A DNA stretch of 64,000 nucleotides from Candidatus Electrothrix communis (lineage in GTDB: Bacteria > Desulfobacterota > Desulfobulbia > Desulfobulbales > Desulfobulbaceae), in assembly GCA_030644725.1 (NCBI GenBank), contig CP130629.1:2991501-3055500 (forward strand), in the 5' to 3' direction. Every line of letters begins with the position of its first letter. Positions within the stretch are counted from its first letter, which is position 1. Below are positions 1 through 64,000 of the stretch, piece after piece. Position numbers and translations under genes: made by a program. The notes under the pieces were generated by a model that made no database searches, was not told the DNA's origin, and saw nothing but the letters and a program-made list of their open reading frames with translations.

Positions 1-1
1 A

Positions 2-1957
2 CAGGATAGTCCCCTGGTCGTCATGGCAACGTCTATCTCTGCCATAACAGCCACCCTGACCACGCCTGATACGGCTATGCCCACTGCCCTTGTACTCATA
101 GCCCTCATAACTTTTCTTAATGGACTGACCCTAATTCTGTTGGGAAGGTTTAAATTGGGTATCCTGGTGCGCTACCTCCCCTACCCGGTCATTGGTGGTT
201 TCATGGCCGGAACCGGCATCATGCTGATCCTCGGTGGTATAGGAACCATGGTTGACCATAACCTCAGTGTAAACAATCTGGTGAGATTGTTTACAAGCAA
301 CGAGCTGGAAGTGTGGCTCCCTGGTGTCCTGTTCGGCCTTCTCCTCTTCATCGGTACCCGTCGAATTAAACACAGCTTAGCATTACCAGGCCTGCTTCTT
401 GCAGAGGGAATCCTGTTCTATTTCCTGCTTATCTACAGCGACAGCAACATTCAAAACGCTGCTGACGCCGGACTCCTGCTCGGAAATATCGACTTGCCAA
501 CAGGCTGGCCCACTATCAATCCAAGGCATTTTTTTTCTGCCCGCTGGGATTTAATTCAAGGGCAATTGGGCAATATCGGAGCGGTTCTCATCATTACTCC
601 GATCAGTCTGTTACTCAATCTCAGCGGCATCGAGATGAGCGAGCGAAAAGATATGGACTTGAACCACGAGCTCCAGTCAGCAGGAAAAACCAATATATTG
701 ACTGCATTAGCTGGTGGAATGATAGGGTTCCACTCGTTAGGGACCACCTCACTGGGTCGAGAAATGACTGTGAGCCGAACACGAGCCCTGGGTGTCATTG
801 CCGGAATAATGCCCCTCCTGATACTCTTCTTCGGAGGCCCTCTGCTCTATTTTGTTCCGAAGGCCGTCTTAGGAGGCCTGCTCATCTTTCAGGGAATCCT
901 CTTCCTCTACAACTGGCTGATAAAAAAATGGTCCTCGCTCCCACCAGCTGATTACGGGATGATTACAATTATCGGGCTGACAATTATGGCGACAAACTTT
1001 ATGACCGGCATAGTGCTGGGCTTTGTCGTTATGATGTTTACCTTTGTGATCAGCTATAGCCGGACAGATATTTTCTATCGAAAACTTTCTGGAGCGGAGC
1101 TCACCAGTAATGTTTTGCGTTCTCCACCTGAACGCAAGCAGCTTGTCAGGCTGGGATGGCACACCCACGTTCTTGAGCTGCATGGATTTATTTTTTTCGG
1201 GACAGCTAATGCCATCCTCAACGAACTACAATCTCGACTACGTGCATCGCTTCCCTTACAGTACCTCATCATCGACTTTCGCCGGGTGACAGGCGTGGAC
1301 TCTTCAGCAGCCTTCTGTTTTACTCGTATCCTTTACCTTGCGGACTCACTCAATTTTACAGTTATATTAAGTTCATTATCACCTCAACTCAAGCAGCAGA
1401 TGCTGCACAATGGCATCCAACCGAACGAAAAATCCTTAAACTTTGCTTCAGATCTGGACAGGGCCCTGTCCTGGTGTGAAGATGCCTTGCTTGAATCAGA
1501 CAGCGGACCACAAGAAAACCTTGCTTTGCCCCTGCAACTGCTCGCAAAAGGCTTCAAAAGAAAGCAGATACGCCTGCTGAAATCGTACCTGCAAAAATCC
1601 ACCCTGAAATCAAAAGAACTCCTGGTCCGACAGGGAGAGGCCTCGGATTCGGTCTACTTTGTTGAATCAGGGCAGGTTTCCATCTATCTCCAGACAGGCA
1701 ATACGCATCCGGTTCGTCTTCAGACGATCTGCATTGGCACGATGGTTGGAGAAGTTGGATATTGCCTGAATGTCCCTCGGACAGCAACAGTCGTGGCAGA
1801 CACGGATACTGTTGTTTACCGCCTCACAAAAAATTCTATGCAGGCCATCCAAAAAGAAGAACCCCTCTTGGCCGAGTCCATTAAAGATCTCATGCTGCGG
1901 GTCATTGCCGAGCGTCTGGTAACGTCAAACCGTCAGCTTTTGGATTCAAGCAGATAA
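2..1957 (+). CDS. SulP-family anion transporter with STAS and cyclic-nucleotide-binding domains (5' end outside window)
   Basis: Inner-membrane SulP/SLC26-type transporter. The frame is open to the window edge; the first ATG at 23 falls inside the family's conserved transmembrane core, so the true start lies upstream and the gene is partial. Numbering from that ATG, residues 1-365 are hydrophobic helices with Gly-rich turns (LPYPVIGGFMAGTG). Residues ~378-480 form a STAS domain (IIDFRRVTGVDSSAA). Residues ~527-635 form a Crp-type cyclic nucleotide-binding fold (RQGEASDSVYFVESGQV, then a GEVGY and PRTATVVA block). SulP-STAS fusions are common; the added cNMP domain is known in some bacterial members and implies gating by a nucleotide or its relatives. 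Substrate (sulfate, bicarbonate or another anion) cannot be told from sequence. It is followed by ettA in convergent orientation. Confidence 0.9.
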   Translation, partial: QDSPLVVMATSISAITATLTTPDTAMPTALVLIALITFLNGLTLILLGRFKLGILVRYLPYPVIGGFMAGTGIMLILGGIGTMVDHNLSVNNLVRLFTSNELEVWLPGVLFGLLLFIGTRRIKHSLALPGLLLAEGILFYFLLIYSDSNIQNAADAGLLLGNIDLPTGWPTINPRHFFSARWDLIQGQLGNIGAVLIITPISLLLNLSGIEMSERKDMDLNHELQSAGKTNILTALAGGMIGFHSLGTTSLGREMTVSRTRALGVIAGIMPLLILFFGGPLLYFVPKAVLGGLLIFQGILFLYNWLIKKWSSLPPADYGMITIIGLTIMATNFMTGIVLGFVVMMFTFVISYSRTDIFYRKLSGAELTSNVLRSPPERKQLVRLGWHTHVLELHGFIFFGTANAILNELQSRLRASLPLQYLIIDFRRVTGVDSSAAFCFTRILYLADSLNFTVILSSLSPQLKQQMLHNGIQPNEKSLNFASDLDRALSWCEDALLESDSGPQENLALPLQLLAKGFKRKQIRLLKSYLQKSTLKSKELLVRQGEASDSVYFVESGQVSIYLQTGNTHPVRLQTICIGTMVGEVGYCLNVPRTATVVADTDTVVYRLTKNSMQAIQKEEPLLAESIKDLMLRVIAERLVTSNRQLLDSSR

Positions 1958-2069
1958 ATAGCGCACTCTCCGCCTTACCAGCAGGGCATAGGGAGAAAAA
2001 ACAACAGCCATTTTTCCTCCCTCCCCTTATCATAAAAAAAATCATAGAAAAACAACAGCGCTGCTAAAC

Positions 2070-3755
2070 CTAATCCCTCGTTAAATGACGATAACGGATA
2101 CGATGGGGTTGATCAGCAGCAGCGCCCATCCGCTTTTTATAATCCTGCTCATAATCGGAATAATTGCCCTCAAACCAGACCACCTGGGAATCGCCTTCAA
2201 AGGCCATAATATGGGTGGCAAGCCGATCAAGAAACCAACGATCATGACTGATGATCACGGCGCAACCACCGTAACTTTCCAAGGCCTCTTCCAGAGCACG
2301 CAGGGTGTTCACATCCAGATCATTGGTGGGCTCATCCAGCAACAGGACATTGCCGCCCTCTTTGAGCATCATGGCAAGATGAACCCGATTGCGCTGCCCG
2401 CCGGAAATCTCCGAGACCTTATTCTGTTGCGCAGAGCCGCTGAAATTAAACTTGGCCACATAGGCTCGGGCATTCACCTCCTGGGTACCTAACCAAATCG
2501 TCTCCTGGCCCTCGGAAATGGTCTCGTATATTGTCTTGTTCGGGTCCAGGTTGTCACGACTCTGATCCACATAGCAGAGCTTGACGGTCTCACCGATGCG
2601 GATACTTCCCTCATCCGGTTCTTCCTGGCCTGTGATCATTCGAAACAGGGTGGTCTTACCGGCACCGTTTGGGCCGACAATCCCGACAATACCGCCCGGC
2701 GGTAGCGAGAAGGTAAGATCCTCCACCAGGATACGGTCGCCGTAGCTCTTGCGGATGCCCTCTCCCTCAATAACCATCTTACCGAGCCGGGGACCAGGTG
2801 GGATAAAGATTTCCAGCTTTTTCATCCGCTCGTTGCTATCCTGATTCAGGAGCTGTTCATACTGATTAATGCGGGACTTGGCTTTGGAACGCCGCCCCTT
2901 GGGACTCATGCGAATCCATTCCAGTTCCCGTGAGAGGGTACGTTGACGCTCGCTTTCCTTTTTCTCTTCCAGGGCCAGACGCTTCTGTTTCTGCTCCAGC
3001 CAGGAGGAATAATTGCCCTTCCAGGGAATACCGCGTCCCCGATCAAGCTCCAGGATCCAGCCCGCTACATTATCGAGAAAATAACGATCATGGGTAACCG
3101 CAATCACGGTACCCTCGTACTGCTGAAGATGATGCTCTAACCAGGCCACGGACTCAGCGTCCAGATGGTTGGTCGGCTCATCCAGCAAGAGAATGTCAGG
3201 TTTTTTAAGGAGGATACAACAGAGGGCAACCCGCCGTTTTTCACCGCCGGACAACACACCGATCTTGGTATCACTAGGCGGGCAGCGCAGGGCATCCATA
3301 GCCATGTCCAGCCTGCTGTCCAGGTTCCAGGCATCAGCTGCCTCCAGTTGATCCTGCACTTCACCCTGGCGATCAATCAATGCCTGCATGGCATCGTCAT
3401 CCATAGGCTCGGCAAATTTTGCGTTGATCTGATTATACTCTTCCAGCAGATCAACAATGCCCTGCACTCCCTGCTCCACGATCTCGCGCACGGTTTTGTC
3501 CGGGTCAAGCTGCGGTTCCTGCTCCAGCATATCCACGGTAAAGCCTTCAGAAAGGAGGCTCTCGCCCTCAAACTCCTTATCCGTACCCGCTAAGATCCGT
3601 AACAGGGTACTCTTTCCCGAGCCGTTCAGGCCCAGGACCCCGATCTTGGCTCCATAAAAATAGGAGAGAGAAATATCCTTGATAATGACCTGATCCTTAT
3701 ACTTCTTACTCACCTTAATCATCGAATAGATGATTTTATTCACTTCTTGTGCCAT
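2070..3755 (-). CDS. ettA: Energy-dependent translational throttle protein EttA (ABC-F)
   Basis: Soluble ABC-F ATPase that binds the ribosomal E site and gates entry into elongation according to ATP/ADP level. It is 561 aa, close to the usual ~555. Two complete ABC cassettes are visible: Walker A GLNGSGKS at 42-48, signature LSGGEKRR, then a second Walker A GPNGAGKT and signature ISGGQRNR, each followed by LLLDEPTN Walker B. Between them is the charged P-site tRNA interaction motif region with the arginine/lysine-rich MSPKGRRSKAKSR stretch. The EttA subtype is indicated by the N-terminus (IIYSMIKVSKKY) and overall length. It is a monocistronic minus-strand gene. Confidence 0.95.
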   Translation of the reverse strand: MAQEVNKIIYSMIKVSKKYKDQVIIKDISLSYFYGAKIGVLGLNGSGKSTLLRILAGTDKEFEGESLLSEGFTVDMLEQEPQLDPDKTVREIVEQGVQGIVDLLEEYNQINAKFAEPMDDDAMQALIDRQGEVQDQLEAADAWNLDSRLDMAMDALRCPPSDTKIGVLSGGEKRRVALCCILLKKPDILLLDEPTNHLDAESVAWLEHHLQQYEGTVIAVTHDRYFLDNVAGWILELDRGRGIPWKGNYSSWLEQKQKRLALEEKKESERQRTLSRELEWIRMSPKGRRSKAKSRINQYEQLLNQDSNERMKKLEIFIPPGPRLGKMVIEGEGIRKSYGDRILVEDLTFSLPPGGIVGIVGPNGAGKTTLFRMITGQEEPDEGSIRIGETVKLCYVDQSRDNLDPNKTIYETISEGQETIWLGTQEVNARAYVAKFNFSGSAQQNKVSEISGGQRNRVHLAMMLKEGGNVLLLDEPTNDLDVNTLRALEEALESYGGCAVIISHDRWFLDRLATHIMAFEGDSQVVWFEGNYSDYEQDYKKRMGAAADQPHRIRYRHLTRD

Positions 3756-4278
3756 TATTTTCCTGTTATGTATTGAATGAAGTTATTGACTGCCTATGGT
3801 CGCTCGAACCTGTTTTGCTCGTCCGGCATGAACCAAGCGGTAGGAAGATCTGTTTCTCGTTACTGTCTGTTCATAAACTGTATCTTGTTTTTTTGCGAAG
3901 GAATTCTTGTAGTAACCAAGGGGGTGCTCAGCTGTTCTTCCTTGAATTTTTCGAAAACATGCGATAGATAAATGATTTTATCTTATGTTTCGCCCAGCTC
4001 TTAACGTTGCTTGGAGAATTGTTCCCAACATGATTGCAAAGTTTTGCTTGCAACGCCTGAAGAAGTTGAAGCGTATTTCGGTGTTCCATGTTAGCTGCTG
4101 TATAGCGTTATAAGAGGAAAAGCACAGGCGGAAAGTGATAAGCGGAAAAGTTTTCCTTTTTTTTGCTTCAATATCGGAATAAGTGGGATTTTCCAGAATA
4201 TATTACAGTCAATAGCATGGAAAGTTTCCACTTATTAACACTGTTGTATTACAACTCACATACAAAAAGAGGAACGTA
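3756..4278. other. Intergenic region upstream of ettA and of the AT-rich patch
   Basis: 523 bp without a credible gene. Short frames here lack ribosome sites and family character. The right half is AT-rich and precedes the DUF3892-like gene, whose ribosome site (gaggaa) lies 6 nt before its ATG. I see no tRNA, no clear sigma-70 pair and no convincing terminator; a GGAAAA/TTTTCC palindrome followed by eight Ts near 4143-4165 has almost no loop and is unlikely to fold as a terminator. Confidence 0.5.
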
Positions 4279-4509
4279 ATGTCTGACCCAAAGAAAATAA
4301 TAGACGCAAAAAACGATTCAGATGGAAATGTTGCAGCTGTGAAACTTGAAGGCAACAAATCATTCACACCAATAGAAGTAGCAGTCAGGATGGCTGAAAA
4401 AGGAAAAGTTGACGCAGTTCCTGTTCATCCTAAAACTGGTAAACCGCATTTACGCTCAAAACCAGACGGAAAGAAAGGTAATAATCTTGACAGTATGGCT
4501 GAAGATTAG
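4279..4509 (+). CDS. DUF3892-like small protein
   Basis: 76-residue soluble protein of unknown function. It matches the DUF3892 style: an N-terminal strand pair around DSDGNVAAVKL, a TPIEVAVRMAEKG helix, and the C-terminal GKPHLRSKPDG followed by NNLDSM. Members are usually 70-100 aa, so it is full length. A gaggaa ribosome site lies just upstream. It overlaps the next minus-strand frame by 4 bp. It opens an AT-rich block of small genes, consistent with accessory DNA. Confidence 0.7.
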   Translation: MSDPKKIIDAKNDSDGNVAAVKLEGNKSFTPIEVAVRMAEKGKVDAVPVHPKTGKPHLRSKPDGKKGNNLDSMAED

Positions 4510-4688
4510 TTTTTCCACTCCGCAACATGTATTGTTTTGAATACTACATGAGCGTCGTAATCCTCCTTATTTTTGTACAGGTCTATTGTTGCGACATTTG
4601 TTTTACCGTCAATTCTTTTAACTCTATAGCAACGGATATTACCTTCGACAGCCATCATGGAAATATCTTTGTAAGGTTTATCACTCAC
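4506..4688 (-). CDS. Small hypothetical protein
   Basis: 60 codons starting with GTG, no recognisable family. The sequence (GNIRCYRVKRIDGKTNVATIDLYKNKEDYDA) looks protein-like, with alternating strands and few low-complexity runs, but there is no good ribosome site before the start. It converges on the DUF3892-like gene with a 4-bp overlap at the stops. It could be a real orphan gene or a remnant. Confidence 0.4.
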   Translation of the reverse strand: MSDKPYKDISMMAVEGNIRCYRVKRIDGKTNVATIDLYKNKEDYDAHVVFKTIHVAEWKN

Positions 4689-4709
4689 TCATAATCGTTA
4701 ATATAATAA

Positions 4710-5492
4710 ATGGAATCCATAATAAATAACCCTGCCGGACGACTCCTCACATTAATAAACAGCGGGAGACCTCAGCAGTATAAAAAAGAAACAACACGCA
4801 AAGTTTGGTCTATTCTTCTGAACGTTCAAGAAGATGATACTCAAAAACTATTAAAAAGGATCGGTTACGTTTCATCCATTCCTGGTAATATTGAAAAGCA
4901 GATAAACAGTATAGAAAAGATAAACCATAAAGTTTATGTAAAATATTTACCACAGATTAAAAACGTCCTTAATGGAAATCTAAACTATCAATCAACATGG
5001 AATACTTTTATCGATCATTTTTCACAACCTGTTATCGATAATCTTGAAGTGTGTTCAGAAATTCTCTCACGAGAACGACCAGAAAAGGTGATTGAAAAGC
5101 AATACCTCGACGCAGTAATTTCAGACATAGAAGAACTTTTAGGATTAGCTAAATCTGACGAATCAAGCAGTCAGATAAACGATTTTGTAATGAAGTCATT
5201 ACTCAATCTTAAAAATTCAATCGAAGAATATTCAATCCTCGGCAGCGTTCCGATAGAAAAAGAAATACAAACTACAATAGGAAGCCTTATAACTGTTAAT
5301 ATAAATCCTGATGAATTAAAACAAAACAATAAAGGCAAGAAGTTCCTCCATATAGTTGGCGGATTAATATTTTTACTAGGAATAACTGCGGATGTAAAAA
5401 CTATCGCACCGTCCACAATAGATCAGCTATTCTTGCCAGACAAAAACATATCATCTATGAAACATGAGAACACCCCAAGCAAACATCCATGA
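4710..5492 (+). CDS. Hypothetical membrane-anchored protein
   Basis: 260 residues, no family recognised. Residues 1-205 are predicted mainly helical, rich in Lys, Asn and Glu, with repeated hydrophobic heptad-like spacing. A single hydrophobic segment at about 212-227 (FLHIVGGLIFLLGITA) is followed by a short polar tail, so the bulk probably sits on one side of a membrane with a C-terminal anchor. Base composition is clearly more AT-rich than the flanking core genes. There is no Shine-Dalgarno at the ATG, so translation may be leaderless or the start may be elsewhere. The 3' end overlaps a small minus-strand frame. Confidence 0.6.
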   Translation: MESIINNPAGRLLTLINSGRPQQYKKETTRKVWSILLNVQEDDTQKLLKRIGYVSSIPGNIEKQINSIEKINHKVYVKYLPQIKNVLNGNLNYQSTWNTFIDHFSQPVIDNLEVCSEILSRERPEKVIEKQYLDAVISDIEELLGLAKSDESSSQINDFVMKSLLNLKNSIEEYSILGSVPIEKEIQTTIGSLITVNINPDELKQNNKGKKFLHIVGGLIFLLGITADVKTIAPSTIDQLFLPDKNISSMKHENTPSKHP

Positions 5493-5658
5493 CATAGAAG
5501 AAACTGTTGAGAACTGTATCAACAGGATGGCCGTCAACCTGACCGGCACTGAATTTGCAGTTTAAATACGGCTGACATATAAGTTCTCGGAACATTAACG
5601 TCATGCATTTATACTCTTCAGTCCATTCAATAGGATCTTGGATTGATTTGTTTTTCAT
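5455..5658 (-). CDS. Possible small hypothetical protein
   Basis: 67 codons beginning MKNKSIQDPIEW, no family recognised. The first ~50 residues look like an ordinary globular protein (EWTEEYKCMTLMFRELICQPYLN, CKFSAGQVDGHPVDTV); the last part is cysteine-rich and less convincing. It is divergent from the YjzC-like gene 30 bp away and overlaps the end of the upstream plus-strand gene. No ribosome site is evident, so confidence is low. Confidence 0.3.
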   Translation of the reverse strand: MKNKSIQDPIEWTEEYKCMTLMFRELICQPYLNCKFSAGQVDGHPVDTVLNSFFYVMDVCLGCSHVS

Positions 5659-5688
5659 AATAAAATATCTAACAAAAAAGGTTAAAAG

Positions 5689-5868
5689 ATGGCACCTCTC
5701 AAGAAACCAGGTGAAAAGCCAACCCCAGGTGAATACGTCGAACGCGGCCCAAGAGGCGGTAAAGTTCCTGGTGCGAGACAGGTAAGCATTGAGCCGGGGG
5801 ATAATCCGCTCCCTCCTACGCAGGAAAAAGGGCGCAAGTGGGAACGGATCGGCCCCGTAAAACCATAA
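5689..5868 (+). CDS. YjzC-like small protein
   Basis: 59 residues. It carries the arrangement of the YjzC-like family: an N-terminal KPGEKPTPGEY segment, the central RGPRGGK, and a C-terminal PLPPT...KGRKWERIGP. The function of the family is unknown; the proline and glycine content suggests a short rubredoxin-like or extended fold without metal ligands here. It lies in the AT-rich patch between two orphan genes. Confidence 0.65.
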   Translation: MAPLKKPGEKPTPGEYVERGPRGGKVPGARQVSIEPGDNPLPPTQEKGRKWERIGPVKP

Positions 5869-5898
5869 CCAAATGTATTTAAATGGAGCCATTATTAA

Positions 5899-6183
5899 AT
5901 GCCAAATTTAACCAAAGAAGAATATTATTCAGCATTCGAGAAAGATGATTCGAATGTTTATATAATAGCAGAAGAAAAAAATAGTGATGGTAGTATATAT
6001 GCACGATCTTTTCTTGCTGAGAAAAAAGCTCAACAAGAAGTTGAGGCATCCTTAATCCGTGACGAACGAGAAGAACGTATCTTAGCAACAGCTGAACGTG
6101 CAAACAAAATAGCCATAATTGCAGCAATATTAGCTGCAATGGCTACGCTTTGTAGCACATATATAATAATTAAATTGTCTTGA
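5899..6183 (+). CDS. Hypothetical tail-anchored membrane protein
   Basis: 94 residues. A charged helical domain (residues 1-68; EEYYSAFEKDDSN, then KKAQQEVEASLIRDEREERIL) is followed by one transmembrane segment at about 69-92 (KIAIIAAILAAMATLCSTYIII) at the C-terminus. No family recognised. A weak GGAG lies 10 nt before the ATG. Topology suggests a cytoplasmic coiled-coil-like domain tethered to the inner membrane. Confidence 0.55.
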   Translation: MPNLTKEEYYSAFEKDDSNVYIIAEEKNSDGSIYARSFLAEKKAQQEVEASLIRDEREERILATAERANKIAIIAAILAAMATLCSTYIIIKLS

Positions 6184-6334
6184 TCCATAGTCCCATAACC
6201 TCCTGACCTGAAATTACCTTTTTATAACCAGCCGCTGCACCGGACGAGCCGGTGAGCTTGTTGTTAGCCGGAGGCATAGATTAGGGGACAGACCACCATA
6301 ACATCCTTGTTCAACGAACAAAAAAACTACAGCC

Positions 6335-6409
6335 GACCGCAAGAAGATAAGAAAAGCTAACGAAAGTCTATTAAATGAGTTTGAGGCGTGGCTCAACTTA
6401 TTAAATTAG
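6335..6409 (+). pseudogene. Fragment duplicated from the integrase core-binding-like gene at 7503
   Basis: 25 codons reading DRKKIRKANESLLNEFEAWL then a stop. The same block occurs at the N-terminus of the protein at 7503-7937 (CKKIRKANEDILDEFYAWL), and the DNA is also alike (aagataagaaaagctaacga in both). It has no start of its own and ends after the shared helix. I read it as a decayed partial copy. Confidence 0.6.
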
Positions 6410-6465
6410 CCGCATAAAATGCTCAAAATGGACCCGCTGAAGCTCACCGATTAATAAGAAAAATT

Positions 6466-6651
6466 ATGCCAAAGATAGAAGGATTCAGGATCAAGAATTT
6501 CAGGTCGTTGAAGGATGTTACTCTTGGGCGACTATGGAATAAGCAAAAAGTCAAGCCTCTCACGCCCATGACTGCGGTTATCGGTAAAAATGGTGTCGGG
6601 AAAAGCACACTCTTTGATGCCTTCGGTTTCTTGGCAAACGCTTTAAAATAA
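6466..6651 (+). pseudogene. Truncated AAA-family (RecF/OLD-like) ATPase, N-terminal fragment
   Basis: 61 residues that match only the beginning of SMC/RecF-like AAA ATPases: GFRIKNFRSLKDVTLG, then Walker A GKNGVGKST and LFDAFGFLA. Full-length relatives are 350-450 aa with signature and Walker B motifs, all missing here. A stop follows at 6649. Residual coding character continues in another frame to about 6764 (VVPGDAYGAPEPSVRVKML), so this is probably debris of an ATPase-plus-partner locus rather than a functional gene. Confidence 0.7.
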
Positions 6652-6764
6652 ACTGTCTGCAAATTAAAGATAGTGCAACATGCCGTATCACAAGTGGTTC
6701 CAGGTGATGCCTATGGCGCACCTGAACCAAGTGTTCGAGTAAAAATGTTAAAAGGAGTTTGTCT

Positions 6765-6998
6765 GTGAAATCTAAAGCGATATCTTTAAAATTTGTCTCA
6801 AAGTCAAATAAAACAGTTGGATATTTGATGGTCGAGACAGAAGATGAAAATTTTGCAAAACAAACTGCCCTACAATGGGCCAAAAATAATTTGGAGATAC
6901 CATTTGCGAGCGTGGAGCTGCACCAAGGTATTTTAGACGCACCAGACTTTGATTCAGATATTTTCAATGGAGCAAAAGTCTGGGAACTGCCATTTTAA
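6765..6998 (+). CDS. Small hypothetical protein
   Basis: 77 residues from GTG, which I prefer because AGGAG sits 7 nt upstream; a TTG six bases earlier is also possible. Sequence SKAISLKFVSKSNKTVGYLMVE, then AKQTALQWAKNNLEIPFASVELH, suggests an alpha/beta fold of two or three strands and a helix. No family recognised. It lies between the broken ATPase and the conserved gene at 7031. Confidence 0.5.
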   Translation: MKSKAISLKFVSKSNKTVGYLMVETEDENFAKQTALQWAKNNLEIPFASVELHQGILDAPDFDSDIFNGAKVWELPF

Positions 6999-7030
6999 TT
7001 TATTTTTTATATCCTACCCCAGAAAAGAAG

Positions 7031-7471
7031 ATGAAACACATTTCTGTCAATACATACAAAAAGGATAAATACTATCCACGCATAGTAAGGGCGGTTGGAA
7101 ATATTTTAGCCCAATCAGATGTTATTTCCCCTTCAGAAATTCTTATCGAAATGGGCAACCTATCTAAAAAGAATTATGAAGCATGGCGAAAAGGTCAGGT
7201 ACCTTATCTTGAACGGGCAATCGAAGGTAGCCTTTCGAAAGCAAATCGAATTCTTCGCATTATTGGCTTTCATGCGCACGATCTTAATATGGTTCCCCGG
7301 CAAACCATATATCACCAATGGGGAAAAGGAAAAAACAGAGTGCTTAGATTTTCAAAATCAGGTGATTCCAATATTGAGAAGTCGTATTCATGCCACTATG
7401 CATGGGATCAATCTAAAGAAAAAAAGCTTAAAGTTATCAACCGGGCAAAGCCCGAACGCGACGTTAGATAG
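7031..7471 (+). CDS. Conserved hypothetical protein
   Basis: 146 residues, basic, without membrane segments. Features: N-terminal KHISVNTYKKDKYYPRI, a helical middle (SEILIEMGNLSKKNYEAWRKG, VPYLERAIEGSLSKANRILRII) and a C-terminal basic region around RFSKSGDSNIEKSYS. The style resembles uncharacterised proteins scattered in accessory regions, but I cannot name a domain. The high Lys/Arg content would suit nucleic acid binding, which is only a guess. It ends 31 bp before the core-binding-like gene. Confidence 0.6.
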   Translation: MKHISVNTYKKDKYYPRIVRAVGNILAQSDVISPSEILIEMGNLSKKNYEAWRKGQVPYLERAIEGSLSKANRILRIIGFHAHDLNMVPRQTIYHQWGKGKNRVLRFSKSGDSNIEKSYSCHYAWDQSKEKKLKVINRAKPERDVR

Positions 7472-7502
7472 CGACAAATCCTCAAACAACGAAGCATGAA
7501 AA

Positions 7503-7937
7503 ATGGATGACTACGAGAAATACGAAGCAGATTGCAAAAAGATAAGAAAAGCTAACGAGGACATATTAGACGAGTTTTATGCATGGCTCAAATCATCCGG
7601 CCTCTCGGAAAAGACGACAAAAAAACATGTTAGAAATATTGATTTCTACCTCAATGAATATCTGCTTTACGAAGATGCAACTGAAGCAAAAGACGGTGCT
7701 GGCGATGTCGGTATGTTTCTTGGCTATTGGTTCATAAGAAAGGCAATCTGGGCAAGTAAGTTAAGCATCAAGAGCAACGCAACGAGCCTGAAAAAGTTTT
7801 ACACCTTTATGCATGAGAAAGGTTTGATAAAGAAAGAAGAGCTGACAGATCTCAAACAAAGGATAAAGGAAGAGATGCCGGAATGGTTGGAAACCTTGGA
7901 TCGCTATGATGACCCCTCAGTTGAAGATGTCTGGTGA
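7503..7937 (+). CDS. Integrase SAM-like (core-binding) domain protein without catalytic domain
   Basis: 144 residues. Residues ~20-125 resemble the four-helix N-terminal core-binding domain of tyrosine recombinases: AWLKSSGLSEKTTKKHVRNIDFYLNEYL, then a second half with SIKSNATSLKKFYTFMHEKG. The protein then ends with an acidic tail (PEWLETLDRYDDPSVEDV). No Arg-His-x-x-Arg-Tyr catalytic region follows in any frame, so it cannot recombine DNA alone. It could be an orphan DNA-binding protein or a stub. A copy of its N-terminal helix lies at 6335-6409. Confidence 0.6.
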   Translation: MDDYEKYEADCKKIRKANEDILDEFYAWLKSSGLSEKTTKKHVRNIDFYLNEYLLYEDATEAKDGAGDVGMFLGYWFIRKAIWASKLSIKSNATSLKKFYTFMHEKGLIKKEELTDLKQRIKEEMPEWLETLDRYDDPSVEDVW

Positions 7938-7965
7938 TGGAGGCATAATCAACAGAGCCTGACTT

Positions 7966-8165
7966 AAACGCCAACAAACATTTGTTATCAGTACGTTACG
8001 AGAGGAACAAAAAAAACCTACTCATTTTTTCATAGTCGTTTTCCCGAAGTTGCAGAGCAAGAGACCAGGGCAGTCACTGTGTTTGATCCTTCCGAGTTCA
8101 ATCTCCCACCAGCAGAAAAGAAAGAAAAAAATGCGCAAAAAAATAACCACGGAAAAAATCTATGA
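7966..8165 (+). pseudogene. Possible remnant of an upstream reading frame
   Basis: An open frame between a TAA at 7965 and a TGA that overlaps the next gene's ATG (ATGA at 8162). It encodes YSFFHSRFPEVAEQETR and VTVFDPSEFNLPPAEKK, which look like true protein, but there is no usable start codon. I read it as the N-terminal part of a lost gene, or as a gene translated from a start I cannot see. Confidence 0.25.
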
Positions 8166-8734
8166 ACCCAGTCACACATTTTTTTATCGGCTGGCTGACC
8201 GCGAACACCGCCCAGGTTGAACGCCGCGAACGCATGCTGATCACCGTTGCCGGAGTTGCCCCGGATGCGGACGGCCTTGTTATTGTCGGTGATTTTCTCG
8301 CCGGGAAAAGTACAGAGCAGCTGGAACTTTGGAGTACCTACCATCATGTGCTGGGCCATAATATCGGCTTCGCCACCTTGGTGATGGCTACCGCCTTCCT
8401 GCTGGCCCGCAAATGCAGATCAGTCACAGCTTTCCTTGCCGGAATAAGCTTTCATCTGCACCTGCTCGGTGACCTGATTGGCTCGCGCGGCCCGGAGGGA
8501 CACCAATGGCCCATGCCCTATCTCCTGCCCTTTTCAAATGCCTGGCAATGGATCTGGCAGGGGCAATGGGTTCTCAATTCCTGGCAGAACCTACTCATAA
8601 CCGCTTCAGTTGTAGGAGCAAGCTTTTATTTGGCTTGGAAAACAGGCTACTCGCCGCTGGAAATGATCTCGGCCAAGGCGGACAGAGGCTTCATCACAAC
8701 CCTGCGCAACAGATTCGACAAGCCGGAAGATTGA
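8162..8734 (+). CDS. YdjM-like membrane-bound metal-dependent hydrolase
   Basis: 190 residues. It begins MNPVTHFFIGWLTA, with the conserved His of the membrane hydrolase/LexA-regulated YdjM superfamily. Next come APDADGLVIVGDFLA, then HHVLGHNIGFA and SFHLHLLGDLIG: a His/Asp series spaced as in this family, probably metal ligands. Several hydrophobic stretches (about 55-75, 80-100, 135-155) suggest 3-4 membrane helices. The chemical substrate is unknown. The ATG overlaps the stop of the preceding remnant. Confidence 0.75.
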   Translation: MNPVTHFFIGWLTANTAQVERRERMLITVAGVAPDADGLVIVGDFLAGKSTEQLELWSTYHHVLGHNIGFATLVMATAFLLARKCRSVTAFLAGISFHLHLLGDLIGSRGPEGHQWPMPYLLPFSNAWQWIWQGQWVLNSWQNLLITASVVGASFYLAWKTGYSPLEMISAKADRGFITTLRNRFDKPED

Positions 8735-8813
8735 TGATTGACGTTGTGATGTAATCCCTGCCAATGCAGTTGCGATGGATGTGACTGCGGCTACTGAAGC
8801 CTCCTCTGCGCTC

Positions 8814-9251
8814 TTAGACTGTCGGGAAAAAATGGTTTTTCAGCGGAAGCGTATTATCGTACATGATGAGCCCGTCTTCCAGCGTAAAAGAGATATCTTC
8901 AAGTGATTCTCCTCCCAACAACTTTGGATCCTCGGCAAAAGAGGAGAAAACCGTCTGGAGCAATAAAAAGCTATCAATTTTCATAGAAATAAATCTCAAG
9001 GCCATACCTGTCTCATCCACCCTGACGGCGGAACAAACAGCCCGTATCACAGAATCTTGGCCACAATCTGCCTGCTTTATCTCAATTATACAGACATCGC
9101 CTGCCTTCTGTTCATAGAACCCCTTTACATAGAGCCCACTCAGGCTGAGATTATTGGCAAAATGCCTGTATCTCCGCACTCCGAAATCAAGACATACATC
9201 CAACAGAATGTCTACCCGGGTAAATTGACGCCTATCCGCAGCATGTTCCAT
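8814..9251 (-). CDS. PilZ-domain protein (c-di-GMP receptor)
   Basis: 145 residues with the two PilZ signatures for cyclic di-GMP: R8-x3-R12 in DRRQFTRV and N34-x-S36-x2-G39 in NNLSLSGLYV. A beta-barrel pattern continues through VCIIEIKQ and GMALRFISM, with a helical tail to 145. No effector domain is attached, so it probably acts by protein contact. A GGDEF protein with an intact active site is encoded in this window at 38588-40939, so the ligand is made by the cell. Confidence 0.8.
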   Translation of the reverse strand: MEHAADRRQFTRVDILLDVCLDFGVRRYRHFANNLSLSGLYVKGFYEQKAGDVCIIEIKQADCGQDSVIRAVCSAVRVDETGMALRFISMKIDSFLLLQTVFSSFAEDPKLLGGESLEDISFTLEDGLIMYDNTLPLKNHFFPTV

Positions 9252-9610
9252 TGTTATCGCCTAGTCTAATCAAAGGGAGCTTTCTGTTCCATTCTTCCGA
9301 GCACCACTGCTAACAGTATTGCAAATAACCGCAAGGTAATATACCAGTTATCAGAACATAAACTTAACTATTCGTCATCAGATATCGTCATCCCCGGCTC
9401 CGGCTCAACCATTAAAAATCCAGGGTATTGCGTGCAGAAAACAGAGTCTGGCAGAAAAAAATTAGCTGAACGCAGAAATAAGAGAAAGGAAAGCAGGTCA
9501 TCATGTAACAGTTTTTCACTAAAGCAACAAAAGCCAAAGAGAAGGAACATGTCAGGATGACAAGCGAAAAGCACACTGGCGCATTGGGGCACAGACGACG
9601 CCAGCATGCA
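9252..9610. other. Intergenic region between PilZ gene and tRNA-Phe
   Basis: About 360 bp with no convincing gene. Minus-strand frames of ~80 codons here have unusual composition (runs of Phe, Leu and Cys), no ribosome site and no family likeness. The only structured element is the tRNA terminator at its right edge. Confidence 0.5.
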
Positions 9611-9646
9611 TAAAAAAAGCGGTTATAGGAATACCTATAACCGCTT
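9611..9646 (-). terminator. Rho-independent terminator of tRNA-Phe
   Basis: Perfect 13-bp inverted repeat (aagcggttatagg / cctataaccgctt) with a 4-nt loop at 9617-9646. On the minus strand it is followed by seven Ts. It starts about 10 nt after the encoded CCA end. Confidence 0.9.
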
Positions 9647-9655
9647 GAATATGCA

Positions 9656-9731
<76 letters not shown>

Positions 9732-9752
9732 ACTCAATGTTGAGTGAAAAAG

Positions 9753-9782
9753 TTTATATCATAATTCCATGGTACCTGTCAA
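9753..9782 (-). promoter_or_regulatory. Sigma-70 promoter for tRNA-Phe
   Basis: On the minus strand TTGACA (9777-9782) is followed after 18 bp by TATAAA (9753-9758). The tRNA begins 21 nt further on, a spacing expected for a tRNA transcript with a short leader. Confidence 0.75.
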
Positions 9783-9797
9783 CAACTTTTTATTTTT

Positions 9798-10715
9798 TTA
9801 ATCAAGATCACCAAGATCTCCAAGGTCTCCAAGGTCTCCCAAGTCGATATCAAAATCATCAAGCGCTGTCCCGGTTTTAGCTCCCGGCTCGGGTTTCTTC
9901 TGAGCTCCGCCTCCGCTCGGTGCCTGAACCGGAGCATTCAGATCAAGCCCATCCATCTCCAAATCAGGAAGATCGTCATCTAAGGACCCGACACCGCTAT
10001 CACTTTCAAGAGACAACTCACCCAGCCCACCGCCAGACGAAGAAAGATCGGAGATATCCAGCCCACTCAAGTCAAGTGAATCGTCCGAGCCACCCGCATT
10101 ACCACTCTCCATGCCGAGAGAGAGATCATCACTGCCGCTATCAAGAGACAACTCAAGATCACCAACATCTTCTCCGTCATCAAGGGAGAGATCAAGCCCT
10201 CCGTCATCGTCGTCACTATCAAGGGAAAGGTCAAGTCCTCCCCCATCATCGCCATCGCCATCAAGGGAGAGATCAAGATCATCCCCATCATCATCATCAA
10301 GGGACAAGTCGAGACCGCCATCATCATCACCGATTTCCAGCTCTATACCGGCATCAGCTTCTTCTTCCACGTCTTCATCAGCAGACAGGTCAAACTCAAT
10401 CCCCTCCTCTGAATCATCATCTCCCGCTTCATCATCAGAAGAAAAATCAATTTCTTCGTCTTCCCCCTCCAGATCTATATCGTCGTCAAACGCAGCCTCG
10501 GATTCAGATTCAGTCTCTTCATCATAAGAGTCCATTTCCGTTTCGAAATCCTCTCCCTCGGACTCCGACTCATCATTATCTAACTGTAGAAAATCAGGAA
10601 TCTGAGCTCTGAATGTAACACCCGACAACGTCTTGGAAATTTTCGATATATCCTTTTTACATTTTGGACAGACCTCCAGTTGATCAAAAGTGATGTAATC
10701 ACATTTACAGCGCAT
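9798..10715 (-). CDS. Acidic low-complexity protein with N-terminal zinc ribbon
   Basis: 305 residues. The N-terminus has four Cys in zinc-ribbon spacing (C3, C5, C16, C19: CKC...CPKC). From about residue 45 the chain is dominated by Asp, Glu, Ser and Gly, with repeated blocks of the form GGLDLSLDDDD (at least five between 130 and 200). A Pro/Gly/Ala linker at ~262-285 follows, and a C-terminal tandem of GDL units (four copies) closes the protein. It has no signal peptide, so it is cytoplasmic. Similar zinc-ribbon-plus-acidic-repeat proteins occur in deltaproteobacteria with no known role. The strong negative charge could bind metal ions or basic proteins. It is transcribed toward tRNA-Phe. 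Confidence 0.75.
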   Translation of the reverse strand: MRCKCDYITFDQLEVCPKCKKDISKISKTLSGVTFRAQIPDFLQLDNDESESEGEDFETEMDSYDEETESESEAAFDDDIDLEGEDEEIDFSSDDEAGDDDSEEGIEFDLSADEDVEEEADAGIELEIGDDDGGLDLSLDDDDGDDLDLSLDGDGDDGGGLDLSLDSDDDDGGLDLSLDDGEDVGDLELSLDSGSDDLSLGMESGNAGGSDDSLDLSGLDISDLSSSGGGLGELSLESDSGVGSLDDDLPDLEMDGLDLNAPVQAPSGGGAQKKPEPGAKTGTALDDFDIDLGDLGDLGDLGDLD

Positions 10716-11121
10716 AATCTTTGCCTACAGTTATCCTGATTTTAAAATATACAAAAGTCAATCAATTCTACTAACAATAGAAACATATTAGGGTCGAAAA
10801 AATCAAGATGAAAATGTGAACTCACCGTACAAAGGAAAACAAAGAACTTTGTTCACGGGGCTATAATTTCCTTCCCTAATGGAAAAATAATAAGAGAAAC
10901 CGCCTTTCGCTACAGGAGCCTACAGAGGACTTTTTTTGTCTTTTTCGTTACCGGAGAGGATAGAGTCCTAACTTTTTCATCGCGGGATAACTCAACGAAT
11001 TGCTTGACATCCGAACGTATCAATATATACTTCTTGTAATATAGCACTCCCAGCTATCAGGAACCAGAACCAATCTATTTTCTCATTATTTCTTCACCCC
11101 GTCAACCTCTCCCGAAGAAAT
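10716..11121. other. Intergenic region with plus-strand promoter
   Basis: About 400 bp between the divergent acidic-protein gene and the xpaC cluster. Apart from the sigma-70 promoter at 11004-11031 I see no gene, RNA or repeat in it. Confidence 0.5.
11004..11031 (+). promoter_or_regulatory. Sigma-70 promoter upstream of the xpaC-telA-plsC cluster
   Basis: TTGACA (11004-11009) and TATACT (11026-11031) with a 16-bp spacer, near consensus. It faces the small ORF at 11122 and xpaC at 11326. Confidence 0.7.
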
Positions 11122-11329
11122 ATGATAAAGCAGTTCAGCAAAACTATTTTCCTGATCAGCCTTTTCATCCCCTTTTTGCCCGGGGGATGTGATTGATGAA
11201 TCCTGGGACGGAAACAAGATCAAACGCTTTCCAGGAAGCCTCGTCGGTATGCGAGCGAGACCAGGAAGAATGTTTGATGGTCGTGCTAATGTAGTGAAAG
11301 CGTTCAGGGAAGCCAAGGGGTATAATTGA
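11122..11329 (+). pseudogene. Small secreted-protein gene, apparently frameshifted
   Basis: The ATG at 11122 opens a signal-peptide-like sequence (MIKQFSKTIFLISLFIPFLPGG) that stops after CD. Skipping one base at the run of five Gs (11182-11186) moves to a frame encoding DVIDESWDGNKIKRFPGSL, then VGMRARPGRMFDGRANVVKA, ending in YN and TGA at 11327-11329. That TGA overlaps the TTG start of xpaC, as in translational coupling. Either this is a frameshifted remnant, a sequencing indel, or the downstream frame has its own start (ATG 11249). Repaired, the product would be ~68 aa and exported. No family recognised. Confidence 0.4.
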
Positions 11330-11991
11330 GCACTGTACGAATACCGACACCGAAAAAATCAAAGGCTCTGGGCTGCATGTATTCCATCATCAGAGAAATG
11401 ATATCCGGGCTGGGTGCCGCGTTTTTTTTTATCCTGCTTTGGATCATTCTGCCGGGTGAAAACACTGGTTGGTTTGCCTTTTTCTTCTCCCTGGCCAGCT
11501 ACTTCGGTATCCGCATTTTATTCAGCCTGTTATTCCGACCTTTCTCCAGAAAAGTGTCCTTAGAACTGCCGGAAGGGCTTTCCAAGGAAGCTTTCACCAC
11601 CTTTCTTGGTGCCTGCGCCGAAAGCCTTGCCCTCCTGAAAAAAGATGCGGAAACCATCAACAAGCTGTCTCTCCGACGCACCGTGCTCCATCTTAGTGAA
11701 CTCGGCGATGAATTACTGATCAATTTTGAAAAAAATCCTCAGGACGTGCATATGGCCCGTGCCCTTCCTGATCGTTTACAGCGCCTTCATGAGATACTGA
11801 CCGGCTATCAGGAGCTGGCCAATCAGAGAAATCAATCCCCCCAGACCGTGCGTGCTATCCAGGATACAGAAAAAGCCGTAACAAAGACTGTGGCCAAATT
11901 TGAACAACTCCACCATCGTCTGTTGGAAAACAACGCCATTGACCTAAGCACCAACGCCAAAACCCTGGATAATCTGCTCGATTTTGACTAA
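11326..11991 (+). CDS. XpaC-like 5-bromo-4-chloroindolyl phosphate hydrolysis family protein
   Basis: 221 residues. The TTG start at 11326 has AAGGGG 5 nt upstream and overlaps the stop of the preceding small frame; an ATG at residue 18 is the alternative. Two membrane helices at about 27-45 and 48-70 (AAFFFILLWIILPG, WFAFFFSLASYFGIRILF) precede a helical cytoplasmic domain typical of XpaC. XpaC proteins are regularly encoded next to TelA, as here (104 bp upstream of telA). The pair is linked to envelope stress or toxic-anion resistance, but its biochemical role is unsettled and the historical hydrolase name is probably misleading. Confidence 0.7.
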   Translation: MSTVRIPTPKKSKALGCMYSIIREMISGLGAAFFFILLWIILPGENTGWFAFFFSLASYFGIRILFSLLFRPFSRKVSLELPEGLSKEAFTTFLGACAESLALLKKDAETINKLSLRRTVLHLSELGDELLINFEKNPQDVHMARALPDRLQRLHEILTGYQELANQRNQSPQTVRAIQDTEKAVTKTVAKFEQLHHRLLENNAIDLSTNAKTLDNLLDFD

Positions 11992-12095
11992 AGGAGACGC
12001 CCCACTGCATTCCCGACCCGTTTTTATTTACTTTACTTACTTAGCCAACAACGCTGCCGATCACTGTTCCTTGTACGATTCAGAAGAGAGGAAAA

Positions 12096-13238
12096 ATGGA
12101 CAATTTACCTGTTCTGGTCCTATCGGATCAGAAAAATGATTTACTGTATAAGAAACTTGCGGAAAAATCTCCGGTAAAAATGCAGGCAGCCAGAGATATG
12201 GTGCCGACCCTTGATTTCAGCAAAACCCAGTCCGTGCTGGCCTTTGGGGTGAGTAGCCAGAAGGGGTTGGTGGACTTTACAGACGCTGTTTTGACCAATA
12301 TCAAATCCGGTGATGCCGGGCCTGCGGGTCAACTCATGGCCAATCTGAAGGGAAAAATTCTTGCTCTTGATGTACGCGGGCTGCCCAAGAGTACAGGAGG
12401 AAAACTGAGTTCCATAACAGCCAGCATCCCGATCATAGGCGGTTGGCTTTCTGCAAAGGTTGATGCTGCACGCGCTTTTATTCGCCGTTACGAAGTCCTC
12501 AAGGTCCAAATTGACGGCATCACTGGAAAGCTTGAAGCAGAAAGAACCAACCAGATAGAACATCTCAATCGTTTGGACACCCTGTATGACCGCAATGAAG
12601 ACTATTTCGATGCCTTGGAGGTGACCATTGCCGCCGGCGAGATGAAACTGGTGGAAATGGAGGGACAGTTCGAGCAACAGCGTCAGATCTTTGCCGCCCA
12701 AACGGCTGTTGATGCCAGAGAACTCCAGTCTCTCAAAGATTTCGGCGACGCCATTCAGTCGCTGGATCGCCGGCTGTACAACCTGAAACTTGCCCGGGCC
12801 TCTGCAATAACCTCCGGACCGACCATCAGAATTGCTCAGGAAGGTTCCAAGGCCATTGTGGAAATGATTCAGGATTCTATCCTGATGATGATCCCGGAAT
12901 GGAAAAAACAACTGGTTATTGCCATTTCCCTGTTTGATCAAAAAAGGGCTATGGGTATGGTCAACGAGACCAGAGAGATGACCAATAACCTGATGATGTC
13001 CACAGCCGAAATGCTCGGTGAGACACAAACCACTGTTAAAAAGGCCCTGGGAGAGGGCTTTGTCAAAGTTGAAACTCTGCAAAAGATGACCGATAAGCTG
13101 GTGCAAACTATTGACCAAGGCATTCAAATGGACGCCCAAAACAAGCAGAAACGAGCAGAAGGAATTCAGAAACTTGCAGAGGCAGAAGAAAAACTAAAAA
13201 CGGCCCTGAAAGCGGCTAACGAATCCGTCATATCCTAA
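12096..13238 (+). CDS. TelA/YceH-family toxic anion resistance protein
   Basis: 380 residues, the usual size for TelA. It shows the family order: a short N-terminal region, then helices with LDVRGLPKSTGG, the GWLSAKVDAARAFIRRYEVL segment, long coiled-coil helices with LDTLYDRNEDYFDALEVTIAAGE, and a C-terminal helical part with IRIAQEGSKAIVEMIQDSIL. No signal peptide or membrane span, so it is cytoplasmic and likely works with the membrane-bound XpaC encoded just before. GAGAGGAAAA gives a good ribosome site. Family members affect tellurite, colicin or lantibiotic resistance; the mechanism is unknown. plsC follows after 6 bp, suggesting one transcript. Confidence 0.85.
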   Translation: MDNLPVLVLSDQKNDLLYKKLAEKSPVKMQAARDMVPTLDFSKTQSVLAFGVSSQKGLVDFTDAVLTNIKSGDAGPAGQLMANLKGKILALDVRGLPKSTGGKLSSITASIPIIGGWLSAKVDAARAFIRRYEVLKVQIDGITGKLEAERTNQIEHLNRLDTLYDRNEDYFDALEVTIAAGEMKLVEMEGQFEQQRQIFAAQTAVDARELQSLKDFGDAIQSLDRRLYNLKLARASAITSGPTIRIAQEGSKAIVEMIQDSILMMIPEWKKQLVIAISLFDQKRAMGMVNETREMTNNLMMSTAEMLGETQTTVKKALGEGFVKVETLQKMTDKLVQTIDQGIQMDAQNKQKRAEGIQKLAEAEEKLKTALKAANESVIS

Positions 13239-13244
13239 GGTACT

Positions 13245-14036
13245 ATGTCTATTATCCAATTTATTCGAGGTCTCCTTGCGTACCTCACCATCCCGCCCCT
13301 GACCGCTGCGGTCTGTCTCAGTGCCATTGCAGATGTTCATTTATTCCGTAAATCAAAGGAAAAAGCGCAGATCTTTCCCAGAACCTGGGGAAAACTTCTC
13401 TGTCGTATCGCTAATATCAGGGTTCGGGTTGAAGGCAAGGAAAATCTTGATCCTGCCAAACCGTATATTTTCATCGGCAATCATGCCAGTATGGCTGACA
13501 TCATGTCCTTTTCCGGCTATATTAGCCATGACTACCGTTGGATAGCCAAGAAAGAACTCTTTGCCATCCCTATTTTCGGTTCTGGTATGCGGGCGGTAGA
13601 TTTTATCTCCATTGATCGCTCTCGCGGCAGAGAAGCAGTCAAAAGCCTGAACGATGCCGCAAAACGCATTACCGATGGGGCCTCAGTTATTCTTTTTCCC
13701 GAAGGAACCCGCAGCGCGGACGGCCACCTCCAACCCTTTAAAACCGGGGCGATAATGCTGGCACTCAAAGCGGGGGTGGAGGTTGTTCCGGTGGGCTTTA
13801 ACGGCACCCATCAGGTATTACCTAAGGGAAAACTACTGTCGCGGGGAGGTGATGTCGTGCTTCGGATCGGCAAGCCCATACCAACCAAGGATTTCAAGGC
13901 CAAGGACAAACAGATGCTGGCCGGGATATTGCATCAAAAGGTAGCTGAGCTGCTGGATGAGTGCCATCTCCCCCTGCCGGAACCGGAAAATAGCCCGTCT
14001 GCCTCCACTGAAGCCTCTGCTGAAACTAAAAAATAG
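13245..14036 (+). CDS. plsC: 1-acyl-sn-glycerol-3-phosphate acyltransferase
   Basis: Transfers an acyl chain to lysophosphatidic acid to make phosphatidic acid at the inner membrane. It is 263 aa. The acyltransferase motif NHASMAD (H-x4-D) and the FPEGTRS block are both present, and SIDRSRGREA and the VPVGFNGTH segment complete the four conserved blocks. A hydrophobic N-terminus (residues 1-25) should anchor it. It starts 6 bp after telA's stop with AAGG close to the ATG, so it is probably cotranscribed with the XpaC/TelA pair. Confidence 0.93.
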   Translation: MSIIQFIRGLLAYLTIPPLTAAVCLSAIADVHLFRKSKEKAQIFPRTWGKLLCRIANIRVRVEGKENLDPAKPYIFIGNHASMADIMSFSGYISHDYRWIAKKELFAIPIFGSGMRAVDFISIDRSRGREAVKSLNDAAKRITDGASVILFPEGTRSADGHLQPFKTGAIMLALKAGVEVVPVGFNGTHQVLPKGKLLSRGGDVVLRIGKPIPTKDFKAKDKQMLAGILHQKVAELLDECHLPLPEPENSPSASTEASAETKK

Positions 14037-14210
14037 GAAGCTGTCGAGCAGAGAGTATTTCTTTGCAAAAAAAAAGGAACATGGCATAATGACCGCCATC
14101 CGCAACATGCGGTGCCCGTAAAAAACACGTTACTTATTATACCCCGTACCCCGCCGTTAGCGACGGGGAGTTTATTCAGCATATTATTTTCAGATACACA
14201 GGAACGTCCT

Positions 14211-16904
14211 ATGCGTCATTCATCTCAAGCTCAATGCATTGTGAAGTCGGTTATGCCCCTATCACGTCTTTTTGCTGCCCTGTTGCTTCCGTTACTCATT
14301 TTCCTTGCCGCCGGTACGGCCTCGGCTATTGAGCAGAACACTGTTTTCCTCCCTCTGAAAATTAACGCTGAAAACAGGGAAACAGTGGGCCAACGGGTTG
14401 ACGTCGCCTTTGACAAAGCATTACGTGACAAGGATATCGTCATGCTCTCCCGTCTTGAGGCAGAACAATTGGTCGACTATAACGGCCCTTGGCCTCCATC
14501 AACTGCCGCGCTGACCAAGGTGGCAGAGAGCGCCGGGCTTGATTATGTGGCGGTCGGCAGCCTGACCATGCTTGGTGAGCATATCTCCGTTGATATGCAG
14601 GTCATTGACCTTCTGAAACCAGAAACGCCGCATTCCTCCTATCGGGAAGGGACTTCGCTGTCTGAGGTCCATTCGGTATTGAAGAACAGCTTGGTGGATG
14701 TCCTGAGTTACACTAATCGCAATTTTATTATTGGTACAATCACTCCTGAAGGAAACAAACGAATTGATTCTGGTGCCATCCGTCGAAAAATATCAGCAAA
14801 ACCCGGAGACACGTACAGTCCTGACATCCTGCGCAAGAATCTCAAGCAGGTTTTTTCTATGGGCTATTTTGACAATGTGGAGATCGAAGTCAATGATTCG
14901 GCTGAAGGAAAGGCTGTCATCTTCCGGGTGCAGGAGAAACCTCTTATCAAGACTGTTACCTTTACCGGGCTTGACAAAGTCGAGGAAGAGGATGTGCGTG
15001 ATGCTGCCAATATCCAGATCAACACCATCCTGAACCCTGCTCAGCTCAACGATGCGGTCAAACGGATCAACGGACTCTACAGAAGCAAGGGCTATTATGC
15101 GGCCCGAAGTAAATTCGCGTTGAAGAATCCGGATGAGAATTCCGTTGATGTGCAATTCATCGTCAACGAGAGCGACAAGATGTCCATATCCGGCATTCGC
15201 TTTGTCGGTAATGAATCCTTTACCGACAAGGAGCTGGCAGACGAGATTCAAACCTCACCCTGGAACTGGTATTCGTCCTGGATCACTGAGGCAGGCACCT
15301 TAAAACTGGATGTTTTGGAGCAGGATGCGGCTCGACTGGGCGCTTTTTATAATAATCAAGGATTTATCGAGGCTAAGATCGGAGAGCCTGAAGTGGAAGA
15401 GGTTGCAGATGATCTCTATGTCGCCTTTACCGTCCAGGAGGGTCCCCGCTATCAGGTAGGAACCGTGGAAGTCCAAGGAGAGCTGATTGAGGATCGGGAT
15501 AAAATGACCGGCTTGTTGCAGATCCGGAAGGAGAAGTTCCTCAACCGAAAAATCCTCCGCGACGATGTGATGAAACTCACCGATCTCTATGCGGAACACG
15601 GTCATGCCTTTGCCGATATCCGGCCTCAGGTCGATAAATCAGCAACAGGTAAACGAGTCAATATCACCTTCAAAATTGAGCAGGGTGATCTGGTTAACTT
15701 CAACCGGGTTAAAATTCAGGGAAACACCCGGACCAGGGATAATGTTATTCGTCGCGACCTGGAGGTGGCAGAAGGCGGTGTCTATGATTCCAAGGCAATC
15801 CGTACTTCCACCAAGCGCTTGCAGCGTCTTGGATATTTTGAAGACGTCACGGTCATCCCTCAAGAGACCATGAATAATGACCAGATGGATGTCATGGTTG
15901 CGGTGAAAGAAAAACCGACGGGCCAGTTCAGTATCGGTGCCGGTTACTCCTCATCAGACAAGCTCATGTTCATGGGTGAAATCTCAGAGGACAACTTTCT
16001 CGGACTCGGTACTCGATTGGCCTTTGCCGCCAACCTCAGTGCCGTGAGCAATAAATTTAACCTCTCGTACACCGATCCCCGGATCTTTGACTCCAAGGTT
16101 TCCGCCGGTGTTGACGCCTTTAATTGGGAACGGGAATACACTGACTACACCAAGGGATCAACCGGCGGTGGTCTCCGTTTAGGCCATAAATTCTTTGAAA
16201 AATGGCGGATCTATTACGGCTACACCTGGACGGACACCAAGCTGAGCGATATATCCGAAGATGCTTCGGACTACATCCTTGAATCCGCAAAGCTCAATAT
16301 TACCAGCGCGGTTCGCCTCTCCTTTGTCCGTGATACCAGGGACCGCCGCTTTAACGCCAGTTCCGGTTCCAAACACAGCCTGAGTATTAAATATGCCGGT
16401 GGCCCGCTGGGCGGTGAAGCGGCTTATACCAAAATGGAGGGCTATACCAGCTGGTTTTTCCCTATGCCCCTTGACCTGGTGTTCCACACCAAGCTCGCTG
16501 CCGGGCAGGCATTTGAGAACGAGGACGGCAAGCTGCCGGTCTATGATAATTTCTACCTCGGCGGCATGAACTCCATTCGTGGCTTCAAATCCTCATCTAT
16601 CAGCCCTATCGACCCGACCAATGATGAAAAATACGGCGGTGATAAGATGTGGTTCAGCAATCTTGAAGTATTCTTTCCACTCCTCACCGATGCGGGCGTT
16701 CGCGGGGTAGCCTTTCTTGACTTCGGAAATGTCTATGATCAGGATGATAACTGGGATTTCGGAAATATCAAAAAATCAACCGGAATGGGTATCAACTGGC
16801 TTTCCCCCATGGGGCCGCTTCGCCTCATCTGGGGATATAATCTTGACTCCAAGGAAGGCGATGAAGATGCCCAGTGGGATTTTGCGATGGGCGGCAGTTT
16901 CTAA
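14211..16904 (+). CDS. bamA: Outer membrane protein assembly factor BamA
   Basis: Omp85-family core of the BAM complex. I chose ATG 14211 (AGGAA upstream) rather than a GTG at 14112, because it gives a normal signal peptide ending near TASA. The mature protein (~860 aa) has an extra N-terminal domain of ~160 residues (FLPLKINAENRE, then DYVAVGSLTMLG) resembling TolB-N/FlgO-like folds. Five POTRA-type repeats follow (first: NFIIGTITPEGNKRIDSG), then a 16-strand barrel with the loop-6 motif SIRGF and a final strand ending in Phe. The added domain is typical of deltaproteobacterial BamA. It lies 170 bp after plsC and may have its own promoter. Confidence 0.93.
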   Translation: MRHSSQAQCIVKSVMPLSRLFAALLLPLLIFLAAGTASAIEQNTVFLPLKINAENRETVGQRVDVAFDKALRDKDIVMLSRLEAEQLVDYNGPWPPSTAALTKVAESAGLDYVAVGSLTMLGEHISVDMQVIDLLKPETPHSSYREGTSLSEVHSVLKNSLVDVLSYTNRNFIIGTITPEGNKRIDSGAIRRKISAKPGDTYSPDILRKNLKQVFSMGYFDNVEIEVNDSAEGKAVIFRVQEKPLIKTVTFTGLDKVEEEDVRDAANIQINTILNPAQLNDAVKRINGLYRSKGYYAARSKFALKNPDENSVDVQFIVNESDKMSISGIRFVGNESFTDKELADEIQTSPWNWYSSWITEAGTLKLDVLEQDAARLGAFYNNQGFIEAKIGEPEVEEVADDLYVAFTVQEGPRYQVGTVEVQGELIEDRDKMTGLLQIRKEKFLNRKILRDDVMKLTDLYAEHGHAFADIRPQVDKSATGKRVNITFKIEQGDLVNFNRVKIQGNTRTRDNVIRRDLEVAEGGVYDSKAIRTSTKRLQRLGYFEDVTVIPQETMNNDQMDVMVAVKEKPTGQFSIGAGYSSSDKLMFMGEISEDNFLGLGTRLAFAANLSAVSNKFNLSYTDPRIFDSKVSAGVDAFNWEREYTDYTKGSTGGGLRLGHKFFEKWRIYYGYTWTDTKLSDISEDASDYILESAKLNITSAVRLSFVRDTRDRRFNASSGSKHSLSIKYAGGPLGGEAAYTKMEGYTSWFFPMPLDLVFHTKLAAGQAFENEDGKLPVYDNFYLGGMNSIRGFKSSSISPIDPTNDEKYGGDKMWFSNLEVFFPLLTDAGVRGVAFLDFGNVYDQDDNWDFGNIKKSTGMGINWLSPMGPLRLIWGYNLDSKEGDEDAQWDFAMGGSF

Positions 16905-16926
16905 GGGGGAATGGGGGATTTTTCAG

Positions 16927-16954
16927 GTAGGGACACGGCATGCCGTGCCCCTAC
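16927..16954. repeat. REP-like palindrome
   Basis: Imperfect 28-bp palindrome built around gcacggcatgccgtgc flanked by gtaggg and cccctac, in the gap after bamA. Related copies occur at 18451-18474 and 54623-54652. Confidence 0.7.
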
Positions 16955-17029
16955 GAAACCCTGCAAACACAAAGATTTCGGATTAACTGGCCCGTTATCC
17001 GTTAATACACAAACACCTGTTTCAAAAAT

Positions 17030-17767
17030 ATGAACGATCATAACCTTCCCGAACATTGCAACGCCCTTGGCGAGAACGAGAAATTTTGTTTCTCCTGCCA
17101 TCCCGATGTCCCCTGCTTCAACGAATGCTGCCACCAGCTCGACCTGATCCTCACCCCCTATGATGTCCTGCGTCTCAAAAACAAACTCCACCGCCACTCC
17201 GGCATGTTTTTGGAACAGTTCGTCATTATTGAGTGGGAGGAAGGGATGCTGTTCCCGGCCTGCTACCTGACTATGGTTGACGACGGTAAAGCCAGTTGTG
17301 TCTTCCTCAAAGACGATGGTTGCCGGGTCTACGAAGACCGCCCAGCGGCCTGCCGAGCCTATCCCGTCGGGCGTGGCGTCTCCTGCCAAGAGGACGGCAA
17401 GATCACGGAACAATTTGTCCTGCTCAAAGAACCCCATTGTCGTGGTTTCGAGACAGGTAAAGAATTCTCCGCAGCCAAGTATTTTCAGGATCAGGGCCTG
17501 GAAGAGTATAACCGTTATAACGATAAAATGACGGAGCTTCTCCAGCATCCCAAGATTCAGGCAGGATTTCGTCCGACTAAAGAGCAGGCTGAGCAATACA
17601 TCATGGCCCTTTATAATCTGGACACCTTCCGCCAGGAGTTGAAAAGCGGTGATATCAAGATGAACAAGCCCTTATCGCCTATGGAGCAACAGTCCATGGA
17701 AACCAGTGATAATGTCCTGCTCCTCATCGCCATTCGCTGGCTGATCCAGGAATACTTTGACGAATAA
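17030..17767 (+). CDS. YkgJ-family cysteine cluster protein
   Basis: 245 residues, cytoplasmic. The N-terminal part carries the zinc/iron-chelating Cys pattern of the YkgJ family: CFSCHPDVPCFNECC, then CVFLKDDGCRVYEDRPAACRAYP. Eight or more Cys fall in the first 110 residues. The rest is helical. Members are thought to bind a metal or Fe-S cluster; the substrate is unknown. The gene ends 1 nt before the ATG of the HD-domain gene, so the two are coupled. No strong ribosome site is seen at 17030. Confidence 0.8.
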   Translation: MNDHNLPEHCNALGENEKFCFSCHPDVPCFNECCHQLDLILTPYDVLRLKNKLHRHSGMFLEQFVIIEWEEGMLFPACYLTMVDDGKASCVFLKDDGCRVYEDRPAACRAYPVGRGVSCQEDGKITEQFVLLKEPHCRGFETGKEFSAAKYFQDQGLEEYNRYNDKMTELLQHPKIQAGFRPTKEQAEQYIMALYNLDTFRQELKSGDIKMNKPLSPMEQQSMETSDNVLLLIAIRWLIQEYFDE

Positions 17768-17768
17768 G

Positions 17769-18440
17769 ATGAAAACCGGGGAACCAGCCATCGCCCCGGA
17801 GCTGCTAGCGTCCTTGCACACAATCAGTGCCCGCTACTGCCTTGAGGAAGGTGGTTCCCACGGCCCCGATCATAGCGAACGGGTCTTTCACATGGCCATG
17901 AATATCGGTCGCCGGATGGAGGCCCGCCTTGACCTCATTGCCCCGGCTGCCCTGCTCCATGATATCGGACGCAAGCAGGAGAGCAGCACCCAAGGCAAGG
18001 TCTGCCATGCCGAGCTGGGAGCGGACATGGCAGAGCCGCTTCTCCAAGACTTAGGGTATTCCCAAGCAGACCGGGCAGCAATCTGCCATTGCATTCGTGC
18101 CCATCGTTTCCGGAGCAACACCTCACCGGAAACAACAGAGGCCAAGATCCTCTTTGATGCGGATAAGCTGGACTCCATCGGTGCCATTGGCATAGGCAGG
18201 GCCTTTCTTTTTGCCGGTCAAATCGGAGCTCGGCTTCATAATGCTGAAATCGATCCTGCAAACACAGATTCCTATTCCACCGAAGATACGGCCTACCGGG
18301 AATTTCAGGTCAAAATGTCCAAAGTTCGTGATCAAATGCTCACCCCTCTCGGTCAAGGGCTCGCCCTGAGGCGGCATGAATTCATGGAGACCTTTTTTGT
18401 CGAACTGCATCGCGAGATTTATGGCTCAGAACTCCTGTAA
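17769..18440 (+). CDS. HD-domain phosphohydrolase
   Basis: 223 residues from the ATG at 17769; an in-frame TTG at 17757 would overlap the previous stop and is less likely. HD superfamily ligands are visible: SHGPDHSERV (first His), ALLHDIGRKQ (His-Asp), IRAHRF and FDADKLDSIGAIGIGRA (last Asp). Such proteins hydrolyse phosphate esters or nucleotides using a divalent metal pair. The size and the DKLDSIGAIGI signature fit the YfbR/YedJ-like subgroup. Translationally linked to the YkgJ-type gene. Confidence 0.85.
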   Translation: MKTGEPAIAPELLASLHTISARYCLEEGGSHGPDHSERVFHMAMNIGRRMEARLDLIAPAALLHDIGRKQESSTQGKVCHAELGADMAEPLLQDLGYSQADRAAICHCIRAHRFRSNTSPETTEAKILFDADKLDSIGAIGIGRAFLFAGQIGARLHNAEIDPANTDSYSTEDTAYREFQVKMSKVRDQMLTPLGQGLALRRHEFMETFFVELHREIYGSELL

Positions 18441-18450
18441 GCACCTATAA

Positions 18451-18474
18451 GTACACGGCATGCCGTGCCCCTAC
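18451..18474. repeat. REP-like palindrome
   Basis: Contains acggcatgccgt and the gtgcccctac right arm shared with the copy at 16927. It lies between the HD gene and the HAD gene. Confidence 0.65.
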
Positions 18475-18522
18475 ATCTCTACCCTGCCCCTCTTTTTTAA
18501 AACAACCCCCAGGAAATATTCC

Positions 18523-19152
18523 ATGTTAAAACTGGTCATCTTTGACTGCGACGGTGTCATGTTCGATTCCCGTGAAGCAAATCGATCCTACTACAACCAT
18601 ATCCTTGCGGCCTTTGACTGCCCGCCCATGAATGAAGAGGAGCTCGGGTACGTCCATATCCATAATGTCTTTGATTCGATAGCTCATATCTTCAACGATC
18701 ACAGTCAGGTAAATATGAACGAAGTGGATAAATACCGTCAGGAGCTTGATTATGGATCCTTTCTTCGCCACATGACCATCGCACCTGATCTTAAGGAATT
18801 TCTCCAGGTTATCACCCCAAACTATCATCGGGCCATATCCACCAACCGATTCAACACCATGGATATGATCCTGGATATTTTTGAGCTGCGTTCAAACTTC
18901 GAGATCGTCATGACGGCCTCTAACTCTCCCCGTCCCAAACCTGCCCCGGATGCCCTGCACATCATCCTGAAGCATTTCGGCCTGACAGTGGACGAAGCCA
19001 TCTTTATCGGTGATTCCACCGTAGATCGTGACCATTGCGCTTCGGTGGGCATGAAGCTGATTGCCTTTAAGAATCCTGGGCTTGAGGCGGCGTATCATGT
19101 GGAGAGTTTCATGGATATTATGGAGTTGCCGGAGTTTTTAGAGAAAAGGTAA
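18523..19152 (+). CDS. HAD-superfamily hydrolase (subfamily IA)
   Basis: 209 residues from the ATG at 18523, which has AGGAA 7 nt upstream; the longer frame from 18460 runs through the palindrome and is unlikely. HAD motifs: I DCDGVMFDS (nucleophile Asp), II ISTNR, III the Lys in RPKPAPD, IV FIGDSTVDRDH. The cap is helical, as in phosphoglycolate phosphatase-like enzymes, but the substrate cannot be told. It is probably soluble and monocistronic. Confidence 0.85.
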   Translation: MLKLVIFDCDGVMFDSREANRSYYNHILAAFDCPPMNEEELGYVHIHNVFDSIAHIFNDHSQVNMNEVDKYRQELDYGSFLRHMTIAPDLKEFLQVITPNYHRAISTNRFNTMDMILDIFELRSNFEIVMTASNSPRPKPAPDALHIILKHFGLTVDEAIFIGDSTVDRDHCASVGMKLIAFKNPGLEAAYHVESFMDIMELPEFLEKR

Positions 19153-19284
19153 GAAAGACGCCGGGGTAAAATTGGGGTCAAACCTCGGTTGATCCTATTC
19201 TCATCAACCTCCTTAATGAAACCAGTTGCAGCAGTTCGAGGTCAGTACCGAGCAACAGCCCGGTACCATTGATGTCGAATAGGG

Positions 19285-20076
19285 TTAATTCCTTTTGAGG
19301 TTGATAGCCGTAGATCCGTCCGCTTTGCTCAGTGTTAGGCGGCGACCCTCAATCCGATAGGTGGCGGTAGCCTTCAATGCTGCCATAAACGTGTTTTCCT
19401 GCTCCATCACACCGTCAGGTTGGTGGCACAGCATGCGGGTCAGTCCGATTTGGCTGATGCTGACAGTCCTGCCCGAAACAGCGGATGTATACGCGCCGGA
19501 ATATGTGTTGCACCCGGCAGATCCGCTAACCTTGCCGTCAGTTCCGAAGGCTACGCTGAGTGTTGAGCTGGAAAGGAGACCACCGATGATGCCTAAACCG
19601 TCACTATATCCTGTCACCTGCCATGAGGTGCCCTGCAAGTCCTGGCTCTGTGCTGTAAAGACAGCTGTCGCCTGACCTTCCGCATTTTTTAAGGTGAGTT
19701 TTTCACCGACAATATTGTAGGTTGCTGTTGTCTTCAATGCATCTATAAAGCGCTCTTCCTGTGTCATGACCTCACTTGGTATGCAAGCCATCGCGGTGAC
19801 AAATACGTCTTTTGCTATATGTAACTTTCCCTTGCTTTCCTCGGTATACGGACCGAAATAATTATTACAGCCCGCCGAACCGCTGACCTTGTTGTTCTTG
19901 AAGTTGAGCGTGAGTTGACGACGGTCTTCTATCGCTGGTTGACCATGCAAACTCTCTAATACCCAACTGGTGCCGTCCAATATTGCTGCGGTATCTCCCG
20001 ATCCGATCAAAGCGCAGCCGGTTAAGAATAAACTGAGAAAAGTTGCTAATGCCATGACGATTTTTCGTGCTTCCAT
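19285..20076 (-). CDS. Lipoprotein with two META (HslJ-like) domains
   Basis: 263 residues from the ATG at 20076, which has AGGAG 7 nt upstream; the frame extends to 20202 but that part is not needed. A lipoprotein signal ends in the lipobox LFLTGC with C21 as lipid site. Two META domains follow in tandem, each with the signature GSAGCNNYFGPY or GSAGCNTYSGAY and a later MACIPSEVMTQEERF or MLCHQPDGVMEQENTF. HslJ-like proteins sit in the outer membrane and affect heat or antibiotic sensitivity. It lies downstream of ruvB and may be read through from ruvAB. Confidence 0.85.
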   Translation of the reverse strand: MEARKIVMALATFLSLFLTGCALIGSGDTAAILDGTSWVLESLHGQPAIEDRRQLTLNFKNNKVSGSAGCNNYFGPYTEESKGKLHIAKDVFVTAMACIPSEVMTQEERFIDALKTTATYNIVGEKLTLKNAEGQATAVFTAQSQDLQGTSWQVTGYSDGLGIIGGLLSSSTLSVAFGTDGKVSGSAGCNTYSGAYTSAVSGRTVSISQIGLTRMLCHQPDGVMEQENTFMAALKATATYRIEGRRLTLSKADGSTAINLKRN

Positions 20077-20198
20077 AAGATTCTCCTCTTGCATTGGATT
20101 GGTTGTGTAGATTAGGTGCACTGTACCAACGTTTTGGATCTGAAAGGCCCCTGATATGATCAGCTTTCTCGCCGCACGTTTACAGATCGGTTTATGAC

Positions 20199-21248
20199 TC
20201 ATTCAAACAAATTCGCCTGCTGGGCAAAGCCGCCTGGTACTTTTCTCTCGAAATGCTCATACACCGCTGCTGTGGCCATCCGTCCGCGCGGGGTGCGCAT
20301 CAGGAAACCCGATTGAATGAGAAAGGGTTCGTAGACATCTTCCAGGGTGGTTTTTTCCTCGCAGACCGCTGTGGCCAGCGTATCCAGCCCGATGGGGCCG
20401 CCTTGGAATTTATCAATCAGGGTGAGGAGGATACGGCGATCCATCTCATCCAGCCCAAAGCGATCCACAGCCAGCATATCCAGGGCCTTGCCCGCCACCT
20501 CCTCGGTGACCACGGCATGACCTCCGACCTCGGAGAAATCCCGCACCCGACGGAGCAGGCGGTTGGCGATTCTGGGGGTGCCACGGGAACGACGACCAAG
20601 TTCCAGAGCACCGGCGTCATCAATTTCAATACCAAGTACTCCTGCTGAACGTTGGACAATGGTCACCAGCTCTTCCGGGCTGTAAAATTCAAGGCGCAAC
20701 AGGACACCGAAGCGATCGCGCAGGGGAGGAGTGAGCAGGCCGGTGCGGGTGGTGGCACCGACCAAGGTGAAGCGCGGCAGGTCGATCTTGACCGAACGAG
20801 CACCCGGCCCCTGACCGATAATCAAATCCAGCTGATAATCTTCCATAGCCGGATAAAGGATTTCTTCCACTGTATGGTTGAGCCGATGAATTTCGTCGAT
20901 AAAGAGCACATCGCCTGCCTGGAGGCTGGTCAAGATGGCGGCCAGATCACCGGAGCGCTCAATCACCGGGCCAGAGGTCGTTTTGATGCCTGCGCCCATC
21001 TCATTGGCGATGATATAGGCCAAGGTGGTTTTACCCAGACCGGGAAAGCCGTGGAACAGCACATGGTCCAGGGCTTCCCCTCGCTGCCTAGCCGCCTGGA
21101 TAAAGACCCGCAGGCTGTTCTTTACCTGCTCCTGGCCAATATACTCATCCAGCCGTTGCGGTCGCAGGTTGAGATCCGGCTGGACATCGTCAATCTGCTT
21201 TTCCCCTTCAACGATCCGTTTGCCGGTGAGATCTTCTTCGAAATTCAT
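20199..21248 (-). CDS. ruvB: Holliday junction branch migration ATPase RuvB
   Basis: AAA+ helicase motor of the RuvABC resolvasome. 349 aa. Walker A reads GFPGLGKTT (the usual second residue Pro is Phe), Walker B LFIDEIH, sensor 1 LVGATTRTG, and the C-terminal winged helix carries [12 protein letters not shown]. It overlaps ruvA by 4 bp (ATGA), so the two are translated together. Confidence 0.97.
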
Positions 21249-21871
21249 GCCAAGCCCCTCAGGGCGTTACGAATAAGTTCATCCACTTTCATCTCAGCAA
21301 CTCCTTCCGGGTCGGTCTGTTGGACAGCGCGCAGGGCCTGCCAGGCAGTCTCCTGGGGATAACCGAGATTGACCAGGGCCGAGGCCGCATCCTGCATGGC
21401 AAAACCTTCGCTTCGTGGCGGAGCACCTGTGCCAGGACCGGTCGCAGAAACAGGTTGTTCTCCGATAAGGCCGCCGACCTTATCTGCTAATTCCATGCAG
21501 AGACGTTGAGCTGTCTTCTTACCCACCCCGGACAGAGAGGTCAGCCGTGACAGGTCTTTGAGATTGACAGCATTGCAGAGCTCTGCCGGATCAATGCCAG
21601 AAAGAATGGACAGGGCCAGCTTGGGACCGACCCCGGAGACCCCGGTGAGGAGGAGAAAGAGCTTTTTCTGCTCCATATCCGTGAATCCGTACAGAGTAAT
21701 GGCGTCTTCCCGGACATTGGTATGAATGTGGAGAAAGGTCTTTTCTCCTGCCAAGGGCAGTTTGTCGTAGGTCCGGCCGGAGAGCTGCACCTCGTAGCCC
21801 ACGCCCTGCACGTCAATAATAACTGAGGCCGGGTCTTTATGCTGGAGAATTCCTGAGAGGGTTGCTATCAT
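21245..21871 (-). CDS. ruvA: Holliday junction DNA helicase subunit RuvA
   Basis: DNA-binding tetramer that loads RuvB at four-way junctions. 208 aa. The N-terminal OB fold begins MIATLSGIL; two helix-hairpin-helix motifs ([18 protein letters not shown] and [19 protein letters not shown]) are intact; a Pro/Gly-rich linker leads to the C-terminal RuvB-binding three-helix domain. First gene of the ruvAB pair. Confidence 0.97.
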
Positions 21872-22191
21872 GTTCTTTTTTAGAAGGCTGAGCTGGTTAT
21901 GAACAATCGGTTAATCAATATTTTTGGACTTGATTATAACGGCTATGGGCGATCCGGCAACGTATTTCCCCTGCTCCTTCTCGTCTCTCCTGTATCTCTT
22001 TGTAATTACTATCTCCTGCTACCTCTGCACTGATCAACAGAGGTAAATAAGAGAAATCATTCTGATGCCGCTTGAAAAACCCCCATCCTTTCTATAAGCT
22101 GCTAAAAGTTGATAAAAGGTAGTACTTTTCGCAGGCTCTCATGACGAGAAAAAGAGAAATGAATAATGAATAATAACAACCTATTAATTTT
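21872..22191. other. Intergenic region between ruvA and the Na/Pi cotransporter gene
   Basis: 320 bp separating divergent genes. It should hold both promoters. I see AT-rich segments but no good -35/-10 pair, no RNA fold and no gene. Confidence 0.4.
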
Positions 22192-23910
22192 ATGGATATC
22201 CCTGTAGATTTTTGGAAACTGGCGGCCGGATTAGCAATCTTTCTTTATGGCATGTTCCTCTTGGAGGACTCGGTCAGGATCATGTCCGGCAAGGCCTTTC
22301 GGCAGATGATCCGATTATATACCGACGGTCGTTTGCGCTCCATCGGCAGCGGTGCCTTGATCACGACAATCCTCCAATCAAGCTCTGCTGTGTCGCTTAT
22401 GGTGCTGGCCTTTGTCGGTGCCGGGGTGATGACTATGGAAAACGGCATTGGCGTGATGATGGGGGCCAATATCGGAACCACCTTTACCTCCTGGATAGTG
22501 GCGGTCTTCGGTTTTAAGATCAAGATTGAGAGCTTTGCCTTTCCTCTCATGGCCTGCGCCGGCTTTATTTTTATCATCGTTAGTTCGTCGTCAAAGCTTT
22601 TTCAGCTCGGACGGCTGCTGATCGGCTTCGGCTTTTTGTTTCTCGGGCTGGATTTCATGAAGACCAGTGTTGAAGCCTATGCCCAACATATTGATCTTAC
22701 CGTCCTAGCTGAGTACGGAGCATGGGTGTACCTGCTGTTCGGCATTATTATGACAGCCCTTATGCAGTCCAGTTCCGCCTCCATCGCTGTAATCCTCACC
22801 GGTATCAGCAGCGGCCTGATTAATTTTGAGATTGCCACCGCAATGGTAATCGGAGCCAATATCGGCACCACAGTGACCGTGCTTCTCGGTGCTATCGGAG
22901 GAATCCCGGCAAAAAAAAGGGTGAGCACCAGTCATCTGATTTTCAACCTGATTACCGGCATCATCGCCTTTATTGCCTTGGGTCCCCTTTCACATTTTGT
23001 GGGATTGTTTATTGACACCTCTGCCAATGCGGTTATGGGGCTGGCCCTTTTTCACACCCTGTTTAATTTTGTCGGGGTGATTGTCTTTTTTCCGTTCATC
23101 GGCTATATGTCTCGATTTCTCCTGCGCGTTTTTCCAGAACACAAAGCAATTCTTACTGTTTATCTCAATAATACACCCACAGAGGTGCCGGATGCCGCCA
23201 CTTCTTCCCTGCGCAAAGAAACCCTGCATCTTTTTGAAGAATGTCAGCTCTACACCCTGAAGACCTTCGGCATTGACGATAAATTGGTCTTTGACCATAA
23301 TTTGCCCTTTCAAAATAATCTCGGTCGCCGCAGTACTCCGACTGATTTTTATGAGAATGCCAAACTCCTGCATGGAGAGATTATTGAATTTTATGCCAAG
23401 CTGCTGAATGCCCAATTGGAAAAAGAAGAGGCAAAAGCATTGGAACGGATGATTTATGCCTCCCGCAATATCATGAATTCCATGAAGAACATCAAGGGAC
23501 TCCGCCATGACATGGAGGAATTTGACAGCTCGGACAATAAACATCTGAACCTGCAATATAGACTGTTTCGCCGTCGCCTTATCGGCTTGTATCATAGTAT
23601 CAACAGTTTTTTCGATACGATGGGCGATCACCAGGAACAGTACCGAATTCTGCTTCGCACGGTGATCCATATTGAACAGCAGGACGCCCAGTTCCTCAGT
23701 ACAGTTATGGAACTGGCAGCAGCAAAAGATATCGACGAACGGGAGATCTCCTCATTACTCATGGCCAACCGCCTATTCAGCCAGTCCTGTCGGCTCCAGG
23801 TCTTTGCCCTGAAAGATTTGTTGCTTAAAAAAGAGGAGATCAAGGAATTTGATCATGCGATGGATATGAAGGAATTGTTGGATGAGGAGCATGAGCGCGA
23901 GGGGAATTGA
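22192..23910 (+). CDS. Na+/phosphate cotransporter family protein with PhoU-like C-terminal domain
   Basis: 572 residues. The inner-membrane NptA/PNaS domain (about 1-310) contains the two inverted repeats with QSSSAVSL and QSSSASIAVIL, each followed by GANIGTT. The cytoplasmic C-terminal half (about 340-560) is helical and resembles PhoU (YASRNIMNSMKNIKGLRHDM). PhoU-linked members control phosphate uptake by sodium symport. Two other phosphate-related genes (PiT and DUF47) are in this window at 41967-44060 but are not adjacent. Confidence 0.88.
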   Translation: MDIPVDFWKLAAGLAIFLYGMFLLEDSVRIMSGKAFRQMIRLYTDGRLRSIGSGALITTILQSSSAVSLMVLAFVGAGVMTMENGIGVMMGANIGTTFTSWIVAVFGFKIKIESFAFPLMACAGFIFIIVSSSSKLFQLGRLLIGFGFLFLGLDFMKTSVEAYAQHIDLTVLAEYGAWVYLLFGIIMTALMQSSSASIAVILTGISSGLINFEIATAMVIGANIGTTVTVLLGAIGGIPAKKRVSTSHLIFNLITGIIAFIALGPLSHFVGLFIDTSANAVMGLALFHTLFNFVGVIVFFPFIGYMSRFLLRVFPEHKAILTVYLNNTPTEVPDAATSSLRKETLHLFEECQLYTLKTFGIDDKLVFDHNLPFQNNLGRRSTPTDFYENAKLLHGEIIEFYAKLLNAQLEKEEAKALERMIYASRNIMNSMKNIKGLRHDMEEFDSSDNKHLNLQYRLFRRRLIGLYHSINSFFDTMGDHQEQYRILLRTVIHIEQQDAQFLSTVMELAAAKDIDEREISSLLMANRLFSQSCRLQVFALKDLLLKKEEIKEFDHAMDMKELLDEEHEREGN

Positions 23911-24005
23911 CCCGCCGGGACAACAAGCAATGAAAATTGATCGGGTGTGAAGCGGACGAGTCACCGTGCATTTTTATATAAAACCTTATCTAAGATCACG
24001 AACAC

Positions 24006-24446
24006 ATGAAGGGCATTTTAGACGACATAAAGCGTCGGGATAAGGTGTTACGGGAACTTGCCGCCGACACTCCCCTGCGTTTTCGAACACAAGGCTGTTG
24101 TATGTCTCCTCTGCTTGAAGACGGTGCTGTTGTTGAGATTACCAATAAACGCTTTTATTGGCCCGGTGATGTGTTGGTTTTCCGGCATCAGGACGGTCAC
24201 GCCCTGGTTCACCGGCTGATAGGTTACGCCCCCTGTTTTTCTGGAATTCGCTATATCACCAAGGCTGACAGGGCGTTTCAGCTTGATGCCTCTGTAGGCA
24301 GACAGCAGATTCTCGGCGTAGTAAAGGGTGGTGATGTTGCACCCGCTTTGGCGAATGTTCCGTTTGCGCATCGTGTACACTCGCTCAGTATTTTTTTTCT
24401 TTTTGTTCTGTTCCGTTTGCTGCGAAGGGTTGGCATCCGGCGCTGA
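24006..24446 (+). CDS. S24/S26-like peptidase associated with radical SAM peptide-modification cluster
   Basis: 146 residues. Peptidase S24/S26 fold: the GxSMxP-type motif appears as QGCCMSPLLEDGAVVEI, followed by FYWPGDVLVFRHQDG, ALVHRLIGY and YITKADRAF. The usual nucleophile position reads Cys rather than Ser. The C-terminus is hydrophobic (LSIFFLFVLFRLL) and may anchor the protein. Small S24/S26-like proteins of this kind often sit beside PqqD, HprK-like and radical SAM genes, as here, and are presumed to cut the leader. It converges on the radical SAM gene 70 bp away. A broken copy lies at 32690-32789. No clear ribosome site. Confidence 0.75.
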   Translation: MKGILDDIKRRDKVLRELAADTPLRFRTQGCCMSPLLEDGAVVEITNKRFYWPGDVLVFRHQDGHALVHRLIGYAPCFSGIRYITKADRAFQLDASVGRQQILGVVKGGDVAPALANVPFAHRVHSLSIFFLFVLFRLLRRVGIRR

Positions 24447-24516
24447 ATCAATGGGGGCGATATGTGAACGAATCTTCAATTAAAAGAGCAGACTTGCTCC
24501 TATTTATCAGGAAATA

Positions 24517-25533
24517 TTATCTTTTGCCGCAGTGAGCGCCACAACCTTTTATTATATTCTCTTCAACCGCAATACAGTAGAGCGGAGCACCGAATTGTCT
24601 GGGAGATGTATCAGTGAACTGTTTGGCAGCGGAGACCGCACGTTGCCGCGCCTGCTGAAAAAGCGGAGAGTGGTTCCAGATGTCTTTGATGGATTGCCGG
24701 TGCAGGTTTCCGGCGGGTTCCTGCAAATGCATGCAGGCCTGGACATTGCCGAAGGGATCAATGTCAACGCCGGAGACCCCGACGCCGCACATGGCACGTT
24801 CCTCCGGCTGTTCCTCAGAAAACAGGTCTGCTGCCTGGTCCTGAGCAGGTGAAGGCATGGCATCATGGCGACGTTGTTTCTGCAGGGCAGAGATCAGGTC
24901 CCAGGTTGCCTGGGCTGGCTGGAGGGCAAGCGGTTCGGTATCACCGTTATCACGCGGGCCTACCGGCCCCTGGAAACGTAAAGGCAGGCCGAGAGCATCG
25001 CAGAGAGCAAGCATCTCCTCTATCTGATGCTCATTCCAGGCTGTCGGCGTTGTGACGACGCTGCAGCGGAGACCGACGTCCATGGCCGTGGAAAGATTTT
25101 TGAGCAGCCGATCAAAGCTGCCCGGCACCCGAGTCTGTCGATCATGGACGTCGGCTGTGGCACCGTGCAGGCTGACTTCAATCATATAGGGAGCGACTTC
25201 TTCCCGTAATCGCGTACAATTGTCTCGGTTAAGGATGTGACCGTTTGTTCGGACTCGCACCACGAAACCCAAGTCTTGGGCCAGCTTTCCGATCTCGAAA
25301 AAATCAGGATGGAGCATGGGCTCGCCGCCGGTAAGCATCAGAAAAAGAGTCTGCATTTCCGCGAGATCCCGAAGCAGTACCCGGTATTGATCCAAGCTTA
25401 ACATGTTACCGGTCTTCAGCCGATCATTATAACAGTAATAACAGTGCAGATTGCATTGAAAGGTCAGCTCAAGCGAGACGCTGTGCAGCAGACGTCGCTC
25501 CCGAACCCGGCGGAGAATTCTATCCTTGTACAT
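24517..25533 (-). CDS. Radical SAM/SPASM peptide-modifying enzyme
   Basis: 338 residues. The S-adenosylmethionine cluster motif CNLHCYYC (C27, C31, C34) lies in the right place after a short N-terminus, followed by MLTGGEPMLHPDF. The C-terminal third has an auxiliary-cluster region: ERAMCGVGVSGVDIDPFGNVQACMHL and a final CIAVEENIIKGCGAHC, as in SPASM enzymes. Family members install thioether or C-C links, or epimerise residues, in RiPP precursors. Here it is the last gene of a minus-strand run precursor-hprK-pqqD-radical SAM, with a 19-bp gap to pqqD. The particular reaction cannot be predicted. Confidence 0.9.
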   Translation of the reverse strand: MYKDRILRRVRERRLLHSVSLELTFQCNLHCYYCYNDRLKTGNMLSLDQYRVLLRDLAEMQTLFLMLTGGEPMLHPDFFEIGKLAQDLGFVVRVRTNGHILNRDNCTRLREEVAPYMIEVSLHGATADVHDRQTRVPGSFDRLLKNLSTAMDVGLRCSVVTTPTAWNEHQIEEMLALCDALGLPLRFQGPVGPRDNGDTEPLALQPAQATWDLISALQKQRRHDAMPSPAQDQAADLFSEEQPEERAMCGVGVSGVDIDPFGNVQACMHLQEPAGNLHRQSIKDIWNHSPLFQQARQRAVSAAKQFTDTSPRQFGAPLYCIAVEENIIKGCGAHCGKR

Positions 25534-25552
25534 TGCCCTTTTTGGGTCATGA

Positions 25553-25885
25553 TCACGTTGAATATTCTATGACCTGCTCGCGGTCAAGTTCTTCCAGATA
25601 CAGTTGCAGGTCCGCCTGAACCCGGTCGGCGGAAACAGCAAATTCACGGGTAACGGCCCGGGCAAGTTCAGGTCGAGTCACGGGAGAAGCTAACTGTTGA
25701 ACAAGAAACAGGCCGACTTCATTGACAACAATGACCCGTCCGTTTTCCAGGTGGACCAGGACTCCTTCCTCACCGACAGCACGAAAACGAACTTGGGAGG
25801 TCAACCTGATCTGTTCAGCATCCAAAAGGGTTTCCATATCTTTTTTCCGATTATGACTTACAGGACTCATCACATGTGCAGTCAT
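25553..25885 (-). CDS. PqqD-family RiPP recognition element protein
   Basis: 110 residues with the PqqD fold: VRFRAVGEEGVLVHLENGRVIVVNEVGLFLVQQL, then a helical half (TRPELARAVTREFAVSADRVQADLQLYLEEL). PqqD proteins bind leader peptides and present them to a radical SAM enzyme. It starts 18 bp after the HprK-like stop and ends 19 bp before the radical SAM gene. The first 15 residues are not conserved in the family; a later ATG (residue 17) is possible. Confidence 0.88.
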   Translation of the reverse strand: MTAHVMSPVSHNRKKDMETLLDAEQIRLTSQVRFRAVGEEGVLVHLENGRVIVVNEVGLFLVQQLASPVTRPELARAVTREFAVSADRVQADLQLYLEELDREQVIEYST

Positions 25886-25903
25886 ATTTTGTTGAATAAG
25901 AAT

Positions 25904-26821
25904 TTAAACTGCCTGCAACTCTTTTTTCACGGCCGCCATAATCTCGTCAATCCTGTCGTCACGGCCAGAGACCAGACGAATGACAGAATGATGAGCAACC
26001 AGATTGATAACAGCTTCAAACAGAGAAGCCGATTCCTCGGCAACGGTATTGACAAAGGGGCAACCGGCCAGCAGGGCCGCAACCGCATCAGAATTTTTCA
26101 CCTTCTCAGTGCGTATCCCGTCGCCCTGTTCAAGCAGAATGATACCGGCCACCGGATAACTCTCCTGACCGCCCTGATGTTCCAGAGTACGACCGAACTC
26201 TCCGGTAAACGGTACTGCGTACGCACGATATCCCTCTTCCTGCGGCAGGAGCACGTTGATATCATCACTTAAGACACGGGCTCCGTGCTGATATGCCTTA
26301 CGGGTGAGGGTGGTTTTTCCTGCATTGGATCGTCCGGAAAAAATGAAGGCCAGATCGTCATATACCAAGCCCGCACTATGCAGGACAAGTCCTTTCAATG
26401 AAAGAGCCTGATGAGCGGTTAAGATTCGCAGAAAGTTCTCAATCACACTTGTCTTGGCTATATCCTGCTCATTGACAACGGATATTGAAGAGAACTTGTG
26501 GGAACAAGGTGAGATAATTTTTGCTTGAAAGTTGATTCCTGTCAGCTCAATCCCGTTACCCAATCGCACTTGCCGAGGAGCGTATTGCCCCTTCCATGAT
26601 ACTTCCTTGTGTGAGATACGAGGTTCGCGGTCTAATTGATACACATTGCATTCAATGCAATATTCACCTGTGATCGGAGATGGTGCGCAAAAAAATCTCT
26701 GATAATTACCCTGAAGTGAATGAATTTGCGCCTTGGTCAACCCATTCAATTTAATTATTACAGCTGGCAAATTAAGCAACAGAGAATGACTGCCCCAAGG
26801 GCGTTCGGCTGACACTGACAT
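25904..26821 (-). CDS. HPr kinase-like protein of RiPP cluster
   Basis: 305 residues. The C-terminal half resembles the HprK kinase core: a P-loop GRSNAGKT at 163-170, the SDD motif at 185-187 (acidic catalytic/Mg residues), and PFTGEFGR. The N-terminal half is unlike HPr kinase proper. Homologues of this sort occur in RiPP clusters, and in the paeninodin lasso cluster an HprK-like enzyme phosphorylates the precursor's C-terminal Ser. The candidate precursor encoded 7 bp upstream also ends in Ser. Start: ATG 26821, though a GTG at 26815 has better ribosome-site spacing. Confidence 0.8.
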   Translation of the reverse strand: MSVSAERPWGSHSLLLNLPAVIIKLNGLTKAQIHSLQGNYQRFFCAPSPITGEYCIECNVYQLDREPRISHKEVSWKGQYAPRQVRLGNGIELTGINFQAKIISPCSHKFSSISVVNEQDIAKTSVIENFLRILTAHQALSLKGLVLHSAGLVYDDLAFIFSGRSNAGKTTLTRKAYQHGARVLSDDINVLLPQEEGYRAYAVPFTGEFGRTLEHQGGQESYPVAGIILLEQGDGIRTEKVKNSDAVAALLAGCPFVNTVAEESASLFEAVINLVAHHSVIRLVSGRDDRIDEIMAAVKKELQAV

Positions 26822-26828
26822 CCCTTGT

Positions 26829-27038
26829 TTACGATCCTAGAGTCGAGAGGCTACAAGGAGAAGGTGCAGTTTTCCCATATCCACCAGTCCCGTCACAGGT
26901 CGCTGCCGCCGCCTCCAACAGCTCGGCACTCAGTACGCGCGGCGGAGAATAAATGCGCCGTTTCTCACTGTCTGATGTCATGCCAAGGCTCACCGGGATC
27001 CCCCTGTTATACTCGTCCAAGCCCTTTGTGTTTTTCAT
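26829..27038 (-). CDS. Candidate RiPP precursor peptide (69 aa)
   Basis: Called from sequence and context. The ATG at 27038 has AAGGA 6 nt upstream; the frame itself extends to 27134. A charged leader (residues 1-~45) includes EKRRIYSPPRVLSAELLEAA, the amphipathic type of helix that PqqD domains bind. The C-terminal ~23 residues are Gly/Ser/Thr/Pro-rich with two Cys (C48 and C62), a GGYG turn, and a terminal Ser69. It lies directly before the HprK-like gene (7-bp gap) in the same direction. Two Cys and small residues are suitable for thioether crosslinking by a radical SAM enzyme. I do not recognise a named precursor family. Confidence 0.7.
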   Translation of the reverse strand: MKNTKGLDEYNRGIPVSLGMTSDSEKRRIYSPPRVLSAELLEAAAATCDGTGGYGKTAPSPCSLSTLGS

Positions 27039-27109
27039 TCTGAATCCTTGAATAGATTTCGTCATTTCGTCACAGCCCGCAGCTACAACAACGCATTGAA
27101 CATTGAATG

Positions 27110-27141
27110 AGAAGAGGTGCCCCGAACAGGTCACCTCTTCT
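27110..27141 (-). promoter_or_regulatory. Stem-loop between C25 peptidase gene and precursor gene
   Basis: A perfect 10-bp inverted repeat (agaagaggtg / cacctcttct) with a 12-nt loop, in the 130-bp gap before the precursor. No T-run follows on the minus strand, so it may be a processing or attenuation site rather than a full terminator. Confidence 0.5.
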
Positions 27142-27168
27142 GACTTAGATTACAAAAACAATCAACCC

Positions 27169-29610
27169 CTAATAACCTACTTTCACAGCCGGATCACCGA
27201 TGACAGAGTACATTCGCAGCATGAACGGTGACAACCGGTCGCCGGTCTGTATCTTTGCCTGTCGCACCGCCTCCCCGATACTGTTCAATTGACCAAACAG
27301 GTTGTCAACAAAAGCAGTACCTAATATCTCGGCCTCACTATCAAGCGACAGACCCGAGGGAGCCATGGAAGCGATTGCGCCGCCACTCGGATTCAACAAC
27401 AGCGAACCGGCCAGGGAGCGTGTACCTGGAACTGTGAAGTCCCCGACAGCACAGCTTAGGGCGGTGAAGATGGGAAATACACTATTGTTCAGGGCGTCCG
27501 CATCTTTGGTTGTGATATATCGCTCTTTATAATTACCGACTTGAGCAACAGAACCGTGTCCGTAATAGTTCACGTATCCGGTTTCCCAGGTATCGGACAG
27601 AATCATGGTCTCGCGAACCGTATTATCAGGCTGATAGAGCCTGGTGATTTCTGAAAAATCCAAATCGGTAAGCAACCGGTCGGCAAGCAGGTCGGAGTTG
27701 TAATGGAAATCTCCCGCTTGGTCGGGATTATCCGCAAACAGAACCGCCTGTTCAGGAGCATTGCCAGCCAACGACGCCTTATGCGCGATCAGTTTATCCA
27801 CATAGGCGATTCCTTCACTGTCATTGGTTATCGGAATCCTGCCGACAGCAAATGATCTGTTTTCTTCAGCACCGAGCAGGCGTTCATCAGATGCGGTCAG
27901 GGCCCAGGGGGTGGCGGTCATGAGCACCGGCACAAAGCTGTCGCTGTAGCCCATGCGATTTTTCTCATCCAGTGATCCTTTGCCGAGCAACACGACGTTT
28001 GCCGGGGATACCCGCCAGTGTGCAACCTGCTCCATAAAACGACCGACAGCATGGGGATCAACACGTCCGTAACTGAATTCGTTATAGATATCATCAAGCC
28101 AGACGACCTTGACGTCATTAAAATACGTCCTGTGAAATTCGGCCAGAGCCTCTGCCGTGCCGGAAAAATCACGAGGCGCAATGATCAGATACTCAGCCCT
28201 GTTGGCTTTATTTTCAAGGTCAGAAGCGTTATCCGCTGTTATCAGCGGGGTATGAATACTGTCCTGCGTCACAACGAGATAATTCTGTCCTGTCTCGGCG
28301 TTAAAACTCACAGTCCATTGACCGTTTTCATCTGCCTCGACCTTAACATTGTCAAGTATTGCCGCTGAATCCGCCGGAGATTCAATGACCAGAATATTCT
28401 CATCAGACAGACCGGAGACCGTCTGTGCGCCCCCTTCGACATTATGCAGCCAAAGGGCGTCATTCACCGCCACCGGCATCCGGGAGTAGTCGATTTCAAT
28501 CTGGTCCAGCCATTGGCCGGGATGTGATCCGGGAGTATAACTGTTGCGTAAAACCAGAGTGTTATTTCCGTCCTCATTGAGGAGGCTTTGGTCAAATTGC
28601 GCTGCCAGCTCCGCTTCGGTAAAGCCGTCCCAGATGACCATCGTGCCGATGGAGTGCCCGTTGAGTTCGGCATATACCCGGTGTTCGTCGTTTGCATCCA
28701 GATCGGTCCAGCCCCGTAAGGTAACTCGAAGATGGGCTGTGCCGGTTTGTGCCGGGTCGGGAACAGTTAGCGATACATCAATGCTGTCTTTGTAGCCGCC
28801 GTACAGATAATCCCAGAACCAGTAATCCGCATCCTGTTCAGCCGCCACTGTCCAGGTTGAATACAGGAGATCAGGTTCTTCTTCAAAATGCAGCGAATCC
28901 ATAAAAGGAGCATGATTGACTGAAGCGCCGGACGGACGACCGTCGATAACCGGCATGCTTTTGGTCCGAGTGCGTCCGAGTTGAAAATAATAGGCGTTCT
29001 GATCGGTGTAAAAGGTTTCATATCGCTCGCCAGCAAACAGGACGGAATTCGTCGACCGGTCATAGTGCCAGGACACGGGCTTTCCTCCGTTGCTCATGGC
29101 AAGTTGGCCGCGCTGAATATTTTTTTGAATTTTCCGTGTCGATTGACCAAGGATGTCAGAGAGTTCGTCCACGGAAACAGCATACAGACCGGCCATACCG
29201 GTACGCAACCACAGGCCGTTCTGTGTATCCCGCTGTTCCCTGAGCAATGCTCTATCGCTTTTTTTCTTCAGTTGATCGACTCGACCTTCCAGCTTGGCAA
29301 GCCGCCGCTCCAAGGCTGCTTTTTTCTTCGAAGTCAGGTTGGTGCTTGCAATGCGATCCCGCAGCTGTTCCAGCTTGAGCAGGCGTTCCTGGACTTTTTC
29401 CTGTCCGCGTTCATCGACCTGCTTATCAAGCTTGGGCGGTACGCGACGTTGGGCGACAAAGCCCCTGTCCAATGCTTTCCAGTCGCTCCACTCCTTGTCT
29501 TTATTCGTCTGTTCAGCCGACACCGGTGCGGCAGCGAGCATGAACAGGCTCATCAGCATTGCTCCCGACAGCCTGACCATTGAGCGTTTTATATTTTGTT
29601 GTCCAATCAT
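27169..29610 (-). CDS. C25 (gingipain-like) cysteine peptidase, secreted
   Basis: 813 residues from the ATG at 29610 (AGGTG upstream); a longer frame to 29658 lacks a signal logic. A signal peptide ends near APVSA. An N-terminal helical/coiled-coil part (residues ~45-125: LLKLEQLRDRIASTNLT, KKKSDRALLREQ) is followed by a beta-rich domain (~180-420). The peptidase domain (~450-805) contains the clan CD dyad: H685 in NYYGHGS and C720 in TALSCAVGD. C25 enzymes cut after Arg or Lys in exported proteins; specificity here is unknown. It sits between the discoidin protein gene and the RiPP genes, same strand. Confidence 0.85.
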   Translation of the reverse strand: MIGQQNIKRSMVRLSGAMLMSLFMLAAAPVSAEQTNKDKEWSDWKALDRGFVAQRRVPPKLDKQVDERGQEKVQERLLKLEQLRDRIASTNLTSKKKAALERRLAKLEGRVDQLKKKSDRALLREQRDTQNGLWLRTGMAGLYAVSVDELSDILGQSTRKIQKNIQRGQLAMSNGGKPVSWHYDRSTNSVLFAGERYETFYTDQNAYYFQLGRTRTKSMPVIDGRPSGASVNHAPFMDSLHFEEEPDLLYSTWTVAAEQDADYWFWDYLYGGYKDSIDVSLTVPDPAQTGTAHLRVTLRGWTDLDANDEHRVYAELNGHSIGTMVIWDGFTEAELAAQFDQSLLNEDGNNTLVLRNSYTPGSHPGQWLDQIEIDYSRMPVAVNDALWLHNVEGGAQTVSGLSDENILVIESPADSAAILDNVKVEADENGQWTVSFNAETGQNYLVVTQDSIHTPLITADNASDLENKANRAEYLIIAPRDFSGTAEALAEFHRTYFNDVKVVWLDDIYNEFSYGRVDPHAVGRFMEQVAHWRVSPANVVLLGKGSLDEKNRMGYSDSFVPVLMTATPWALTASDERLLGAEENRSFAVGRIPITNDSEGIAYVDKLIAHKASLAGNAPEQAVLFADNPDQAGDFHYNSDLLADRLLTDLDFSEITRLYQPDNTVRETMILSDTWETGYVNYYGHGSVAQVGNYKERYITTKDADALNNSVFPIFTALSCAVGDFTVPGTRSLAGSLLLNPSGGAIASMAPSGLSLDSEAEILGTAFVDNLFGQLNSIGEAVRQAKIQTGDRLSPFMLRMYSVIGDPAVKVGY

Positions 29611-29680
29611 ATCATCACCTGTATCAAAAAAATTATGATCAAAAGACAGGATCCGCATTCCTGCAGGCGTCCGACAAGTA

Positions 29681-32419
29681 TCAGGGCATCTTCAGGGTAA
29701 AGGGACCGTAGCTGCGGGTTGTCCCGGCAGCCTCCTGCTCGATCAAATGATACTGATACACTCCTCCGGAACGGGCTTCCGGGTCGGCCAGCATATATCG
29801 GCCTCCCATGGGAGCTGTTATCAAACCGGGCAGCATATCGTCATTGACCTGAATCCAGTCGTCCTTTGCCTCTTCTCGGCGATGCACGTAAAAACCTATG
29901 GTGCCGCGCTCCTCCAGGGTGTCCCAGCGTAACACCGCCACCTGACCGTCATTGTCAGGATCCAGGGAAGCCCGGAGATGCGCGATCAGCGAGGCATTAT
30001 CGTCGGACTCGCTGACCGGTCGGTTCGGTGCCAAGGCCTGTATCAGGGCCAGGAGTTCAGCACGCCCCAAGCGATGGACGCCCAGCTCGTTCAGATAGTC
30101 CTGAACGGCCTGTGCCTCCATTTCAAAGCCGCCAAGAGTCACGGCAGTAGGAGCGAAGTCGAAAGCAACGAGATAATCTTCAACTTCACCGTTTGCAGCA
30201 AATCCAACGGGATCTTCGCATTCACTTTGGGTTGAACACACCCGGAAGCGAAGGTAGGTATCACCGGATACAGCAGGTAAGCCGCTCCAGCTAAAGGTGA
30301 CAGGGGTAGTTCCGCCGCTATTATCCACCACTGTCTGGCAGACCTGAGCTGGCGAGGTTGCGATGTCTCCGGCATTGAAAGTACCGTCCAGTGTAGCCGT
30401 GCCTCCGCCACCATCGGTCCAGCGATCCAACCAGGCGCAGACATAGGCATCTGCCCCTGTATCGTTGACGACCTGAGCATCGGCATAAACCCCTCCGCCA
30501 GCGGCTGAGTAGAAGGTGACGCCGTCATCATCATCGGTTCCATTCGTATCGTCAGCAGCAGCATCGACTGAGGGCTGGCCGTCGATGTCGACTTCTGTAT
30601 TCGCCGCTCCTAAACGCAGTGTCTCACTGGTGACATGGTAAGGTCCACTGTTCGCATGCAGGGTACCGTAGGTATCAGGCAGATCGCCGTAATCGACTGC
30701 TCCGCAGGTTGGGTCTGCATACGTCTGCATCAAAAAACCAATATTCGGATTGCCGGATTTTACATGCACAACAATCGAATTATCACCAGGAACGAGGTAC
30801 GAGCTGGGGACATTGAGATCAAAATGGTTTCCTTCGACATAACCAAGATAGAGATACACGTTGTTACGCGAGGTATCAGCACCAGAGGTGGGCAGGTTGG
30901 GATCACCTGCCTGCAGGCTGTTCCCGTTGACGACCACGTCCCAGACCGTGTTGTCGGCGAACAGACCTAAATGCAGTGGCGAGAGAATACCGACCAGATT
31001 CGGATCGGTGACATCAATGTTGAAATCCAGCCGAAAAAGATAATCAATATCATCTGCCGGGTTGTCGCCCCCAGTGTTGGAATCATGCTTTCCATCAAAA
31101 CTTTGCGTAATCCACTCGGCATTTCCATAGGGAGAATCGTACCAGTTGCCGAAGCCGCTGCCCGCTACGTTCCCGGTAACATCACCCGAGACCACCGCCC
31201 GTTGCCAGTTGTTAACATTAGCCAGGGCCGCAGCCGTATCAGTGGTGTATTGGGGGATGCGTGTAACCAGCCAGCGTTCGTCGTATTGCTTCAGGTTGTA
31301 ATCGACCATCCCGCCATCTGATTGGCGGTACCCGCTGTTGAGCTCGTACTGCGGGCAGGTGCCCGGTGCAAAGACCGGGGTGGTCGGGGCGGGGTCCGAG
31401 GCGGCGCAGACCATCGGGTTCACTTCCGGGATACCGGCATAGAGGTTTAGATGCCCAGAAGTAGCAACGAAACGGTAATAACGGGCAGGCACCTCTGCCG
31501 GAAACTCGATGAAAAAAGCCTCGTAATTATTAGCTGTAGGTATCGGCAGGTTGCCTGTAGTCTGCAAATTATATATGGCGCCGTCGGTACTGGTCCAGAC
31601 CTCATAGCCGTTGATCCGTGCCTCTGCGTAATCGATGGGAAATATCTGTATCCCCCCGAGATCCCTGGTCACACCCATATCCACAGTGAGGTATTGCGGC
31701 CAAGCAGTGGGAGCCAACGCATGCCAATACGTAGGAAGCTTATTATCGATTGCCATTGCTGGAGCACGAGGAGCATCGTGAAAGCTGGTTGCGGTGGCGA
31801 TCCAGGTGCCCGGATTGGGCAGGGCAATCAGATCCTCACCACTCCCACAGGGCGGGGTTCCAAAAATCTGAACCTCAGCCAATGAGAGAATGCGGTCCGT
31901 CCCGACCAACCGAATCCTTATCGTTTGACCTACCAGATCAGACGGAAGGTTCGGTATCATCGTTTTGCCCCCTGGAGTTCCGATGTGCGTATAGGTGTGC
32001 ACCACACTGTTGCCAGCATCAAGCACCTCAAGGATGAAGTCAGCGAGGCGCTCCGGGGCATCATCAGTCCGGTTCCAGACGATGATGCTTTCAATTTCCT
32101 GCACCGAACCCAGATCGACCTCCCACCAGGGATCGTTCTGCGTCAGGGTATGCGTCACAGATCCGCTGAAGAGATTTCCGTTGGTGTTGCCATCGATCGC
32201 CAGATCTGCGGACCATGGTGGGTAGGATGGATCATCGTAAGTTGAACTCTGGGTGGCGGTTCCCGTGAGCGCCAGATTGGCAGCAAGCGCGGTCTGTCCG
32301 ACGAAGAGTATCAACCAAAGCAGGGGAGTTATCACCAAAAAGTTTTTTATCTCAACTCTCCCAGGTATTAATTTTGTTATTAATCCGAATCGTATACCTG
32401 TGTGAACTAAAAATTTCAT
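29681..32419 (-). CDS. Secreted discoidin/GEVED-domain protein
   Basis: 912 residues from the ATG at 32419, preceded by GAGGAGG at 8 nt; an upstream ATG at 32500 is less good. Signal peptide cleavage is predicted around GQTALAANLA. Two F5/8 type C (discoidin) domains are seen near ~50-190 (ATQSSTYDD, DPWWEVDLGSV) and ~200-345. A jelly-roll-like central region and a GEVED domain (~570-750; YGDLPDTYGTL and DTNGTDDDDGVTF, ending NGEVEDYLV) follow. The C-terminus has a short EF-like DPDNDGQV and a fibronectin-like tail ending TLKMP. Domains imply binding to glycans or the cell surface. First gene of the presumed minus-strand operon, 70 bp upstream of the C25 gene. Confidence 0.8.
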   Translation of the reverse strand: MKFLVHTGIRFGLITKLIPGRVEIKNFLVITPLLWLILFVGQTALAANLALTGTATQSSTYDDPSYPPWSADLAIDGNTNGNLFSGSVTHTLTQNDPWWEVDLGSVQEIESIIVWNRTDDAPERLADFILEVLDAGNSVVHTYTHIGTPGGKTMIPNLPSDLVGQTIRIRLVGTDRILSLAEVQIFGTPPCGSGEDLIALPNPGTWIATATSFHDAPRAPAMAIDNKLPTYWHALAPTAWPQYLTVDMGVTRDLGGIQIFPIDYAEARINGYEVWTSTDGAIYNLQTTGNLPIPTANNYEAFFIEFPAEVPARYYRFVATSGHLNLYAGIPEVNPMVCAASDPAPTTPVFAPGTCPQYELNSGYRQSDGGMVDYNLKQYDERWLVTRIPQYTTDTAAALANVNNWQRAVVSGDVTGNVAGSGFGNWYDSPYGNAEWITQSFDGKHDSNTGGDNPADDIDYLFRLDFNIDVTDPNLVGILSPLHLGLFADNTVWDVVVNGNSLQAGDPNLPTSGADTSRNNVYLYLGYVEGNHFDLNVPSSYLVPGDNSIVVHVKSGNPNIGFLMQTYADPTCGAVDYGDLPDTYGTLHANSGPYHVTSETLRLGAANTEVDIDGQPSVDAAADDTNGTDDDDGVTFYSAAGGGVYADAQVVNDTGADAYVCAWLDRWTDGGGGTATLDGTFNAGDIATSPAQVCQTVVDNSGGTTPVTFSWSGLPAVSGDTYLRFRVCSTQSECEDPVGFAANGEVEDYLVAFDFAPTAVTLGGFEMEAQAVQDYLNELGVHRLGRAELLALIQALAPNRPVSESDDNASLIAHLRASLDPDNDGQVAVLRWDTLEERGTIGFYVHRREEAKDDWIQVNDDMLPGLITAPMGGRYMLADPEARSGGVYQYHLIEQEAAGTTRSYGPFTLKMP

Positions 32420-33058
32420 CGGACCGGCCTCCTCTTGTACCTGATTTATAGATTGAATACTCGACCCGCAAAAAGAATCTATATTGAACTGTTCCTTCAT
32501 ATTAAACCTACAACAACTCTATTAACAAAACAAGAAGTAAGCAGGGCGACATTGCCGTTTTTACTTAAACAAAACAGTATAATAAGTTGCACGCAGGGGT
32601 GCGGATCTCCTTTTTTCCTTCTGCAAGAAGAAAAAAAAATACAATAGGAGCGTGATGGTTTTGTAAAAAGTTCAATTTTTTGAATTCACGCGTCGGGACA
32701 AGGTGCTGCGGGAACTTGCCGCTCAAGCCCCGTTGCGTTTTCGAATACAGGGCGGTTGCACGTCTCCCCTGTTTGAAGACGTGCCGTAGCGCTGAGTCTC
32801 TTAATTTGAGCTCAAAAACGTTAATTTTGTAACTATTTGATTTCTTATGTACAAGTCATGCGTATGCCGTGGGGCTACAAGGAACAGGATGGGAAAGTCC
32901 ACCGATTAGAGAAGAAAAACGAAGAAAGATTTATTTTTATCGTTTAAAAACGAAATATTTTATGTATAAAATATGAAATATTGTATCAGGAAAAACCTGA
33001 GAAATATTTTTGGGCGGAGTAAAAAAGAGAGAAGAATACAAAAAGGAGGGGATTGATT
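32420..33058. other. Intergenic region between divergent discoidin and porin genes
   Basis: About 640 bp. It contains the peptidase remnant at 32690-32789. Otherwise it is AT-rich leader DNA with a small stem-loop around 32983-32999 (tcagg aaaaa cctga). A 29-codon frame at 32858 (MRMPWGYKEQDGKVHRL) has no ribosome site. No clear promoter can be fixed. Confidence 0.5.
32690..32789 (+). pseudogene. Broken second copy of the S24/S26-like peptidase gene
   Basis: The DNA reads RRDKVLRELAAQAPLRFR, then IQGGCTSPLFED, closely matching residues 10-39 of the protein at 24006 (RRDKVLRELAADTPLRFR, TQGCCMSPLLED). Just after GAAGACG a G is missing relative to the intact gene, which throws the frame into TAG at 32787. 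The homology starts and stops abruptly, with no start codon. The C-terminal two thirds are absent. Confidence 0.85.
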
Positions 33059-34210
33059 ATGAAGAAAGTTTATGCAACCGGTGCGATCACCATGACGGTC
33101 GGTGCCATGTTGCTCGGTGGTGCTGTCTCGGCCTCGGCTCTGGACGTTAAATCAGGCAACGATAATGTTCAACTTAACCTTTATGGGCAAATTAACAGGG
33201 CGGTAATGTCAGTTGATGACGGCAATGAAGACAAGATCTTTCATGTTGATAATACCAACTCCGAGAGCAAAGTCGGCCTGAATGGAAAAGTCTCCGCATC
33301 TGAGGCCCTAACCATCGGCGGCAATGTTGAGATCCAGTGGCAGGCCAACCCTTCCGAGCAGGTGTCAATGGGGGAAGAGAGTATTTCCAGCGAAGTCAAA
33401 GAGCGAAAAATGGAAGTTTACTTTGATTTTGAAAAGTTTGGTAAATTTTCCATAGGACGGGGCGACATGGCCTCAAACAGCAGTTCGGAAGTCGATATTT
33501 CAGGAACCAGCAATGCCGGTAACTCTGGAGTCGCTGATGCCGGCGGCGGATTTGAATTTTATAATGCCGCTCCGATAGCGATGAACGCAGGTGAAGACGC
33601 GGAAGTCAAGCCGGGAATTACGGTGGGTAATGTCTTTAATCAGATGGACGGGCTGAGCAGAAGAAACAGGGTGCGCTATGACACCCCTACCTTTGCGGGC
33701 TTCTCCCTTGGAGTCTCTGCCGGGGAAAAAGAGCGGTCTGACGCAGCCTTGGTCTATTCCGGTAAATTCGCCGACGGCACTAAGCTGAAAGCGGCGGTTG
33801 CCTATGTCGATCCGGGAGAAGGCAAGGATTACACCCAGATCGACGGTTCAGCTTCTGTTCTGTTCGGATTCGGGCTGAACTTTACCGTGGCTGGCGGTTC
33901 CCGTGATTTGGATGATATGCCTGCTAATGGTGAAGATCCGACCTTTATGTACGGAAAGATCGGTTATAAAACCAAAATATTCTCTGCCGGTTCTACAGCC
34001 CTGTCCTTTGATTACGGGGTGTACGAAAATATCAAGAATCAGGATGCTGAAGAAGAAGGAACAACTTACGGAGTGCAGTTTGTTCAGTCGTTGTCTGACT
34101 ACAACACCGATCTGGTTGTGGGGTATCGCAATTTTGAACTTGAGGACAATACCTCAGCCGATTATGAGCCGATTTCTCTCGTCATTGCCGGCGCTCGGAT
34201 AAAATTCTAG
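33059..34210 (+). CDS. Outer membrane porin (general porin type)
   Basis: 383 residues from the ATG at 33059, with a strong AAGGAGGGG 8 nt before it. The signal peptide ends at VSASALD. The mature chain has alternating amphipathic strands typical of 16-strand trimeric porins: LNLYGQINRAV, ESKVGLNGKVSA, KFGKFSIGRGD, RRNRVRYDTP and VGYRNFEL, with a C-terminal strand ending IKF (terminal Phe for BAM recognition). Acidic residues are frequent in loops. Monocistronic, ending at a clear terminator. Confidence 0.85.
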   Translation: MKKVYATGAITMTVGAMLLGGAVSASALDVKSGNDNVQLNLYGQINRAVMSVDDGNEDKIFHVDNTNSESKVGLNGKVSASEALTIGGNVEIQWQANPSEQVSMGEESISSEVKERKMEVYFDFEKFGKFSIGRGDMASNSSSEVDISGTSNAGNSGVADAGGGFEFYNAAPIAMNAGEDAEVKPGITVGNVFNQMDGLSRRNRVRYDTPTFAGFSLGVSAGEKERSDAALVYSGKFADGTKLKAAVAYVDPGEGKDYTQIDGSASVLFGFGLNFTVAGGSRDLDDMPANGEDPTFMYGKIGYKTKIFSAGSTALSFDYGVYENIKNQDAEEEGTTYGVQFVQSLSDYNTDLVVGYRNFELEDNTSADYEPISLVIAGARIKF

Positions 34211-34237
34211 TAAAATTTTAATTTTTCCAAATCATTA

Positions 34238-34269
34238 GGGGCGTTCTTTGTGAGCGCCCTTTTTTTTTG
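34238..34269 (+). terminator. Rho-independent terminator of the porin gene
   Basis: Stem gggcgttc / gagcgccc (8 pairs, one G-T) with a 5-nt loop, followed by nine Ts. It lies 28 nt after the porin stop codon. Confidence 0.9.
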
Positions 34270-34310
34270 TTTCTTCCTTCTCCGTAACAAGCAGCTGATG
34301 AGAGCTGCGG

Positions 34311-37115
34311 TTAGACTTTCTCAATCCGTGTTTTAATGTACTTCAACGGCGGGGTTCCAGACCATGTGCAGGCAAGATTAGGCGGCAGCAGGACATTGGT
34401 GTTGAAGCCTCCGACCTGCGGATATTTCGGATCGCCTTCCATGCCGTAATTGCCGCCGAATCCTCCGGCAGTGGCCAAAACCCCCTGGCGAATCCCCCAG
34501 GTCACCTTGGCTGTCGCTTTGGCTTCCCCCCAGGGTGAGCTAATGAGTACCTCATCGCCATCAGAGATATTGCGTTGCTTGGCATCCAGATAATTGATCC
34601 AGATCGGATTTGAACCGCATTTTTTCATCAGAGCCGGATTCCAGACGGTTGAGCAATGTTCATGCTCTAGTACTCTGAAATACCCGATGATCATGGGATA
34701 TTTATGGTCAGGCTTCAGCTCGGGCCAATCCGCATAGGGAGGAATATAATCAGGCAGGGCGTTGAGGCCAGCCTTTTCCGCTGCTGGATTGATGAAGTTA
34801 TACTTACCGGTCACCGTGTTGCCTGATGATCCGTATCCAGTTGGCGGGTTGAACGAGCCCCAGTCTCGGTATTTATAGAACTTTTGCGAATCCGTCACAA
34901 AATAGCCCTTCTCGTAAAGCTCGTCCAGAGTGATCTCTTGCCCACAGAGCTGATTGGTCATGTATTCTTCTTCGGATTGCCACGGGAAATATTCGCCGAA
35001 ACCGAGGCGTTCCGCCAAGCCGGTAAAGATGGCAACCACAGAGCGTGAATCATACATCGGCGCAATCGCCTTTTGGCCCAGCGAGATAAAGGACTCATAC
35101 ATCCAATCCGATATCACCCGGCTCTGCTCAAGATAGGTGCAATCCGGCAGGATCACATCACAGAGTTCTGTAGTATTGCTCATGAAGCAGTCAATTGCAC
35201 AGGAAAACTCCAGCTGCTCCATAGCTCGGCGCATCGAAGGTTCTGAGGAGTTGGACATAACCGGATTGCCGAAATAGCAGAGCATGGCCTTGAGTCGTCC
35301 GGCTTGGACATCCTTTTCAAAATAGGCGGGAATCCATCCCTTCCAGAGTTTGCTGCTGTTCAGTTTGAATTTTTCGGTATTATTAGGCGGCTTAGGCTGA
35401 TTGTCTCCCCAGGCTGAGGAGAGCTTCCGTTTACCGATCAGGCTCGGGCCGCCGGGTGCATCAAAACTCCCGACAAGTGCGTTCAGGGCCTGGATCGCCT
35501 GGGTAGCGTGCATCGCATTGGGAACCTGGGCCACGCCTGTCCAGGAGAGCGCGGCCGCAGCCGGAGCAGCAGCGGCAAATTCCCGAGCCAGCCGTTCAAT
35601 AGTCACAGCAGGAACCCCGCATATACTCTCTGCCCAAAAAGGGGTGCGGAGAATGCCATCTTCCTCGCCGAGCAGTCTCCTCCTGAAGGCAGCAAAACCG
35701 TAACACCATTCTTCAATAAAGGCCTTGTCGTACAGGTTCTCCGTCACCAGCACATAGGCCATGGCTAAGGCCATTGCCCCGTCCGTCCCAGGGATAATGG
35801 AAATCCATTCTGTTGCCGCTTCAGCGGTTTCACTTTGCCGAGGATCAACCATGACCAGCTTGGTTCCTTGCTTCATCGCCTGCTTCAACAGATTAAGCTT
35901 GCGTTGTCCGACAGAGGTTACCAGTTCGTTGATACCGAAGAGGAGGATGAATTCAGAATGGGCATAGTCAATCCAGGGACGCTTATCATTGCCGCAATGC
36001 TCGTTGGCCATCCGGTTCGGGTTATCGCACATTTGGCGATGGGTCGTTTTATTCGGGGTCCCGTAGGCAGTCATCACTGCGTCATGGCACCAGCTGTTGA
36101 AATCATTGCCTTGATGAAAGCCCACGGTCTTGGGGTCAAAGCTCTTTAAGCGGGAGGCGGTCAGATTCAGGGCCTCATCCCAAGAGGCTTTTCTGAATCG
36201 GCCGTTTTCACGGATCAGGGGCGTTTTGAGACGATAGGCTGAATAGGTGTTTTTATGGGCATTGGCCCCCTTGATGCAGAGTCGCCTGCCTCCCTTGGGA
36301 TCACCGTCCAGTCCTTTGCAACCAATGATGACCTGATCCCGGACCTTGACCTCCTGACCGCAGAGTCCGGCGCAGGTAGAGCAATGTGTTTTTATGGTGC
36401 AACCCGCTTTCTGATGAATTGCCCCCTGGCGAAGAGTTTTCGCTTGAGCGTCAAGATCAAGCAAGGTAAGGGCCTGAGCAAGTTTTTCCAGATCATTCGC
36501 CGGATCAGCTCCATCTGTCTCTGTCCGCACCGTTCGTGCTGCCTCAAGCACTGCCTGTGTCAAATCGGCCAATCCCTGGTAAAACTCAGTTCGGGCAGCA
36601 GAGCGAAACATTTCGCAAAAGGCATCAGCCCAACCCAGATGTTGAACCAGAAAAGCGCGTTGCTCCTCCTCTGTCCCTTGTTGTTCAGCCAAATAGGCCA
36701 TGAATTCCAGCTCAACCGCGATATGGTCGTCCAGATCCGGGTATGCGGGATTCTTATGCACACCGCTGTCGCGATAGACCTGACGTACCTCGAAAACCGG
36801 CTTCTGCATAACCAGAGGTTCTTCGCTGATATGGCAGGAGGCGTAAGGGAAAACAGGATTTTTTCCTGCATTGAGAAAGAGTTCTGCGTAATCATACCGC
36901 AGCTCGTTATAGAGTTCCTGGGCTGAGGCCCCGTGTAAGGCTGCGGTCATTTTGGTCAGGGCTGGGCGGAACTCGACCGCTGAGCTGCTGATTGCTGATT
37001 CGGTCAGCCGGGCAAGGAACGGATGTGTGCGCATCTCTTCAATGAAAGAAAGAGGGGTTTCGTCCTGATAAAGGAAGGAGAGGAAACAGTATACAGTTGT
37101 TTTTGCGTTGCGCAT
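34311..37115 (-). CDS. TorD-like chaperone fused to molybdopterin oxidoreductase (DMSO/polysulfide-reductase superfamily)
   Basis: 934 residues. Residues 1-~195 form a TorD/DmsD-type chaperone (LRYDYAELFLNAGKNP, PYASCH, DDHIAVELEFMAYLA). Residues ~238-934 are a complete bis-MGD oxidoreductase: a [4Fe-4S] motif C245-x2-C248-x3-C252-x27-C280, the HQGNDFNSW block, FILLFGINELVTS, WISIIPGTDGAMALA, and the C-terminal molydopterin-binding domain. The Mo-ligand Cys is probably in QMCDNP. There is no Tat signal, so it should be cytoplasmic, unlike PsrA or PhsA. No FeS or membrane subunit gene is adjacent. Substrate unknown; the neighbouring TauE/SafE exporter hints at sulfur chemistry. A fused chaperone is uncommon. 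Confidence 0.85.
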   Translation of the reverse strand: MRNAKTTVYCFLSFLYQDETPLSFIEEMRTHPFLARLTESAISSSAVEFRPALTKMTAALHGASAQELYNELRYDYAELFLNAGKNPVFPYASCHISEEPLVMQKPVFEVRQVYRDSGVHKNPAYPDLDDHIAVELEFMAYLAEQQGTEEEQRAFLVQHLGWADAFCEMFRSAARTEFYQGLADLTQAVLEAARTVRTETDGADPANDLEKLAQALTLLDLDAQAKTLRQGAIHQKAGCTIKTHCSTCAGLCGQEVKVRDQVIIGCKGLDGDPKGGRRLCIKGANAHKNTYSAYRLKTPLIRENGRFRKASWDEALNLTASRLKSFDPKTVGFHQGNDFNSWCHDAVMTAYGTPNKTTHRQMCDNPNRMANEHCGNDKRPWIDYAHSEFILLFGINELVTSVGQRKLNLLKQAMKQGTKLVMVDPRQSETAEAATEWISIIPGTDGAMALAMAYVLVTENLYDKAFIEEWCYGFAAFRRRLLGEEDGILRTPFWAESICGVPAVTIERLAREFAAAAPAAAALSWTGVAQVPNAMHATQAIQALNALVGSFDAPGGPSLIGKRKLSSAWGDNQPKPPNNTEKFKLNSSKLWKGWIPAYFEKDVQAGRLKAMLCYFGNPVMSNSSEPSMRRAMEQLEFSCAIDCFMSNTTELCDVILPDCTYLEQSRVISDWMYESFISLGQKAIAPMYDSRSVVAIFTGLAERLGFGEYFPWQSEEEYMTNQLCGQEITLDELYEKGYFVTDSQKFYKYRDWGSFNPPTGYGSSGNTVTGKYNFINPAAEKAGLNALPDYIPPYADWPELKPDHKYPMIIGYFRVLEHEHCSTVWNPALMKKCGSNPIWINYLDAKQRNISDGDEVLISSPWGEAKATAKVTWGIRQGVLATAGGFGGNYGMEGDPKYPQVGGFNTNVLLPPNLACTWSGTPPLKYIKTRIEKV

Positions 37116-37386
37116 TAAGCAGCCCCTAAAGGTTTATGATTGGTCTATCTGGTTCGTAGGCATGGTTCTTCTAGAGGAAATCTTTCTTGTTGATTTTGAT
37201 TATTTGTTCTGTAAATAATTTAAAAATCAATGTCATAGCTGTGAAAAATATGGTATATCATGGTTAGTCGTTTTTTGTCAACTGGACTTTCTGGAAGAAA
37301 GAACTGGAAATAACCAGAAAAATGAGGGTGATTGAGCTAGTCTTGTTACGGAAATCGGGCCTGCTGGTACGTTCGCGGAGGAGAAA

Positions 37387-38574
37387 ATGAGTAAGAGGAG
37401 ATGGAACCAATGGTGGATTATGTTGCTGGTCGCAGTGCTCTTGCTGAGCTGTCCACCCCTGCTTTCGGGGCAGGATAAGACAGCTACAATTACCCAGATT
37501 GAGCTATCTGGAAAATTGGCAGAGGTGGTTGCCAATACTCCCACCGGGACAGAGGCAGGACAGATCAATCTCCAGGCGGAAAAGGGTTTTGCCGGAATAC
37601 CGGGAGCTCCTCAGATTAACTATATTGTCGCCTTTCTCTGGGCGATTTGGGTTGGTTGGATTTTTACAACCGTGGGTGCCTTTGGGGGCATCATGGCTAG
37701 CGTCGGCCATTTGACCATATTCGGTCTCGGGATGTACGCAACGGGATTTAAAACAACCAGTCCTGAGTTGAACGCCTTGTTGACTGATACGATCAGGGCC
37801 TCTAATCAATATCTTGTTGGTTTGGCCGCATTGATTTCAACCTGTAGCTTTTATCGGATGAAGCGGCTGGTGGTGCCTCTGGGGCTGGCTCTGGGCCTGG
37901 GCAGTGTTGCTGGCGGGCTGCTGATTTCTTGGCTGACCGTAGGAAAAATACAGCTCAGTCAGTACATCGGCTGGTTTGGTTTGGCTGTTTTGGTTATCGG
38001 AGGAGTTATTTTTTATAGCACCACAGAGCGCAGTCGTTTCCAAAAAAGCAAGTCTGATGAGGCGGCCAAGGCCTTTCAGCGAGCCATGAAGGAACAAGGG
38101 GAAAACGATGACCAAGGAGTGGTTTTTCAGTCTTTCAGCCCGAGGAAAATAATCTTTTCTTTTTACGGCACAGAATTCAGCTTTAACCCGATCTTGGCTG
38201 TGGTTGGTGGAATGGTTATCTCCTCTATTTCTTCCTTCCTAGGGGTCGGCGGTGGTTTGCTCTATGTTCCTTTTTTGACCAGTATTATCGGTCTTCCTAT
38301 GTACATAGTGGCAGGGACCTCAGCCTTAGCTGTTTTGCTGAGCATGGTAACCAGTGTTTTTTCCTATGTGGTCCTGAAGGGTACTTTTATCAGCTGGGGT
38401 CTGGTGAGCATTGAGATGGTCGGGGTTGCGGTGGGGGCCTTTATCGGGCCTAAGACCCAAAAGTACATCCCGGAAAAATGGCTAAAATGGATATTTGTCG
38501 TCTTAGCCGCTTATGTAGGTGTCCAATATTTCAGCAAGGGATTCTTTGGTCAGAGTTGGCTGCCTCCGTTTTAA
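37387..38574 (+). CDS. TauE/SafE-family permease
   Basis: 395 residues. An N-terminal hydrophobic signal-like segment (WWIMLLVAVLLLSC) is followed by a periplasmic stretch of ~55 residues, then two groups of membrane helices separated by a charged cytoplasmic loop (about 215-260: TERSRFQKSKSDEAAKAFQ). Conserved TauE/SafE features: GAFGGIMASVGHL in the first half and FLGVGGGLLYVPFL in the second. The family exports sulfite, sulfoacetate or other organic anions. It is divergent from the molybdoenzyme gene across a 271-bp gap; a joint role in sulfur oxyanion handling is my inference. Confidence 0.85.
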   Translation: MSKRRWNQWWIMLLVAVLLLSCPPLLSGQDKTATITQIELSGKLAEVVANTPTGTEAGQINLQAEKGFAGIPGAPQINYIVAFLWAIWVGWIFTTVGAFGGIMASVGHLTIFGLGMYATGFKTTSPELNALLTDTIRASNQYLVGLAALISTCSFYRMKRLVVPLGLALGLGSVAGGLLISWLTVGKIQLSQYIGWFGLAVLVIGGVIFYSTTERSRFQKSKSDEAAKAFQRAMKEQGENDDQGVVFQSFSPRKIIFSFYGTEFSFNPILAVVGGMVISSISSFLGVGGGLLYVPFLTSIIGLPMYIVAGTSALAVLLSMVTSVFSYVVLKGTFISWGLVSIEMVGVAVGAFIGPKTQKYIPEKWLKWIFVVLAAYVGVQYFSKGFFGQSWLPPF

Positions 38575-38587
38575 CGAAAGGTTGTCC

Positions 38588-40939
38588 TCACCTCTCCCGC
38601 TTATTGTTGTACATCCGCCCATCGGCTGCATTCAGAAGCTCATCTTCCAGCTTCCCGTCGTCTGGGTAGAGAGCTGTGCCCATTGCTGCAGAAATAGTAA
38701 GTTTAAGAGTCAAGGAGAGCTGGCAGGGATTTTCCAGAGCTGTATTGACCTTATCGGTAACCTGCATCACATCATCATTGCTTTCTATCCCAGGGAGCAA
38801 CAGGATAAACTCATCCCCGCCTATTCGGGCAACCAAATCCTCCTCCCGCACTGAGGACAGCAGGCGACGGGCCACCTCCTGAAGAAGAAGATCACCGACA
38901 TCATGCCCGTGTTGGTCATTAACCGGTTTGAATTTATTCAGATCAATAAAAACCAAGCCCAATTTTGAACTGTTCTGTTCAGCTGTGGCCAGTTCCTGTT
39001 TTAATCGCTCATAAAAAAGCAATCTGTTGGCCAGCCCGGTAAGGCAATCATGATTGGCATTATAATAGAGCTGTTGTTCCATAATTTTGCGTTCTGTGAC
39101 ATCCGTGGCGATCTGAATTTTGACATCACGACCATCGAACCATTTAATAACCCGGTCATGGAGTTCATACCAACGTTTGTTAAAAGGATTTTGTCGTTCC
39201 CAGACATAGCTCTTGTTTGCATACTCATTGTTGTTGCGGAGGAGGTCGTTAGGGCAGAATTCGCAAGGGTCTTGGAGGTCTTTTTGTAATTCCTTCCAGC
39301 AGATGGAGCCGGTTATGTCGCCGAAAATTTCAGCAGCATATTGATTAAGAAAGAGGATCTCGTATGAATCCGTATCAATGACATACACCATTGCGTCCAT
39401 GCTGTCGAGGACTGTGAGGAGTCGTTGATGGGCGGATTTTAACGCTTCTTCCGCCTGTTTCCTCTCGCTTATCTCCCGGACAATGGTTACAAGACAAGCG
39501 GTGTTGTGGTCCGGTTCAATGTATTGAAGATGGATCTCAACCGGAATTTTGGTCCCGTTTTTATGCCGGAGCATGGTCTGGAAAAACAGGCTTTTTGTCT
39601 CACCCTCTGATAACTTGGCGACTACTTCTCTGAATGTTGCTTCTGTAATATCCGGTTTAATGGATAACGGAGTCATCTTCAGAAATTCTTCTGCACTATA
39701 ACCGACCTGGTTCTGCCCGCCCTGATTGACATAGGTAAAGAGCAGGGTTTCCGGGTCAAACATGAAAACGCTGTCAAGGGTCTTGTCTAAAACATTTTTA
39801 AAATGATTTAACTCCAGGCGAGTTGTTTCACGGCTTGCATAAAAGTTGATCAGGAGCCAACCGAGTGGTCCCAGCAAGACAAAGAGGACCAGGTTGAACA
39901 GCAGCAGGCTATAGCGGGCAGGTGTCAGATGTTCCTGCTCAATCCGGTCAAGAGGAAGTCGAGTTACCAGTTTCCAGTAATAGTCTCCAGCTTTGATTTT
40001 CTGTTTGCTCTGCCCGATCACTGTCGTACATCCTATACTTGAGGTTAAAGTGGAGGTCATGCCGTCGCTTAACGGGTGGATAGTTGCAAAGGTGAATAAA
40101 TTATCATCTGTCAGGAATTGTCCGGCAGGCTGTGTCGCAATCGTTTTCCAGGCTTCAGGATATCTGGCAGCAAAGGTACGGTTCGCTTTTTCCGGCCACA
40201 TAAAGGCCCAGTTATCATTCTGCTGTTCTCCATACAACCAATAACCGTCTCGATTCAGGAGCATAAGTTTGCCATTTAAATGATCAGTCGTCTCCTCAGC
40301 CAGTTGGTCCAGAATTTCCTGGCCTAAATAATTGAGAAGAACAGCACCCTGTTTTTTTCCGTCCTGGTCAAAGACAGGGGTGCCGAAACGGAGCACTGGT
40401 TTATAGGGAATCTCAATGGTGCAATGCTCCATATTCAAGTCAAAGGGGGAAATAAAGATTTCTCCCGGATTGAGCTTAATCGTATCCTGGAAATAGTAGC
40501 GTCTTCCCTTATGCTGGAGATCTTTTTTCGGCACGATAACACTCCAGCCTGCAATGAGATTGATTCGTATCTGCTCCATGCCGTTTTTGTCGAGCAATCT
40601 TATCTGGTCATAAGCCTGCCTATGTTGCGAAAAAAGACGCAGTGTTTGAGTGAAATTATTCAGCGAGTCCTTGGGATTTTCTTCATTGGTATATTCAGAG
40701 TATGATTCAGCTAGAATTTGCAGGTCAGTAGTGATATTGAGGAAGTTTTTGCGGATTCTCTGCTCATGGTGCTGGATAATATCTTTTTCTTCGCCTTTAT
40801 GTAAGGTATCCTGATGACTTCTTTCGTCCTGATAAAAGAGGAAGGAAATAAAGAAACTCAACAGCATGATCGGAAGAATCAGGAGGAGGAAGCAGTACAG
40901 TCTGTTGGGGCTATGTATGCTCTGAAACTGCTTTTGCAT
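38588..40939 (-). CDS. Sensor diguanylate cyclase (Cache-PAS-PAS-GGDEF)
   Basis: 783 residues. An N-terminal membrane helix (about 14-36) and a second at ~345-365 flank a periplasmic dCache-type sensor (~40-340). Two PAS domains follow (~375-490 with FMFDPETLLFTYVNQGG; ~500-620 with YVIDTDSYEILFLNQYAAEIFG). The GGDEF domain is intact: HDCLTGLANR, then GGDEF at 707-711, with the inhibitory I-site RxxD (REED, 698-701) five residues before it. So it should make cyclic di-GMP and be product-inhibited. A PilZ receptor is encoded at 8814-9251. Its stop is 14 bp from the TauE/SafE stop (convergent). Confidence 0.92.
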   Translation of the reverse strand: MQKQFQSIHSPNRLYCFLLLILPIMLLSFFISFLFYQDERSHQDTLHKGEEKDIIQHHEQRIRKNFLNITTDLQILAESYSEYTNEENPKDSLNNFTQTLRLFSQHRQAYDQIRLLDKNGMEQIRINLIAGWSVIVPKKDLQHKGRRYYFQDTIKLNPGEIFISPFDLNMEHCTIEIPYKPVLRFGTPVFDQDGKKQGAVLLNYLGQEILDQLAEETTDHLNGKLMLLNRDGYWLYGEQQNDNWAFMWPEKANRTFAARYPEAWKTIATQPAGQFLTDDNLFTFATIHPLSDGMTSTLTSSIGCTTVIGQSKQKIKAGDYYWKLVTRLPLDRIEQEHLTPARYSLLLFNLVLFVLLGPLGWLLINFYASRETTRLELNHFKNVLDKTLDSVFMFDPETLLFTYVNQGGQNQVGYSAEEFLKMTPLSIKPDITEATFREVVAKLSEGETKSLFFQTMLRHKNGTKIPVEIHLQYIEPDHNTACLVTIVREISERKQAEEALKSAHQRLLTVLDSMDAMVYVIDTDSYEILFLNQYAAEIFGDITGSICWKELQKDLQDPCEFCPNDLLRNNNEYANKSYVWERQNPFNKRWYELHDRVIKWFDGRDVKIQIATDVTERKIMEQQLYYNANHDCLTGLANRLLFYERLKQELATAEQNSSKLGLVFIDLNKFKPVNDQHGHDVGDLLLQEVARRLLSSVREEDLVARIGGDEFILLLPGIESNDDVMQVTDKVNTALENPCQLSLTLKLTISAAMGTALYPDDGKLEDELLNAADGRMYNNKRER

Positions 40940-41149
40940 AATTTTGCAGAGGGCAGGGAGGAGAAGTTGCCCTGAATAAGGTTCAGGAATTTGTACTTTT
41001 CGTGCTTCTTAAACCATAAATTAAATAAAAAGTAAATAACAGCCCCTTGTTTGGATAATTTTTATGTGTTTCAAGAACTGGTATTATTTGATCGTCGTAT
41101 TTGCCCCTGGATTTGCAGCCTGAACGCAAAGAGAAGAAGTCGAGGAATT

Positions 41150-41748
41150 TCAAATCATCGAGACAATATCCGGTGGTTGATACCGGGGTTAGGAAGTTTT
41201 ATGGTAATTGATCAGTGATCTCGGGCCAATCACGGGGAGAGCGATTTTACGGGCAGGTTTCTGATCGGGCCACAGGCCTGATGTGGCAGCAGACAGATAA
41301 CAGCAAAGTACAAGATTGGGAAGATGCCATTGCCCTTGCCTATGCCGAGGGCCTGAAGCAGGGCGGGTACACAGACTGGAGGCTTCGCAATGCCAAGGAG
41401 TTACAGAGCATCGTGGATTATACTTGATCTCCGCAGGCGACCTCCTCTTCGGCTATAGATCCTGTTTTTCAGACCACTCGAATCGACGCCCCGGATGGGC
41501 AGTTGCAATACCCGTATTTCTGGACCAGCACCAATCATCAGGACGGCAGGAATCATTACGACAGCGCAGTGTACATTACATTGCCTTGGGCAGGATGCAC
41601 GGCAGGATAATGGATGTTCATGGTGCAGGGGCGCAACGTAGCGATTCCAAGACTGGATATCCTGATGATTATCCGCAGTATTTCCGACCACAGGGGGGAT
41701 ATGCGTGTTGTGTTTAACTCTGTTCGCTGTATGCGGGATATTGAGTGA
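41150..41748 (+). pseudogene. DUF1566 (Lcl C-terminal) protein gene, multiply disrupted
   Basis: Reading across frames recovers a DUF1566 protein: YPVVDTGVRKFYGN, a stop, GERFYGQVSDRATGLMWQQ, GGYTDWRLRNAKELQSIVDYT, a TGA where the family has Arg, then SSAIDPVFQTTRI and YPYFWTSTNHQDG. A frame change follows at ~41600 into RIMDVHGAGAQRSDSKTG and another near 41695 back to DMRVVFNSVRCMRD. So at least two nonsense and two frameshift lesions are present. DUF1566 proteins are usually secreted. It lies in the gap between the diguanylate cyclase gene and the PiT gene. Confidence 0.8.
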
Positions 41749-41915
41749 TAAGGGGGGAGGCATGAGCCACTGGACAATGAAGAATGGCACTCCTCCTTAA
41801 TTGTCCCTTAATTACTCTTGGGCGTCGGGTAACGCCCGGTAAGGTGGGCCGACCAAAGAAAAGAAATAATTGTAAATGAGTTGTGGTCTTCCCTTATGAG
41901 GGCTCTTCGTGCGGG

Positions 41916-41958
41916 GAATCGGGCTCGTACTCTGAAGTAAGAAGTACGAGCCCGATTC
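41916..41958. terminator. Strong stem-loop, probably bidirectional terminator
   Basis: Perfect 15-bp inverted repeat (gaatcgggctcgtac / gtacgagcccgattc) with a 13-nt loop, 8 bp past the stop of the PiT gene on its strand. The plus strand has ggtttt after it; the minus strand has no T-run, so efficiency in that direction is uncertain. Confidence 0.6.
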
Positions 41959-41966
41959 GGTTTTAC

Positions 41967-43232
41967 TCAGCTGAAAATAGCCTTTAAGATAAAGAAAAAG
42001 ATCATCGCCATAAAAGCTCCTGCTGGCAGGGTGACCAGCCAGGAGATAATAATATTGAGCACCACTCGCAGGTCCAGAGCGCCAATGCCTCGGGCCAGAC
42101 CGACACCGAGCACAGAACCCACCAGGATATGGGTGGTGGAAACGGGCAGGCCGGTACGGGAGGCCAACACCACTGTGGAGGCCGCAGCAAGCTCAGCGCA
42201 GAATCCACGGGAAGGCGTCAGCTCGGTGATCTTGGTGCCCACAGTGAGCATAACCCGATAACCGAGGGTGACAAGCCCTGTCACGATTCCGGCGCCGCCG
42301 AGGAGGAGAACCCAAAAAGGCATCTCGGATTTCTGCATGACCTCACCGCCTGAAGAGACAATACTAACCACTGCCGCCAGCGGCCCGATACCGTTGGCTA
42401 CGTCATTGGAGCCGTGAGCAAAGGCCATTGAGCAGGCCGTGAAGAGCATCATCGGGGTGAAGACCTTTTCCACGCTGGCAAAATGAAAATCCCGATCCGC
42501 AGCCGGATCCTCCGCAACCTTACGAACCAGGGACCAGCCCAGCAGGGCCGTGAGCAGGCCGATAACGATGGCTGCCGCGAAACTCTGGCCAGCAGTCAGA
42601 TCGACATTCAGGTGCTTTAAGCCCTTGAACAGGGTAACCAGAGAGATGATAAAGCCGACCATGAAGATGTACAAGGGTGCATATTTCTTGGCATTCTTCA
42701 GCGGGTTATCTGTGTCGAAAATCAGTTTGCGGGTACTCATGACCAGAAGAAAGGCGATGGTCCCTCCCACAGCCGGGGAAACGACCCAGCTTGCAACAAT
42801 TGCCCCTATCTTTGACCAGTTAACAGCATCGGGTCCTATACCGACCAAGGCAAAACCCACCAAGGCACCCACGATAGAGTGGGTGGTGGAAACCGGCCAA
42901 CCTTTAGCTGAAGCAATCATCAGCCAGACAGCCGCAGCCAGCAGAGCGGCCAGCATACCATAGACCAAGATTTCCGGTTTATCTACTATGCTGGTGGGAT
43001 CAATAATTCCCTTGCGGATTGTCTTGGTGACATGCCCGCCAGCCAGCACAGCACCGGCAAATTCAAAAATAATAGCGATGCCGATGGCCTGTTTTACTGT
43101 AACCGCGCCCGCGCCCACAGAGGTTCCCATGGCATTGGCCAGGTCATTAGCCCCAACCCCCCAGGTCATGTACAGGCCGAAGATCATCGCCAGAATGATC
43201 AGAATTGTTCCATAGGCCGTTATCACTTCCAT
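41967..43232 (-). CDS. PiT-family inorganic phosphate transporter
   Basis: 421 residues, about ten membrane helices. Both PiT duplicated signatures are present: GANDLANAMGTSVGAG near the N-terminus and AHGSNDVANGIGPLA in the second half; GWPVSTTHSIVGALVG and GLPVSTTHILVGSVLG also repeat. It carries proton- or sodium-coupled phosphate (as metal phosphate) into the cell. Downstream at 43374 on the other side of a REP cluster lies its usual DUF47 partner, transcribed first; both are minus-strand. Confidence 0.93.
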   Translation of the reverse strand: MEVITAYGTILIILAMIFGLYMTWGVGANDLANAMGTSVGAGAVTVKQAIGIAIIFEFAGAVLAGGHVTKTIRKGIIDPTSIVDKPEILVYGMLAALLAAAVWLMIASAKGWPVSTTHSIVGALVGFALVGIGPDAVNWSKIGAIVASWVVSPAVGGTIAFLLVMSTRKLIFDTDNPLKNAKKYAPLYIFMVGFIISLVTLFKGLKHLNVDLTAGQSFAAAIVIGLLTALLGWSLVRKVAEDPAADRDFHFASVEKVFTPMMLFTACSMAFAHGSNDVANGIGPLAAVVSIVSSGGEVMQKSEMPFWVLLLGGAGIVTGLVTLGYRVMLTVGTKITELTPSRGFCAELAAASTVVLASRTGLPVSTTHILVGSVLGVGLARGIGALDLRVVLNIIISWLVTLPAGAFMAMIFFFILKAIFS

Positions 43233-43248
43233 TGTACCGCTCCTTATT

Positions 43249-43309
43249 GTAGGGGCAGGCTCCCGTGTCTGCCCGGTATAAAAGGGCGAACACAGGGGTT
43301 CGCCCCTAC
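43249..43309. repeat. REP-like repeat pair
   Basis: Two diverged arms: gtaggggcaggctcccgtg followed by tctgccc, then gggcgaacacaggggttcg followed by cccctac. Together they form an imperfect 61-bp inverted repeat. It lies between the DUF47 and PiT genes and resembles the element at 54580-54606. Confidence 0.65.
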
Positions 43310-43373
43310 GGTACCTGCCGCAAAAGCAGGTAAGATATTTCTTGTTTATTCTCTTGTCGTTACGCCATGCTGT

Positions 43374-44060
43374 TTACTTTGACAGGAACAACAGTAAACG
43401 ATCCGACATGTTTTCCGCCTGATCCGACATGTCGCCGATCAACGCGATAATCTTATACCAAAACATGACCGAGACAGGAGGCAGGCTGTCTTCCATGCTG
43501 AACAGGGCGCGTCTGATCTTATGCAGGGTTTGGTCGATATCATGCTCGCTCTTGCGCAGAGCATCTATCATTTTAATAACCTTGTCATGCTCCCTGCCCC
43601 CGAAGCCGACCTCGACCAATTCATCCAGCTCTTCGATGATTGATTTGGCTTCAGTACAGATGCCCAAAGTACTTACCAGCAGGGTGTTGAGCAGGTCTTT
43701 GATAGCATCAGGCACTTCCATGTCGCGACTGACCAGGATTTGACTTATCGCTTCAGCGTCATCAGCCAAGCAGTCCTGATCGTGCAGCAGTTCGAGCAGA
43801 TCCCTCCGGTCAACAGGCAGAAAAAGCGTTTTCGGCATATTGAGGCGAAAGACACTTTTTTGTTTATCCGCTGCTGTTTCCAGTTCACCGATCTGCTCGG
43901 CAATCTTTCCGACCTTCTCTCCGTCCTTTGCAAGAAGGGCCTCAAACAGAGGCTGTAGCAAAGATACGCAGCTGAACACCGTCCGCATATGTTCCTGAAT
44001 CGGCTTAAAGGGTGATTTGTGCAGGAGCCCGGCTAAGGGGCTGGTCGATCTCAACGTCAT
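43374..44060 (-). CDS. DUF47/PhoU-like Pit accessory protein
   Basis: 228 residues from the ATG at 44060, which has AAGGAGGG 7 nt upstream; the frame extends to 44087. An all-helical protein of the TIGR00153 family, PhoU-related: MRTVFSCVSLLQPLFEALL, LLELLHDQDCLADDAEAISQIL and LVEVGFGGREHDKVIKMI. These proteins are encoded with PiT transporters and modulate phosphate flux. It lies upstream of the PiT gene on the same strand with the REP element in between. Confidence 0.88.
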   Translation of the reverse strand: MTLRSTSPLAGLLHKSPFKPIQEHMRTVFSCVSLLQPLFEALLAKDGEKVGKIAEQIGELETAADKQKSVFRLNMPKTLFLPVDRRDLLELLHDQDCLADDAEAISQILVSRDMEVPDAIKDLLNTLLVSTLGICTEAKSIIEELDELVEVGFGGREHDKVIKMIDALRKSEHDIDQTLHKIRRALFSMEDSLPPVSVMFWYKIIALIGDMSDQAENMSDRLLLFLSK

Positions 44061-44136
44061 ATAATGCCCTCCTTGAAAAAGTTGCATTGAAAAGCTGCGT
44101 TGTATTCCACAATTCCCGTATCTTCAAGATATATTT

Positions 44137-46230
44137 TCATGTCTGATCCTCATCGTCAATTTTTTCGATAAGCTTTATCAGTGGTTCAGAGGGGTAATCA
44201 ATCGGAATCATATTACTGTTGACCTCCACAAACAGGCTGGGGCCGTCAGGGTTGCTGCTGCAAATAATATGATGTCCCTTGATGTCGGCGACATTTCGCC
44301 AAACACTGCCGGAAGGATCTATCGGAGTATGGCCGACAATAAAGGGGGTATGTTTGGCCAGACCCAGATTTTTTTGGAACCGCTTTACATCACCCTTGGT
44401 ATACCCGGCCAGATAATGGGGTCTTTTCAAACGGCTGTTGATGAGATCGTTGCTGATCTTGGCGTGATTGTGCAGATTGATGAGTTTATCGCGGTTAACC
44501 TTTCTTCTGCTCGGGCCAGCATGGCAGGCGATAAATGAATCAGAGCAGATAACATAGGCAAGGAGGTTGTAGAAACGCTCCATCTCCGCCACATATTCGT
44601 CACCACGCAATTCCCCAAGTCGGCGGCGCATCAACACCCCCTGGGAGATCGTGTTTTTACTCAAACTCTCTGAGAACGTGTCATGGTTACCCTTGAGATA
44701 AAAAAGATTTTTTGGAAAATATCGCTTGAGGTGCAGAATGAGATCCATCATCAAGATGGAGCTATCCATATCTTCCATTTCGCCATCTACTTCGGAATGG
44801 ACAGCATCGCCGAGAATGATCAGACTGGCAGTATCTGCTTTCATGCCGGGCAAGAACCTGTTTTCCGTGATAATTTTAAGGAGGTTGTCCACTTGGGCAT
44901 GGAGATCGCCGACAATGATTGGGGCCAGAGTGTTGGGAAGTTCGATGAGTCCGCCGGGCTGCCCTTCGTTGTTCTCCGGGCGATAGGCTTCCTGTTCCAG
45001 GAGGGTGTTGACATCTTTGAGGAGCGCAAGTGCTTGGTCCGATGGAAGCAGGCTGATCCCGCCACCGTAGATGCGGCGAATTGTCCTCATGGCCTGGTAG
45101 CGACGTTGTGCTACCCTGTCTTCTCGTTCAGCATCCATGACCTGGATGATCTCCACCGGACTTTTTTCGGTCAGGGGCGTTATGATAATATCACCTTTAA
45201 TATTACTGAGGGTGATGTGACGGGCAGCAACGCTTTGATCAAAATCAAAAGCAAGGTGATACTCTTCATTGGAGCGACCTATCATCACTGTTTCACCTGG
45301 ACAAACACGGGTGAATCGACAGAGGTGCAGGCCATAGGTACTCGGGTCTGTGATCAACCAGTTTCTGCGCAGATATTTTCTTCGTACGCCTAAGGGCATT
45401 TCAGGGTAGAAGCGTAGGACCTGGCTGCCAAGTTTCAGCTCAAAGGGATTGCCGTCAAAGGAGATCCGAGTTTCTTTTGTTATTTTTTGCCATTGGTCGG
45501 TAAGTGCCAGCCAATTACTCGGATCGCGACGAAGGATCAGCCATTTCCAGCCATCCAGGGTGGTCAGGCTCGGTCTGGGGCCGGAGATGGCTGTGGCCCA
45601 GGCCGGAATACCGGGCTCGCCTTCTTCCACAATACACATAGGCGGTTGTTCCAGGGATTCCCGAATATAGACCTGCATCTTCACTCTGTGGAGATAGAGG
45701 ACGACTTCCTGGTACGCAGCCACCTGTCGTTTGACTATATCAAGGGTCATGACCTCGTCCACAGGGAAATAGCCCTCTGACTTGCGTTCCAGACGTTGTT
45801 TGAAAATCACATCCGGCTTGGGGAGGATGAATTCAAAGATATAGCGTTGTCGCCAGTTGCTCTGGAGAAAGTCGTACCCTTCTGGCGGGAGCTGAATACG
45901 TTCCAATTGCAGGCGCAGAGGTTTGTCCGCGTCTTTCCATTCCGGATCGAAGACAGTTAAGGCCTGGGGGAAGCCTTCAAAGGGTAAACCAAGGTGTATT
46001 TCACGGGGACGGTAGATAAGGGTCTTGTCCTTCCACCAGCCCTTGCGGGTCAGATCAATATAGCCCTCATTGGGCCATCCGTGTATTTTTTTGATATAAA
46101 AAGTTTTCCCTGCTCCTGGCGGCCCGGTCACCAGCAGCTGAACAAAGGCCAGACCAACGGGAAGGTCCACCCCGCGAATATTTTGCAGGGCGTTGATCGC
46201 CACCAATTTTTTTCTGAACGGATCTGCCAT
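44137..46230 (-). CDS. P-loop kinase-like / FHA-like / PPP-family metallophosphatase protein
   Basis: 697 residues. Residues 1-~200: P-loop domain with Walker A GPPGAGKT (36-43), like polynucleotide or small-molecule kinases. About 310-365: IGRSNEEYHLAFDFDQ, then SVAARHITLS, an FHA-like pattern (GRS...RH). About 430-660: calcineurin-like PPP phosphatase with GDLHAQ (~440), ILGDAVHSE, LKGNHDTF (~513), IACHAGPS and VGHTP (~633). Metal ligands are all there. The combination recalls bacterial Pnkp-type repair enzymes but the middle differs, and no ligase or Hen1 partner is nearby. It may alternatively be a phosphoprotein-regulated phosphatase. It follows a 49-bp gap from the DUF47 frame; no link to phosphate uptake is proven. 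Confidence 0.75.
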   Translation of the reverse strand: MADPFRKKLVAINALQNIRGVDLPVGLAFVQLLVTGPPGAGKTFYIKKIHGWPNEGYIDLTRKGWWKDKTLIYRPREIHLGLPFEGFPQALTVFDPEWKDADKPLRLQLERIQLPPEGYDFLQSNWRQRYIFEFILPKPDVIFKQRLERKSEGYFPVDEVMTLDIVKRQVAAYQEVVLYLHRVKMQVYIRESLEQPPMCIVEEGEPGIPAWATAISGPRPSLTTLDGWKWLILRRDPSNWLALTDQWQKITKETRISFDGNPFELKLGSQVLRFYPEMPLGVRRKYLRRNWLITDPSTYGLHLCRFTRVCPGETVMIGRSNEEYHLAFDFDQSVAARHITLSNIKGDIIITPLTEKSPVEIIQVMDAEREDRVAQRRYQAMRTIRRIYGGGISLLPSDQALALLKDVNTLLEQEAYRPENNEGQPGGLIELPNTLAPIIVGDLHAQVDNLLKIITENRFLPGMKADTASLIILGDAVHSEVDGEMEDMDSSILMMDLILHLKRYFPKNLFYLKGNHDTFSESLSKNTISQGVLMRRRLGELRGDEYVAEMERFYNLLAYVICSDSFIACHAGPSRRKVNRDKLINLHNHAKISNDLINSRLKRPHYLAGYTKGDVKRFQKNLGLAKHTPFIVGHTPIDPSGSVWRNVADIKGHHIICSSNPDGPSLFVEVNSNMIPIDYPSEPLIKLIEKIDDEDQT

Positions 46231-46538
46231 AATCTCCTCGCCACGCAGTGTATAAACCTCTCTCAGGGCTCTTTATGGAGACCAACTTTATTAGAAGGGA
46301 AGAAATAATGCAATGAGAGTTATGGGGTAGCTTTGCGATAAAGGGGAGGGGGCTTAAAAAGGAATGTCCAGATTAGAGGAGCAAGAAGCACAACATATCT
46401 GCAACATACAGAAAAAGAGACTATCTGCCAGAGTAACACAAAAACGAACAGCTCATTTCTCATGTCGTCTGTTTCTCTACTCCCCCCTCATCCAAACTCG
46501 GCCCGGCCTCGGTACTCACCCTCCACTTCCTTAACGAC
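46231..46538. other. Intergenic region upstream of the phosphatase gene
   Basis: About 308 bp between two minus-strand genes. No frame with protein character. The region next to 46240-46260 should hold the leader of the phosphatase gene. No repeat or terminator is clear. Confidence 0.4.
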
Positions 46539-47492
46539 TCACCTGTATCTCTCTGTAATAGAATCGACTTTCCCTTTCATAAATTTATAGGCAGGGACCA
46601 ACCCTTCTTCATTAAAATGAACAAAATCTCTAAATAGATTTCCAGGGTATTCCTCGTAATTTTCAACAAAAAAAACATTACCATGTTTCTCTTTCATTTC
46701 AGGAATAAACCCTGAAAACATTTTCTTATATTCGCCTTTGGCATATTTATTTTTATGCTGAATCGGTGCTGGGATATAATAAAAATCAACCCCCTTGTCC
46801 CGAAGGAGAGAAGCCAACTTTTCAAAATGAACAAAGGAAGAATTTGTCCTTTTTTGCTTTATTTTTTTGTACATCTTCAACAAGGAGTGCTCATTATACT
46901 TGAATAAGGAAGCTTTTTGATCAACCCCGGAATACATATTTGCATTCGTATAACCAAGTATCTTTTTTTGCAGCTGCAACTTATGCTTATACGAAAACAA
47001 CATCTTATAAGTAACCATTTTAAAAATCATTGTCAGATCGTATTTCGCAAGAAAAACCTCATATATTTCCCTGAAGTTTGTAAAGACTCTCAAAACAAAG
47101 TTTTCTGTAACCGCCTGGTTCAGATTTCTATCAATAAATGGAAGGGCTGTGAATATGACAGCTTTGGGAGGGCTATTCTTTTCTAAAAACCTCCTGATAA
47201 GGAAATATTGTCCCGTCGTCTCTATCGCTTGATTCGTCGCAAGAAGCGCGAACCTCGAATCATTCCAATATTGCTGAGAAAGCTGAAGACCAACGCTATC
47301 CCCTATCAAAACATATCCTGCATTATATCGAGTCGTTTTAATCTTCTGTACTTGTTGATCCACTTCATGACTCCAAAAAACTCCATCGAACTTTTGAGAA
47401 ACAACATACTCACAGCAACCAACAATGATTATGGCAAGACAGAAGGCATAGGGGATTCTTTTAAAATTGGAAATAAATGAATTCATGAGCAT
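46539..47492 (-). CDS. SGNH/GDSL-like protein linked to MBOAT (O-acetylation partner)
   Basis: 317 residues with an N-terminal signal-anchor (IPYAFCLAIIIVGCC). The SGNH block I is GYVLIGDSVGLQ and the last block RDFVHFNEEG holds the Asp/His pair, as in AlgJ/AlgX-like and DUF1574-like proteins that act with MBOAT acyltransferases outside the inner membrane. It begins within the last 32 bp of the MBOAT frame, on the same strand. It is Lys/Asn-rich and more AT-rich than neighbours. Because MBOAT is interrupted upstream, this gene may be uncoupled from its promoter. Confidence 0.7.
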   Translation of the reverse strand: MLMNSFISNFKRIPYAFCLAIIIVGCCEYVVSQKFDGVFWSHEVDQQVQKIKTTRYNAGYVLIGDSVGLQLSQQYWNDSRFALLATNQAIETTGQYFLIRRFLEKNSPPKAVIFTALPFIDRNLNQAVTENFVLRVFTNFREIYEVFLAKYDLTMIFKMVTYKMLFSYKHKLQLQKKILGYTNANMYSGVDQKASLFKYNEHSLLKMYKKIKQKRTNSSFVHFEKLASLLRDKGVDFYYIPAPIQHKNKYAKGEYKKMFSGFIPEMKEKHGNVFFVENYEEYPGNLFRDFVHFNEEGLVPAYKFMKGKVDSITERYR

Positions 47493-48273
47493 GGGTTACA
47501 CCGAATATAACGACAAGATAAAACGCTCCGCTGTAGATAAGGGCGCGTACCGGAACCGGCAGCCTAAAAATAAAGAGCTGGTTATCGGTATGATACCGGA
47601 TAATCTGCATAAGCAGAACGGGTGAAATATAAAAGAATATTTTCTGCATAAACAGTTTGTTCCCAGCGAAATCAAAATGAAAGTCTGTCAGCAGAGCTTT
47701 GAATATTACCAGCACTTGCTCAAAGCTGTTTGCCCGGAAAAAATACCAGCTGATAACAATTAGATGAAAAAACAAAACCGTCTTGACCAAGTTGACAAAC
47801 CAAGGACTTCTTTTCTTTCCTTCCGGCCCAACGCCTTTAATGCTTGGACTGACCAGATGATGCAGGGCAAGCAAAACAGCGTGAAAAAAGCCCCAGGCGA
47901 CAAAAGTCATTTTGGCACCGTGCCATAAACCACCAAGCAGCATAGTCAAAAAAAGATTACGAACCGTTCGGACTTGCCCGTTCCTATTACCACCCAAGGG
48001 AATGTACAGATAATCCCGTAGCCAAGAGGATAAGCTGACATGCCATCTCCGCCAAAATTCCTGAGGATTTTTTGAAAAATAGGGGAGGTTAAAGTTATCC
48101 ATGATTTCAAAGCCGAATATCGCCCCTAATCCTTTAGCTATCCAGGAGTAACCGGCAAAATCACCATAGATTTGAAAGGCAAAAGCATAACCTGTCAGGA
48201 GGTAGCAAAATCCTGTCTGTGGATCGCTGGCCGCAAAGACGGGATTAACCAAGCGAGCAAGATTGTCGGCCAT
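47461..48273 (-). pseudogene. MBOAT O-acyltransferase gene, 3' part (split by IS)
   Basis: Encodes the C-terminal ~270 residues of an AlgI-like MBOAT: ADNLARLVNPVFAASDP, QIYGDFAGYSWIAKGLG, EFWRRWHVSLSSWLRDYLYIPLGG and MLLGGLWHGAKMTF with the catalytic His. The ATG used by the frame (48357) lies in the inserted element, so no genuine start exists. Joined to the 5' part at 49920-50534 the gene is 1428 bp (475 aa, usual length for the family), with reading frame kept after removal of the IS and one target duplication. Function before insertion: transfer of acyl groups to an exported polysaccharide. Confidence 0.88.
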
Positions 48274-48281
48274 AAAAATTT
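48274..48281. repeat. 8-bp target site duplication (left copy)
   Basis: aaaaattt immediately before the left inverted repeat; the same 8 bp follow the right inverted repeat at 49920-49927. Confidence 0.9.
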
Positions 48282-48297
48282 CAACCTGTGCGGTTAG
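48282..48297 (+). repeat. Left terminal inverted repeat of the IS
   Basis: caacctgtgcggttag, matching the right end in all 16 positions in inverted orientation. Confidence 0.93.
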
Positions 48298-48378
48298 ATT
48301 AATTTTCACTACCCTCACGCGTGACATGCGATTAATATTATAGAAGGATAGACTCATATTTCATGTGGAGGGATCAGA

Positions 48379-49891
48379 ATGACTGGGTATAAAGTCAAAG
48401 TAAGCGTTGAACTTGTAGAGTGTAACGAATCTATTAGCGATAGCCCGACGAAGCAGCAAGATGGCAGTTTCAATATGGTTATCAGTGAGAAAGATGCTGT
48501 AAGTATAGACAAGTGCGAAAAAACCATTTTACAAACCGCATATCCGACAATACGGTCTGCTTTATCCGAGCACCTTACCGGGGTGTCTCAAAAAAAGCTG
48601 GTGAGATGAGTGAAGCCGGAGAACAAGTAATTCAAAATAGTTGTCCATATAAAGTTGATGGGGAAGCCGGACGATTTGCATTCTTTACCCATAGTATCCT
48701 GAAGGGTGCCGACGTGCGATACAACACCGGTCAAGATGTTTTTTCGTGCCTGCATGGGAAAGAGTATTACCGAACCACAGGTTTCAAAGAAATAGCTTTG
48801 ATTTACGGTGATACGGAAGAATCATACAGAAAAACAACACGATTAATCAATCGCATCCGGTACCAGGAAAAAGACGGCACCCCATCCCGTACACTTCATG
48901 AAGCTACAGAGCGGGAAGGAACTGCCCTGCTTGAGCATATAACAAAAAAATCCGAACAAATATTATCCCGGCATGGCTTTGAAGAGACCGGGATATATCA
49001 AGAAGAGAATCCAGAGTATACTCAATCAGTCCCTTTTTTTCTGGATCAGGAGAAGATTGACGACGCAGTCTCTCTTTGTACAGAAGTATGTGGCTTTTCT
49101 GATGGTTACATAGATAATCCGATAGGCTACGAGGATCCTTCTGAAACAATCAACATAGCGGTGGATGATGTTAATGTAAAAAGACAGGAAGATAACAGAA
49201 TTCCGGGGCAGAAAAGAACCGCGCATACAAGGAAATACGCACATAACACAATCGCTCGTCTTTCTCACAACGGGACAAAATATGTCTTAAACGGAGCGTC
49301 CATAACCTCTCTTCTTCCTATTATAATGTCTTTTTACTTGCTAACGGTCTTTCCGGGAAACGATTCCAGTTTTTTACTGATGGTCATACAGTCCTGAATA
49401 CAGCAATTATAAATTTTTATTCCTGGAAAGAAAATATGGGAATAATATTGGACTGGTACCACCTTGGTAAGAAGTGCGGGGAGTTGCTGAGTCAAACAAT
49501 GAACGGTCGGAAATTACGCAATGAAGTTCTCAATAAACTCAAGCCGTTGCTTTGGTATGGTCTCACAGATAAAGCAATTGATTTTTTGCGTGAGATCCCG
49601 GAGAAGGATATAAAGAACGTTCAATCATTAGAGAAACTCATTGCCTACCTGGAAAGGAACCGACCTTATATCCCCTGCTATGCTGCCCGAAAAGAACTCG
49701 GACTTTGTAATTCGAGTGCTGTCGGTGAAAAGGCGAATGATCTGATTGTGTCAGAACGACAAAAACATAATGGGATGAGCTGGACCAAAAAGGGAACAGT
49801 GGCCTTGGCTACGATTACTGCCCTTAAGCAAAATAATGAATACAGAAAGTGGTTTGAGGAAAAGGATATTGATTTTAAACTGGCTGCTTAG
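48379..49891 (+). CDS. Transposase read through two -1 frameshifts (three ORF segments)
   Basis: Segments: ORF A from ATG 48379 (GGAGGG 6 nt upstream), ORF B in the -1 frame, ORF C in the next -1 frame, ending at 49891. The joins fit heptamers A-AAA-AAG (48591-48597) and T-TTT-TTA (49370-49376). With both slips the product is ~504 aa, a typical transposase length. DDE-type candidates: VDDVNVKRQ in B (first Asp), DWYHLGKKC in C (second Asp) and the GEKANDLIV region with Glu. B reads on through TARKYAHNT-like text, and C opens ILDWYHL after FFTDGHTVLNT. It may instead be a decayed gene with two indels, but both sites being canonical argues for programmed slippage. Confidence 0.75.
48591..48597 (+). 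promoter_or_regulatory. -1 slippery heptamer A-AAA-AAG (ORF A to ORF B)
   Basis: In the ORF A frame the codons are CAA AAA AAG; slipping back one base gives AAA AAA then GCT GGT GAG of ORF B. The same heptamer drives frameshifting in dnaX and many insertion sequences. Confidence 0.75.
49370..49376 (+). promoter_or_regulatory. -1 slippery heptamer T-TTT-TTA (ORF B to ORF C)
   Basis: ORF B reads AGT TTT TTA CTG; slipping back one base gives TTT TTT ACT GAT GGT, entering ORF C (FFTDGHTV). This is the X-XXY-YYZ type used by HIV-1. Confidence 0.75.
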
Positions 49892-49903
49892 ACTAAAAAA
49901 TGG

Positions 49904-49919
49904 CTAACCGCACAGGTTG
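49904..49919 (-). repeat. Right terminal inverted repeat of the IS
   Basis: ctaaccgcacaggttg, the exact complement of the left end. It is followed by the 8-bp target duplication aaaaattt at 49920-49927. Confidence 0.93.
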
Positions 49920-50534
49920 AAAAATTTTAAGAAACAGACCGCACGCAATATAGTAAAAGCCGGTTTGAATCTTTTCAAAAGAAACGCTTCTTGGAGAAAG
50001 AATTTGCGGCAGCAGATGGGTACTCCGTTCTATCGGCCCGGCAACCAGCTGGGGGAAAAAAGAAACATAGAGGGCATAATCCATTATGTTTGAGGCAGGA
50101 GCGACTCTACCTCGAAAAACATCAATGGTATAGCTCATGGATTGAAATGTGTAGAAAGAGATTCCTACAGGCAAAATAATCTGCAACGATATCGAATCGA
50201 CCTGAATCCCGATATTGTTCAGCAGCAGCAAGGCGTTTTCAAGGAAAAAATTAGCGTATTTAAAATAACAGAGAACACCGAGATTGACCAAAACGCTGAA
50301 CAGCAGGATGCGTTTTCTCCTTTTCTCTTCCCCACTCGAATAAATCAACCTTGATGCTGAGTAATCAACAACAACTGTCAACAGAAGGAGGAGCAAAAAG
50401 CGGTAATCCCAGGCTCCATAAAAAAAACAGCTGGCCGCCAACAAGAAACGATTTTGCCATCTATGCCTGAGCGGGAGATAGCAGAGAAAGACGAAAATAA
50501 AGAAAAGAAAGAAGGTAAAGCTATTAAAAATCAT
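49920..50534 (-). pseudogene. MBOAT O-acyltransferase gene, 5' part (split by IS)
   Basis: Encodes the N-terminal ~205 residues of an AlgI-like MBOAT: FFLFFIFVFLCYLPLRHRWQNRFLLAASCFFYGAWDYRF, ILPVGISFYTFQSMSYTIDVFRG and FFPQLVAGPIERSTHLLPQI. The frame then runs into the IS (QPVRLAIF, stop at 49893). Start: ATG 50534 gives the family's usual N-terminus, although no ribosome site precedes it and a terminator-like hairpin lies 6-40 nt upstream; TTG 50588 or ATG 50576 in the same frame are alternatives. See the 3' part for the joined length. Confidence 0.85.
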
Positions 50535-50539
50535 TAGAT

Positions 50540-50574
50540 AAAAAAAACAGCCATCAGCTTCAGGAGCTGATGGC
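50540..50574 (-). terminator. Intrinsic terminator just upstream of the MBOAT start
   Basis: On the minus strand a perfect 10-bp stem (gccatcagct / agctgatggc) with a 5-nt loop is followed by TG and eight Ts. It ends 6 nt before the MBOAT ATG. It could end the phosphatase transcript or act as an attenuator. Confidence 0.75.
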
Positions 50575-50758
50575 ATCGAGCGTGACAAAAACCAAAAACT
50601 TCGTTATGAAAGAACACCTCTAATACTCCACGCCGCATCTATGATGCGGTTAGCCTGAACATTTAATCAGTTTACTACATAACACACACATCAGATCTTT
50701 TTGATATAAGTACTCATCAACCGCTCCAAATTCCTTCAACGCCAAACGGACATCGCCA

Positions 50759-51193
50759 TCAGATGTCAGATGTCAGGCCCTCAGTCTGCATATACTCCTC
50801 AATTATCACAGGAGAATCTGCCCCTATGGCCAAGAGGATAAGAGCGGTAATGATACCTGTTCTGTCCTTACCGTAGGTACAATGGAGTAACAGCGGGAAT
50901 GTTCCATCTTCACAGATACTGGCAACGACCTTATTTGCCCAGTCTCTCACCGTGCCGTTTAAGGTAAGATAATTTCCTGCTGAATCGATCGCCGGTATAT
51001 AGAGCTGCTTCTTTGACGGAAAAACATTATCTTTTTCAGTACTCAAATTGAGAACCGTTTTCACATCCGGCAATTCGCTTTCATCAGATAGTTTATTCAC
51101 CGTTCCGCCACGATACAGCACGCCCTCATTCATGATCTCTTCACCACAAATGATGTTTACTGTTTTACCTACATCTCTTAAATTTGGGATCAT
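50759..51193 (-). CDS. Tyrosine/dual-specificity phosphatase-like protein
   Basis: 144 residues. The phosphatase loop HCTYGKDRTG (C105 nucleophile, R111) is intact and typical of the tyrosine/serine phosphatase (Y_phosphatase3) group. The N-terminus begins MIPNLRDVGKTVN, then YRGGTVNKLSDE, as in that family. A general acid Asp may be D70 (AIDSAGN). It lacks a signal peptide. It lies between polA and the MBOAT gene on the same strand; a role in exopolysaccharide control is possible but unproven. The stop falls before ~185 bp of leader DNA. Confidence 0.85.
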   Translation of the reverse strand: MIPNLRDVGKTVNIICGEEIMNEGVLYRGGTVNKLSDESELPDVKTVLNLSTEKDNVFPSKKQLYIPAIDSAGNYLTLNGTVRDWANKVVASICEDGTFPLLLHCTYGKDRTGIITALILLAIGADSPVIIEEYMQTEGLTSDI

Positions 51194-51218
51194 AACGTGA
51201 TTACACCTGAGTTTACAC

Positions 51219-51249
51219 AGAAGTGATACGACGATATCGTATCACTTCT
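51219..51249. repeat. Perfect 13-bp inverted repeat after polA
   Basis: agaagtgatacga and tcgtatcacttct with a 5-nt loop, lying between the polA stop and the phosphatase start. No T-run follows on either strand, so it may be a rho-independent-like pause, an mRNA 3' end stabiliser or an operator. Confidence 0.55.
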
Positions 51250-51257
51250 GAATGAGC

Positions 51258-54011
51258 CTACTCACCCTTATCCAAACTCCCCCCAACCTCGGTATTGACC
51301 TTCAGCGGTACATCCAGCGCCATAACCGACTCCATCGCCTCCTTGACCATGACAGAGATCGACTCCAGCTCATCCTCGGGCACTTCCAACACCAGCTCAT
51401 CATGAATCTGTAAGAGCAGCTTGGCCTGGGCCTTTTGAGCAATCAACTCCTCATGCACCTTGATCATAGCCAGCTTGATGATGTCCGAGGCCGTCCCCTG
51501 AATAGGCGTATTGATCGCCATGCGTTCGGCAAACTGACGACGGTTAGCGTTGCTCACATTAATCTCCGGTAGTTGCCTACGCCTGCCCAGCAAGGTGGTG
51601 ACATACCCGTCTGCACGGGCCTGATCCATGATGCTGTCCATAAACTGCTGAATTCCGGGATAATGGACAAAATAGCGATCAATAAAGGTCTGGGCCTCCT
51701 TGCGACTGATACCGAGCTGCTCTGACAGCCCGAAGGCGGACATACCGTAGACAATACCGAAGTTGATGCTCTTGGCGACCCGCCGCATCTCCCCGGTGAT
51801 CAGGGGCAGGGACACCTGAAAGATCTCAGCAGCGGTCTGACTGTGGATATCCCCCTCCCCTCTGAAGGCCTCCAATAAGGCTGCATCCTGGCTGTAATGC
51901 GCCAAGACCCGCAGATCGATCTGCGAATAATCCGCTGACAGCAGCAGGCTGCCCGGTCGGGCAATAAAGGCGGAGCGAATGCGGCGGCCTTCCTCGCTGC
52001 GGATGGGGATGTTCTGCAAGTTCGGATTGCTGGAGCTGAGACGACCGGTTGCCGTGCCCCATTGATTAAAGGAGGAATGCACCCGACCCGTGACAGGGCT
52101 GATATGGGTCTGCAATTTATCCACATAGGTGGATTTCAGCTTGGCCAGATTACGGAACCGGACAATCAGGGCGGGCAATTCGTGCTTATGGGAGAGCTTT
52201 TCCAGCACCTTGATGTCCGTGGAATAACCGGTCTTAGTTTTGCGGCCTTTGGGGAGACCGAGTTCGTCAAAAAGTACCTGGGCCAACTGCTGCGACGAGT
52301 TGATATTAAAGGCATGTCCGGCAACGCCATAGATTTCCTGTTCCAGCACATCCAGCCGCTCGCCGAACTCTTTGGTCAGTCCTTGCAGAACCGCCTTGTC
52401 CAGCAGGATACCGGTCTCCTCCATTGCGGCCAGCACCTGGATCAACGGCCCTTCCACCTCGGCAAAAAGTTTCCACAGTCCCTGCTTTTCCAACTCGGCT
52501 CGCTGTTCCTCAAAAAGGCGCAGGCTGCCGTAAACATCCTCGCAGCTGTAATCTTTGGCCTTCTCAGGAGGTACCCGACAAAAGGCATCCGGGGCCTTAT
52601 CCCCTGCCACCACCTCGCTAAAAGGGGTGAGTTTCAGGTCAAGTTCCTGACAGAGGTCATCCAGTTTATAGGAGCGGCGACCGGGCTCAAGCAACCAGGC
52701 CCCGAGCATAGTATCATAGAGGGGCCCGGCTAAACGAATGCCGCCGTTCTGGGGTGCTGCCAGGATGGCATAATCGTACTTGAGGTTATGGCCGATCTTA
52801 GAAAGTGAGGAGTCTGTGAGCAGGGGCCCGAGCAGTTCCACAATATCCTGCAAAGCCAGCTGATCAGGCAAGAGATCCCCCTCAGTATCCCGATGACCGC
52901 AGGGTAGATACCAAGCCTGTTTTGTGTCGGCACAAAGAGAGATACCCACCAGTTCTGCTTCCAGGGGATCAAGGGAGGTGGTCTCTGTATCTACCACCAG
53001 CTGCCCAGCCCCTTGCAGCTGCTCCCCAAGCTGCTCCCCAAGCTGCTCCCCAAGCTGCTCGATAAGCCGCTCCAACTCGTCCCGCTGCCGGACTAGGGTA
53101 AAACCGTCAGTGGCAACCTTTGCCGCCGGGACATCAGACTTGAGCAGGGTGAAAAATTCCAACTCTGTGAGCAGCTCCCGCAGGGCCTCGGGGTCAGATT
53201 CGCGCACCAAATAGGCCTGAAGATCAGCCTCAACCTCGGCCTTATCCTGGAGACGAACCAGATCGCGGGAAAGAAAGGCGTCCTCCTTATGGGCGATGAG
53301 CCGCTCCTTCATCTTGGACTTTTTCAAACTGTCGACCTGCGCATACAGCCCTTCCAAGGTCTTGTATTCTGCAAGAAGCTTCTGCGCAGTCTTGGGCCCT
53401 ACTCCCGGCACACCGCTGATATTATCTGCCGAATCGCCGGTGAGCGAGAGATAATCAAGGAGTTGGACCGGGCTGAGCCCGTATTTCTCCTCCACCGCAG
53501 CCACGTCCATGAGCCGATCATTCATAGGATCCCACATGGTGATGTCTTCGGAGACCAGCTGCAAGAGATCCTTATCCCCGGACACCACCACCACCTTGCA
53601 GCCCTGCTCGACCAGTAGGCGAGCTGCCGAGGCAATCAGGTCGTCGGCCTCCAGATCATCCGCCGACATACTCAGCAGGTTATAGGCAGCGACCATCTTA
53701 TGGATATAGGGGATCTGGGGAACGAGATCCTCGGGCATAGGGGGACGATTGGCCTTGTAATCAGATGAAATTTTATGGCGAAAAACCGGCCCCTTGGTGT
53801 CATAGGCCACAGCAAGATATTCCGGCTGTTTTTCCCGCAGGAGTCGACGCAGGATCGTGGTAAAACCATAGACAGCATGGGTGGGCAGCCCGCTGTTATT
53901 GCTCAGGGGTTTGATAGCATGGTAGGCCCTGTAGATATAGGCGCTGCCATCAATCAGGTAGACTTCTTTCTTTTTCGGGGGAGCAGGGAACAGCTCTGTC
54001 TGTTGACTCAT
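51258..54011 (-). CDS. polA: DNA polymerase I
   Basis: 917 residues, usual length. N-terminal 5' nuclease (YLIDGSAYIYRAYHA, VVVSGDKDLLQLV, GDSADNISGVPGVGPKTA), a proofreading 3'-5' exonuclease domain (VVDTETTSLDPLE, IGHNLKYD) and the A-family polymerase domain (LLSADYSQIDLRVLAHYS, RRVAKSINFGIVYGMS, QIHDELVLEVP) are all present with catalytic Asp residues. Between the first two domains is a short run of identical GEQL units coded by 12-bp direct repeats. It is followed by the small phosphatase gene. Confidence 0.97.
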   Translation of the reverse strand: MSQQTELFPAPPKKKEVYLIDGSAYIYRAYHAIKPLSNNSGLPTHAVYGFTTILRRLLREKQPEYLAVAYDTKGPVFRHKISSDYKANRPPMPEDLVPQIPYIHKMVAAYNLLSMSADDLEADDLIASAARLLVEQGCKVVVVSGDKDLLQLVSEDITMWDPMNDRLMDVAAVEEKYGLSPVQLLDYLSLTGDSADNISGVPGVGPKTAQKLLAEYKTLEGLYAQVDSLKKSKMKERLIAHKEDAFLSRDLVRLQDKAEVEADLQAYLVRESDPEALRELLTELEFFTLLKSDVPAAKVATDGFTLVRQRDELERLIEQLGEQLGEQLGEQLQGAGQLVVDTETTSLDPLEAELVGISLCADTKQAWYLPCGHRDTEGDLLPDQLALQDIVELLGPLLTDSSLSKIGHNLKYDYAILAAPQNGGIRLAGPLYDTMLGAWLLEPGRRSYKLDDLCQELDLKLTPFSEVVAGDKAPDAFCRVPPEKAKDYSCEDVYGSLRLFEEQRAELEKQGLWKLFAEVEGPLIQVLAAMEETGILLDKAVLQGLTKEFGERLDVLEQEIYGVAGHAFNINSSQQLAQVLFDELGLPKGRKTKTGYSTDIKVLEKLSHKHELPALIVRFRNLAKLKSTYVDKLQTHISPVTGRVHSSFNQWGTATGRLSSSNPNLQNIPIRSEEGRRIRSAFIARPGSLLLSADYSQIDLRVLAHYSQDAALLEAFRGEGDIHSQTAAEIFQVSLPLITGEMRRVAKSINFGIVYGMSAFGLSEQLGISRKEAQTFIDRYFVHYPGIQQFMDSIMDQARADGYVTTLLGRRRQLPEINVSNANRRQFAERMAINTPIQGTASDIIKLAMIKVHEELIAQKAQAKLLLQIHDELVLEVPEDELESISVMVKEAMESVMALDVPLKVNTEVGGSLDKGE
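53017..53060 (-). repeat. 12-bp tandem repeat within polA
   Basis: Three and two-thirds perfect copies of agctgctcccca (plus-strand reading), which code for repeated GEQL in the linker before the exonuclease domain. The length is a multiple of three, so copy-number change keeps the frame. Confidence 0.9.
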
Positions 54012-54039
54012 AAAGGGAAACCAGGGATTAACGTTTCAT

Positions 54040-54558
54040 TTAAGGTTTGATCTCTGCCTGCGCCTTCTGCATCAAACTCAGCAGATTGTCCGGCTCAAGC
54101 TCGACAAAATATTTATACCGCTTGGAAGGATACAGATGGTGCATGATCTTGCCGTCAGGAAAGACAGCAAAGGTTCTCGGCACATACCTGCCGTCAAATA
54201 AATATTTCTCACTGAGTTTTGGTTGTCGGCGTGTATTCACGCGAATCATAACAAAGGATGCCGAGGCATCAATAATGCTCTGTTCCTGAAGGATACCTTT
54301 ATAGCGTTTACACGCAGAGCAGGATTCAGAATAAAAGATAATGATGGCAGGTTTGCCCTCTCTCTTGGCCTGCGCCAGTCCTTCGCTATACCCTTTCCAG
54401 GCTATCCCGTCTCCGCTCCATTGAAAGTCGATCATTGCCGAACAATCGCGCCCTAACGTCAACGAGATCAACACGAAAAAAATAAGCAAAAACGATGTAA
54501 TGATGTATCGGCGACTGTCGCCACCCTTCCCTCTTCTTTGTTCAGTATAGTCAAGCAT
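54040..54558 (-). CDS. Thioredoxin-fold protein, membrane-anchored
   Basis: 172 residues from the ATG at 54558; the frame extends to 54633 through a repeat and that part is not credible. A membrane helix at ~20-36 (IITSFLLIFFVLISLTL) places the rest outside the cytoplasm. The thioredoxin-like domain has SESCSACK (C80-x2-C83), the cis-Pro segment YVPRTFAVFPDG, and a helical C-terminus. It resembles thioredoxin_7/DsbD-gamma-like proteins that reduce or oxidise periplasmic disulfides. It is 28 bp downstream of polA's start region on the same strand. Confidence 0.78.
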   Translation of the reverse strand: MLDYTEQRRGKGGDSRRYIITSFLLIFFVLISLTLGRDCSAMIDFQWSGDGIAWKGYSEGLAQAKREGKPAIIIFYSESCSACKRYKGILQEQSIIDASASFVMIRVNTRRQPKLSEKYLFDGRYVPRTFAVFPDGKIMHHLYPSKRYKYFVELEPDNLLSLMQKAQAEIKP

Positions 54559-54579
54559 CTTCAAATTCAGTGTGGAATT

Positions 54580-54652
54580 GTAGGGGCAAGACCTGCGTGT
54601 CTGCCCAAAAATTTTGCATTCCGGTAGGGGCACGGCATGCCGTGCCCCTACC
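54580..54652. repeat. REP-like element cluster with perfect 30-bp palindrome
   Basis: Left half gtaggggcaagacctgcgtg followed by tctgccc (54580-54606), then a perfect palindrome at 54623-54652 centred on ggcatgcc with cccctacc arms. Copies related to it lie after bamA, after the HD gene and between the phosphate genes. Confidence 0.75.
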
Positions 54653-54660
54653 GTATTTTC

Positions 54661-55620
54661 TTACTCGTCTTTTCCGATGTAGACCAATTCCGGCTGCTTG
54701 AGCAACACCTTGGTGTCCGGGCCGATACTCTTGGTCAACCAAACATTCCCCCCCACTATGGATCGGGCCCCGACCACCGTATCTCCGCCAAGAATAGTGG
54801 CATTGGAGTAGATAATCACATCATCCTCAATAGTTGGATGGCGCTTGGTATCCCTCAGCTTCTTGCCAGCTCCTTTGGGAAGAGAAAGAGCGCCAAGGGT
54901 CACCCCCTGATACAAACGCACTTGATTACCAATAACACAGGTTTCTCCGACCACCACGCCTGCACCGTGGTCGATAAAAAAGGATTCGCCGATATCTGCG
55001 CCTGGGTGAATATCAATAGCGGTCCTATGATAGGCGTATTCACTGAGAATCCTCGGTAAAACAGGAATACCCAAGGTAAACAGGGCATGGGCTAGACGAT
55101 AAACAAACACGGCAAAAAAGCCGGGATAACTAAAAATCACCTCATCCACATTACGGGCTGCCGGATCGCCTTCAAGCGTGGCCTGAATATCCGACTCCAA
55201 TGCTTCCCGAATCTTCGGCATCTCCCTGATAAATCGCCCTGCCAAATCATGACTGCGGGCATTGCAATTAGAACAGGGCTGATTATGACGAAAGCAATCA
55301 TGGCGAATAGCCGAATTCAGCTGTCTGCTCAGGTTCCTGAAAAAAATCGTCAGGTTATATCCCAAATGGTATTCCAAGCTAGACGGATTGAGCATGGTGG
55401 AGCTGAAATAACCGGGAAACATAATCCGCTGGGCCTGGAGCACCAAGTCCACCACTTCTTCCTTGGAGGGGATGGCGACCGGTTCAATATGGCTTGACCA
55501 TTTTCTGGAGGTAAATCCCTCTGCCAGCTGTGTGACAATGGAAGGAATACAATCATCCTCCAGCAAGGATGGTAAGGCATGCCCTTCACATCCGCAGGAA
55601 TCATCGTCTTTTAAAGACAT
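54661..55620 (-). CDS. cysE: Serine O-acetyltransferase
   Basis: First step of cysteine synthesis: acetylates serine with acetyl-CoA. 319 residues, of the EpsC-like long form. The N-terminal helical domain includes the Cys-rich CFRHNQPCSNCNARS. The left-handed beta-helix follows: IDIHPGADIGESFFIDHGAGVVVGE, VRLYQGVTLGA, KRHPTIEDDVIIYSNATILGG and ARSIVGGNVWLTKS. The catalytic His (DIHPGA, DHGAG) residues are present. Soluble enzyme; the gene is monocistronic. Confidence 0.9.
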   Translation of the reverse strand: MSLKDDDSCGCEGHALPSLLEDDCIPSIVTQLAEGFTSRKWSSHIEPVAIPSKEEVVDLVLQAQRIMFPGYFSSTMLNPSSLEYHLGYNLTIFFRNLSRQLNSAIRHDCFRHNQPCSNCNARSHDLAGRFIREMPKIREALESDIQATLEGDPAARNVDEVIFSYPGFFAVFVYRLAHALFTLGIPVLPRILSEYAYHRTAIDIHPGADIGESFFIDHGAGVVVGETCVIGNQVRLYQGVTLGALSLPKGAGKKLRDTKRHPTIEDDVIIYSNATILGGDTVVGARSIVGGNVWLTKSIGPDTKVLLKQPELVYIGKDE

Positions 55621-55706
55621 TGTATTCTGCTCCCTAGCAAGACGTCGGTAACGTCGGTAATGAGATTTTAAAATAGAGAAACGAAGCTGCCAATACGAAT
55701 CGGCTC

Positions 55707-56726
55707 TTAACCGGCATACCCGTCAGGGTTTTTGGACTGCCAATTCCAGGTGTCAACGCACATCGCATCAAGCCCCAGTTCCGCCTTCCAGCCTAACTCT
55801 CGGGCGGCAAGAGAGGGGTCGGCATAACATTGGGCTATATCACCGTGACGACGAGGAGTAATAATATAGGGAACCTTTCTCCCGGATGCCTTTTCAAGAG
55901 CCTTGATCATCTCCAGCACAGAATAGCCTTGACCGGTCCCCAAATTATAGGTGACCACGCCCGGCTTTTCCGCCAACTTTTCCAAGGCGCAGAGATGGCC
56001 CTTGGCCAGATCAACCACATGGATATAGTCGCGGACGCCGGTTCCGTCCGGTGTGGAGTAATCATCTCCGAAAACAGAAAGTTGGTCCAGTTTGCCCACC
56101 GCCACCTGGGAGATATAGGGCATCAGATTATTGGGAATACCGTTGGGATCTTCACCGATCTCACCACTTTCATGGGCTCCTACCGGGTTAAAATAACGCA
56201 GCAGGCTGATATTCCATTCTCCATCTGCAACATGCAGGTCACGGAGGATATCTTCAATCATAGCCTTGGTTCGACCGTAGGGATTGGTGCAGGCGAGCAG
56301 AGGAAAATCCTCTGTTATGGGCACAAAAGCCGGGTCTCCGTACACAGTAGCTGAAGAGCTGAAGACCATATTTTTGATCTCGTGCCGCTGCATACTTTGG
56401 CAGAGATGAATAGTGCCGGTGAGGTTATTGTGGTAGTAGAGCAGGGGTTTATCCACGGATTCACCCACGGCTTTGAGTCCGGCAAAATGAATGACCGCTG
56501 TGGCATCGGCATTCTGGCGGAACACCGTGTCCAGAGCATCGGCATCAAGCAGATCAACCTGAAAAAAATTAAGCGTTTTACCGGTGAGTTTCTCCACCCG
56601 CCGTAAGCCTTCCCGGCCCGAGTTGCAGAAATTATCAATAACGGTTACTTCATGACCGCTGTTGAGCAGTTCTAGACAGGTGTGAGTGCCGATATAGCCG
56701 GCTCCGCCGGTAACAATAATATGCAT
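55707..56726 (-). CDS. galE: UDP-glucose 4-epimerase
   Basis: Interconverts UDP-glucose and UDP-galactose for envelope polysaccharide. 339 residues from the ATG at 56726, with GGAG 6 nt upstream. NAD-binding [11 protein letters not shown] at residues 7-17, the YGRTK catalytic Tyr-x3-Lys, [10 protein letters not shown] and [11 protein letters not shown] are intact. The longer frame to 56879 passes through REP-like repeats and is not used. Downstream stop leaves 86 bp to cysE. Confidence 0.93.
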
Positions 56727-56756
56727 GAATTTCTCCACAAAAAATTCAGTCTTCCG

Positions 56757-56820
56757 CCCACCGTTGCAACGATGGGCTATGATCGTTCGTCCCTTTGGGA
56801 CGAGGTGTCCCAGAGGGACA
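56757..56820. repeat. Cluster of three small palindromes upstream of galE
   Basis: cccaccgttgcaacgatggg (56757-56776, one mismatch), cgtccctttgggacg (56788-56802) and tgtcccagagggaca (56806-56820). They lie in the 309-bp gap between divergent galE and the DUF493 gene. The rest of this gap holds no gene. Confidence 0.65.
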
Positions 56821-57035
56821 TTCGCCAACAGCGTATAACGATGTATAACAAAGATTCCAACCGACTTCAAACGAAACAATCAGCACGCATCACCTCGGGC
56901 CAAAGCTTCCGGGAGAAGCAAAAAAGAAAGCCTCCGCCCCGCTCTTCCCGCCTTAATCCCCTTGCTATTTCCGAAGTCATACGATAACATCGCAGGTTAC
57001 ATACTCAACAAATATTCTCTACATTCTATTCGCTC

Positions 57036-57317
57036 ATGAACGAAAAAATATCCCCGCAGTCATTGAAAGGCTGCAAGCCGGAAATTCACTATCCTTGTGT
57101 TTGGCAATACAAAATCATCGGCATGGAACGAAAAGCTGTGCAAGCAGCTCTTTCCGAACAGCTCGGAGATGCACCCTACTCGCTCTCCGAATCCCGCACC
57201 TCCAAGCAAGGAAAATATATCAGCCTCAACCTGGCATTAACCGTGTATAATGAGGAGCAGCGACTCCATTTGTACAGTGCCCTGACAGCCGATCCCTCTA
57301 TCAAGCTCGTCTTATGA
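57036..57317 (+). CDS. DUF493 (YbeD-like) protein
   Basis: 93 residues, ferredoxin-like alpha/beta fold typical of DUF493. Key matches: YPCVWQYKIIGMERKAVQAALSEQLG, SESRTSKQGKYISLNLALTV and a C-terminal DPSIKLVL. A YbeD role is not established. The ATGA overlap with the next gene (4 bp) suggests translational coupling. Confidence 0.8.
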   Translation: MNEKISPQSLKGCKPEIHYPCVWQYKIIGMERKAVQAALSEQLGDAPYSLSESRTSKQGKYISLNLALTVYNEEQRLHLYSALTADPSIKLVL

Positions 57318-57880
57318 ATAAGGCTGTACAGAATGCCATCGAAGAAGCCGCACCTGCCTTTGATGCCAAAATTATTCCAGTCATGCGGGAGGCTATCACC
57401 ACGGTGCAGATGATTCTTTTTCAGCGCCTGAAAGAAAGTATCTCCCAACGATATTCGGAAAATTCGGAACACTCGGAAGAAAACAATATTCGACTAGCCG
57501 GAGCCGTTGTTAATAATCTCTACGGCAGCGATGCGCTTGATCCCCAAGTTAACCTCTTTGCCCGCAATCACCGGGAGCTTATTGAAGAGGAATTACGTCA
57601 ACTCAGCCTCCAGATGGCGGAACTGATCCCCCATATCACGGACAGCCTGCGCATGCAGACCCTCTGCGATAATCATGAAGGAGTTCATTCCATACCCTGC
57701 CTGCTGCTTGCCAAGGAACTCGGTTTATTGAACGAAGAGCGAGAACTGCCCTTGCCGTCCACCTTTATGCTGTCTGTACGAAAGCTTGGAGCGGAATCGG
57801 GGCTCGTCAAACCGATGACAAGTGCCCCGCCACCACTGACGAAACAAGAAATTGAACAAGAGACAGACAAAAAGGAGTAA
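57314..57880 (+). CDS. Hypothetical protein coupled to DUF493 gene
   Basis: 188 residues, soluble, predicted mostly helical: AFDAKIIPVMREAITTVQMILF, SQRYSENSEHSEENN, AELIPHITDSLRMQTLCDN. A C-terminal Glu/Gln/Lys-rich tail is disordered. No family recognised. It starts within the DUF493 stop and ends 4 bp before the ispH ATG, so the three genes form a run. Its role may relate to one of them, but the sequence does not say. Confidence 0.6.
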   Translation: MNKAVQNAIEEAAPAFDAKIIPVMREAITTVQMILFQRLKESISQRYSENSEHSEENNIRLAGAVVNNLYGSDALDPQVNLFARNHRELIEEELRQLSLQMAELIPHITDSLRMQTLCDNHEGVHSIPCLLLAKELGLLNEERELPLPSTFMLSVRKLGAESGLVKPMTSAPPPLTKQEIEQETDKKE

Positions 57881-57884
57881 TCAG

Positions 57885-58802
57885 ATGGAGGTCATCCTTG
57901 CCCGACCGCGCGGATTTTGCGCTGGTGTCAACAGAGCCATCAACGTGGTGAACAAGGCTTTGGACGTCTACAAGCCACCAGTGTATGTCCTGCATGAGAT
58001 TGTCCACAATACCCATGTTATCAGGGAACTGGAAGAAAAAGGGGCAGTTTTCGTCGAGCAGCTTGAGGATATCCCCAAAGGCTCGATAGCTATTTTCAGT
58101 GCTCACGGGGTTTCCAAAGCCGTCAAGGAGCAGGCTAATAATTTGGGCCTTCGGACCATTAACGCAACCTGCCCCTTGGTCTCCAAGGTACATCGTCGCG
58201 TTAGCCGCTTAAATAAAATAAATTATGATGTGGTGGTGATCGGCCATAAAGGACATCCAGAGGTTGAAGGCACCTGCGGGCATGCCTCCGGTTCAGTGCA
58301 TGTGGTCTCCTCACCGGAGGAGGTCCAGCGTCTCCAGGTTAAAGATCCAAATCGGGTCGGTTACGTGACCCAAACCACGCTCAGTGTTGATGATACCGCA
58401 AAAATGTTGACGGCACTGCGAGGACAATTCCCAAATATTAGCGAGCCTTCCCGTACAGATATCTGCTTTGCCACCAGTAATCGGCAGGCTGCTGTCCGAG
58501 AGCTCAGCGAGTCGGTTGATCTTATCTTGGTTGTCGGCTCAAAGAACAGTTCGAATTCAAACAGGTTGCGTGAGGTTGCGCAAAAAAAACATACCCCGGC
58601 TTACCTCATTGATCATGCGGAAGAAATAGATCCGAACTGGCTGCATAATACCAAACGAATAGGAATCACAGCTGGCGCATCGGCACCTGAATACCTTGTC
58701 ACAGAGCTAGTATCTTGGCTGCTCGAAAACTACGAGGTGTCGACAGTGCAGAAAATGGACGGCGTGGATGAAACAATCTGTTTTCAACTCCCCCCCATAT
58801 AA
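57885..58802 (+). CDS. ispH: 4-hydroxy-3-methylbut-2-enyl diphosphate reductase
   Basis: Last step of the MEP isoprenoid pathway, making IPP and DMAPP through a [4Fe-4S] centre. 305 residues from the ATG at 57885 (AAGGAG 8 nt upstream); the longer frame from 57852 overlaps the previous gene. The three cluster Cys are in RGFCAGV, NATCPLV and DICFATSN. The HGVS, GTCGHA and VGSKNSSNSNRL substrate-binding segments are in order. Good agreement with standard length. Confidence 0.96.
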   Translation: MEVILARPRGFCAGVNRAINVVNKALDVYKPPVYVLHEIVHNTHVIRELEEKGAVFVEQLEDIPKGSIAIFSAHGVSKAVKEQANNLGLRTINATCPLVSKVHRRVSRLNKINYDVVVIGHKGHPEVEGTCGHASGSVHVVSSPEEVQRLQVKDPNRVGYVTQTTLSVDDTAKMLTALRGQFPNISEPSRTDICFATSNRQAAVRELSESVDLILVVGSKNSSNSNRLREVAQKKHTPAYLIDHAEEIDPNWLHNTKRIGITAGASAPEYLVTELVSWLLENYEVSTVQKMDGVDETICFQLPPI

Positions 58803-58809
58803 CACCCAT

Positions 58810-58828
58810 CCCTCCCCTCTGGGGAGGG
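58810..58828. repeat. GC-rich stem-loop after ispH
   Basis: ccctcccc and ggggaggg (8 bp) with a 3-nt loop, 8 bp past the ispH stop. No T-run follows, so it may be a weak terminator or a REP-type unit. Confidence 0.5.
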
Positions 58829-58983
58829 ACAACAAAAGACGACAGTGGGGCTAGTCAGGCGACTCCAAGGAATCGTCGGCACTTTCATATAAAAATTACA
58901 ACGCTATCCCAAAAGATTCAAGTAAGAGATGACGACGGACGAAACCCATCGCCTTCATAACTTGGCTACCTCAGGAGATTGCA

Positions 58984-59964
58984 TTAAAATGAATACCCCA
59001 TAGTTATATATGCTGAAGACTGGTTACTTTCAACCTCCTGATCAATCTGCCCCAACGGCTCTCCACCAAGCACCTGGTACTGATCTCCGTCAACAGAAAT
59101 GGTGGTAAACTGTACACCCGATTTCACGAACCACCAAGGAGAGAACTGAAAATTACAACTCACCTCAAACATATAGGCAGCACCGTCCATATCTCCGGCA
59201 GACACCTTATTATAGTAAAGATGATGCAGCTCATCCTCGGAAGAGGCTAAAGGTGCCACAGAGAACTTTCCTGAGAGATCAAACTGGGGGGTTAACTGCA
59301 TATCTGCGCCCAGCAGAAAATAGACCATGGAAAAGGTATTTTCATAGGTAATGCCGGTCGATCCGTTGCCGACATAATTATATCCCGCAATACCCGTGGG
59401 AGAGTACTGCATGATCAGGTTTCCCTCGTACTCAAAATCCTGGTACAGATAGCCAACACCAGCATAGAGGCTCCACTGTCCTTGCTGAAGGTAGGTCCAC
59501 TCAAAATCTATATCCAAAATAAATGCTTCAAATTGAGAGATACTGCTTTCCGAATAGATATCCGCTGGCCCCCCCGGAGAAAACCGATCACGGTCAATCA
59601 TCGTCTCATCGGGATCATCAACCGCTGTTTTCAAAATACCGTTTATGCGCCACATGGGATTCAGGGTCAGAGAAGCGTCGAATCGGGCCAGCACGATATC
59701 CATCGGCCACTCAAGCTCGCTGATAGGAAAAAACGTCCTTTCATTTTGCCCATTGGCATGATTAATCTCACCGCCGATGGAAGAAGTCATATCACCGCTC
59801 ATTTCTTCCAACCCAAAGGACAGGTTAATTATACTTGCATAGTAGGGGTCGGCGAAGTCAGCAGCCTGAACCTGCGCAACCAGCATACCGGTACTGATCA
59901 TTCCGACTGCCAATCCAAGTTCTCGCATCTTGCGTATCGCCTTTTTTTGTGCTGACTGTTTCAT
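58984..59964 (-). CDS. Outer membrane beta-barrel protein (uncharacterised)
   Basis: 326 residues with a strong ribosome site (AAGGAG) and a signal peptide ending VQA. The mature chain has regular amphipathic strands and aromatic belts (MDIVLARFDASLTL, FEWTYLQQGQWSLYAGVGYLYQDFEYEG, DLSGKFSVAPLASSEDELHHLYYNK) and ends in SAYITMGYSF, with terminal Phe. It resembles omptin or OM_channels-like barrels of 10-12 strands, but no catalytic set is identified and I do not assign a family. Single gene, minus strand, between ispH and the radical SAM gene. Confidence 0.7.
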   Translation of the reverse strand: MKQSAQKKAIRKMRELGLAVGMISTGMLVAQVQAADFADPYYASIINLSFGLEEMSGDMTSSIGGEINHANGQNERTFFPISELEWPMDIVLARFDASLTLNPMWRINGILKTAVDDPDETMIDRDRFSPGGPADIYSESSISQFEAFILDIDFEWTYLQQGQWSLYAGVGYLYQDFEYEGNLIMQYSPTGIAGYNYVGNGSTGITYENTFSMVYFLLGADMQLTPQFDLSGKFSVAPLASSEDELHHLYYNKVSAGDMDGAAYMFEVSCNFQFSPWWFVKSGVQFTTISVDGDQYQVLGGEPLGQIDQEVESNQSSAYITMGYSF

Positions 59965-60175
59965 TGTTCTTCTCCTTCCTTTTCTCCTTTAAGGACACAT
60001 TCGTTTTGCCAATCCGACCCTGACAAAACATAAGGACTTTCAGAGAGCTGACAGCCCTTTTCCTCAACACCCTATTCTTTCGCCATCCTAAGAACTACCG
60101 CCTCTTTTGTCAAGAAAATGCGTGGACAAAGCAGAGCGGCAGTAACGATCATCAACATATTAAAATTCTTTATTT

Positions 60176-61906
60176 TTACTCCCCACAAACCCCGCAACGA
60201 CGACAGAGACTCGGGTCACAGGGCGGGGTGGTTCGACCTGTCAAAGAACGCTCCAGCTCCTTGGCAAGATACCCCGCTTGAATCCCCTGATCAACCACCT
60301 GCCAGCAAAATAACTCATCTTCTTCCCTTGGGCGAACCGCATATTGCCAGGAGGAGAGTTGATGCTTCTTCATAGCCTGCTTAAAAGTCGCCTTCCCCAT
60401 ACCGATGTCAAGCAAGGCTGGCCCAATACGGCGATCCGCTCGTGAAAAAACCGCCTGGGAAAGCACCTTATCCGGTCGATCAACCTTGATATGGAAGTTA
60501 TCTACCCTGGCAAAGGCTTTTTTCAGATATTTAATCTTCTTCTTCAGATTGAGTACTGCCGCCGTACAGTCCCGATCCTGCAGAGCTCGCTCTCTTTCTT
60601 GTCCGCCAAAGGAGAGGTATTGAAACGGTGTCCACGGTTTGGGGACAAAGGAGTTTACTGAGAGAATCAATTCGCAAAGGCGTCCTTTCTTTTGTCCGAT
60701 AGGGATGATTTCTCGCCGAATTTTCTGAACAAGCTGAACAAACTCTTCTAAATCTTGCTCGGTTTCTGTGGGCAGGCCGACCATGACATAGAGCTTCAGG
60801 GTGTAGATCCCGGCATCCACCAGAGCGATAGCTGCTGCGATCAAATCATCTTCCGAAAGCCCTTTATTAATGATTTTTCGTAGTCGCTCGGAACAACCAT
60901 CCGGAGCAATAGCAACCGACCTCAGACCGGAATGAGAGAGGAGTTCAAGTAAGCGGGGGGAAATCCGGTCTGCCCGCAATGAGGAAAAGGAGAGCGAACA
61001 GGCATTGGTCTGCAAAAAACCTGCAATACTATCCAGAAGCTCGGGATCCGCCATTTCCATACCCAGCAACCCCACACGATCGACCTCAGGAGGTCGCTGA
61101 CCAAGACCGTCCAACACCGCATCAGCGGACCAGAGCCGAGGGGGACGATAAATAAAACCGGCTGCGCAAAAACGACAGCCACGGCTGCACCCCCGCCCCA
61201 ACTCGGTCATGTACATTCCCAGTTCAGCTTCGGGAGAAAGGATTTCAGAATGGGCCGCCAGAGCACTCTTTTTTAAGGCAACCCGCCGGACCTGCTGTGG
61301 TAAACCGTCATTGACCGAGATCTCACGCACCCGCCCATCGTTATCATACCTGAAACTATATGCTGACGGGACATAACAGCCAGGGATTGTTGCCCCGATT
61401 TCTGTCAATGCACCCCGATCAGTCAACTCAGCCAACGCAGGCAGCAGCCGGGGCAGCACGGGCTCAGCCTCGCCGATCACCATCAGATCGGCAAATAAGG
61501 CCAAAGGCTCGGGATTCATAAAAACACCCACGCCGCCAAGCACTACAAGGGGGTTACCTGGTGCAATCATCCCCGGCCTGTCTGCCGCATAGGGGGCCAC
61601 GCCTCCGGCGACCAACATGGCTGTCAGATGGGCATAATCCTGTTCAAAACTGATTGATCCGAAAATAAGGGGAAAATCCACCAAAGGACGACTGGATTCC
61701 AAGGAACGGAAAGGCTCCCGCTCTTGAGGATAGACAAAACGCTCGCAGACAATCTCTTCTGAATCGTTCAGAAGGCGATAAAGGAGCTGAAACCCGAGAT
61801 TGGAGACAGCAAGTGGGTAGGTATTAGGATAAAGAAGGGCCACTGGCAAGCGGCCCTTCCATTTTTTACGGACCGTACCGGTCTCTGTTGTCAGCAGGGG
61901 GTGCAC
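60176..61906 (-). CDS. Radical SAM protein with B12-binding-like N-terminal domain (TIGR03960-type)
   Basis: 576 residues. The N-terminal half (~1-210) resembles a cobalamin-binding-like fold used by many radical SAM families (RLPVALLYPNTYPLAVSNLGF, VIGEAEPVLPRLL). The radical SAM cluster motif appears as RGCSRGCRFCAAGFIYRPPR. Downstream are the SLSFSSLRADRIS and SVAIAPDGCSERLRKIINKG segments, the MVGLPTET block and, at the extreme C-terminus, a Cys cluster (CDPSLCRRCGVCGE). The uncharacterised rSAM_fuse family is often fused to or paired with DUF2344; that part is absent here. Function unknown. Confidence 0.82.
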   Translation of the reverse strand: MHPLLTTETGTVRKKWKGRLPVALLYPNTYPLAVSNLGFQLLYRLLNDSEEIVCERFVYPQEREPFRSLESSRPLVDFPLIFGSISFEQDYAHLTAMLVAGGVAPYAADRPGMIAPGNPLVVLGGVGVFMNPEPLALFADLMVIGEAEPVLPRLLPALAELTDRGALTEIGATIPGCYVPSAYSFRYDNDGRVREISVNDGLPQQVRRVALKKSALAAHSEILSPEAELGMYMTELGRGCSRGCRFCAAGFIYRPPRLWSADAVLDGLGQRPPEVDRVGLLGMEMADPELLDSIAGFLQTNACSLSFSSLRADRISPRLLELLSHSGLRSVAIAPDGCSERLRKIINKGLSEDDLIAAAIALVDAGIYTLKLYVMVGLPTETEQDLEEFVQLVQKIRREIIPIGQKKGRLCELILSVNSFVPKPWTPFQYLSFGGQERERALQDRDCTAAVLNLKKKIKYLKKAFARVDNFHIKVDRPDKVLSQAVFSRADRRIGPALLDIGMGKATFKQAMKKHQLSSWQYAVRPREEDELFCWQVVDQGIQAGYLAKELERSLTGRTTPPCDPSLCRRCGVCGE

Positions 61907-61982
61907 AAAAAAAAGAGGCTAACGGCAAATCATGCGCAGGACGGGAACACGCAATGCAGCCCGCAAAAAAGAAAAGAAAATA

Positions 61983-63191
61983 TTAATTTGCTTTTTTCCG
62001 AATATACGCAGGCTCATCCCATTCCGCCAAATCATTCTGCTCATCAAAAATCGGTGTCGGCATGGGGCGCAACCCCTTGGGTACCGGATTAGGCCGGGCA
62101 AAGCTCATAGGCTGATTATGCGGCGGACGTTCCAATTCAAGCCCCCCTTTATCAGTTACATTGAGGGTCTTCACCTTCTTGCTGCCAGCACGACCAACCA
62201 CGTCAAACTCGGAAATGGTATCAGCAGAATCCTCAAAATTGGCAATACCCGTGGCAATCACAGTCACGCGCAACTCATCACCCATATTGTCATCAAACAG
62301 GGCACCGATGATAATATTGGCATCTTCGTGGGCCTTTTCCTGAATCAGGGCGGAGGCCTCCATGAACTCACCCATGGTCAAGGAGCTGGTCGCGGAGATA
62401 TTGATCAGAATGCCCAAGGCACCGTCAATTCCCACATCTTCGAGCAATTGATTGTCAATAGCCCGCTTGGCAGCCTCGCTGGCGCGATTCTCTCCCGAAG
62501 CCGAACCCGAGCCCATGATTGCCGGACCGACTTCCTTCATAACGGTCTTCAAGTCGGCAAAATCCACATTGATATGGCCCGGCAGATTAATGAGATCGGT
62601 GATCCCCTTAACAGCCTGCAACAGAACATCATCCACCATCTTCATCATATCGACCAAGGTGGAATTCTTTTGCATGAGGCCCAACAGACGATCATTGGGG
62701 ACCGTGATAATGGTGTCGGAGTTTTTCTTCAGCTCCTCCCAACCGGCCTCGGCATTATGCATGCGTTTTTTTGCTTCAAAATAAAAAGGCTTGGTGACAA
62801 CGGAAACGGTCAAGGCTCCCTGCTCTTTACTGAGCCGAGCAATAATCGGTGCTGCTCCTGTCCCTGTACCTCCACCAAGACCGGCGGTAACAAAAACCAT
62901 ATCCGCGCCAGAGAGCGCGTTGGCCAAGTCATCAAGACTCTCCTGGGCCGCATCTCGTCCCATAGACGGGTCAGCCCCGGCCCCCATGCCTTTGGTAATA
63001 GTCGGCCCCAGCTGGATACGAACATCAGCTTTTGAGTTTTCCAGAGCCTGCATATCAGTATTAGCGGCAATAAACTGGACGCCGGTAAGCCGATTATCGA
63101 CCATGGTGTTAATGGCATTACCCCCGCCGCCACCGACACCGACCACCTTGATAGTCGCCACTGACTCTTCTTCTGCCATTCTATATGACAT
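61983..63191 (-). CDS. ftsZ: Cell division GTPase FtsZ
   Basis: Tubulin-like ring-forming GTPase. 402 residues from the ATG at 63191, which has AAGG and a G-rich ribosome site; a longer frame to 63230 has no better site. The glycine-rich nucleotide loop GGGGGNAINTM and the tubulin signature GGGTGTGAAP are intact. T7 synergy residues and NVDFADLKTVM are present. The C-terminal tail ends WDEPAYIRKKAN, the peptide that binds FtsA/ZipA. It is downstream of ftsA, same strand, 117 bp gap. Confidence 0.97.
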   Translation of the reverse strand: MSYRMAEEESVATIKVVGVGGGGGNAINTMVDNRLTGVQFIAANTDMQALENSKADVRIQLGPTITKGMGAGADPSMGRDAAQESLDDLANALSGADMVFVTAGLGGGTGTGAAPIIARLSKEQGALTVSVVTKPFYFEAKKRMHNAEAGWEELKKNSDTIITVPNDRLLGLMQKNSTLVDMMKMVDDVLLQAVKGITDLINLPGHINVDFADLKTVMKEVGPAIMGSGSASGENRASEAAKRAIDNQLLEDVGIDGALGILINISATSSLTMGEFMEASALIQEKAHEDANIIIGALFDDNMGDELRVTVIATGIANFEDSADTISEFDVVGRAGSKKVKTLNVTDKGGLELERPPHNQPMSFARPNPVPKGLRPMPTPIFDEQNDLAEWDEPAYIRKKAN

Positions 63192-63308
63192 GCCTTCCCC
63201 CTCAAGCATTTTGCTCCCGCAGCAAATCAAATAATTAAATTTTGGTACTATACAATGATTCTTTTATAACAGTTTCACTATAAAGCTGTCATAGAATCTT
63301 TTCCAGTA

Positions 63309-64000
63309 CTAAATAATATTTTTCAGAAAACTCCGCAGCCGGCTCACAACACCTTCATGCTCAACCGGCACAATCTCCTTATTATTACAACCATACAAGA
63401 CAAGTCCGACAGCTGTCGTACAACGCGGAGATTCAACATCTTCTATCCTTCCGCCAACACCCCGAGGGAAGCTGACTCGTACCGGCATATCAAAAACCTG
63501 CTCAGCCATGTCAACCACGTTGGCCAGCAAGGCTGTACCTCCGGTGATAACCATTCCCGCATTAATTCGATTTCTGTAACCGGAACCACATATTTTCTTA
63601 TTCACCACCTGAAGGATTTCTTCCATCCGGGCCTCCAGGATCTCAACCATCACCCTCTGCGAAACCTTACGGGCCTTGCGATCGCCGACAGTGGGTACCT
63701 CAATGATGTGGTTTTCCTTGACCAGAGAAGAGACGGCTCCGCCGTATTTATACTTCAACATCTCTGCTTCCTGCAAGGGTGTGCGTAACCCCACAGAAAG
63801 ATCATTGGTCAAATTATTGCCGCCCAAGGCCAATTCCCAGGTGTACTTAATGGTACCGTTGCAAAAAACAGCCAAATCTGTAGTTCCCCCACCGATATCC
63901 AGCAGGGCCACGCCCAGCTCCATCTCATCGGAAGTCAACACGGCCCGAGAAGAAGCCACGGACTCCAGCACTACCTCGGCGACATTCAATCCGGCCCGAC
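63309..64000 (-). CDS. ftsA: Cell division protein FtsA (3' part; 5' end outside window)
   Basis: Actin-like membrane tether for FtsZ. The frame is open at the window edge; the first codons seen read RAGLNVAEVVLESVASSRAVL, which is internal to FtsA, so the TTG at 63989 is not the start. Actin-fold phosphate loop LLDIGGGTTDLAVF and adenosine-binding VITGGTALLANVVDMAEQVF are present. The C-terminal amphipathic membrane anchor is VSRLRSFLKNII. About 230 residues are seen of ~410 expected. Confidence 0.95.
   Translation of the reverse strand, partial: RAGLNVAEVVLESVASSRAVLTSDEMELGVALLDIGGGTTDLAVFCNGTIKYTWELALGGNNLTNDLSVGLRTPLQEAEMLKYKYGGAVSSLVKENHIIEVPTVGDRKARKVSQRVMVEILEARMEEILQVVNKKICGSGYRNRINAGMVITGGTALLANVVDMAEQVFDMPVRVSFPRGVGGRIEDVESPRCTTAVGLVLYGCNNKEIVPVEHEGVVSRLRSFLKNII

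Follow-up and report, generated by a model that had tools for sequence, protein, structure and literature searches.

The closest described relatives of the pathway examined here fall into five groups. Lasso peptide systems with an HprK-like kinase (the paeninodin PadeK, ThcoK and SyanK type) combine a PqqD-like RiPP recognition element (RRE) and a Y..P leader motif with an HprK-like kinase (His, P-loop and DD motif) and a precursor that ends in Ser (PMC8498205, PMC10368454). Their precursors have little sequence in common apart from a C-terminal Ser, which is the residue that receives the phosphate (PMC8498205). The lasso-kinase motif is listed as H148-G163-G166-G168-K169-S170-D186-D187, and BsfK, a lasso kinase of the same superfamily, phosphorylates the internal Ser3 (PMC10368454). 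SynChlorMet cassettes (NCBIfam ScmC-ScmF) unite an HprK-like protein (ScmC), a PqqD-like protein (ScmD) and SPASM radical SAM proteins, and sactipeptide and ranthipeptide maturation (SkfB, PapB type) uses a SPASM radical SAM enzyme on a Cys-containing core, together with an RRE. Amongst proteases, PorU and the gingipains RgpB and Kgp provide the catalytic fold and the His/Cys dyad of C25 peptidases. In protease-inhibitor gene pairs such as staphopain-staphostatin, a small signal-peptide-less protein is encoded directly beside an exported cysteine protease.

The locus described here lies in a 64,000-nucleotide stretch of the Candidatus Electrothrix communis genome (the window). An ORF and Pfam check placed six minus-strand genes and one convergent gene at 24.0-32.5 kb, where the original prediction had put them. 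Along the direction of transcription, the six encode: an exported discoidin/GEVED protein (29681-32419; two F5/F8-type C domains and a GEVED part by Pfam, with the reading frame remaining open to 32500); an exported C25 (gingipain/PorU-like) cysteine peptidase (27169-29658; Pfam C25, 3.5e-57; His701/Cys736); a 69-residue precursor peptide (26829-27038; ribosome binding site, ATG and relatives); an HprK-like kinase (25904-26821; motif residues and the fold match of an AlphaFold2 model); a PqqD-like RRE (25553-25885; Pfam PqqD, 7e-12); and a radical SAM/SPASM peptide maturase (24517-25533; Pfam Radical_SAM, 1.3e-20, and SPASM, 5e-7). The intergenic gaps, in the same order, are 22, 130, 7, 18 and 19 bp. 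The convergent plus-strand gene (24006-24446) encodes an S26-like membrane peptidase with weak NCBIfam matches of the archaeal SPase I/SipW type. A second, divergent set is present in the same genome (C1:3.893-3.901 Mb, L060), with its own peptide ending in CGKLTTDPVPEGGCGLAISSS; sets of this B type were found in most sampled Electrothrix genomes.

The radical SAM enzyme has a CxxxCxxC cluster motif (C27, C31, C34) and SPASM/twitch cysteines (C249, C267, C320), all invariant in 18 relatives, and its PDB matches are PqqE, SkfB and 5wgg. Together with a short precursor gene conserved beside the maturases, these are the features of an RRE-dependent radical SAM RiPP system, and we have little doubt that the locus is a cassette for RiPP maturation. 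In it, the PqqD-like RRE would read the leader motif of the precursor, and the radical SAM/SPASM enzyme would modify the core, the likeliest change being a thioether-type crosslink at a cysteine.

The cassette differs from the lasso systems in having a radical SAM/SPASM enzyme, a two-Cys core and a paired C25 gene. Neither the lasso B2 transglutaminase-like protease nor the C asparagine-synthetase-like cyclase had a match in the eight scanned cluster proteins, and by inspection none of the other ORFs at 20-37 kb resembles a B2 peptidase or a C macrolactam synthetase. It differs from sactipeptide and ranthipeptide maturation in its kinase, its C-terminal Ser and its C25 pairing; its cores keep a conserved Cys pair, and a thioether is putative. 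Membership in ScmC-F or in HprK_rel_A/B was considered and rejected: no NCBIfam HprK-related kinase, PqqD or radical SAM model attains its cut-off with the window proteins, which fall far below for ScmC (27.8 against 125), ScmD (13.6 against 100), ScmE (67.7 against 400) and ScmF (79.8 against 400). Distant SynChlorMet relatives were recovered amongst our loci (L082-L086), and C25 was not seen in them.

The peptide gene starts at the ATG at 27038, with an AAGGA box ahead; a longer ORF start listed earlier is not the start. The peptide reads, as leader-core, MKNTKGLDEYNRGIPVSLGMTSDSEKRRIYSPPRVLSAELLEAAAAT-CDGTGGYGKTAPSPCSLSTLGS; its leader ends in RRIYSPPRVLSAELLEAAAAT and its core has two cysteines and a C-terminal serine. 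It is a real gene, since a sister strain and members of distant phyla also have it beside these neighbours. The leader carries the motif [KR]x[YW]xxP...E.LEaxA, and further members were sought near maturase genes with a leader-only HMM that was cut before the first core cysteine (E < 0.1). The C-terminal residue of the 67 precursors found was Ser in 65, Thr in one and Ala in one, against a background of 11% of small ORFs from the same loci that end in Ser. Every core typed holds two or three cysteines, and 47/50 A-type and 11/18 B-type cores place a Lys between the first and the second. Some loci that do have C25 (L246-L249 and L253) yielded no peptide. The probable product of the gene set is a small, chemically modified peptide with a terminal serine.

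In the kinase, H148, G163, G168 and K169 are invariant amongst aligned relatives, as are D186 and D187 in the four closest. The AlphaFold2 model (pLDDT 88) matches the PEPCK (phosphoenolpyruvate carboxykinase)/HPr kinase fold. An HprK-like fold with the His, GxxxxGK and DD motif, and a putative substrate ending in Ser, are shared with the lasso kinases. The serine signature, read together with the kinase motif, makes it quite likely that this enzyme phosphorylates the C-terminal serine, by analogy with its relatives in lasso peptides; because BsfK targets an internal residue, the C-terminal site is likely rather than certain. Counting against this reading, HprK was absent within 5 kb in 10 of 39 close loci and the C-terminal Ser was still kept; all genomes checked amongst these carry HprK-like genes elsewhere, of unproven relation.

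To record the distribution of the set, loci were fetched from named genomes and from Acidobacteriota by the radical SAM profile alone, blind to the other genes, whilst the kinase and C25 were also traced within the window's own class. Close loci were those with a clade A radical SAM gene and at least 5 kb of flank on each side (n = 39). Counted within 5 kb, PqqD was present in 38 of these, C25 in 31, HprK in 29, the peptide in 29 and S26 in 14. The corresponding values for 11 more distant loci, which were partly chosen by HprK, were PqqD 11, C25 9, HprK 11, S26 11 and peptide 9. A radical SAM relative (E 1e-60) occurs in 60 of 347 sampled Acidobacteriota genomes. The set recurs in Desulfobulbus relatives, Halioglobus, Sedimenticola, Competibacter, Lysobacterales, Thermoanaerobaculia and many Acidobacteriota, some loci holding only part of the genes. 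It is kept in at least three phyla, with Desulfobulbia, Acidobacteriota and Gammaproteobacteria relatives amongst its carriers. The prediction of a conserved radical SAM/PqqD/HprK set with a precursor and a C25 gene is borne out by this recurrence, and its proposed co-occurrence check gave a conserved small ORF and a C25 gene retained in most close clusters.

C25 was found in 17 of 27 own-class genomes with HprK relatives compared with 17 of 231 others (Fisher 6e-11, uncorrected for relatedness), and in 15 own-class genomes an HprK relative and C25 lie within 6 kb of each other. C25 was present in 20 of the 21 genomes behind the first loci; where it was not adjacent, it was usually elsewhere in the genome.

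The window C25 protein has the C25 Pfam domain with the catalytic His and Cys, and the His701/Cys736 dyad is invariant in 14/14 aligned members. A PDB search with the single sequence gave no match, whilst a profile search matched PorU, RgpB and Kgp, with PorU the best structural match. C25 proteins of the set can have a giant surface architecture with DUF11/GEVED parts. The discoidin/GEVED protein, which had been predicted to be an independent member of the set, turned out to belong with them: at most residues 597-939 align at 31-42% identity to the part just before C25 in single-chain relatives. In one such relative, a 1312-residue protein (L057) that scores for both GEVED and C25, discoidin matches residues 232-530 and C25 matches residues 610-1300. 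This C-terminal third also aligns, in the same identity range, to a separate discoidin-like protein (L149), and separate discoidin-like genes sit in loci whose C25 proteins are compact, at about 780-830 residues. Judged by these alignments, the window discoidin/GEVED protein is the split-off N-terminal half of one large exported C25 protein. The window differs from PorU and the gingipains in this split, in the adjoining RiPP cassette and in that no type IX secretion marker was found (SprA, ten genomes).

The peptide and C25 genes share a strand in 47 of the 48 loci that have both, and overlap or lie within 100 bp in 32. The pair is kept together when the maturases are on the opposite strand or another contig (L146, Competibacter), and in L146 it lies apart from its maturases; no peptide-C25 gene fusion was found in the loci examined. 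One maturase set serves three C25-peptide pairs in one locus (L148) and two in another (L230), with almost identical peptides. A single processing protease would suffice in these two loci; a separate C25 for every peptide accords with a partner role and argues against a role of C25 in processing alone.

Comparison with the nearest named genome, Candidatus Electrothrix marina A5, gave a related signal. The leader DNA is identical (63/63 nt) and PqqD is unchanged, whilst in the core 55 of 66 aligned bases are identical (11 differ) and there is one codon indel. In C25, 36 codons are changed: 12 of these are at 639-659, where the alignment places the S1 loop of RgpB with its D163, and three more are just after the catalytic Cys736. 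We considered whether this cluster at the active site proves selection and decided that it does not, since eight of its 12 changed codons are synonymous (four are non-synonymous) and a short recombination tract explains it equally well. In other strain pairs, C25 changes near the active site clustered weakly. Amongst Acidobacteriota, two loci (L235 and L237) share the peptide core and the C25 catalytic domain, whilst the radical SAM gene is closer between L237 and a third (L236), a pattern that suggests, at the level of sequence, that peptide and C25 are inherited as one unit. Both signals hint that the peptide is made for C25. The two may therefore act on each other, and C25 is probably the direct partner of the peptide.

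We thus favour, by a modest degree, a new radical SAM RiPP cassette that makes its product, crosslinked and phosphorylated at the C-terminus, for a single dedicated partner: the exported C25 surface protease whose gene adjoins that of the peptide. The product would act on the active site of this protease, as its own ligand or inhibitor (guard), and would not serve as a free antibiotic. That the peptide inhibits or guards C25, rather than being its substrate, is a tentative reading to which we give slightly less than even weight. Weighing against the overall reading are the C25 loci that yielded no peptide, the near-constant core of many Acidobacteriota and the want of a consistently linked exporter or immunity gene. 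The layout resembles staphopain-staphostatin in its small protein beside an exported cysteine protease; it differs in that the small partner here is the precursor of a RiPP, has dedicated maturases and is a putative inhibitor.

The alternative that survives best, although we consider it unlikely, is that C25 is a maturation protease: the exported precursor would lose its leader, or have its core trimmed, outside the cell, and a free secreted peptide would be released. RiPP clusters commonly hold proteases, the C25 protein is exported and its gene accompanies that of the peptide, and the constant leader and variable core in Electrothrix would suit such a release. However, near-identical peptides each have their own C25 in L148 and L230 with the maturases shared. 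A route out of the cell is not consistently linked either: neighbour clustering gave ABC-type proteins in only 4 of 78, so that a dedicated exporter was rejected as a consistently linked component, and inspection of the peptide showed no evident Sec signal. The predicted processing outside the cell is accordingly not supported. Cleavage at the core Lys was likewise rejected, since on the C25 alignments the equivalents of the acidic S1 residues RgpB D163 and Kgp D516 are unconserved, so that Lys-specific cleavage is not predicted, and B-type cores often have no Lys.

Attachment of the peptide to C25 or another surface protein, or its use as an anchor, by a sortase-like reaction seems improbable. 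It would draw on the match to PorU, which is a transpeptidase, and on the giant C25 surface proteins with DUF11/GEVED parts, but the NCBIfam PorU model reaches only 210 of 420 bits, half its cut-off, and the peptide again lacks an export route. A type IX secretion (T9SS) sortase was rejected as a candidate on this score and because the marker SprA had no match in ten genomes, in a search without a working positive control (the control was silent too). Least probable is a bacteriocin or signalling RiPP with C25 nearby by chance: radical SAM RiPPs are often antimicrobial and the cores diversify between Electrothrix pairs, but C25 is close by in 31/39 loci and in two deep clades of a quick tree of the radical SAM enzyme, cores of the CNPPAKSSPATCSSGPISS kind hardly vary amongst many Acidobacteriota, and neither an immunity gene (neighbour clustering, 78 loci) nor an exporter is consistently linked.

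Returning to the dedicated-partner reading, each type of chemistry is known and it is their combination that appears to be new. In the open-access library searched, which leaves most subscription journals outside, we found no paper that brings HPr kinase together with PqqD and radical SAM, nor one that joins C25 to radical SAM. No NCBIfam model is over its cut-off, and the widespread set is apparently undescribed, as the original prediction had it. If the reading is correct, the C-terminal serine phosphorylation of lasso peptides also belongs to a second, much wider RiPP type, and this non-lasso use would accompany a RiPP dedicated to one gingipain/PorU-type protease. The system would then test whether such RiPPs serve protease control rather than killing, and would provide a first lead on the C25 proteins found in cable bacteria and in Acidobacteriota. 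The two-cysteine/C-terminal-serine signature could be used to mine for further precursors.

The widest version of this reading we hold to be doubtful as a whole: a pathway in at least three phyla in which a gingipain-like surface protease has, as the dedicated partner of its active site (inhibitor or guard), a crosslinked peptide with a C-terminal phosphoserine, and in which the S26-like peptidase has changed its Ser to Cys. The part of the S26-like protein in the pathway is a guess, namely that it might remove the leader. The nucleophile of signal peptidases directly precedes the Met of the GxSMxP box. The window protein departs from the Ser of S26 signal peptidases, having Cys at this position (GCCMSP) and retaining the His. 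The same exchange is seen in 15 of 18 readable clade A members, whilst all 17 readable others have Ser, and the following His is kept.

Besides the S26-like gene at 24006-24446 of the window (plus strand), we found a remnant of a second S26-like gene at 32691-32790, also on the plus strand and upstream of the discoidin gene (29681-32419, minus strand). A 32-base pattern is common to this remnant and to positions 24033-24064 of the window. In the sister strain Candidatus Electrothrix marina A5, an intact S26 gene is found at the place of the remnant (11347-11790 of the A5 locus, L056). Because the remnant sits where A5 carries its intact gene, the S26-like gene seems to have undergone a duplication or a change of place in the window strain.

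We also compared the neighbouring genes of the two strains. The 5' part of the discoidin gene (window 30710-32419) shows gaps and some 120 substitutions per kb against L056 and is thus far more diverged than the C25 gene, for which the same comparison gave 16 substitutions per kb.

A divergent second copy of the whole system is present in the same genome at C1:3893110-3901426 (L060, 110-8426). It comprises a C25 protein bearing DUF11/DUF7933 repeats, PqqD, radical SAM, the peptide, HprK and an S26 with the normal Ser. This copy is of the B type, which is present in most of the Electrothrix genomes sampled. When the S26-like proteins were aligned (including window 24006-24446), Cys replaced Ser at the nucleophile position in clade-A systems (the close radical SAM relatives, including the window); Ser was found in B-type systems and in Scm-like systems (SynChlorMet relatives).

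In B-type clusters of Electrothrix, an exported protein of ~210 aa is encoded between HprK and S26 (L180, at 7724-8350, and L181-L184); the one member scanned had no Pfam match. Beyond this protein, there is often a carboxypeptidase-regulatory-like exported protein. Two precursor genes with different cores occur per cluster in L183 (9227-9651), L187, L188, L250 and L252.

In one Acidobacteriota branch (L243, L245, L247, L249, L250, L254-L256, L260 and L261), the set often adjoins phosphodiesterase-like membrane proteins and sulfatase-TPR proteins, and HprK is non-adjacent in part of this branch. In Competibacter (L066, about 0.1-8.1 kb), the maturase locus is adjoined by a cluster that, by inspection, looks like a lasso-type cluster, with asparagine-synthetase-like, PqqD, HprK-like and ABC transporter genes.
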